A stretch of DNA of 32,005 bases from a virus: positions 1 through 32,005 of IMG/VR virus record IMGVR_UViG_3300031566_000230. The stretch is one strand, 5' to 3'. The position numbers and the translations under genes were made by a program. Below, one piece after another: positions 1 through 32,005 of this stretch (its first letter is position 1; each line of letters opens with the position of its first letter). The notes under the pieces were generated by a model, which saw nothing but the letters and a program-made list of their open reading frames with translations, had not been told where the DNA came from and made no database searches.

Positions 1-1
1 A

Positions 2-340
2 ATAGATTGGCATTCTTTTGAGGAGAACAGACAAGATGTGATTAGAGATTGTAGAATTATAGAATCCTTATCTAAAAGTGATGGGTATTTTAAATCTCCT
101 CCTACCATTATTTTACAATGGGGTAGGCATAATTATTTATTTGGGGATCATGAATTCGTAGTAATTAAGGCTCCTTATAGATTGGTACAATTCAATAGAT
201 CTCAAGTATTTAAGGGGTCAGTGCAAAATACATATATGCTTCCGGTACAGGCATACCAACAAGTAACTTTAGCACGTATATCTAGTACTAATTTGACTGC
301 TAAAAAGATATTATCTATTCAACCATATAAAATAAACTAG
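2..340 (+). CDS. Tail tube/baseplate adaptor protein, C-terminal part (CIS_tube-like), partial
   Basis: The reading frame is open to the left edge of the window, so this is the C-terminal 112 or so residues of a longer gene; the GTG at 38 is just an internal valine. The visible part is beta-rich, with the pattern PPTIILQWG followed later by YRLVQFNRSQVFKGSV. This resembles the tube-initiator/adaptor domain (CIS_tube, as in Afp7-type proteins), where a PP..W/WG start is followed by a strand ending in 'G.P..A'. In Afp7-type proteins this domain is fused to LysM; here a separate LysM gene begins two bases after the stop, which supports the reading. Role by inference: linking the tail tube to the baseplate hub. 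Family assignment rests on a short segment and is tentative. Confidence 0.5.
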   Translation: MDWHSFEENRQDVIRDCRIIESLSKSDGYFKSPPTIILQWGRHNYLFGDHEFVVIKAPYRLVQFNRSQVFKGSVQNTYMLPVQAYQQVTLARISSTNLTAKKILSIQPYKIN

Positions 341-341
341 T

Positions 342-629
342 ATGAGAATCGAGGGTTTATATGATAGGGGTTATTTTGTTACATTTAGTAATGGAGATGA
401 AGCTCTATATAGAACTCCGATGAATTATATATTTGGAATCGGAGATACTTTTCATGTAATACAAGAAGACGATGACCTGTTAAAAATAGCTCAAAAATAT
501 TTTGGGAACCAATATTTATGGTATCTTATTGCTGATGCCAATAATAACATTGAGGATATCTTTGATCTTACTATAAATGAAACACTTATTATTCCTAATA
601 TTTCTGTTATCTTTAGTATATATGGCTAA
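342..629 (+). CDS. LysM-domain baseplate protein (gp53/XkdP-like)
   Basis: A 95-residue protein whose second half is a LysM module: a HVIQEDDDLLKIAQKYFGN start (DxLxxIAxxxxG), an aromatic YLWYLIADAN centre and an ETLIIPN end (G/E-x-LxIP). In contractile phages and related injection systems, a small LysM protein sits between the tape measure and the hub and helps assemble the baseplate; that is family knowledge, not seen here. The first 40 residues form a small beta region with no recognised motif. It starts just after the upstream stop, and its last 8 bases overlap the hub gene start at 622, so the three genes are probably translated together. Confidence 0.75.
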   Translation: MRIEGLYDRGYFVTFSNGDEALYRTPMNYIFGIGDTFHVIQEDDDLLKIAQKYFGNQYLWYLIADANNNIEDIFDLTINETLIIPNISVIFSIYG

Positions 630-2508
630 TCTTCAGGATTCGGTAAAAACTCCCATTATAATTATCTATGATGTAAATGGCCAAGAGTTGATTACGTCTT
701 TTGGAGAAGCTGGGATGTCTGTAGTTGATATGAGATATCTTTATGATGATGAGGATGATGATATTTGTAAGATTAAGATACAGGCAGATAAGGTTAATCC
801 ACTAGATTTGATAAATATAACTTACGGTACAAATTTAGTAGTACAATGGGGATATGCTGGGGGTCCTGTTAGTCCTAAAGCAACTGTAGTGGTAAGGGAT
901 ATTAAGACTAAATATGGGGCTGATATTATATGGGTTGATTTAGAATGTACAGATTATGTTACTTATTTAAAAACCTCTAAGGGGGATAGTTCTGACCAAG
1001 TTACAATATTAGAATACCTTGCAATTAAGAGTAGTAGTGAAAGGGGTTATTCATATAAGGTGGTAATAAAAGAATTTGGTAATATCGTGTATAAACAATC
1101 AAAAGAAAAATTACCAGAGAAAGAAACTGAATGGCATACGGGTCTTAAATATGAGGGGCCAAATTTTGATCCTTGGGAAGATGGGGCTGGTTTAATTAAA
1201 AAAGTAATTGAAAAGATTTTTGATGACGCTACCAAAACCCAGATTAATCCACCACCATCCAATGGCGAGATATACTTAGGTATTAGTGATGAGCTAAGTG
1301 ATTTTTTAAATAAAGAAAGAAATTTCACAGATGGCAATAGATCTCCCTATCAAGTATTGAGAGATGTATTTAAGTATGCCCCTAATGGGCCATGGTATAT
1401 TTCAGGTAGGGGAGATACAATTTTAATACATAATAGGTATTTGGGTAGTGTTCCATTAAAAACTTACAATTATAACCAAGAACCAGGATATCTAATAGAT
1501 TTAGATATTGCTTCTAAATATGAAGCCTTTGAACAAAGATCTGTTTCTTCTCCTTATATGAGCCCAGAAGAAAAGATTGCATATTATGAGGATATATATA
1601 TAAAGGAATTGGAAAATCTACAAGATTTGAATAAGATTATTACTGATAAATCTATATCAAAATATACTAGGAGACAATTATTAACTAATTTTTTAGCAAC
1701 ATATAGGGCTTCTCATATATATAGAGTTCAGAGATTAGATTTAATGGCTTATCGTGCGGGGGGTTATGTTAAAGGAAACTTATTTCCAGCTGATCAAAAA
1801 TATACTACTGGGCAATTTATTATTGATGACCCATCTAAGAATTTAATTGAGGGCCATGTTGCCCCAGTGGGAATGGTATATGATCCTAATTTTATCCCAG
1901 AATTTCAAACTCCCATTCCTTTTCATGTTTATATGTTAGCTGGACAAACTTCAGATGAAAGAAGGGATATGATAGATAATATCGCAAGGGAAGCAGAGAT
2001 GGATAAGATTGAAGCTAATATGATAATAGAGGGAGATCCTATTTTGATAACCGAGACTATAGTTAGATTAGGAAATATTCAAGAAGTTCATTCCGGGGAT
2101 TATTATATTAAGAAAGCAGAACATGTAATTACTAAGCAAGGTTATAAAACCAATTGTGAAGCTTTTAAGATTATGCCTAAGGCTGCTCTTATGGGGATAT
2201 CTCAGACTGCAAGACAAGCCATAGTAGATGAAAATGGGAATATAATAGAGGGTGGAGAAGGTCAAGAGGTTATAGATAGATTTCATAGAGAAGAGGCTTT
2301 ATTTAATGGTTGGAATTTGCAAATATATGTTTCTACTCAAACAGCTGCGGGTATTGGTATTGGCGTACCATTAAGTAAAATTGATATTTATATTCCTTTA
2401 TCAGATTTCATTTTAGAAAGGGAGGGGGTTCCTTTAGATGAATTAGTAGAGGAGATAGAGAAACGACATATAAGAGAATCACGTGAGACTAATGTTGAAG
2501 ACCGATGA
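622..2508 (+). CDS. Baseplate hub protein (gp27 / gpD / XkdQ-like)
   Basis: A 628-residue protein in the hub position between LysM protein and spike. Visible features: an N-terminal beta region with a strongly acidic stretch (YDDEDDDI) followed by 'G..L.VQWGY', a central region with QVLRDVFKYAPNGPWYISG and GDTILIHN (hub beta barrel style), and a C-terminal part (GDPILITETIVRLGNIQ, then SGDYYIKKAEHVI, then GYKTNCEAFK). The last matches the common hub pattern G.p.l..G..i.v.g....sG.y.V....H.i...gY.t. The hub forms a trimer that carries the spike and receives the tail tube (family knowledge). ATG 622 was chosen over ATG 577: the earlier start would overlap the LysM gene by 53 bases. The stop overlaps the next start as ATGA. 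Confidence 0.75.
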   Translation: MANLQDSVKTPIIIIYDVNGQELITSFGEAGMSVVDMRYLYDDEDDDICKIKIQADKVNPLDLINITYGTNLVVQWGYAGGPVSPKATVVVRDIKTKYGADIIWVDLECTDYVTYLKTSKGDSSDQVTILEYLAIKSSSERGYSYKVVIKEFGNIVYKQSKEKLPEKETEWHTGLKYEGPNFDPWEDGAGLIKKVIEKIFDDATKTQINPPPSNGEIYLGISDELSDFLNKERNFTDGNRSPYQVLRDVFKYAPNGPWYISGRGDTILIHNRYLGSVPLKTYNYNQEPGYLIDLDIASKYEAFEQRSVSSPYMSPEEKIAYYEDIYIKELENLQDLNKIITDKSISKYTRRQLLTNFLATYRASHIYRVQRLDLMAYRAGGYVKGNLFPADQKYTTGQFIIDDPSKNLIEGHVAPVGMVYDPNFIPEFQTPIPFHVYMLAGQTSDERRDMIDNIAREAEMDKIEANMIIEGDPILITETIVRLGNIQEVHSGDYYIKKAEHVITKQGYKTNCEAFKIMPKAALMGISQTARQAIVDENGNIIEGGEGQEVIDRFHREEALFNGWNLQIYVSTQTAAGIGIGVPLSKIDIYIPLSDFILEREGVPLDELVEEIEKRHIRESRETNVEDR

Positions 2509-3140
2509 TGTTAAGGACTTTTATAGAAAAAATTATTTACTATGGATTAGAGTCGGTCGGTAAGTACTATTCTTCTTATCGGGGTTATGTTGTAGACAAT
2601 GAGGATCCCGATAAAATGAATAGGGTGAAGGTTCAAGTTCCAGTAATAGCAAGGGGGAAAACTCTTAACGTATGGGCTTGGCCAAAGCATACTTTTTCTG
2701 GGGTAAATTATGGAATTCAGATGCTTCCTTTAAGGGGTGATATGGTATGGGTAGAATTTGAATCTGGGAATGTATCTTCTCCTATGTGGCTCCATGGTCA
2801 TTATGCCTTGGGTGAAAAGCCTCAGGAATTTATTTCCGCTCAAGTATATGGATTTAAAACTCCGAAAGGGCAAATCATTATAATTGATGATAGGGATGAT
2901 GTAGAAAAGATAATAATAAATCATGGTGAGAATGAGGGATTAGTAAAGGTCATAGAATTAACAGAGATGTTAAATAAAATAGAAGATAAAGTAAATAATT
3001 TCTTAGCCCACTACAGGGTCCACCAAGTAATAGACCCAATCTCTGGGATGGCCGGACCAATATTACCTAGTCCCCCTGCTCCTATTAATGTTACAGAAAC
3101 AGATCAGGCTTATATTGAAAATGAAAAAATCTTACATTAA
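2505..3140 (+). CDS. Baseplate spike protein with OB domain (gp5 / gpV / VgrG-like)
   Basis: A 211-residue spike protein. Residues 25-100 form the oligosaccharide-binding fold seen at the base of spikes: YRGYVVDNEDPDKMNRVKVQVP matches 'G.V.dn.DP...gRv.V..P', and LPLRGDMVWVEFESGN with SPMWLHGHY matches 'P..Gd.V.v.Fe.Gd...P...G'. A short region with GFKTPKGQIIIIDD (res ~125) is typical of the start of the beta-helix needle. The rest is a helical or linker region and a Pro-rich end (ILPSPPAPINV). There is no lysozyme domain as in T4 gp5, so cell-wall cutting would need another protein. Start ATG overlaps the hub stop by 4 bases, and the stop shares one base with the next gene (TAATG). Confidence 0.8.
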   Translation: MMLRTFIEKIIYYGLESVGKYYSSYRGYVVDNEDPDKMNRVKVQVPVIARGKTLNVWAWPKHTFSGVNYGIQMLPLRGDMVWVEFESGNVSSPMWLHGHYALGEKPQEFISAQVYGFKTPKGQIIIIDDRDDVEKIIINHGENEGLVKVIELTEMLNKIEDKVNNFLAHYRVHQVIDPISGMAGPILPSPPAPINVTETDQAYIENEKILH

Positions 3141-6100
3141 TGGCACAGAGTAGATCAAGCTTTATAGGTGCAGTTCATACTGCCATGATAGATAACTCTC
3201 GTTATCCTGTCATAGCTGGACAACCTATGCCTAGTGAGATGAGAGATGAAATGGAAGATTCCATGACTAGGTTGGCTGATCCAATATATTCAATGGTTGA
3301 ATCATTCCTATTTGAACCAGCAATCCTTGAACCCTCATATCAAGTTAAGACTCACGTGAATGACCCACTGGCGGGGTATCTTGGGGCTAAGATAGATGAT
3401 AGTACTATTAAATATAATCCCATTACTTTCAAATTATATGTAGCATCGGTACCATTGGCTACAAGTTTAATTACTGGTGGGGTAAGGATAGGGGCTCAAC
3501 CATTTTTATATATGAGTAGTTATAACCTTATGCTTAATGCTGAGACTAATTCTCTATTATTAGGTGGGAATAATATGGTACCTACTTCAAGGGCTGTTAA
3601 ACTATATGTAGATAGTGTGGTTTTAGGATTAGGGGGAGGGAGTGGAGGGGATATGTATAAATCTACCTATGATACTAATACTAATGGGGTAGTAGATGAT
3701 TCAGAAAGATTAAATAATCAGATAGGTTCTTATTATCTTTCTTGGGCTAATTTTACAGGGACTCCTACTACATTGGCTGGATATGGTATAACAGATGTTT
3801 ATACAGAAACTGAGATAAATGCTTTTTTCGAAGGAGAAGCCTCTGGTAAAAAACAAGTAGATTGGGCAAGAATAACAAACCCACCTAATTTATATACAGT
3901 ACAAAATCAAGGTAATAATAAGGTAATAACTAGTAATGATACTGGGTATGATTTACAAGCCGAGGCTAACCTATTATTTACAGGTTCACTACTTACAGTA
4001 ACAGGTGATGCAGATATTACAGGGACTTTAGCTGTGGATATATTACAGGAATATACTACTAGTTATGGAATAGATGTAGTGGATCCAATACGTTTTGATA
4101 AGTTGGATGAATATATTCTTGATGCGGGTGTAACTATTGAAAGTCTTAAAATAGAAGATGGAACATTATATACGGCCATAATTAATATGACATTTCAAGA
4201 TGGAACTACTGGTCCACACACATTAACTCAATTAGCTGCTATGTCTGGAGGAGATGTAACGGCTAATGCTTATACTCAATATGATCTTGCAGTGTGGGAT
4301 ACAGGTACTAAAGTATTGACAGATAGTGGGGGTAACGTTACATGGGGTAGTAATACTTTTTATATAGCAGGACAATCTGGGGTTACTAATATTGAGTTTG
4401 GAGCAAGTGCTAGTACAATAAATCAATTCTTGGTTTATGCGGATAGTAATATAAATTTCACTACTACTATGGCAGCTGGTAGTATTGTGTTTGGGGTGGT
4501 AAAGAATACTGCTTGGGTTGCATTTAATTCATTCCTTTCAATAAGAGGAACCACAGTTCCCGATGCAGCTACATCTGGTTATGGACGTTTATATGTAGAT
4601 GAGGCAGATTCAGATAAATTAAAGTTTAGAACAAGTACTACTATCTATGACTTAACTGTAAATGATATGGTATACCCAGGTGCGGGGATAGCACTATCTA
4701 CTGGGTCAGCATGGGGTACATCGATAACTACCCTTGCAACCCTTAACTCAGCTATTTCAGATGCTACCTTGATAGACACTGCAGATTCACGGTTGTCAGA
4801 TGCCAGGACTCCTCTTTCTCATACTTTACTTAGTCACACTATCTCCGGTGAAACATTGGGTCATGTATTGGCAGCTGACAGTGCTACAACTTATTCTATT
4901 AGGCAGTTATTGGGATCAGAGATAAGCAATGATCTAAGTTGGTTAACTGGTAATCAAACAATAACTTTGTCAGGAGATGTTTCTGGTACAGGAACAACGG
5001 CTATAACTACAACTATTGGAGCTAATAGGGTTACACTCGGAATGATGGCTCAGATTGCTACAGCCAGAATTTTAGGACGTGTCACAGCTTCTACAGGTAA
5101 TGTAGAGTCTTTAACTGGGACTCAGGCAACAACTTTACTTGACCAGTTTGCTACGGCAGCTACAACAAAAGGAGTAGTTCCAGGATCAAATAGCGTAGGT
5201 GCAACATATTACCTTGATGGTTCAGGAGCTTGGTCAGTACCTGCGGGTAGTGGTGATGTAACAGCAGGAACACAATCAAATAATCAGGTAGCCGTATGGA
5301 CATCTACCTCTAAAGAAATAGAAGGAGATGCTAATCTTACTTTTGGAGCATCTACCTTGGCTGTTAAGGCAGCAACTACTGTAGATGCAGTGCTGGCTTT
5401 ATGGTCAGGGGCAGCAGTAGCAGCCTTTGTATATAATAATACCGGGGATCTATTTACTATTCAAGATGAATTAGATGCGACACAATTTTCTGTTGCTTTT
5501 GGTGGGGCAACTTCATTATATTATGGTACAGAAGGAATTAAACTTGCAACAATTAGTGGAGGTGTCCAAGTAACAGGGTATTTAGGTATAGGTACTAATA
5601 ATCCATATAATAACTTAGAGGTTGTTGGTATTATAAAAGGACATGGAGAATATGGGGGAATAGTGGTAGATGACCAGTATGATGTAAATAGGAGAATAGG
5701 GTTAATAAAATATCCCGGTTATGAAGGGGCACTTGTGGCAGGAAGTAGTTCTAAACTTAGATTAGGTCACAGAACGGATAGTAATGATATTGTTACAACG
5801 CTTGGTACGTTTAGGGAAGAATTAGTAATTGATACAACGGGTTATGTAGGTATAGGTACTCCTAGTCCTCGTGCTTTATTAGATATATCAACAGGATTTC
5901 TTGTCGGCACAGGATTAGAGCTGCCTCATGTAGTCAAGAAAGTTGCAAGTGCGAATCTAAGAAATTCGCATAATGCAGAAGCATCTACTGATTCAACAAG
6001 TTATGTAAAATTAAAGACAATAACTTTGACAAACGGATTAGTCGGACAACATAGGATTAAATTTGATATGAGGGCAACTTCAGACAGTTATATAGTCTAT

Positions 6101-6322
6101 GGTAGAATTTACCGTAATGGTGTGGCATTAGGCACTGAGCAGTCTACAATAAGCACCACGTATGTAACATTTTCACAGGATATCACGCAAACTTGGAATC
6201 CCGGTGATACTTTAGAATTATGGGTAAAATGCACATTAGCTGAAACACCTGCATACGTTCAGAATTTCGGCATATACTATGATGATTCTCCAACAGTAGC
6301 AGTAGCAGTTGTGAATAGTTAA
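3140..6322 (+). CDS. Large tail fibre / receptor-binding protein
   Basis: A 1060-residue fibre. The N-terminal ~130 residues look like an attachment region (IAGQPMPSEMRDEMEDSM, then a VNDPLAGYLGAKIDDSTIKYN segment). The centre is Thr/Gly/Ala-rich beta repeats, including three loosely related copies of 'NN.vav....k.i..d.nLtfg.stL.v' near residues 255, 385 and 715, and HTLLSHTISGE / SGDVSGTGTTAI motifs common in fibres. Two GIGT motifs (YLGIGTNNP about residue 815 and YVGIGTPSP about 905) are typical of the segment just before a C-terminal S74 chaperone. Instead, the last ~125 residues are a compact beta-sandwich-like tip (QHRIKFDMRATSDSY, TWNPGDTLELWVKC). The tip is poorer in GGG and richer in CG than the rest, suggesting a swapped module. 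Its role is presumed host binding; the receptor is unknown. Confidence 0.75.
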   Translation: MAQSRSSFIGAVHTAMIDNSRYPVIAGQPMPSEMRDEMEDSMTRLADPIYSMVESFLFEPAILEPSYQVKTHVNDPLAGYLGAKIDDSTIKYNPITFKLYVASVPLATSLITGGVRIGAQPFLYMSSYNLMLNAETNSLLLGGNNMVPTSRAVKLYVDSVVLGLGGGSGGDMYKSTYDTNTNGVVDDSERLNNQIGSYYLSWANFTGTPTTLAGYGITDVYTETEINAFFEGEASGKKQVDWARITNPPNLYTVQNQGNNKVITSNDTGYDLQAEANLLFTGSLLTVTGDADITGTLAVDILQEYTTSYGIDVVDPIRFDKLDEYILDAGVTIESLKIEDGTLYTAIINMTFQDGTTGPHTLTQLAAMSGGDVTANAYTQYDLAVWDTGTKVLTDSGGNVTWGSNTFYIAGQSGVTNIEFGASASTINQFLVYADSNINFTTTMAAGSIVFGVVKNTAWVAFNSFLSIRGTTVPDAATSGYGRLYVDEADSDKLKFRTSTTIYDLTVNDMVYPGAGIALSTGSAWGTSITTLATLNSAISDATLIDTADSRLSDARTPLSHTLLSHTISGETLGHVLAADSATTYSIRQLLGSEISNDLSWLTGNQTITLSGDVSGTGTTAITTTIGANRVTLGMMAQIATARILGRVTASTGNVESLTGTQATTLLDQFATAATTKGVVPGSNSVGATYYLDGSGAWSVPAGSGDVTAGTQSNNQVAVWTSTSKEIEGDANLTFGASTLAVKAATTVDAVLALWSGAAVAAFVYNNTGDLFTIQDELDATQFSVAFGGATSLYYGTEGIKLATISGGVQVTGYLGIGTNNPYNNLEVVGIIKGHGEYGGIVVDDQYDVNRRIGLIKYPGYEGALVAGSSSKLRLGHRTDSNDIVTTLGTFREELVIDTTGYVGIGTPSPRALLDISTGFLVGTGLELPHVVKKVASANLRNSHNAEASTDSTSYVKLKTITLTNGLVGQHRIKFDMRATSDSYIVYGRIYRNGVALGTEQSTISTTYVTFSQDITQTWNPGDTLELWVKCTLAETPAYVQNFGIYYDDSPTVAVAVVNS

Positions 6323-6359
6323 ATAAAAACGAAAATAAAAATCAGCATAATGGGAGTAA

Positions 6360-6731
6360 CAGAATAACAAATTTAGAAAATCAATAAATTATGACGAAAG
6401 GTTAAAAACAAATATCACTATTTTTAATGATGATGCTCTTTCTATTCTTAAAATATTTAATCCTAGAAAATTTGAGTGGAAATCTGATCCAGGTAAGATA
6501 AGGAACGGGTGGATTGCACAAGAGGGAGTTAATTATATCTCAGATATGTTTCCATTGGTTAAAGAAACAGGGATGTATGCCCTTGCAGAATTTGAGATAC
6601 TACCTTATTTTCATAGAGGGATTGTTCAACTTGATGAAAGATTAATCAAGGTAGAAACTTATGAAGAAAGGATTGCTCGTCTTGAAGAAGAAGTTGCTGA
6701 TTTAAAACAACAACTTAAAAATGTAGCATAA
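6360..6731 (+). pseudogene. Stranded S74-type intramolecular chaperone fragment of a tail fibre
   Basis: The frame is open from 6360, just after an in-frame TAA at 6357, and translates into a near-complete peptidase S74 (endosialidase-type) chaperone domain: NYDERLKTNI, ILKIFNPRKFEWK, NGWIAQEG, FPLVKETG, then a C-terminal coiled coil (RIARLEEEVADLKQQL). Such domains fold fibre trimers and then cut themselves off. There is no ATG, GTG or TTG in frame before ATG 6546, which falls in the middle of the domain, so only a 61-residue C-terminal piece could be made. The usual catalytic Ser in S-D-x-x-L-K is Tyr here (Y-D-E-R-L-K). Best explained as the former C-terminus of the preceding fibre, cut off when a new tip was acquired. 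The 61-residue remnant might still be expressed. Confidence 0.75.
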
Positions 6732-6763
6732 TGTATTATTATTGATCTGGGACTAAGAACTAG

Positions 6764-6791
6764 TACTATTCAGTACTATTCAATACTATAA
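6764..6791 (+). repeat. Three tandem TACTATTC-type octamers on a 10-bp period
   Basis: In the 80-base gap between the chaperone fragment and the next gene, TACTATTC at 6764, TACTATTC at 6774 and TACTATAA at 6784 follow one another exactly 10 bases apart, ending 20 bases before the ATG at 6812. The same octamer with a final A (TACTATTA) stands before several other genes in this window. A 10-bp spacing places each copy on the same face of the helix, so a repeated protein site or a promoter element is plausible; the function is inferred only. Confidence 0.5.
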
Positions 6792-6811
6792 TTTGTTAAA
6801 CTAATAAAGCT

Positions 6812-7159
6812 ATGAGAAAGATTAAAATTGAGAAAACTAAGATTACTGAGGACAAAGTTAAATTTCAAGGTGATAAGAACAAAGAACTTGATTATAAAGA
6901 TTTAATAGGGATAGCATTGGATGTAGTACCTCAAGGAGGTTTTACCCCAAAGGATATCAGGGAGAGAAATCGTATTCAGGATGCTTTGGATAAGGCAACA
7001 ATAACCACAATTGAACTAGAAGATGCCGATTATGATAACCTTGAAAGGGTGGTTAAGGATTCTCGTTGGAGTTTACGAGATAAAGAATTGAATCAGTTTC
7101 TACAGAACTTCGAAGACGGAGTTTATAAGAAAGATAAGAAAGACTTACCCACACCATAA
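6812..7159 (+). CDS. Unknown small phage protein upstream of gp25
   Basis: A 115-residue charged protein (many Lys, Asp and Glu). Visible parts are a Lys-rich beta start, a middle helix pair (PKDIRERNRIQDALDKA) and 'TIELEDADYDNLERVVKDSRW', ending in a Lys-rich tail. I do not recognise the family with certainty; small proteins with an 'iel.dadye.l...v....w' segment are found in structural clusters of other tailed phages. Its stop shares one base with the ATG of the gp25-like gene (TAATG), so the two are likely co-translated and it may serve in baseplate or tail assembly. No membrane segment or signal peptide is visible. Confidence 0.6.
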   Translation: MRKIKIEKTKITEDKVKFQGDKNKELDYKDLIGIALDVVPQGGFTPKDIRERNRIQDALDKATITTIELEDADYDNLERVVKDSRWSLRDKELNQFLQNFEDGVYKKDKKDLPTP

Positions 7160-7533
7160 TGTCCGTAATAAGAACCCAAGGATTGATATTTCCACTCGAG
7201 CTATCATCTGGTCATCATGTGATAGCTGAGGGAGATGACCTTATAAAATCCTCCATAAAAATTATTCTTGCTTGGCCTTTAACTACAAGGGCTTATCTTG
7301 GTGAGTTTGGATCTAGAATCCATGAAGCACTAGAGGATCAGAATGATGAGGTTCTTGTAACTATCTTAAGGCGATTTGTTATTGATGCCATAAGTACTTG
7401 GGAGTTAAGAATTAATCTTTTAGAATTTAATTTTACCAGACCTAACAATGAGTCATTGATGATCGATTTGGTCTATGAGATTAGGGAATTAGATATCCAG
7501 GATACCCTCAAGTTTACCTACTACATTAATTAA
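7159..7533 (+). CDS. Baseplate wedge protein, gp25/gpW family
   Basis: A 124-residue protein with the gp25/gpW pattern: a helix IKSSIKIILAWPLTTRAYLGEFG followed by SRIHEALEDQND, then a helix with ISTWELRINLLEFNF and a C-terminal beta strand. In family members the 'il.T..GeR.....fG..l' core joins the sheath end and the wedge; here 'TTRAYLGEFGSR' fills that place. The length is normal for the family (about 100-150). The gene lies immediately before the gpJ-like gene, as in P2, T4-like phages and contractile injection systems. Start ATG overlaps the upstream stop by one base. Confidence 0.85.
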   Translation: MSVIRTQGLIFPLELSSGHHVIAEGDDLIKSSIKIILAWPLTTRAYLGEFGSRIHEALEDQNDEVLVTILRRFVIDAISTWELRINLLEFNFTRPNNESLMIDLVYEIRELDIQDTLKFTYYIN

Positions 7534-7544
7534 ATTATAATATT

Positions 7545-9299
7545 ATGCCATTAGAGAACCAGTGGGTCACGTATTTACATAGATCTTATAAATCTATTAA
7601 GGCTGCTATTATAACTAGGATGCAAAGTGTGGTCCCTGAAATCACTGATCTTAGTGAGAGCAACGTATTTGTGATTATTATTAATTCTTTCGCTGGGCTG
7701 ATTGAACAATTGAATTATTATATAGATAACGTTGCTCGTGAATCTTTTATCACTACTGCTCGCAGGTATAGTTCATTGGTTAAATTAACCAGATTAATAG
7801 ATTATCGGATTAAGGCTAAGGTTGGAGCGGTAGTAGACCTTAAGATAACTGCTGTCAGTGCTACAGATGTTCCTGTACCCTTAGACGATAATGAAACTTT
7901 AGTCGCGGGTTTGATTGTAAAGGATTCTGCGGGGGTAGAATTCATTACTGAGAATAAGGTTACATTTTTTGTGGGAACTTCTTCTGTAATAGTCGGGGCA
8001 AGACAAAGGATAGAAGTTATTGGTGATAACTTAGGTACTACCACTGCTGCTGCTGATCAGCAATTTGAAATAGATGATAATTACCAACATGATACTCTTC
8101 AAATTGAAATCAATTCAGTAACATGGGATTCTGTAAAAACTTTTGCATTTTCTGGACCACAAGATAAACACTTTATAGTAAACGTAGATGAGAATAAAGT
8201 AGCATGGGTAGTATTTGGAGATGGAGTTAATGGGGAGATACCCCTTACTAGTCAATCAGTGTTAGGTACATATTATACCTGTAGTGGTATTGGGGGTAAT
8301 GTCGAGGCTAATACACTTACTATATGGGATACTCCTGTGGGTGGGCCTACTCCTCCAGCTAATACCCCAGTTATTGATCACTACAATGTTACTAATGAAT
8401 TGCCTGCAGTGGGGGGTCAAGATGAGGAAGGTATAGAGGGAATAAGAAAACATGCACCTCTTAGTCTTCGTACACTAGACAGAGCAGTAACATTACAGGA
8501 TCATACAGATATATGTTTACTGGTACCAGGAGTGGGGAAAGCAGCTACTGAATTCGATTCTCAATTAAAGAAAGTAATATTTTATGTAGCCCCAGATGAG
8601 GGGGGCACTGCACCCGGTCAGTTACTTATAGATGTAGAAGATTATTTTGATGATAAGAAAATGATATCAACAGTGGTTGAGGCTTTTGCAGCTGGGGAAA
8701 CTTTACTTAGGATTACCCTTAGTGTAACAGTAAAATTTAGAAGAAGCACTACTCAGACTGAGGTTGATATAAAAGAGGCATTACAAAATGAGTTTGGGTT
8801 TAATAATTCAAGTGTGGATAGAAAAATAAGGAGGTCAGATATTATAGCTTTGGTGGATAATTTAGATAAGGTGGATTATCTTAATCTTGATATACTTACT
8901 ACTAAACCCTATCCTCGTATTACATCAGGGGTAAATCCTTTAGAAAATAATTGGCTAGTAGTGGTACAGTCAAACAGTTTTGAAATAGCTTCATGGAGAA
9001 TAGGGGTTTTAACGGGGGCAGCAGCGGCTGGAGTTTGGAGAACTGGACCTTCAGGGGTAGAAGCTAGGGAAAGTAGTAACATTACAATAGGGGTTTCCCA
9101 ACCGGGTTCAACTAATTGGACTTCAGATGACGGAACTTTAAAATTGGCTATTTGGCATGCTACTGGGTTTACAGCAGGAGATGAATGGGATTTTAAAACA
9201 TATCCTTATAATGAGGATATTGAATTTGAAGATTTTACTATTCCTATATATGATGAGGCCGAATTAGATGTTACTGTCAATGAACAAGTCGGAGTATAA
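7545..9299 (+). CDS. Baseplate wedge protein, gpJ / gp6 family
   Basis: A 584-residue baseplate J-like protein. N-terminal helices (LSESNVFVIIINSFAGLIEQLNYYIDN, then ARRYSSLVKLTRLIDYR) match the start of the family, followed by beta domains (GAVVDLKI; VAWVVFGDGVNGEIP; GTYYTCSGIGGNVEANTL). The 'v.FGDG..G..P..g.......y..g.G..gNv' pattern is the strongest sign. After a conserved GIEGIRKHAPLSLRTLDRAVTLQD segment (family: 'ir...p.....r.at..Dye') comes a C-terminal domain with an extra beta insert (residues ~455-560). It forms the inner wedge ring joining hub and fibres (family knowledge). It is placed 11 bases after the gp25-like gene and before the gpI-like gene. Confidence 0.85.
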   Translation: MPLENQWVTYLHRSYKSIKAAIITRMQSVVPEITDLSESNVFVIIINSFAGLIEQLNYYIDNVARESFITTARRYSSLVKLTRLIDYRIKAKVGAVVDLKITAVSATDVPVPLDDNETLVAGLIVKDSAGVEFITENKVTFFVGTSSVIVGARQRIEVIGDNLGTTTAAADQQFEIDDNYQHDTLQIEINSVTWDSVKTFAFSGPQDKHFIVNVDENKVAWVVFGDGVNGEIPLTSQSVLGTYYTCSGIGGNVEANTLTIWDTPVGGPTPPANTPVIDHYNVTNELPAVGGQDEEGIEGIRKHAPLSLRTLDRAVTLQDHTDICLLVPGVGKAATEFDSQLKKVIFYVAPDEGGTAPGQLLIDVEDYFDDKKMISTVVEAFAAGETLLRITLSVTVKFRRSTTQTEVDIKEALQNEFGFNNSSVDRKIRRSDIIALVDNLDKVDYLNLDILTTKPYPRITSGVNPLENNWLVVVQSNSFEIASWRIGVLTGAAAAGVWRTGPSGVEARESSNITIGVSQPGSTNWTSDDGTLKLAIWHATGFTAGDEWDFKTYPYNEDIEFEDFTIPIYDEAELDVTVNEQVGV

Positions 9300-9351
9300 A
9301 AAATGATGATATTCAGATTTTAGAGAAAGCTATTAAATATTTAAAAAGGTA

Positions 9352-10017
9352 ATGATAACCTTTGGTAAAACATTAACTAAGCCGAACTTTATGTTTGGTA
9401 AATTACCTGTATATTTTAAGACAGAAGATTCTTATAAGGATGGGAATGATGAAGGTTTACTTGAAAGATATTTGGAAATATTCTGTACAGAGATTGATAA
9501 CGAGGTTAGTCCTTATATAGATGAAGTTTTAGATATAACAGATGCAGAGGCTTTAATTGATTTAACTAGGGATAATCCTACTGAATTATTAACACACATA
9601 TCAGAGCTCTTTGGAAATCCCCCAGATGTGGGAACAGGGACAGCCTATAGCGGAGATGAGGATGAATATATAGTATTAATAAGATATATTAAACATATTT
9701 TACAAACTAAGGGAACGGTAAAAGCTCTTGAATATTATTTGGCAATATATGGGTATGAAATTGATACCCTTACAGAGAGCGGGGTAACTGCTTCTACTTA
9801 TGATGCCGTTCCTACTCCAGTAAAATACGATGATGGGGCTGAATATGATTATGGCTTTACATTTTATTCGGGGTTTGATTTAATTATAACAGATAAACCA
9901 GGTATGGGAACAAAGAACCCCATTCAAGCCTGGTTAGATAATTATTTAAAACCTGCAATACAAAATTTCATAGCCCCAATCTGGGCTCAGTTGGGAACAT
10001 TAACTTATTCACCATAA
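9352..10017 (+). CDS. Tail protein I-like baseplate wedge component
   Basis: A 221-residue protein directly downstream of the gpJ-like gene, where gpI sits. Features that fit: an N-terminal 'FGKLPVYFKTEDSY...LLERYLEIF' (family: lP.yy......ll..fl..f), a helix pair with acidic residues (DEVLDITDAEALIDLTRD), and 'YIVLIRYIKHILQTKGTVKALEYYLAIYGYE', which mirrors the 'r..i..a..l.r.KGT..gl...l...g' motif of tail protein I relatives. The end is aromatic beta (YDYGFTFYSGFDLIITD). It probably joins fibres to the wedge. The start ATG follows an AAAAAGG ribosome site. The 52-base gap before it shows no clear signal. Confidence 0.65.
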   Translation: MITFGKTLTKPNFMFGKLPVYFKTEDSYKDGNDEGLLERYLEIFCTEIDNEVSPYIDEVLDITDAEALIDLTRDNPTELLTHISELFGNPPDVGTGTAYSGDEDEYIVLIRYIKHILQTKGTVKALEYYLAIYGYEIDTLTESGVTASTYDAVPTPVKYDDGAEYDYGFTFYSGFDLIITDKPGMGTKNPIQAWLDNYLKPAIQNFIAPIWAQLGTLTYSP

Positions 10018-10069
10018 ATTTAAAATCATAAGTTAATATATTTGTAGGATAATACTATGGGTAGTGCTA

Positions 10070-10101
10070 TAAGTTACTTATATATGCTTTCTAGTAACTT
10101 A
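10070..10101 (+). repeat. 9-bp inverted repeat between baseplate and second fibre genes
   Basis: TAAGTTACT at 10070-10078 is perfectly complementary to AGTAACTTA at 10093-10101, with a 14-base loop. It lies in the largest plus-strand gap apart from the pseudogene region (10018-10166). It is AT-rich and has no T-run directly after it, so a classical terminator is unlikely; an operator or a weak mRNA hairpin is possible. A half copy (ATAAGTTA) lies at 10028. Confidence 0.4.
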
Positions 10102-10166
10102 AATGCTTAATTAATAAGGATACTACATATTTAATATAATTTAAAAACTAGATAATTAATATAATT

Positions 10167-11447
10167 ATGTCCCAAAAACAATCAACAACATACCAATCAG
10201 ATATCCTTTCCTATCCTTTGAGGGATTCTATGGTAGGAATACTACAACCAGGTAGATATAAGGGGTTTGATTCTCTTACCGAATACCAAGCTCAATCTGG
10301 TGATATCATTTATGTGCAGATAGGCCAAACTAATGGTCAGAATAAATATGATGGTGATGGGGCTGATCCCCCAACCCTTGAAGCAGAAAGGAGTATTGCT
10401 GTAACAACTCAAGGTGTTATTATAGCTGAGGATTTTGTTGCTGCGGCTGCTACATATCGGGATAGCCTTACACTTACTACTGCCCCTGTTAATGGGATAT
10501 ATCATATCTTGTATATGGAACATATTTATGATGATGTAAATCCTGGGGCTAATCCTGCTACTTATGGATGGGTATCTGGAACTGATAACGATACTCCTCC
10601 TGCTTTACCAAGCCCAACAAAACAAATTGCATTAGGGTATTTATACCAACCAAAAGAATCTTCTGGTGTATTTCCCCTTTGTGAATGGTATCTTGCTACT
10701 CCAGTAGTGGGGGATATTGAAATGGTTAAAGATCTGTTTAAGCTTGATGCTAATGGTGTAAGAATAGACAAGGGAACTATACCAGCTGGTGGTATTATAG
10801 GAAACAGAGATTATTCAGCGAATTATTTAACTATTTATTCTTCTATTACTGCAGCTTTATCTGCATTGGATGCTGCTTTAAAGGTTAGAGCAAATGCTAT
10901 AACAACTCTTCAAGGAACTAAATTAGATGACTGGGCTATTCCTGATGATAATATAGATCTGAATGCTACTTCTACTTATCATGGATTATTACCTAAACTT
11001 CCTACTACTAATTCTACTCTGAAATTTTTAAGGGGAGATGGAACTTATACTGTTCCCCCTGGGGGTAGGTTTGTAATGATGACAGGTACTTTTGGAACGC
11101 ATCTAACTTTAACAGATGCAGATCCAGATGCAGGTCAAATAGATTTAGGGGTAGCTGGAGTTCCTGCTGATGCAGATGTATTATTAATACATGTACAGAT
11201 TACTACTAAATCTACTACTCCTACAGGTTATAATGTTACTTGTAGTTTTAGGGTGGCTGCAACCGGAGGTTATAACGGGGAATGTAGAGCTCACAATAAC
11301 CATGATGCTGCAGCTGCTGTAACAAAATCTTGCCAGATAACGATACCTTGTAATTCTAGTCAGAATGTTTATTACCAATTAGGAAATAAAACATACTTAC
11401 AGGATTGCTTTATTACTGTAGTGGGGTGGCAGACTTACACTCCATAA
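10167..11447 (+). CDS. Second tail fibre / receptor-binding protein
   Basis: A 426-residue fibre. Residues 1-190 form an attachment region with aromatic beta strands (GIYHILYMEHIYDD, PTKQIALGYLYQP). A short helical linker (AALSALDAALKVRANAITTLQGTKLDDW) follows. Residues ~270-300 carry the common fibre motif 'ST.HGLLPKL......LKFLRGDGTYTVPP'. The C-terminal ~120 residues form a beta domain with several Cys (CSFR, ECRAH, SCQIT, PCNSS, DCFIT), likely the receptor-binding tip. It follows the gpI-like gene after 149 non-coding bases. Its final 35 bases overlap the end of the opposing sigma-like gene. The receptor is unknown and no enzyme motif is seen. Confidence 0.7.
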   Translation: MSQKQSTTYQSDILSYPLRDSMVGILQPGRYKGFDSLTEYQAQSGDIIYVQIGQTNGQNKYDGDGADPPTLEAERSIAVTTQGVIIAEDFVAAAATYRDSLTLTTAPVNGIYHILYMEHIYDDVNPGANPATYGWVSGTDNDTPPALPSPTKQIALGYLYQPKESSGVFPLCEWYLATPVVGDIEMVKDLFKLDANGVRIDKGTIPAGGIIGNRDYSANYLTIYSSITAALSALDAALKVRANAITTLQGTKLDDWAIPDDNIDLNATSTYHGLLPKLPTTNSTLKFLRGDGTYTVPPGGRFVMMTGTFGTHLTLTDADPDAGQIDLGVAGVPADADVLLIHVQITTKSTTPTGYNVTCSFRVAATGGYNGECRAHNNHDAAAAVTKSCQITIPCNSSQNVYYQLGNKTYLQDCFITVVGWQTYTP

Positions 11448-12063
11448 AATGTTCTTTAGCTTCTTTTATCCAATACTCAGTTTCAGACCTAAGATCATTT
11501 ATATATAAGGAACTATCTCTGATGGGTTCTAAATCAAGATACTCGGCAATTAATTTGGCGGGTATTTTTGTTTGACTTGACCCAAGTTTACTAAGGATAA
11601 ATGGGGGTGGGTTTAATTCTATTTCTAATACTAAAAAGGCATCATCACAAAGATTTTTCTTAAGATAGGTTAATGCTAATTCAAGAAATACTTCATGGTT
11701 GGATATCTCATTATTAATAGGTATAATATTTATCAGGTTATATTCTCCTTCTAATCTAACTTCATTATTATAAATATTATATTTAGAGTAAGCCTTTCTT
11801 AACATTCGGAATTTGAATGTTTTAAGAGCATTAATAATCCTACCTTTTAATTGCCCCTCTTCAATATCCCCATAGTATTTATTGAACACGAAGATAAACT
11901 TATCATCAAACCATGATTTTATTATGTCTGAAGTAACACCGTATCTTCGGTGATCAATTTGGTAAGTAAGTAAGTTCCGGAGGGCTTCTGTTTCTTTGTA
12001 AAGTTTATTGAAGAGTTGTTGATTATACCCTTCCTTCATCGGAAGTAACCTGTGAATCTCCAT
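11413..12063 (-). CDS. Putative divergent sigma-factor-like protein
   Basis: The only convincing minus-strand gene: 216 residues from ATG at 12063 (a TTG at 12072 would add three residues). Residues 50-95 (FDDKFIFVFNKYYGDIEEG, then LKGRIINALKTFKFRMLRKAY) look like a sigma region 2 helix pair, and residues 138-200 (CDDAFLVLEIEL, later IPAKLIAEYLDLEPIRDSSLYINDLR) resemble region 4 with a helix-turn-helix 'iA..L.l......y...lr'. Phages with long late modules often encode a divergent sigma (T4 gp55 is an example). The match is by pattern only, and a different DNA- or RNA-binding helical protein is possible. The opposite orientation and place between structural and replication modules fit a regulator. 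It overlaps the fibre end by 35 bases. Confidence 0.45.
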   Translation of the reverse strand: MEIHRLLPMKEGYNQQLFNKLYKETEALRNLLTYQIDHRRYGVTSDIIKSWFDDKFIFVFNKYYGDIEEGQLKGRIINALKTFKFRMLRKAYSKYNIYNNEVRLEGEYNLINIIPINNEISNHEVFLELALTYLKKNLCDDAFLVLEIELNPPPFILSKLGSSQTKIPAKLIAEYLDLEPIRDSSLYINDLRSETEYWIKEAKEHFMECKSATPLQ

Positions 12064-12210
12064 ATTTTTCAAGAATAAGTATTGTAGATATTCAAATATA
12101 TATAATAATTTTTAAATATGCAAATACCCTAATGTAAAACTTATTAACAGCGGATTTAGCTTATCCGATGTATTACTATACTATTATAAAATATTGCATA
12201 AATTAGTTTC
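12064..12210. promoter_or_regulatory. Divergent intergenic region with TACTATTA motif
   Basis: This 147-base AT-rich gap separates the minus-strand sigma-like gene from the plus-strand helicase, so it must hold promoters for both directions unless the helicase is read through. TACTATTA stands at 12179-12186, followed by TAAAAT and 24 bases before the helicase ATG. A small inverted repeat, CGGAT/ATCCG with a 7-base loop, lies near 12151. No strong ribosome site is seen before the helicase ATG. Confidence 0.45.
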
Positions 12211-13644
12211 ATGGGGATTAAATTTAAATTCACAACAGATTTCCAATTTGATTTATTAAGATATACAGTCTCGGACAAGAACGGATATAAGGCTGTAGAA
12301 TTATATGATGACTCTTATTTTACATTAACAGAACACGCAGTCATAGCCTATACTTTAAAAGGTTATTATAAGCGAAAAAAAACAGTACCGGGTAAGACTA
12401 TATTAATAGAGGAACTTTATAAGACATTCGATCACAGGGAATTTGTAAATAATCTAACAGATGATGATCGAAAAGAAATACTATCTTTAACCAGTGATTT
12501 ATATAAGGGTATAGTTAAAGATGGTGATGAGATCCTGGCTAACACAGAGAAGTTTGCCCAGTATGTTGATGTAAAACATGAGATAGAGAATGTAGATTTA
12601 TTAGATTACGAAAATTATGATACCTTTGCCAAGAAAATACAAAAGGCAATATCTCCTCGTCTTCGGAAATTAGAAGAGAGGGGACTTTTTCTTGTTAAGG
12701 ATGCTAGGTTTAGACAGGTTAAGAGAAAGGAGAGAGGTTCTATTATTCCTATGCCATGGTCAAAGTTGGATAGGTTAACTAATGCTGGTGGCTATGCTAA
12801 GAATAGTATAATGGTTATCCTTGACCAAGCTAAGAAGTTTAAGACTGGGGCTCTTGTCAATATATCATTGCGTTATATGCAATACCATAAGAAAAATGTT
12901 TTAGTAATAGACTTGGATGGTGGGGAGGATGAGTTTTTATTAAGAATTGAACAGTGTATGTCTAACTTAACTAAAAGAGAAGTTCTTGATGAGGATGGGG
13001 CAGTTGATGAAGTGATTAAAAGGCAGATAAGGAAAAGTAAGAGACAAGGTGGGGAGATAATATCTAAACGAATGCCAGCTCTTGTTACTACTGCTACAGA
13101 TATTGGGAATTATATGGATTATCTTTATAGAGAGTTTCAATTCCAGGTAGATATTTTAGTCATAGATTATATTGCTAAGATGGGGGCAATTTCTGGTAAA
13201 GATTCATTACATGAAAGAATATCAGAGGCATATATAGATATGGGTAATCTGGCAATGGCTAAGAATATAGATTTAGTATGGACTGCTCACCATGTTACAA
13301 GAGATGCAGCGAAGGCTAGAGAAAAGAGTATATATGAACCTACTGATACTGCGGGGGCTATCGATATGACCAGACATGTTCAAGCTATATTTGGTTTGAA
13401 TCGTAACCCAAGAGAGGAAGAGAAGGGGTTCCAGAGGTTAGAGATTGTAGCCCAAAGAGATGGACCACCCCATGGGCATATTGTTTTTAAAATTGATTTA
13501 GAAAGACAACGCATGATTCCCCTCAAGGTTTTAGAGTTGGAAGAATATTATAAAACATGTCGTCCTCAGAAGGAGTCAGAGGATAATACTTATGGGAGTT
13601 CAAGAGGGAATAAAAAACGGGGTGATTTAGAAGATGCTGAATAA
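12211..13644 (+). CDS. Replicative DNA helicase, DnaB/gp41-like
   Basis: A 477-residue RecA-fold helicase that would unwind DNA at the fork. Residues 1-165 are a helical N-terminal domain without a clear match. The C-terminal domain has a P-loop at 205-213 (DQAKKFKTG), Walker B DILVIDY at 314-320, the sensor segment DLVWTAHHVTRD (H360 where DnaB usually has Gln) and the end motif VAQRDGPPHGHIVF (R416), equal to DnaB 'aKqRnGptG'. The P-loop has Phe where the invariant Gly before Lys is expected (KFKT rather than GKT), a variant also known in T4 UvsX-like and RepA-like ATPases. The gene overlaps the primase by 11 bases, and helicase-primase pairing supports the call. The C-terminal tail is charged. 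Confidence 0.85.
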   Translation: MGIKFKFTTDFQFDLLRYTVSDKNGYKAVELYDDSYFTLTEHAVIAYTLKGYYKRKKTVPGKTILIEELYKTFDHREFVNNLTDDDRKEILSLTSDLYKGIVKDGDEILANTEKFAQYVDVKHEIENVDLLDYENYDTFAKKIQKAISPRLRKLEERGLFLVKDARFRQVKRKERGSIIPMPWSKLDRLTNAGGYAKNSIMVILDQAKKFKTGALVNISLRYMQYHKKNVLVIDLDGGEDEFLLRIEQCMSNLTKREVLDEDGAVDEVIKRQIRKSKRQGGEIISKRMPALVTTATDIGNYMDYLYREFQFQVDILVIDYIAKMGAISGKDSLHERISEAYIDMGNLAMAKNIDLVWTAHHVTRDAAKAREKSIYEPTDTAGAIDMTRHVQAIFGLNRNPREEEKGFQRLEIVAQRDGPPHGHIVFKIDLERQRMIPLKVLELEEYYKTCRPQKESEDNTYGSSRGNKKRGDLEDAE

Positions 13645-14572
13645 AACTATTAGATCTAAACTTTATACTTATGCCATTAATAAACTTGGCTTAAGAGATT
13701 ACCGTAGGGGGTGGATGAAAGGGGTATGTCCTGACTGTGGTAGACACGGTAAGTTTGGACTTAACCTTACTCAAAATAGAACTAATTGTTTTGTATGTGG
13801 ATTTCATCCTTCTCCAATTAGATTGATAATGGACATGGAGGGATTATCAGATTTTAATGAGGTAAAGGTATATCTTAAGGCTTATGAAGGAAGAGAATAC
13901 CTTGAACCAGTAGTTGAAAGAATTGAAAGAATAGATACAGTATTACCAGATGGGTATAAGAATTTAGTATTAGGAGATAGTAAGTTGGCAAAGGCTGCAA
14001 GAGATTATGTTAAAGGTAGAGGATTCGATCCAGAGGAGATGTCTTATAAGGGGTGGGGATATGGAACTCGTGGTAAATATTTTGGATATTTAATTATACC
14101 TTTTTATATAGGGGGTAAATTGATTTATTTTAATGGGAGAAGATTTGTGGGAGCAGGTCCTAAATATTTAAACCCGGAGATAGAAGATTTTGGGTTAGGT
14201 AAATCTCTTATTATGTATAATATAGATGCTCTTGCTCTTTACGATACAATATATCTTGCAGAGGGGGCTATCAATGCCGAGACTATGGGTGATCAAGGGG
14301 TAGCCACAGGTGGTAAGAAAGTTTCTCATTATCAGATATCCATGATACTTAAATCAGAGGTTGCTTGGGTAGTATTGTTACTTGATCCAGATGCTATAGA
14401 GGATGCTATAAGAATCGGGATGGAGATGGCTTACCATGCAAATATTAAGTTAATAGAATTACCAGAGGATAAAGATGTAAATGATTTGGGTAAAGAAAAA
14501 GTTCTTAAATATGTAAAAAAAGCCAAGTGGTTGAATTACAATGACTTATTAAAGTTACACCATGAGACGTGA
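13634..14572 (+). CDS. DNA primase (zinc ribbon plus TOPRIM)
   Basis: A 312-residue primase that would make RNA primers for the lagging strand. An N-terminal zinc ribbon has C32-P-D-C35 and C52-F-V-C55 with H58. The TOPRIM catalytic core shows YLAEGAINAET (E210), LLLDPDAIEDA (D251, D253) and ELPEDKDVNDLG (acidic metal site near 279-284). Between them is a RNA-polymerase-like segment (YLIIPFYIGGKLIYFNGR). The length fits T7/T4-type phage primases and is shorter than bacterial DnaG, lacking the C-terminal helicase-binding domain. It overlaps the helicase by 11 bases and the next gene by 11 bases, so the three are coupled. Confidence 0.9.
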   Translation: MLNKTIRSKLYTYAINKLGLRDYRRGWMKGVCPDCGRHGKFGLNLTQNRTNCFVCGFHPSPIRLIMDMEGLSDFNEVKVYLKAYEGREYLEPVVERIERIDTVLPDGYKNLVLGDSKLAKAARDYVKGRGFDPEEMSYKGWGYGTRGKYFGYLIIPFYIGGKLIYFNGRRFVGAGPKYLNPEIEDFGLGKSLIMYNIDALALYDTIYLAEGAINAETMGDQGVATGGKKVSHYQISMILKSEVAWVVLLLDPDAIEDAIRIGMEMAYHANIKLIELPEDKDVNDLGKEKVLKYVKKAKWLNYNDLLKLHHET

Positions 14573-15371
14573 AGCGAGCATACATATAACCAAGTCTGAT
14601 TTAATAAAAGTATTAGAGAAGCTGACTACTATAAAAAATGTAGAAATCATAGCTGATAAAATATTCCATATAGCTAAACCCTATTCGATTCATACCCGTA
14701 CTATTACAATAAGCAATGAAAGAATGGAAAAGAAGGCTGAGAAACTAATCAAATCATCTAGGCGTGATGCGGATTTCCTTGCCCAATTAATTTATGCAAC
14801 TCGAAAGAGGATGAAACATAGGGGGATAACCCAAACTAAAGTTGGGAGTCGAGATTGGGGAATCCTAAAGGAGATTACCGCACACGCTTTAGATTTTACA
14901 AATGAATTTAATCTCACACGTAGATATGGATTTTTAAAATACATAGAGGTGGGGTTATCTAAGATGCAAAAATTTAATCTAAATAAATTTCTTCCTATGT
15001 ATCAGGGTATCTGTGAGACGTATCAAGCCATGGTAGAAATAGAAAAAGATACGGATAGGGAAATGACTGAACAGATGTATAAAATTTATGCCCAGAGGGT
15101 AATTGAAGCTACAGGTATATTTGATACTCTTGAAGAATTACCCGAGAAGTATGTATGGTTTGTTAGGGCCAGAGAACAGGCTAAGAATATGAATGTAGCT
15201 GTTAATATATATATGCAGGCTCAATTTGATGGTTTGGATTTTACTGGGGGGATACCCCACCCCGTTCAACTGGTAGGACCTAAGGCAACCGAGAGGGTAG
15301 CAAGATATTGTTATAAGGAGGGGATTAAAATTAAAGGAAATGAAAGTCCACCCCATAAAGATAGCTCTTGA
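14562..15371 (+). CDS. Unknown protein in the primosome block (candidate helicase loader or accessory factor)
   Basis: A 269-residue, largely helical and basic protein (e.g. KKAEKLIKSSRRDADFLAQL, RKRMKHRGIT). No P-loop, zinc motif or membrane segment is visible, so an AAA+ loader of DnaC type is excluded. The C-terminal part has 'HPVQLVGPKATERVARYCY'. I do not recognise the family. Its position, overlapping the primase start-to-stop by 11 bases and followed by the UvsW-like gene, suggests a role in helicase loading or primosome assembly, like the helical T4 gp59, but this is inference from location and fold type only. Confidence 0.6.
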   Translation: MRREASIHITKSDLIKVLEKLTTIKNVEIIADKIFHIAKPYSIHTRTITISNERMEKKAEKLIKSSRRDADFLAQLIYATRKRMKHRGITQTKVGSRDWGILKEITAHALDFTNEFNLTRRYGFLKYIEVGLSKMQKFNLNKFLPMYQGICETYQAMVEIEKDTDREMTEQMYKIYAQRVIEATGIFDTLEELPEKYVWFVRAREQAKNMNVAVNIYMQAQFDGLDFTGGIPHPVQLVGPKATERVARYCYKEGIKIKGNESPPHKDSS

Positions 15372-15552
15372 TAAATTAGAACCAAGTATATTAAATACTG
15401 CGGCTCATTATCCAGAGGGTAGGAATATATTAATATATTGTCTGGCTAGAGGAGCAAAGAGATCACAAGAAGAGGTAATAAAGTGGTTATATGAAGAGGG
15501 GGTACAAATATATAAATTACATGAATATGTAATAAAGAATGATAAGGATTGA
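15340..15552 (+). CDS. Unknown 70-residue protein
   Basis: A short protein, mainly helical, with ILIYCLARGAKRSQEEVIKWLYEEGVQIYKLHEYV. It overlaps the upstream gene by 32 bases in another frame and the UvsW-like gene by 14 bases. The segment 'lA.gak.s.eevi.wl.eegv.iy' could be a small helix-turn-helix-like fold, but no clear family is recognised. It is supported as a real gene by its tight nesting in the run of coupled genes and by the lack of any other frame covering 15372-15538. Confidence 0.6.
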   Translation: MKVHPIKIALDKLEPSILNTAAHYPEGRNILIYCLARGAKRSQEEVIKWLYEEGVQIYKLHEYVIKNDKD

Positions 15553-16951
15553 ATTAAATAATAATAAGTTTAAACTTAGTGGGAACATGAAGGTACTAAA
15601 TAAGGTGTATGAAGACATGAAAGTCAGACACCCGAATCAATGGTACCTAAGACCTTACATGGATCCAGGGTGGGATGGTAAGATAAAATACATATCTGAT
15701 GCGGGATATGCTAGGACCGGACTTTTACCTATGGTTACTAGTCTAATAGAAAAATATGAAGAAGAATATGATATTATAGATAGACGTAATGCACTAGAAT
15801 TCAATGAAATACCCCTTACTGTGGGCGAATTTAAAGCTCGCCCTTATCAGGAGGAAGCAGTAGAGAGTATAATATATAATGAGATAGCTGGCCTAGCATT
15901 TCAGAGGGGTATAATTGGAGCTGCAACCAACGCAGGGAAAACGCTGATTGCGGCTATGATATATAAATCATTTCCAGATGCTAAGTGTTTAATACTTGTT
16001 AATAATACGGATCTATATCAACAATTTCTTGATGACATGCCCAAGATGTTCGGAGATGATTGGGGATATATGCAGGGTAAGAAGGTTAAGTGGTCTAATA
16101 TTATGGTATGTATGACTCCTACACTCAGGAATAGGTTAGATGAATTTTCTGGAAAGCTGGCCAAATATACCATGGTTATTTTTGATGAATGTCATCTTAT
16201 TACCAGTAAGACTAATAAGAAGGTGGTCACTGCATTATATAACACTGCAGTCAGAGTGGGGCTATCGGGCACTGCTTTTAATCATAAGGATCCTACTAAG
16301 AACATGGATGTCAGGGCTTTCTTTGGAGATCAGACATATACTATATCTAACATAGAGTTAATGGATATGGGGTTCTCAACTCCAATCGTTGTAAAAATAA
16401 TCAAAGGTAATACTAAAATAAAAATTAAAGGGGATTATGATGAAGAATACAGACAGGGAGTATCTCTATCACGAGAGCGGACCCGTGCCACTCTTCAAAG
16501 GCTTGATTTTTATCTCAGAAGGAATAGATACCCTATACTGGTGGTTGGACGGTATCACGAACATGTTGAAGCTTTATACCGATCCATTCAAGCTAGATTC
16601 GGAGACAGGTATCGTATCGCTTTCATACACCACAAAATCAGAGACAGGAAAGAGATCCTCGATCAGTTTAAAAGAGGAGATATCAATATACTTGTCTCAA
16701 GCCTCATTATTAAACTAGGACAGAATATGCCTTTGATAAGGGTGATGATTAATGCTGCGGGGGGAGACTCACAGATTAATGCCCTTCAATTAATTGGTCG
16801 AGCTATTAGAATACATAAATCAAAAAAGAAAGTTTATTATGAGGATTTCGCAGATATAGGTTATTACTTAGCTAGGCATAGTAAACATAGGTTACAGTAT
16901 TATCGACAACAGGGGTTCAAGATCATAGAACTATGGAAAAAAGCTGCTTGA
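15539..16951 (+). CDS. uvsW: SF2 DNA helicase, UvsW-like
   Basis: A 470-residue superfamily 2 helicase. Motifs: a Q-like RPYQEEAV (res 101-108), Walker A GAATNAGKT (127-135), Walker B DECH (216-219), motif III SGTA (243-246), ILVVGRYHEHVEAL (motif IV region, ~333) and motif VI QLIGRAIR (417-424). The N-terminal 95 residues (WYLRPYMDPGWDGKI) resemble the DNA-binding extension of T4 UvsW, which unwinds branched recombination intermediates and R-loops; 'WDG.....' is typical. It fits with the RecA, gp46/47 and SSB genes further on. Overlaps the preceding small gene by 14 bases. Confidence 0.85.
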   Translation: MIRIELNNNKFKLSGNMKVLNKVYEDMKVRHPNQWYLRPYMDPGWDGKIKYISDAGYARTGLLPMVTSLIEKYEEEYDIIDRRNALEFNEIPLTVGEFKARPYQEEAVESIIYNEIAGLAFQRGIIGAATNAGKTLIAAMIYKSFPDAKCLILVNNTDLYQQFLDDMPKMFGDDWGYMQGKKVKWSNIMVCMTPTLRNRLDEFSGKLAKYTMVIFDECHLITSKTNKKVVTALYNTAVRVGLSGTAFNHKDPTKNMDVRAFFGDQTYTISNIELMDMGFSTPIVVKIIKGNTKIKIKGDYDEEYRQGVSLSRERTRATLQRLDFYLRRNRYPILVVGRYHEHVEALYRSIQARFGDRYRIAFIHHKIRDRKEILDQFKRGDINILVSSLIIKLGQNMPLIRVMINAAGGDSQINALQLIGRAIRIHKSKKKVYYEDFADIGYYLARHSKHRLQYYRQQGFKIIELWKKAA

Positions 16952-16959
16952 CCCGAGAG

Positions 16960-16981
16960 TACTATTATTATAAATAATAAT
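16960..16981 (+). promoter_or_regulatory. TACTATTA motif with AT-rich hairpin before the Cys4 gene
   Basis: TACTATTA lies at 16960-16967 in the 34-base gap after the UvsW-like gene, 18 bases before the next ATG. It is followed by ATTATTA/TAATAAT arms (16964-16970 and 16975-16981) around a 4-base loop, and TATAAATA at 16969. The last is identical to the T4 late promoter core but can arise easily in such AT-rich DNA. The call rests on recurrence of the octamer before other genes. Confidence 0.4.
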
Positions 16982-16985
16982 AATT

Positions 16986-17378
16986 ATGACAAGAGATAGG
17001 ACACCAAGAGGTCAAATAGAAGATCAAGATTTATTAAAACCTATAGATGTATTGGCATTGGGTGGAGAAGAAGATCCTTGTTTTGGTAAGCATCACGATC
17101 TCATGGCATCTGAGTGTAAGGAATGTGGGGATGCTGAATTTTGTGTGATAGTAAAATCTCAGGGGTTACATAAGGAAAGAATAGATATTGAAACTCGACA
17201 GAGGTTTAAGGATATAGAGGAGGCGGATGAGGAGATGGTTAAAAAATTGATTGAGGCTAAAGAAGTTATAAAAGAATATAAATCTAAACAGTACAAACGA
17301 TTAAAAACTATTTTAATTATATCAAGGAAATTAAATTTACCCAAAGATAGAGTTAAACAAATTTATGACCAAAATTAA
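16986..17378 (+). CDS. Cys4 putative zinc-binding protein
   Basis: A 130-residue protein with four cysteines spaced C32-x11-C44-x2-C47-x5-C53 (context DPCFGK, then ECKECGDAEFC), a likely zinc site. A charged helix follows (IDIETRQRFKDIEEADEEMVKKLIEAKEVI), then a basic C-terminal helix pair (YKRLKTILIISRKLNLPKDRVKQIY) that could be a helix-turn-helix. The 'CFGK......EC..C.d...C' arrangement seems to recur in other phage proteins of unknown job, from memory. A DNA- or RNA-binding regulatory role is plausible but not shown. A TACTATTA motif lies before it and the dUTPase gene follows after six bases. Confidence 0.65.
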   Translation: MTRDRTPRGQIEDQDLLKPIDVLALGGEEDPCFGKHHDLMASECKECGDAEFCVIVKSQGLHKERIDIETRQRFKDIEEADEEMVKKLIEAKEVIKEYKSKQYKRLKTILIISRKLNLPKDRVKQIYDQN

Positions 17379-17384
17379 TTAATC

Positions 17385-18191
17385 ATGGATATCAGGGATA
17401 TAACGGAAAAAGTAGATTACCCAGGCATCTCAGCTTTTGCTGACATGTTTGCTTTACAACAATTACTGGTAGATCATTATACAAAAATTGAAAAATTACC
17501 CGAAGCTCCAGTGGATGTAAATACCAAAGCGGGGCAGGATCTTGTAAAGGATTTTACTGGTAGAATTATTGAAGAACTAGGGGAGGGGTTTGAATCTTAC
17601 CTTCTTATGTTGGATATGTTTCATACAGGACAAAGGTCAGAGGACATGATCCCACACCTTCAGAATTTTAATGAAGAGATATCAGATGCTCTTCATTTCT
17701 GGTTAGAACTTATGATTTTTTCTGGGTATGATACTTTGACTCTTGCTAAGTGGATAGGTCATTATCTCGATGAAGGATTTATAAAGGGGCATGATCAATT
17801 GAAATCTTGGTTTACATTAGGAGAAGTATTAACCCTTCGAGATACAGTTCATAAGAAAATTCCTTGCTGGTGGGTAATCAAGGACCACATGCTTGAAGAT
17901 GAATTTTTAAGAGGAGGCCGTCAACTGGGAAATGCAAGAAGGGATTTTATGAAACAATTTCTTTGGGATATAACTTACCATCTCCAGATTGCTAGAAATA
18001 CTCTTAAGAATAAACCTTGGAAGCAAACCCAGATGATGACAGATACCAATCAGTATGAGAATGCTCAACGTGAGGCAACTGCAGCTCTATTTAAATTCTT
18101 ATATTTTGCAGGGTTCACAAGGGAATCTCTTTACGTGATTTATTATAAGAAAAATAAAATAAATCAGTTTCGTATCCGTAGCCATTATTAG
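17385..18191 (+). CDS. All-alpha (dimeric) dUTPase, MazG-superfamily
   Basis: A 268-residue all-alpha NTP pyrophosphatase that should turn dUTP into dUMP and keep uracil out of DNA while feeding thymidylate synthesis. Motifs: N-terminal FADMFALQQLLVDHY, metal-binding EELGEGFE (E63/E64, E67, E70), and NEEISDALHFWLEL (E97/E98, D101, H104), the classical EExxD pair. The C-terminal 'YYKKNKINQFRIRSHY' is the dUTPase-type 'Y.KKN..N..RI..gY' ending. It is longer than small MazG proteins and comparable to dimeric dUTPases. It lies in the same run as the ThyA-family genes, which use its product. Confidence is high for the family and good for dUTP as substrate. Confidence 0.8.
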   Translation: MDIRDITEKVDYPGISAFADMFALQQLLVDHYTKIEKLPEAPVDVNTKAGQDLVKDFTGRIIEELGEGFESYLLMLDMFHTGQRSEDMIPHLQNFNEEISDALHFWLELMIFSGYDTLTLAKWIGHYLDEGFIKGHDQLKSWFTLGEVLTLRDTVHKKIPCWWVIKDHMLEDEFLRGGRQLGNARRDFMKQFLWDITYHLQIARNTLKNKPWKQTQMMTDTNQYENAQREATAALFKFLYFAGFTRESLYVIYYKKNKINQFRIRSHY

Positions 18192-18220
18192 GTATAAAAT
18201 TTAATTTAAATATCAATATT

Positions 18221-18472
18221 ATGAAACCAATAAAATTTCCAGAACAGAATACTGTGTTTGCAAAGAATCAACCTCGATATACACCATTGCCTGCTTTCCA
18301 GGAAGAAGGTGGAGATGGTGTAGTGGTATCATGTTGGAAACTTTCATTTTGGGATAAGATTAGGGTATTATTTGGAGCTAATCTATGGGTTAGTTTAATG
18401 ATGTTCGGAAAACCTTTAACTCCATCAGTATTTTCTTTTAAGAAATCAGATCATTTAATTAAACCCCTATGA
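18221..18472 (+). CDS. Small conserved-type phage protein, unknown function
   Basis: An 83-residue protein with an N-terminal KFPEQNTVFAKNQPRYTPLPAF, the segment DGVVVSCWKLSFWDKIRVLFG, and a hydrophobic end NLWVSLMMFGKPLTPSVFS. From memory, small phage proteins of this layout ('peqn..yak.qpeY.plp', then 'swkls..erl..l..g..wl....fg.pl.P') occur widely without assigned function. There is no catalytic or metal motif; the hydrophobic Trp-rich stretch is short for a membrane helix. Its stop overlaps the next gene as ATGA, so the two are translated together. Confidence 0.65.
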   Translation: MKPIKFPEQNTVFAKNQPRYTPLPAFQEEGGDGVVVSCWKLSFWDKIRVLFGANLWVSLMMFGKPLTPSVFSFKKSDHLIKPL

Positions 18473-19221
18473 TAAGAAGTAGGCACCCAACTTCGATGGC
18501 ATGTTGGGAATGGCTTAATGAGTTCCTAGCTACACAGGAGGAGCGGATAAAAAAAAATGGGGGGATACGTAGTGGAGCTCAGATTATATCGTATGATCAT
18601 TTCATGGAAATAAATAAAGCATGGGTGGACCCGGAATTTGATTTCGGGTTTATGTTTGGATATAAACCTCAGAAGTGGTCTATTCTTAAATCAAACTACG
18701 TGGATATGAACATGGTGGATTTGGTCAAGAGTGAGGTACTTGAAAGGGAGAAGAAAAAAACACAGAACTATAACTTGGCATTCAAATTCTCTAACACTCA
18801 TGGTTCAGGTCATGGGTGTTTAATATCATGTGTATTCCAGAGACGTCATTCACATGATAACCCAGTGGTCATAATAAATATCAGGTCATCTGAAGTAACT
18901 AAGCGATTGTTAATGGATTTCTTATTGGTACAACGCATAACAGAATATATATATGGAGAGGATGTAAGTGCAAGTGTGAAACTTTTTTCTGGGAATGTAT
19001 ATCTATCTGCTGAGAACTTTGTTATGTACCATAATCATAAGGATCTCCATACTTTTATTAATCCAGAGCATAGTGGAATGGAACAAAGGATATATGATAT
19101 TTATAATAAATTTATACAACCTGAAGCTATGAATATTTCATATAAAGTTCACCTTCGAGCGGTAAAGAGATTACAAAAAGTAGATACTTCTTCTCTTAAG
19201 GCTAAGGACTTATTACTTTGA
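18469..19221 (+). CDS. Thymidylate-synthase-fold protein, probably non-catalytic
   Basis: A 250-residue protein whose second half runs parallel to the ThyA family: a segment HGCLISCVFQRR (C117 at the place of the PC catalytic motif), then 20 or so residues to NIRSSEVTKRLLMDFLLVQRI, aligned with 'qRSaDv.....d...y.lL...i', then SGNVYLSAENFVMY, aligned with 'gslHiY'. Compared with the ThyA-like protein at 19562, the invariant Asp after RS is Glu, the G-x-P/ND segment is lost, and the His-x-Tyr is changed. Such paralogues could be regulatory, nucleotide-sensing, or a partner subunit. The N-terminal 100 residues are of unknown fold. The position (between dUTPase and ThyA) supports a nucleotide link. 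Fold call is inference by pattern. Confidence 0.55.
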   Translation: MIRSRHPTSMACWEWLNEFLATQEERIKKNGGIRSGAQIISYDHFMEINKAWVDPEFDFGFMFGYKPQKWSILKSNYVDMNMVDLVKSEVLEREKKKTQNYNLAFKFSNTHGSGHGCLISCVFQRRHSHDNPVVIINIRSSEVTKRLLMDFLLVQRITEYIYGEDVSASVKLFSGNVYLSAENFVMYHNHKDLHTFINPEHSGMEQRIYDIYNKFIQPEAMNISYKVHLRAVKRLQKVDTSSLKAKDLLL

Positions 19222-19229
19222 ATTAAATA

Positions 19230-19237
19230 TACTATTA
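19230..19237 (+). promoter_or_regulatory. TACTATTA motif before the GroES gene
   Basis: The octamer sits in the 23-base gap before the co-chaperonin gene, 7 bases before ATG 19245 and 13 before ATG 19251. It is one of five exact copies found in short gaps of this window. If it is a promoter element, the transcript start would fall at or inside the start codon, so for this copy a role in translation or protein binding may be likelier. Confidence 0.3.
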
Positions 19238-19244
19238 AAATTAA

Positions 19245-19565
19245 ATGCTTATGAAACAATTATCTATTAATCCAGCAGAACAACGGGTAGTCGTCTTACC
19301 CGATAAACCCGAGGAACATCAGACTAAAGGTGGGATTTGGGTTCCACTAACAGCAACTGAATCTGCTCCTGAAATTGCTACAGTGGTTGCTGTTGGTAAA
19401 GGGGATAAGAATGACCCCATGTTATATTATCCTAATCAGAGGGTAATTTATAGTCAGTATTCTGGGGTAGAAATTAAAATGAATTTAATAGGTCATGGGG
19501 AAAACACTTATAAAGTGATGAACCAGTTAGATATCATGGCTGTAATAAAGGAGGTGATCTGGTGA
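19245..19565 (+). CDS. groES: GroES-like co-chaperonin (gp31-like)
   Basis: A 106-residue Cpn10-fold protein: NPAEQRVVVLPDKPEEHQTKGGIWVP matches 'p..dRVvv.p...e..t.gGi.ip', the 16-26 region being the mobile loop that touches GroEL; then ATVVAVGKGD ('g.VvavG.G'), VIYSQYSGVEIKM ('v.y.ky.g.e.k.') and DIMAVIKE ('diLaii'). No GroEL is seen, so it would work with host GroEL, as T4 gp31 does for capsid folding. Either ATG 19245 or ATG 19251 may be the start. Its last four bases overlap the ThyA-family GTG start (GTGA). Confidence 0.9.
   Translation: MLMKQLSINPAEQRVVVLPDKPEEHQTKGGIWVPLTATESAPEIATVVAVGKGDKNDPMLYYPNQRVIYSQYSGVEIKMNLIGHGENTYKVMNQLDIMAVIKEVIW
19548..19559 (+). promoter_or_regulatory. 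Strong Shine-Dalgarno for the ThyA-family gene, inside the GroES coding end
   Basis: AAGGAGGTGATC is an exact 12-base complement of the common 16S rRNA 3' end (GATCACCTCCTT). It ends two bases before the GTG at 19562, with GGAGG 7 bases upstream of that start, which fixes GTG as the start codon. It encodes the residues KEVI of the GroES end. Confidence 0.8.
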
Positions 19566-20278
19566 GAGTATATGGTGACGCATACGAGCTTATGTCAGAG
19601 GTGTTCCGAGAAGTATATGAAATGGGGCACATTGTCCACCCATACTCTATGCAAAATAAAATAGTAAAGGATAATGATGATTATGTTACTAAGGAGATAA
19701 CTAATTATTCTTATTCTTTGACAACTCTTCGTAAGGAAAAATATTTATTCTTTGCTGACCCACGAGCTAAGGAATGGGCAGATCAAGAATTTTTTGAACG
19801 GATTGATTCCCAATATGTAAACCCTGGTAAGGCTTGGAAACTTAGGAAGGATTTATGGGAACAATTCTTAAATGAACTAGGTCAATTTGATTATTCCTAC
19901 AACCGAAGAATAGGATTCTCTTTGAATGAAGTAATTAATGAACTTGAAAGGAATCCTGATAGTAGACAGGCAATCATTGCTATCTGGGATCCAATGAAAG
20001 ATCCTGCTGGTATGGGCGGGGCATTTAGAATCCCTTGCTCAATGTATTACCAACTTTTGGTAAGAGATGGAATGGTTAATATAATATATAACCAACGCAG
20101 TGCAGATGTTGTAACACATTTCGGTAACGATGTTTATCTTGCATACCAATTGATGCTTTATATTTCTATTGCCTTACGTTTGAAGGCAGGATACTTGTTT
20201 CATAATATAGGTTCTCTTCATGCCTACAAAAAAGATTGGCCTAAACTAAAGCAATGTATATCTGATATAAAAGTTTAA
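19562..20278 (+). CDS. thyA: Thymidylate synthase family enzyme (ThyA; dUMP or dCMP C5-methylase/hydroxymethylase)
   Basis: A 238-residue ThyA-family enzyme starting with GTG and preceded by a very strong ribosome site. Motifs: NPDSRQAIIAIWDP (phosphate-binding R135), FRIPCSMYYQLLVRDG with catalytic Cys159, NQRSADV (R179, S180, D182), HFGNDVYLAY (189-190 Asn-Asp) and IGSLHAY (H220, Y222). The usual 'GLPFN' segment that reads the pyrimidine is replaced by HFGND; an acidic residue there is what separates dCMP hydroxymethylases from thymidylate synthases, so the exact product is open. The protein is shorter than E. coli ThyA (264). It sits with dUTPase and PolA genes, supporting supply of dTMP or a modified nucleotide for replication. 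Confidence 0.8.
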   Translation: MRVYGDAYELMSEVFREVYEMGHIVHPYSMQNKIVKDNDDYVTKEITNYSYSLTTLRKEKYLFFADPRAKEWADQEFFERIDSQYVNPGKAWKLRKDLWEQFLNELGQFDYSYNRRIGFSLNEVINELERNPDSRQAIIAIWDPMKDPAGMGGAFRIPCSMYYQLLVRDGMVNIIYNQRSADVVTHFGNDVYLAYQLMLYISIALRLKAGYLFHNIGSLHAYKKDWPKLKQCISDIKV

Positions 20279-20282
20279 TATT

Positions 20283-20489
20283 ATGAAGTTAAATTGGGTT
20301 AAACAAAAAATGAAGGCTGAATGTTATTTAGCCGATGAGGAAGCAATCCAGGTATTTATTATTAAAACAGGATTCAAAGATTCTTATATAGTAACCTTAG
20401 ATGATGCAGAGTCAGTATACATAGGGGATACAAAAATCTTAAATAAAATACAGATCAAAGAAAAGTATGGGATTGAAATACAAATATAA
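20283..20489 (+). CDS. Unknown 68-residue protein
   Basis: A short alpha/beta protein (MKLNWVKQKMKAECYL, then SYIVTLDDAESVYIGDTKILNKI). No family is recognised. It begins four bases after the ThyA-family stop and overlaps the polymerase start by 23 bases, so it is probably translated as a link between the two. The overlap and absence of another frame in 20279-20466 support it as real. Confidence 0.55.
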   Translation: MKLNWVKQKMKAECYLADEEAIQVFIIKTGFKDSYIVTLDDAESVYIGDTKILNKIQIKEKYGIEIQI

Positions 20490-22641
20490 ACTCGTTACTA
20501 ACTGGTCAGAGTTACACCAGCTTGTTGCTTATTGTAAACAGACTGGGTATGCTTCTACTGACTTCGAAACTTGGGGGACAAATAGTATGTATCTAAGGTC
20601 TTACCCTACTATTTTAGGTGTATCTTTTCAACCAGGGGGAGCTTGGATAATCCCTTTGGCACATAAGGAATCTCCATTTCTTAAGGATGATGAGTGGGTT
20701 AAAGTTTTGCAATACTTTGGGCGAGAAGTTATAGAGGATCTAGATATTGTAAAGATAGGTCAAAACATTAAGTATGAAATGAATTGGTGGTATAAGTATG
20801 GAATAATCATGCAAGGTAGAGTGTTTGATACTATGCTAGCCAAGTATTTACTTGATGAGGAACGACCACATGGACTAAAAGAAATGGTTACTCGTTTCAT
20901 ACCCGAATTTGATGGATATGATTTACCTGGTCAGCCAGGACAAAAAGCTACAACTGAACAGTTAATAGCTTTTTGGTCTAATGTACCTTTGGATGAGCTT
21001 GCTCTTTATTGTGCATTAGATGCTGACCTAACCTTTAGACTTTGGGTATTCTTTGAACGTAGGTTAATCGATAATGGATTCTATACTTTATTCAGGAATA
21101 TGATGATGATGGCTTCACGTGTACTTGCTGAAGTAGAATGGAGGGGGGTAGATATGGATAGGGATTATCTTAATGAATTGGTGGGAGTTTATAAAATTAA
21201 GATTGATGAATGTGAAGCTAGGATAAGGACTAACCCAATCATTTTTAAATATGAGAGGGCAAGATTGAAGGATGTTAAAAAACAAATGATTAATGATGTC
21301 AAGGCAGAGATATTACTTTTGAAGCAGACAGAGGGTAGTGATAGAATGATAAAGAGTAGAGAGGAGAAGGTATCAAGATATATTGCTGGGGATTATACAA
21401 CTAAAAAGGAATGGGAGATGGTAGCTCCAACTAATTTTAATAGTTCTAAGCAAATGATTGATTTCTTATTTGAAAGTCCAGAGGGGTTGATGTTTGATGT
21501 AATTAAGTTTACACAGGATAAAAATACTAAAAAGGAAACAGAAACACCATCTACAGATGAGGATGTGTTGAATGAACTACAATATAAAGATGATTCGGGT
21601 TTTATAAAAGATCTCCTCGAGCTAAGGGGGTTAACGAAGCTGAATTCAACCTACGTAGTAGGTATGTGGGAAAGATTAAATTCTAAAAATAAAATACATG
21701 CAAGCTTTTTACTTCATGGTACTGTGACGGGTAGATTATCTTCACGTAATCCTAACTTACAGAATATTCCACGTGACACCACTGCCAGCGATATCAAAAA
21801 AATGTTTATTACCTCACCTGGGAAATTGCTTTTACAAATTGATTATTCTCAGGCTGAGCTTCGAATTTTAGCAGCAGCAGCTAAAGAACCTACGATGATA
21901 CAGTGGTTTAAAGAAGGTAAAGATATTCATTTGGCTGTTGCTTGTAAAAAATTTAACACAGATTATGATAAGGTAAAAGTTATTCTGGACAATGAAGACC
22001 ATTCAGAATATATTGAATGGAAAAAAAGAAGAAAAAAAGCTAAGACTACGAATTTTGGAATAGTTTATGAACAAAGTGCTAAGGGATTAGCTGAAGCCCT
22101 TACTAAAGAAGGTATATTTACAACTGTGAATGAGGCTGAGGAATTTTTAAATGATTGGTTTGATGATTTTCCTAAAGTTAGAAAGTATATAGATAACCAA
22201 CATAGATTTGTAAAAAAATATGGGTTTGTTTATAATCTTTTTGGGAGAAAGAGAAGATTACCTAATGTTGATTCAAATAATTGGGGGAAAAAAGCTGAAG
22301 CGTTCCGGCAATCAGTAAATGCACCTACCCAAGGTGGTGCTTCAGATTTTACTTTATTTAGTTCTGTACTTATACGAGAACATATTCGTAGAGGAATATT
22401 ACCTTCATCACTTGAACAAGTAGGTACAGTTCATGATTCTTTACTTTATTATATAAACCCACAAGATATACATCAAGCGATTCCGAAGCTTTATCAGATA
22501 TGTAGGAATCCCGAAACTAAACTTTGGTTTAATTTTGAAATTAAAGGAATTGAAATGAAAGTAGAGTTTGAAATCGGTAAAAATTGGGGTGAATTACATG
22601 GATATAATCCACAAGAAAACTATCTAGTATGGGTTGCCTGA
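20467..22641 (+). CDS. polA: DNA polymerase, family A (3'-5' exonuclease plus polymerase)
   Basis: A 724-residue Klenow-like replicative polymerase. The proofreading domain has STDFETWG (D32, E34), KIGQNIKYEMNWW (~97-108), FDTMLAKYLL and YCALDADLTF (D185/D187). The polymerase domain has TGRLSSRNPNLQNIPRD (421-437), motif A LLQIDYSQAELR (D459), motif B RRKKAKTTNFGIVYEQ (K526, F530, Y534) and motif C VGTVHDSLL (H656, D657). It lacks a 5' nuclease domain, which is supplied by the separate gene at 26408. Phe530 in motif B would favour dNTPs over dideoxy analogues. The usual HDE of motif C reads HDS, and YG in motif B reads YE. Overlaps the upstream gene by 23 bases. Confidence 0.92.
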   Translation: MGLKYKYKLVTNWSELHQLVAYCKQTGYASTDFETWGTNSMYLRSYPTILGVSFQPGGAWIIPLAHKESPFLKDDEWVKVLQYFGREVIEDLDIVKIGQNIKYEMNWWYKYGIIMQGRVFDTMLAKYLLDEERPHGLKEMVTRFIPEFDGYDLPGQPGQKATTEQLIAFWSNVPLDELALYCALDADLTFRLWVFFERRLIDNGFYTLFRNMMMMASRVLAEVEWRGVDMDRDYLNELVGVYKIKIDECEARIRTNPIIFKYERARLKDVKKQMINDVKAEILLLKQTEGSDRMIKSREEKVSRYIAGDYTTKKEWEMVAPTNFNSSKQMIDFLFESPEGLMFDVIKFTQDKNTKKETETPSTDEDVLNELQYKDDSGFIKDLLELRGLTKLNSTYVVGMWERLNSKNKIHASFLLHGTVTGRLSSRNPNLQNIPRDTTASDIKKMFITSPGKLLLQIDYSQAELRILAAAAKEPTMIQWFKEGKDIHLAVACKKFNTDYDKVKVILDNEDHSEYIEWKKRRKKAKTTNFGIVYEQSAKGLAEALTKEGIFTTVNEAEEFLNDWFDDFPKVRKYIDNQHRFVKKYGFVYNLFGRKRRLPNVDSNNWGKKAEAFRQSVNAPTQGGASDFTLFSSVLIREHIRRGILPSSLEQVGTVHDSLLYYINPQDIHQAIPKLYQICRNPETKLWFNFEIKGIEMKVEFEIGKNWGELHGYNPQENYLVWVA

Positions 22642-22643
22642 TG

Positions 22644-22651
22644 TACTATTA
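22644..22651 (+). promoter_or_regulatory. TACTATTA motif before the UvsY-like gene
   Basis: The octamer lies in the 27-base gap after the polymerase, directly after its stop, 17 bases before the next ATG. AAAGGA at 22658-22663 provides a ribosome site for the ATG at 22669. It is one of five exact copies in short gaps. Confidence 0.4.
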
Positions 22652-22668
22652 TATATTAAAGGAATTTT

Positions 22669-23127
22669 ATGAGAAAGCTTAGAAAATATGCAAGCTCCTC
22701 TTCATTAATGGATATTAAGATTACTTATGGAAATGAGACTTTTGAGTTTAATCTGTTTGAGGAACTTGTAGTAGATGAGAATAGAATTAATAGGGAGATA
22801 CAAGAACAACCTTCATCTTATGCTTTTCTGGCTATGCTACACAAGAAACTATTCCGTATTAGTAAGGATAAAAAAATGGAGATGGAGAAAGCTTATGCTC
22901 GTGCATATATGAAAGCTAAATCACAAATAGATTCAGACACAAATAGGTTATATCCAAAGGAAAGTGCTAAGGAGATGGCAACTAAGAGTCCTAATTACCA
23001 CTTAGCTATTAGGTATTATCACCAGGCAGAGGAAGACTGGGGTGTAATTGATGCCTGTGTAAAGTCATTCGAACAAAGAAAAGACCTAATCCAAACGCTC
23101 AGTGCCAATATCAGGAAGACGAATTAA
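22669..23127 (+). CDS. Possible recombination mediator (UvsY-like), helical
   Basis: A 152-residue, mostly helical, charged protein. A short N-terminal beta piece (DIKITYGNETFEFNLFEEL) is followed by long helices (SYAFLAMLHKKLFRISKDKKMEMEKAYARAY) and a C-terminal 'YYHQAEEDWGVIDACVKSFEQRKDLIQTLSANIRK'. T4 UvsY has the same general plan (a wide helix region and a C-terminal helix ending with a basic R.fe region) and loads RecA/UvsX on gp32-coated DNA. Here the gene sits immediately before the gp32-like and RecA genes, which is where a mediator is expected. Sequence likeness alone is weak; the call leans on context. Confidence 0.45.
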   Translation: MRKLRKYASSSSLMDIKITYGNETFEFNLFEELVVDENRINREIQEQPSSYAFLAMLHKKLFRISKDKKMEMEKAYARAYMKAKSQIDSDTNRLYPKESAKEMATKSPNYHLAIRYYHQAEEDWGVIDACVKSFEQRKDLIQTLSANIRKTN

Positions 23128-23182
23128 CTATAACAATAAAGATAAGAGATGATTTTTTATTAACATTAGAAACAAATTAACT

Positions 23183-23926
23183 ATGGCAAAAGAAACATTA
23201 AAAGAAAGGCTAAAGAAAAAGAAGGAAGAACTGAAGGCTAGGAGTCAGCAGGGAGCCATCTATTTTCAGAAGGCAGACACTACAGTTCGGGTTCGTATCC
23301 TGAATATGGGTGAGGAAGAGGAGTTTATTAAGGAGGTAACTCAATTCTATTTGGGGTCAGATATTAAGGGGGTAATATCTCCTGATACTTATGGGGAACC
23401 CTGTGGAATTAACGAGGCTTATGAAGAGTTAAAAAACTCAGATGAGGATGATGAAAGAGAATTGGCAAGTAAATTCTCGCCTCGTAATAGATATCTGGCA
23501 TTCTGTGTATTTTATAAAAGTGAGAAGGGTGGGGAGATTGATGAAAACCTGAGTCCTAAATTTATCCTACTTTCATCAGGAGTTTATCAGGAAATCTTGG
23601 AAAAATACCTGGATGAGAGTGAATGGGGAGATATGACAGATCCAAAAGATGGGTATGATATTAAGATTACCCGTACTGGGTCAGGTAAAATGGATACAGA
23701 ATATTCTGTAACTCCTTGCAAGAATACCCCTACGCCTAAGGGATTTACTGGGGTCTATAACTTGGATGAAGAGGTCCGTAAGATTATGCCCAGCTATGAA
23801 AAAACCAAAGAGTATATCAATCAGTATCTTGGTTTGGATCCTGAGGATGAACCAGATGCTGGTAGGGGTAAGAAAATAATCAAGAAGAAAATAATTAAGA
23901 AAAAGAAATCAGATCTTGATTCCTAA
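23183..23926 (+). CDS. Single-stranded DNA-binding protein (gp32-like)
   Basis: A 247-residue protein with a basic N-terminus (LKERLKKKKEELKARSQQG; in gp32 this part drives cooperative binding) and an OB-type core: VRVRILNMGEEEEFIKEVTQF, FSPRNRYLAFCVFYKSEKGG, PKFILLSSGVYQEILEKYL and DGYDIKITRTGSG..TEYSVTP. The conserved aromatics fit the ssDNA-binding surface of gp32 relatives. The usual acidic tail is represented by DPEDEPDA, but it is followed by a Lys-rich stretch (KKIIKKKIIKKKK) before SDLDS, which is uncommon. It is followed at once by recA (TAATG). Confidence 0.75.
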   Translation: MAKETLKERLKKKKEELKARSQQGAIYFQKADTTVRVRILNMGEEEEFIKEVTQFYLGSDIKGVISPDTYGEPCGINEAYEELKNSDEDDERELASKFSPRNRYLAFCVFYKSEKGGEIDENLSPKFILLSSGVYQEILEKYLDESEWGDMTDPKDGYDIKITRTGSGKMDTEYSVTPCKNTPTPKGFTGVYNLDEEVRKIMPSYEKTKEYINQYLGLDPEDEPDAGRGKKIIKKKIIKKKKSDLDS

Positions 23927-26415
23927 TGATAGTTAAAAAGAAAAAACCAAAGGCTGGGATTGTATTAACTGATGCTCAGATGGCTAAGAAATATCGGGGG
24001 TCTGGGTTAGCTAGTGAGATTTCTGTAATGCCAGAGGATGCCCTCTGGATACCTTCTCGTAGTATTTATCTGAATTATACTACGGGTGGTGGGGTTCCTT
24101 ATGGGAAAATCTGTGAGATATTTGGGGGGGAAAGTTCTGGTAAATGTTGTGGTTTAAATACACGATTATTTTTACCTGATATGGGGATTATAGAAATGGG
24201 TAATTTAACTCAATTATCTAAAATTTCTACAGAATTGGGTATTGGTAAAATCACTGGGATAATTGATACTGGTACTATTAAAACAGTAAAAATTACTACC
24301 AAAGCTGGGTTTGAATTTGTTGGGGGTTATAGTAATCATAAAATTAAACTACGGGATCTAGATGGTAATTGGGAATGGCATTATATTAGAAATTTAAAAA
24401 TCGGGGATAATATACCAATAGCTTATGGTATGAATGTTTTTGGGAAATTAAAATATATTAAAGGTTATCCTTTAGATAAAGATATGGGGTATGCTTTAGG
24501 ACTATTATGTGGTGATGGCAATATAACTATAGACCATATTTCGATGACTGCTGAGAAAAAGTGTTTATCTTTATTAGAATTTTTAATACAATATTTAAAA
24601 AGGTTTAAAGTAGAAACCCAAAATCATCAAGGGGTTATTCAATCCCAAGCGGAAATACAATTAAGAAAAGGTAACTATAATTTACAAAGAAGTGGAAAAG
24701 AATTAGGAAATTGGTTAAAACATTTCCCCGAATTAATAAATAATTCCCATAATAAAAGAGTCCCTAAATTAATACTTACTTCTCCAAAAGAAACCCAAAT
24801 TGCATTTATACAGGGGTATTTTGATACTGATGGTAATTCTTCTAAAAAATCACCACAGGTCAGTGTAACTTCTGTATCAAAAGAGTTAATCCAAGATATT
24901 CAAATGATGTTATTAAATTTTGGAATAGTTAGTAATATTACTATAAAGAAAACTAGTTGGGTAAATAAAAATACAGGTAAAAAGAATAAAAGTATTACTA
25001 ATCGGTTAACTCTTCGAGGATATCAAGCTATGAAATTTAAGGATATGATTGGGTTTAGGTTAAATTATAAATTTAAGATATTATCACAAAGTCGTAGAAG
25101 GAATACTAAACCCATGTTTGAAAGTATTAAAGAGTATTCTAGTTATGATATAGTAAAACTACCTGATTATTTATTTCCTAGATTAGAAAACTTTTATAAA
25201 AATTTAATAGCCCCTAATAAATATTTGGGCTCACAGTTAAGATATTGGTTATATAATAAGGGAACTAAAAAATATAAAATTTCTGGATCTATTCCTTTAA
25301 AAAATCTTTATACCCTTTTAAAATATACACAAAATAAAGGGGATTTTGATAAGGTATTATATGACTATACACAAAGTCAATATTTTTATGACCCTATTGT
25401 TTCGATTGAATTAGAAAACCAACCAACTAAGGACATTGAAGTTAGCCCTTCTCATTCTTATATATCAAATGGTTTTATTTCACATAATACTTTGGTGGCT
25501 ATGGACTATGCTTACTCTACTCAATATCTTGGGGGTATGGTTTTTTGGAATGATGCAGAACAATCCTTTGACCCTTGTTGGGCAGAACAAAACGGATTAG
25601 ATCTAAATAAGATAATCATTTATAATGAAACCTCGATTGAAAGGATATCAGACTGGGCTGCAGACATGGCAGTAACTTGGAGATCGAAGTTAAAAAATAA
25701 TGAACCTATCTTAATCGTAACTGATTCAGTTGCTGCTCTTGATTGTGAAGAAAATATAAATTCACAACAAACAGATGCTAAAGCAGAGATGGGGAATCGA
25801 GCTAAGGCCTTTTATAAATACCTAAGGATAAGGAACCAGTTATTTTCAGATTTAGGCATAACTCTTATATTTATTAACCAACTTAGATCAAAGGTAGGTG
25901 CAACTAAATTCGAAGATCCGGATACTACCCCAGCTGGGAATGCTATGAAATTCTTTGCCCATCAGAGACTTGCCTTTTTTCAGAAAAAACAAATAACTCA
26001 GGGACTTAAGGAAAGGAAAATCTGGTTAGGCAATGAGGTATCAGTTAGGATGAAGAAGAATAAGGTTGCACCACCTCGTCCTACTTTTACTACTGAGATA
26101 TATTTTAATGCTGAGTACGGAAGAGTGGGGTTCGAGCGATACACTAATCTCGTCGAGCTATTGGTAAAGACAGGAGTCGTTAAGAGAAGGGGCAGTAATT
26201 TCTATTTCAAGGATGAAAAGCTTGCTACTAGTAAAGATAATTTTCAAGAGTTATTAGAAGCTGATGATTTGTTGAGAAGAAAACTATTGAGACGAACCAA
26301 AGTTAATACTTTGTCAGTAACTCAGGGTAAAATTAATAGGCTTAACAATAATAATATTAATAGATATCCAGTAACAATTAAAGCTCCTAGAAAAACCGAA
26401 GAAGAGGATGTTTAA
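23926..26415 (+). CDS. recA: RecA recombinase interrupted by an intein
   Basis: The 829-residue precursor contains a 448-residue intein (residues 74-521); the spliced protein would be 381 residues, normal for phage/bacterial RecA. The P-loop starts GGESSGK (67-73), and after the intein continues with T522-LVAMDYAYS, restoring GESSGKT. Then NDAEQSF (the catalytic-Glu segment), Walker B ILIVTDSVAAL (~595), and FINQLRSKVGATKFEDPDTTPAGNAMKFF, close to RecA 'INQlR.Kig....g.p.ttpGG.alkf'. RecA drives strand exchange in recombination-dependent replication. Stop/start overlap with the SSB (TAATG) and an 8-base overlap with the 5' nuclease gene link the operon. The N-terminus is Lys-rich (IVKKKKPKAG). 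Confidence 0.93.
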   Translation: MIVKKKKPKAGIVLTDAQMAKKYRGSGLASEISVMPEDALWIPSRSIYLNYTTGGGVPYGKICEIFGGESSGKCCGLNTRLFLPDMGIIEMGNLTQLSKISTELGIGKITGIIDTGTIKTVKITTKAGFEFVGGYSNHKIKLRDLDGNWEWHYIRNLKIGDNIPIAYGMNVFGKLKYIKGYPLDKDMGYALGLLCGDGNITIDHISMTAEKKCLSLLEFLIQYLKRFKVETQNHQGVIQSQAEIQLRKGNYNLQRSGKELGNWLKHFPELINNSHNKRVPKLILTSPKETQIAFIQGYFDTDGNSSKKSPQVSVTSVSKELIQDIQMMLLNFGIVSNITIKKTSWVNKNTGKKNKSITNRLTLRGYQAMKFKDMIGFRLNYKFKILSQSRRRNTKPMFESIKEYSSYDIVKLPDYLFPRLENFYKNLIAPNKYLGSQLRYWLYNKGTKKYKISGSIPLKNLYTLLKYTQNKGDFDKVLYDYTQSQYFYDPIVSIELENQPTKDIEVSPSHSYISNGFISHNTLVAMDYAYSTQYLGGMVFWNDAEQSFDPCWAEQNGLDLNKIIIYNETSIERISDWAADMAVTWRSKLKNNEPILIVTDSVAALDCEENINSQQTDAKAEMGNRAKAFYKYLRIRNQLFSDLGITLIFINQLRSKVGATKFEDPDTTPAGNAMKFFAHQRLAFFQKKQITQGLKERKIWLGNEVSVRMKKNKVAPPRPTFTTEIYFNAEYGRVGFERYTNLVELLVKTGVVKRRGSNFYFKDEKLATSKDNFQELLEADDLLRRKLLRRTKVNTLSVTQGKINRLNNNNINRYPVTIKAPRKTEEEDV
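24145..25488 (+). mobile_element. LAGLIDADG intein in the RecA P-loop
   Basis: A self-splicing protein element of 448 residues between Gly-Lys (K73) and Thr (T522) of the P-loop. The N-end is Cys74 with the C....T start, block B has GGYSNHKI (His138; Thr of TxxH replaced by Tyr), the C-terminal block F is DIEVSPSHSYISNGFISHN and ends with His520-Asn521, followed by +1 Thr. Two LAGLIDADG halves, GYALGLLCGDGN (189-199, D197) and FIQGYFDTDGN (294-304), form a DOD homing endonuclease. The intein is AT- and Lys/Asn-rich. All splice residues look intact, and it very probably spreads between RecA genes of related phages. Confidence 0.92.
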
Positions 26416-27316
26416 AAGGTTAGTTATATTTGATGGTAATCATCTTGCTTACCGAGCTTTGTATAAATTTATGAATTTAAGGACATTAGACGGTGTTAAA
26501 ACTTCTGTGATATATGGTATGCCATATATAGCAGAGAGTTTAATTCGTCGACTAGGACCGGATGAAGTTGTCGTAGTTTTTGATGGGGGTAGGAGTACTT
26601 TTAGAACAGGTCTCTTACCCTCATACAAAGCTAGGGATAAGAAGTTGGGCTTTGATGCAGAGGATTTTCATAGGATGAAGGATGAAGGTAAGAAAATATT
26701 TATGGCACTTGGTCTAAGAGTTGTTCATCAGAAGGGGATGGAAGCCGATGACCTTATTGCTATGATTGCACGAAAATATTCTCAGAGGGAATGGGAGATA
26801 GTAATTGTATCAGCTGATAAAGATTTTAACCAACTCATAATGCCACCAGTTACTGGGTTACATGGGGCGGTATCTGTTTTTAATGTGAGTAAAAATAAAA
26901 TGTATGATGATCTTAATCTTAAAAAAATTGTGGGCTATAGCGCAGCCAATTGTGTTGATTATCTGGCTCTTACTGGGGATAAGTCTGATCATATTTCCGG
27001 TTATCTTGGTGTGGGTCCTGTACGGGCTTTACAAATTATTAATACGTTTGGGGGAGTCAAGGCTTTTTTGGAATCTGAGAAAAAGTATGGGAAAATTGAC
27101 AAAGAAAAGCTCAAGGAGATCTGGAAGAGAAATAAGAAACTTATAGACCTCAAATATTTTTATCGAAAATTTCTGATGAAGGTAGCGATCCCGTATATTA
27201 ATCCTGATGCAAAATTTAACCTGAAATTATTGAAATACATTTGTGGTACCTATGAAATTAATTCATTTTTAAAACCCCAATTTTTAAATACCTTTAAAAA
27301 CTTAAGTGATGGATAA
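26408..27316 (+). CDS. 5'-3' exonuclease / flap endonuclease (FEN, T5 exonuclease-like)
   Basis: A 302-residue 5' nuclease. Acidic metal ligands: FDGNH (D9), VVFDGGRSTFR with SYKARD (D59), GMEADDLIA (E112, D114, D115), SADKDFNQL (D137, D139) and a later TGDKSDHISGYLGVGP (helix-hairpin-helix with Asp). The length and motif order match the 5' nuclease domain of bacterial PolI and T5/T4 enzymes. It removes RNA primers and flaps; the polymerase of this phage lacks such a domain, so the pair replaces one PolI. Starts 8 bases inside the recA end, and overlaps the kinase gene by 8. Confidence 0.9.
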   Translation: MFKRLVIFDGNHLAYRALYKFMNLRTLDGVKTSVIYGMPYIAESLIRRLGPDEVVVVFDGGRSTFRTGLLPSYKARDKKLGFDAEDFHRMKDEGKKIFMALGLRVVHQKGMEADDLIAMIARKYSQREWEIVIVSADKDFNQLIMPPVTGLHGAVSVFNVSKNKMYDDLNLKKIVGYSAANCVDYLALTGDKSDHISGYLGVGPVRALQIINTFGGVKAFLESEKKYGKIDKEKLKEIWKRNKKLIDLKYFYRKFLMKVAIPYINPDAKFNLKLLKYICGTYEINSFLKPQFLNTFKNLSDG

Positions 27317-27890
27317 GAAAATCATGATCTGTGGTGCGAGCGGTACCGGTAAGACAACATTGGCTAAACACATCTCTGAGTTATATGAATTACCTTATGT
27401 TACAACTTCTGCAAGCCAGCTATGGCCAAAGTACGGGTTCAATAGTCATAAAGAAGCTTTAAGGAAATGCTTAAGTGATCCTAGTATGGGGTTTATATAT
27501 CAACTTGACATCTTAACTAATAGGAGAGCTAAGTTAGATAGTCTTTCTAATTATGTAACAGATAGGAGTTATGTTGATAATATTACTTATATCCTTCTTC
27601 AGATGGGACATGGGATTACTCAAGGGAACTTGGAAATTTTTCTTAATGAATGTCAAATAGCTATGAGAGAAGTTAATGGGTTAATATTTCTTAGATGGAA
27701 TCTAGACATTGATTTTGAAGATAATGGGAAAAGGATTTTGAACAGAGTATACCATGAAATGGTGGATAATACAATGAGGTGGATATTAGATTCAAGGATG
27801 GCATTATGTCCTCTTTTGGAATTAAATATGTGGGATTTTGAAACAAGGACAGAACTCGTAGATCAATGGATAAAAAACTTATCGGATTAG
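27309..27890 (+). CDS. P-loop kinase (nucleotide or NadR-like, AAA_28 type)
   Basis: A 193-residue P-loop protein from ATG 27309 (the open frame also begins at GTG 27306). Walker A GASGTGKTTL is near the N-terminus, and YVTDRSYVDNITYILLQMGHG, resembling the D-R-S of NadR/Ttd14-like kinases, is at about 90-110. A basic and acidic helical end follows. The substrate is not evident; a deoxynucleotide or ribosylnicotinamide kinase are options, the first being more natural in this nucleotide-supply and replication block. It overlaps the 5' nuclease and gp47 genes. Confidence 0.7.
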   Translation: MDKKIMICGASGTGKTTLAKHISELYELPYVTTSASQLWPKYGFNSHKEALRKCLSDPSMGFIYQLDILTNRRAKLDSLSNYVTDRSYVDNITYILLQMGHGITQGNLEIFLNECQIAMREVNGLIFLRWNLDIDFEDNGKRILNRVYHEMVDNTMRWILDSRMALCPLLELNMWDFETRTELVDQWIKNLSD

Positions 27891-28813
27891 CAACAGGGGA
27901 TTTGCATTACCATGACTGGAAATCATTTAATGAAACATTTGAGCGCACTCAGGTTACTACTAATTTTTTGGCTAAGTTATTTAATATAGCCGATGAAAAA
28001 AATATCCCCATCTTTCATATTGGGGATTTATTTCATACTCCCAAGGGGCTTTCAACAAAGACTTTGTTTGAGTTTATGACTATGATGGCTACTGTTAGAG
28101 ATAATTATAATGTAAAAATTTATGGGATATCTGGTAACCATGATTTAGATCAGGGTGTTTCTTTGTGGGGGGCTATGTGTTTTGCCTTTCCAGATATATT
28201 TATAAATATTGATAATGGTTATCATAAATTTAATGATTTCACACTTTATGGGATTCCCTATATAAAAAGGAATGTTGGTTTGGTTAAAACTATTGATTGG
28301 ATATCAGAAGAACCGGGTAAGAAAGTTCTCCTCCTACACACAGCGCTTTATGGGGCGCCTGATCCGAGTGGATATGAGCTAGAACCCCAAAATTTACCAC
28401 GACAACTCCCCGTGCTATTTAAGGCTTTTGATTTAGTTCTAGCAGGTCATATCCATAAGCATACTGCGGTCGAAAACAATATAATAATGGTTGGAGCCCC
28501 TAATCAACAACGCAAATCTGATTCGGGTTGTCAAATGGGGTATGTGGAGATATATGATGATTTCTCAGTTAAATTTATTCCTTATAAATCTCCAGAGTTT
28601 AGGTATTACAATGAGGGAGAAGAACATGAGAATACAAACGATTTTTGGATAGAAATCCCGAAACCAAGAAAATTGAAAAAGGGGTCTGAGGCGGAATTTA
28701 GTCCAAAGATGTCAAAGGAAACTATGGCTCGTCGTTATGCAGAGGAAACAGGGATTACGAGCCCAAGGAAAATAAAAGCTTTAATCGATATTTTAAATCA
28801 AACAGAAGAGTAA
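27866..28813 (+). CDS. gp47: Recombination nuclease subunit gp47 / SbcD (Mre11-like)
   Basis: A 315-residue calcineurin-type phosphoesterase with all metal motifs: GDLHYHDW (D12, H14), IGDLFHTP (D54, H57), GISGNHDLD (N91-H92-D93), LLLHTALYG (H158) and LAGHIHKH (H195, H197). With the ATPase subunit at 29369 it would resect DNA ends to give 3' tails for RecA. The length fits T4 gp47 (339) and is shorter than E. coli SbcD. It overlaps the kinase by 25 bases, and two small genes lie between it and gp46. Confidence 0.9.
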   Translation: MDKKLIGLATGDLHYHDWKSFNETFERTQVTTNFLAKLFNIADEKNIPIFHIGDLFHTPKGLSTKTLFEFMTMMATVRDNYNVKIYGISGNHDLDQGVSLWGAMCFAFPDIFINIDNGYHKFNDFTLYGIPYIKRNVGLVKTIDWISEEPGKKVLLLHTALYGAPDPSGYELEPQNLPRQLPVLFKAFDLVLAGHIHKHTAVENNIIMVGAPNQQRKSDSGCQMGYVEIYDDFSVKFIPYKSPEFRYYNEGEEHENTNDFWIEIPKPRKLKKGSEAEFSPKMSKETMARRYAEETGITSPRKIKALIDILNQTEE

Positions 28814-29052
28814 TGAAAGTTAAATCAATTGTTATAAATACAGATGAAGGAGAAATTGAACTTGGTATTGATTTTCCGGTCCGTATGTCACAATATGCTG
28901 GTACCAGAGATAAAATAGATGAAGCTACAGGTGTTTTAATTAAAGAATTAAATGGTGTAAGATCATTTATCCTTATATCAGGCCCTCTAAATATCATAGA
29001 GGAAGGAATGGGGATTATGGATGAGTTTATTACCTCAATGATAAATACATAA
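28813..29052 (+). CDS. Unknown 79-residue protein between gp47 and gp46
   Basis: An alpha/beta protein (VKSIVINTDEGEIELGIDFP, then DKIDEATGVLIKELNGVRSFILISGPLN). Its ATG shares one base with the gp47 stop, so it is coupled to it. No family recognised. A small cofactor of the nuclease complex is possible from its place, but nothing in the sequence shows that. Confidence 0.55.
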   Translation: MKVKSIVINTDEGEIELGIDFPVRMSQYAGTRDKIDEATGVLIKELNGVRSFILISGPLNIIEEGMGIMDEFITSMINT

Positions 29053-29056
29053 TCAG

Positions 29057-29347
29057 ATGAAACAATTAACAAAAGAACAGGCGATAAAAATGTATGAATC
29101 CGAAATATGGAAGGACATGACATTAGAACAGATTGCGGAATTTCAGCTTTTTCAAAATTTACTTTGTGTTCCATTTGATAAATTTCATGAAGCGATTAGT
29201 CATGTATTAGGGCGCTCGGTGTGGACTCATGAATTTGCATTTAGAGATAATATGATTAAGGAATTTCTTGGAGAAAAACCGAAGCCGACAATGGAAGATA
29301 CCATAAATTTAATACCAGAAGATAAGCGTATAATTATAGGTATTTAA
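29057..29347 (+). CDS. Unknown 96-residue protein between gp47 and gp46
   Basis: A mainly helical protein: LTKEQAIKMYESEIWKDMTLEQIAEFQLFQNLLCVPFDKFHEAI, then LGRSVWTHEFAF and PTMEDTINLIPEDKRIIIG. This layout (a 'e.W..mt..q.a.fQl.q..Lc.PF..fh.aie.vLgRpv.tHEf' pattern) seems to recur in phages as a small conserved protein of unknown function, from memory. It starts four bases after the upstream stop. No catalytic motif is evident. Confidence 0.65.
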   Translation: MKQLTKEQAIKMYESEIWKDMTLEQIAEFQLFQNLLCVPFDKFHEAISHVLGRSVWTHEFAFRDNMIKEFLGEKPKPTMEDTINLIPEDKRIIIGI

Positions 29348-29368
29348 CTAAATAATAGAACATATAAG

Positions 29369-31189
29369 ATGATTAGATTTGGAAAAATGCAAGTCGAGGG
29401 CTTTGCTTCAATCGTCAATGAAGAATTTGATTGGGGTATAGAGGGATTGAATATTATTCAAGCCCCTAATGGGTATGGTAAGACTAAATTTATCAATGCT
29501 CTTGTTTGGTGTCTATTTGGGCAAACCCTAACTGGTGCGGTCGAGCCATGGAAACATGTTCGTCCTTCGAGCTATCGCGGTACTCGAGTCGAGCAAATAG
29601 TGTATGTGGGATTAGAGGAAATTAAAATTATAAGGTATAAAGATTTCCCTAAGCTTAAAAATTCTTTATTACTTTATATTAATGATAATGATGAACCATG
29701 GGATAGTGATAAGAAGGATATACAAAAAAAGATAGAAAAAATAATCGGATACAGTTATGAACTTTTTAAGAACAGTATCATATTTGGGCAAAAACTTAAA
29801 AGGATTATTTCGGAGACAGGCCCAAACAAAAAGAAGGTATTTGATGAAGCCTTTGAAGTACTTTATATTCCCAAAGCAAAAAAACTTGCGGAAGAGAAAT
29901 TATCGAAATTTCGGGCAGAAGAATCCAAAGCTTTAGGTAAATGGGAAATAACTGAAGAAAAGCTTAAGGGTAAACAAGCCGAGATTGGTGCTGAACAGAA
30001 AATGGTGGATAACTTTGAAGCGGATAAGGATAAGGATGTTAAAGAGATAAGATTATTAATAACCCCCATCAAGGTAGAGCGAACTAAGTTGATTGATAAT
30101 AATGATGAAGCTGATCTCCATTTACATAAATATAAACTTGAATTGGAATCATTTCAGAAGGATGCTTGGAATAATGAGGAAATTGTTAAGAAGGAGAAGG
30201 AGCTTACCAAATTGGAGGGTAAAAGGGATAGAGAATCGGAAGATGTAGAAAAGGTTCAAAAGGAAATAGGTAATTTGGAGTTTGAGATAGAGAACTTACC
30301 TGACCGTTGTTCAAAATGTGGGAAACCTTTTACTGAGGAAGATTGGAATAAGCAAGTAGATGATTTATCCGCTGAAGTGAAGATTAAGCAAAAAGCTTAC
30401 GAAGAATATACTACATCAATAAGTACTATTAAGGGGCAAATTAAAGAGCTAGATGGGGAGATTTCTAGTGCATCTAAGAACAATGAAAGTATTACTCTTT
30501 GTAATAAAGAAATTGAAAGACTAGAGGGGGTATTACAAGCTATATCCGATCTTAATAATAAGATACAAGGGCATAAGGATAATATAAATAAAATCAAGGA
30601 AAAGAAGCTTGAAAATAATATAGAAAAACTTGGCATAGAGCTATCAGGGTTACAGGCTTTAGAAAAGATTGAGGCGACTGAAGTAAAAAGAATAAGAAGG
30701 GACGTAAAAGATAATGAATGGTTGATTAATGACCCACTTTCTAATGCGGGGTTGAAGGCATTTATATTTAATGGCATGTTGGATGAGATTAATGATAGAT
30801 TGGAATTTTATACCAAATTCATTGATTTTCAGGTAGCTTTCGTAATGGATATGCAATCTGCACATAAGAATCTGGATACTTATGTCTTTCATTGGGGAGA
30901 ACCAGTTCCTTATGAGGACCTTTCTGGGGGCCAACAACAAAGGGTGGATATAGCTACTGCATTTGCTATTCACGATGTAGTTTCTGATACAAAGGAGTGT
31001 ATGTTACTTGTTATGGATGAAGTATTTGAAGGACTTGATAAAGATAATATAGAAATAATGACCGATCTAATTCAGGATAAAGCCCAGACTAAATGTCTAT
31101 ATTTAGTTACCCATCGGGCTGAGTTTAACCCTACCAATGCAAATATAATTTTGATTGATTATAGAGATGGGATTACTAGTATAGGTTAA
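29369..31189 (+). CDS. gp46: Recombination nuclease subunit gp46 / SbcC (Rad50-like ATPase)
   Basis: A 606-residue SMC-type ATPase. Walker A IIQAPNGYGKTKF (29-41), a long coiled-coil (170-450) broken by the zinc hook DRCSKCGKPF (C314, C317), then the signature LSGGQQQRVDIA (518-529), Walker B CMLLVMDEVFEGLD (544-557) and the H-loop LYLVTHRAE (H582). It works with the gp47-like protein to clip and resect DNA. The length is close to T4 gp46 (560). A short AT-rich hairpin follows the stop. Confidence 0.92.
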   Translation: MIRFGKMQVEGFASIVNEEFDWGIEGLNIIQAPNGYGKTKFINALVWCLFGQTLTGAVEPWKHVRPSSYRGTRVEQIVYVGLEEIKIIRYKDFPKLKNSLLLYINDNDEPWDSDKKDIQKKIEKIIGYSYELFKNSIIFGQKLKRIISETGPNKKKVFDEAFEVLYIPKAKKLAEEKLSKFRAEESKALGKWEITEEKLKGKQAEIGAEQKMVDNFEADKDKDVKEIRLLITPIKVERTKLIDNNDEADLHLHKYKLELESFQKDAWNNEEIVKKEKELTKLEGKRDRESEDVEKVQKEIGNLEFEIENLPDRCSKCGKPFTEEDWNKQVDDLSAEVKIKQKAYEEYTTSISTIKGQIKELDGEISSASKNNESITLCNKEIERLEGVLQAISDLNNKIQGHKDNINKIKEKKLENNIEKLGIELSGLQALEKIEATEVKRIRRDVKDNEWLINDPLSNAGLKAFIFNGMLDEINDRLEFYTKFIDFQVAFVMDMQSAHKNLDTYVFHWGEPVPYEDLSGGQQQRVDIATAFAIHDVVSDTKECMLLVMDEVFEGLDKDNIEIMTDLIQDKAQTKCLYLVTHRAEFNPTNANIILIDYRDGITSIG

Positions 31190-31214
31190 ACTTTTAGTAT
31201 TAAAAGTACTATTA
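31190..31214 (+). promoter_or_regulatory. Hairpin and TACTATTA motif after gp46
   Basis: ACTTTTA at 31190-31196 and TAAAAGT at 31201-31207 are complementary around GTAT, giving a 7-bp AT-rich hairpin directly after the gp46 stop. TACTATTA begins on its last base (31207-31214), 21 bases before the next ATG. A terminator/promoter pair at a transcript boundary is possible, but the stem is weak and lacks a T-run. Confidence 0.35.
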
Positions 31215-31235
31215 TTAATTAAACACCTTAGGGCC

Positions 31236-31799
31236 ATGGTAAATTCAAAAGCTAAAGGGAGTAGAAATGAACGAAATGTATCCAAATTAATGCAAGATTG
31301 GAGTGGTTATGAATTCGCAAGAACACCCCAATCGGGGGGTTTACATTGGAAGAAACAGTATACCTCTGGTGATATTTGTTGTATAGATGATAAGCATGGA
31401 CATAGGTTTGCATTTTCGATAGAATGTAAATTTCATGAGGAGTTGGATTTATTACACCTTATCGATGATACCATAGGAAAAAAGAGTAATAAGATTTTAC
31501 TATTCTGGGATCAAGCGGTGGGGGATGCCAAACAAGTTAATAAGACCCCACTATTATTCATGCGAAGGAATGGTATGAAAGCTGGAATGCACTTCGTGGT
31601 CATGCCCACGAATTTCTTTTTATTATGGCTTAATGGAATCCAACCTTGGATTAATAAATTTGGAATTATACATTATCACAAAGAAACAGAGAAAGAATCT
31701 TATCAATTCACGATTATAAATTCAGTGGATCTTGTCGAGACAGATTATAGAATTTTTCATAAATTGGGGAGGAGGGTAATAAGGAATGTCCCCGTATAA
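31236..31799 (+). CDS. PD-(D/E)XK nuclease, Holliday-junction-resolvase-like
   Basis: A 187-residue protein with the Hjc-type layout: KAKGSRNERNVSKLMQDW (family: KG...Er....l), ARTPQSGGLHW (R.p.SGg), SGDICCIDD (Asp of the PD motif, SGD here) and FAFSIECKFHEE (E-x-K core, ECK). These are the metal-site residues of PD-(D/E)XK nucleases, expected to cut four-way junctions or branches. It fits next to RecA, UvsW and gp46/47, which make such junctions. A general PD-(D/E)XK nuclease of another job is possible. The last 14 bases overlap the next gene. Confidence 0.75.
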   Translation: MVNSKAKGSRNERNVSKLMQDWSGYEFARTPQSGGLHWKKQYTSGDICCIDDKHGHRFAFSIECKFHEELDLLHLIDDTIGKKSNKILLFWDQAVGDAKQVNKTPLLFMRRNGMKAGMHFVVMPTNFFLLWLNGIQPWINKFGIIHYHKETEKESYQFTIINSVDLVETDYRIFHKLGRRVIRNVPV

Positions 31800-32005
31800 A
31801 TATGATCATGTCTGGGTGGTTGCTTATATAAGTAGAGACCATATACATAGAGTCGAAGACGACCTTCTCGATAGAGGCTTCGGCTCTATTCGTGTTTATA
31901 TACCTACAGTCAGGATCCTTAAAAAACAGTTTAAAAATAAAAATATATATGAATATATCCCATTACTTTTCAATTATGGATTTTTTCAATTACCTTATGA
32001 TAAGG
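31786..32005 (+). CDS. NusG-like transcription factor, N-terminal part, partial
   Basis: An ATG at 31786, inside the end of the nuclease gene, opens a frame that runs off the window (73 codons seen). The residues HVWVVAYISRDHIHRVEDDL, then GFGSIRVYIPTVRIL, and IPLLFNYGFFQLP match the NusG NGN domain: 'W.v......e..v...L...g...v.iP.......' and '.PLfpgY.Fv.'. NusG paralogues (RfaH, LoaP types) bind RNA polymerase and control elongation or antitermination. A phage copy could control its long operons. The KOW domain, if present, is beyond the window. GGAGG lies upstream at 31769-31774. Confidence 0.75.
   Translation, partial: MSPYKYDHVWVVAYISRDHIHRVEDDLLDRGFGSIRVYIPTVRILKKQFKNKNIYEYIPLLFNYGFFQLPYDK

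Follow-up and report, generated by a model that had tools for sequence, protein, structure and literature searches.

A start-less S74 chaperone frame behind a complete phage tail-fibre gene is probably the stranded remnant of a fibre-tip exchange

Introduction

Why should an S74 chaperone domain be readable directly behind a tail-fibre gene that already ends at a stop codon of its own? This question is raised by the window analysed here, a 32-kb fragment (32,005 nucleotides) of a virus genome in which baseplate and tail genes come first and replication genes after. The S74 domain normally aids the trimerisation of the C-terminal part of the fibre and then cuts itself off at a serine. A sequence-only reading of the locus had offered two explanations, namely that the domain is a fibre tail discarded when the tip was swapped, or that it is a split part of the fibre acting in trans. 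The analysis of the domain, its surroundings and the fibres of related phages described below favours the former.

Results

The frame behind the fibre encodes a complete S74 domain that has lost its catalytic serine

Two features define the locus.

3140-6322, plus strand: tail-fibre gene, a complete open reading frame of 1060 aa with its own stop (TAA 6320)
6360-6731, plus strand: coding sequence of a probably stranded S74 (intramolecular chaperone) domain, 123 open codons, stop TAA 6729-6731

Genes are tightly packed in the window, and the 489 bases between the fibre gene and the gene at 6812 constitute its largest gap without another gene inside, the gaps elsewhere measuring at most 149 bases. 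One gap exceeds 489 bases, but a minus-strand reading frame sits inside it.

11413-12072, minus strand: open reading frame of 219 aa in the other large gap, with no match in Pfam

The plus-strand reading of part of this interval (GSKSRYSAINLAGIFVF) is seen again in contig L002 at about 10727, so that the DNA is conserved there. Further along, at 23926-26415, lies a RecA-like gene with an intein and a LAGLIDADG endonuclease, whose apparent insertion point is the Walker A motif (GESSGK/T).

A profile search of the translated frame, as the sequence-only reading had suggested, bore out that an S74 domain is readable from 6360: Pfam Peptidase_S74 (PF13884) matched residues 12-55 (E=4e-8, 33.9 bits against a cut-off of 22), and matches to PHROG tail-fibre families reached the end of the domain. 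AlphaFold predicted a complete S74/ICA fold with the C-terminal helix at a mean pLDDT of 90, and the confident PDB matches of this model belonged to the S74 family only, namely the ICA of MyRF (7dc3), 3gw6 and 3gud, with 7dc3 the best (TM 0.60-0.68; E-values of the set 0.005-1.3, probability up to 1.00). Of 2000 first-order Markov sequences generated for this gap, none had an open run of 123 codons, the longest being 107. The coding score of the frame lies at the 71st percentile among the genes of this phage, and its codon usage is native (z +0.74), which matches the expectation for a resident S74 domain.

6390-6407, plus strand: YDERLK, a degenerate form of the SDxxLK cleavage motif, from alignment with 34 S74 domains

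The alignment confirmed that the catalytic serine is replaced by tyrosine (codon TAT, 6390-6392), while the other invariant or near-invariant columns (D12, R14, L15, K16, N18, G50, A53 and Q54) are retained, the catalytic lysine K16 among them. Self-cleavage of S74 domains requires both the serine and the lysine (PMC3828593), and without the serine the window copy, even if made, is not expected to cleave. The conjunction of 123 codons without a stop, eight conserved core residues and the loss of exactly the catalytic serine speaks against a decaying relic, since in a neutral-decay simulation, evaluated post hoc, it made up at most about 5% of the cases that stayed open. Loss of the serine could predate the swap or could have happened at the recombination seam; alternatively, the domain may still serve without cleaving.

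The last of these options leads to a split fibre, in which the S74 domain would be made as a protein of its own and would fold the fibre in trans without cutting it, which would explain a dispensable serine. The intact frame with its native codon usage, the full predicted fold and the improbability of losing the catalytic residue alone under neutral decay all count in its favour. We judge a split fibre unlikely on the evidence that follows, and leave it a small share since the frame remains open and, of the conserved residues, lacks only the catalytic serine.

The S74 frame lacks a standard start codon

The domain is not fused to the C-terminus of the fibre, as the fibre stop (TAA 6320), a 37-base seam and a change of frame intervene; a further TAA (6357-6359), in the S74 frame, immediately precedes 6360. 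Both the 37-base distance from the end of the fibre frame and the lack of a start until the middle of the S74 frame had been read correctly from the sequence, the first in-frame ATG, GTG or TTG being ATG 6546, at codon 63.

6323-6359, plus strand: AT-rich non-coding seam of 37 bases, from the sequence
6546-6731, plus strand: open reading frame of 61 aa from ATG 6546, covering the C-terminal half of the S74 domain and a coiled coil; unlikely to be a real gene

As a start, ATG 6546 is a weak candidate, because its start context reaches only the 17th percentile of true starts and its product would be devoid of the N-terminal half of the domain, and translation from it appears unlikely. Two further routes were rejected: read-through of the fibre stop would add only 14 residues before TAA 6365, in the wrong frame, and an alternative genetic code does not suit a locus whose upstream stops are TAA in a phage whose other genes are normal under table 11.

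To be translated, the S74 part of a split fibre would have to rely on ATG 6350 with a +1 shift, on the non-standard starts ATA 6384 or ATT 6420, or on re-initiation past the stop of the fibre gene, routes to which we give a slim chance. The context ahead of 6350, 6384 and 6420 is AT-rich and start-like, in keeping with a phage whose starts are AT-rich and whose genes rarely carry a Shine-Dalgarno motif (3 of 30); however, a standard start is absent and no frameshift site is recognisable.

ATG 6350 lies within the seam and opens a frame (MGVTE, then TAA 6365) that is one base off the S74 frame and shares five bases with it. Its start context is at the 57th percentile of true starts and is equalled by 9% of other ATGs. 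This good context, together with the five-base overlap, would suit a free-standing S74 gene that begins at ATG 6350 and is seemingly broken by a one-base insertion or deletion, either a recent mutation or an assembly error. Yet simulation predicts such an off-frame ATG by chance in about 24% of seams, and no free-standing phage S74 domain was found that could serve as its model; we regard this explanation as quite improbable.

One octamer, GCATAATG, occurs on one strand at 5968-5975 (inside the fibre tip), 6345-6352 (before the S74 frame) and 6726-6733 (at the S74 stop). Its four copies in the window, against 1.3 expected, are near chance.

The fibre ends in a mobile beta-sandwich tip

5891-6319 (core about 5942-6280), plus strand: C-terminal beta-sandwich tip module of the fibre, from sequence matches and AlphaFold

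The last ~140 residues of the fibre are predicted by AlphaFold to form a beta-sandwich of nine strands (pLDDT 86), with a fold that resembles carbohydrate-binding modules (CBM), C1q-like domains and the tip of lambda gpJ; a match to BclA_C was weak (E=5e-4, below the cut-off). The module was found in 13 viral contigs, holding 12 distinct proteins (L027 and L028 carry the same one), at 36-48% identity and always at or near the C-terminus. These proteins are otherwise unrelated, and each stops soon after the module. The tip is thus a promiscuous, mobile C-terminal unit, and the stop of the fibre gene is the natural end of this unit rather than a premature one.

An S74 domain was not detectable in any of these 13 records, several of which are fragments. 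As the module ends proteins in records without S74, it seems to fold without S74, and that these records manage without the domain weighs against a split fibre. The synonymous codon usage of the tip is low (z -1.4, 10th percentile of the genes of this phage); this fits an imported tip, is not significant alone, and makes a foreign origin weakly visible.

Fibre ends with and without S74 are exchanged among related phages

Related contigs were traced through the baseplate-V spike (2505-3140 in the window), which adjoins the fibre gene in the window and in the sister contigs alike. The closest fibre, that of L008, shares 56% identity with the window fibre over the N-terminal 287 aa, but the contig end removes its tip. 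The fibres of two further contigs, L005 (phage G001) and L006 (phage G003), share 38% identity with it over the first ~90 aa, and the three fibres of L005, L006 and the window have like N-termini and exchanged C-termini.

G003 matches the window in its spike and baseplate neighbourhood, and its fibre carries a terminal fused S74 domain with an intact SSDARLK, whereas G001 has a different fibre end and no S74. The DNA of the two phages is 91% identical in the baseplate and 96% identical over most of the fibre shaft, diverges over the fibre end and the genes that follow, and then matches again at 97%; the exchanged cassette, comprising the fibre end and the following small genes, spans 9877-12125 in L005 and 9382-11298 in L006. 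That near-identical phages carry different ends indicates that in this group of phages the fibre end, including S74, is swapped as one cassette. The sister comparison proposed by the sequence-only reading thus shows the same fibre occurring with an S74 end and without one. The window shares with both phages the baseplate spike, the fibre N-terminus and the gene order up to the fibre, but differs from G003, where S74 is still fused and its serine intact, and from G001, where S74 is gone; a stranded copy is present in neither.

The S74 domain of the window is 35% identical to that of its distant sister. A viral_contigs search yielded no close relative of the fragment, and the phage collection gave only a 28% match, in Javan362, where S74 is fused to a hyaluronidase. 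A relative with the same arrangement and a real start codon was sought and not found. As no close relative sharing this fibre end was found, we infer the ancestral state from the distant sister.

Since fibre ends differ among near-identical phages such as G001 and G003, a typical site of short-read assembler error, the S74 end of one strain variant of the fibre might have been joined artificially behind the tip of another. We hold such a chimera to be very unlikely, as the seam is an ordinary intergenic spacer and its two sides stand in the expected gene order ahead of the gene at 6812, for which L002 has a counterpart. A silent reserve tip, of the sort that site-specific recombination switches into use in invertible fibre cassettes, would likewise look like a fibre end without a start behind a complete fibre, and the octamer at 5968, 6345 and 6726 might be read as its repeat. 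However, S74 and the fibre share one orientation, no convincing direct or inverted repeats flank the frame (the octamer and repeats of 80-85% identity being near chance), and no recombinase was noticed nearby on this 32-kb fragment; we consider a silent cassette highly improbable.

S74 domains were not found free-standing in the phages sampled

In all 61 S74 loci sampled from genome and viral collections, the domain lies within a longer frame, with at least 38 residues ahead of it. Serine stands at the motif in every one of the 61, although the patterns behind them accepted serine or tyrosine at that position, so that other residues are under-sampled. GIGTxxP, considered as the usual mark of the S74 junction, was dropped, as it occurs upstream in only 2 of the 61 loci, and an eight-sequence S74 alignment was too divergent for use as a search query.

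Among the phages and viral contigs sampled, none carried a free-standing S74 domain, and the S74 domains known act within the same chain (PMC3828593, PMC8217332); both points argue against a split fibre. The literature searched offered nothing relevant on a phage S74 domain that acts in trans or is separately encoded. In favour of a split fibre, small S74-like proteins do stand alone in cells. A survey of 148 genomes, taken from the phylum to which a Bacteroidales MAG belongs, gave 77 S74 matches, three of them in frames of at most 160 aa (L107, L108 and L109); these and one further locus are listed below.

L107, about 2870-3320, minus strand: S74 end that an in-frame TAA severs from the rest of its gene (Bacteroidales MAG)
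L108, 4109-4528: small free-standing S74-like protein with a signal-peptide-like start and no SDxxLK
L109, 3717-4127: small free-standing S74-like protein with a signal-peptide-like start and no SDxxLK
L111, 1501-1953: small free-standing S74-like protein, a third of the L108/L109 type

The proteins of L108, L109 and L111 (137-151 aa) come from Bacteroidota genomes, so that cells do possess S74-like proteins that stand alone and lack the usual motif. The idea that the window domain is a split part acting in trans nevertheless gained no positive comparative support.

Discussion

Based on an S74 frame that has neither a start codon nor its serine, on sister fibres that end with or without S74, and on the mobility of the tip, we propose that 6360-6731 is probably the 3′ end of an ancestral fibre gene, left stranded as a recent relic. 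The ancestor of this very fibre would most likely have ended in this S74 domain, as the G003 fibre still ends in one. Upstream of S74, recombination would then have inserted a beta-sandwich tip that is self-sufficient and ends at a stop of its own (about 5891-6322), and as the incoming tip brought its stop along, the S74 codons would stay behind the now complete fibre as a tail that is presumably untranslated. Binding to the host receptor and capping of the trimer, without S74, are probably the tasks of the new tip, and the event itself appears to be recent. Of the two explanations offered at the outset, the discarded tail accords with the S74-ended and non-S74-ended sisters and with a promiscuous tip that occurs elsewhere without S74.

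The locus may therefore preserve a fibre-tip exchange in which the replaced part is still present. Its arrangement suggests that one recombination step can turn S74-assisted into S74-free C-terminal assembly, provided that the new tip folds by itself, and the domain offers a simple test of S74 function in trans and without cleavage. If the fibre were in fact split, this would be, to our knowledge, the first case of a phage S74 assembly chaperone that stands alone and does not cleave.

Separate fibre chaperones do exist, namely gp38 and gp57A of T4 and Tfa of Mu and lambda. Like the S74 frame of the window, these are small genes directly 3′ of a fibre gene, and their products help the fibre fold in trans, but they belong to unrelated families and have normal start codons. 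The S74 (CIMCD, PF13884) domains of the K1F endosialidase (3gw6) and of the GA-1 appendage (3gud) are of the same family as the window domain by profile, conserved residues and predicted fold; unlike them, the window domain has no start, is unfused and carries tyrosine in place of the serine of the dyad. As an event, the case clearly exemplifies an already known type of module exchange and is no new system. In the MAT fibres of Bdellovibrio, which comprise S74 and NS74 subfamilies, exchange of the C-terminus during evolution has been described, and a beta-sandwich tip substitutes for S74 (PMC10769870), a likeness to the window that lies in the kind of exchange. There the exchange is complete, whereas the phage of the window still has the replaced S74 behind its new tip.
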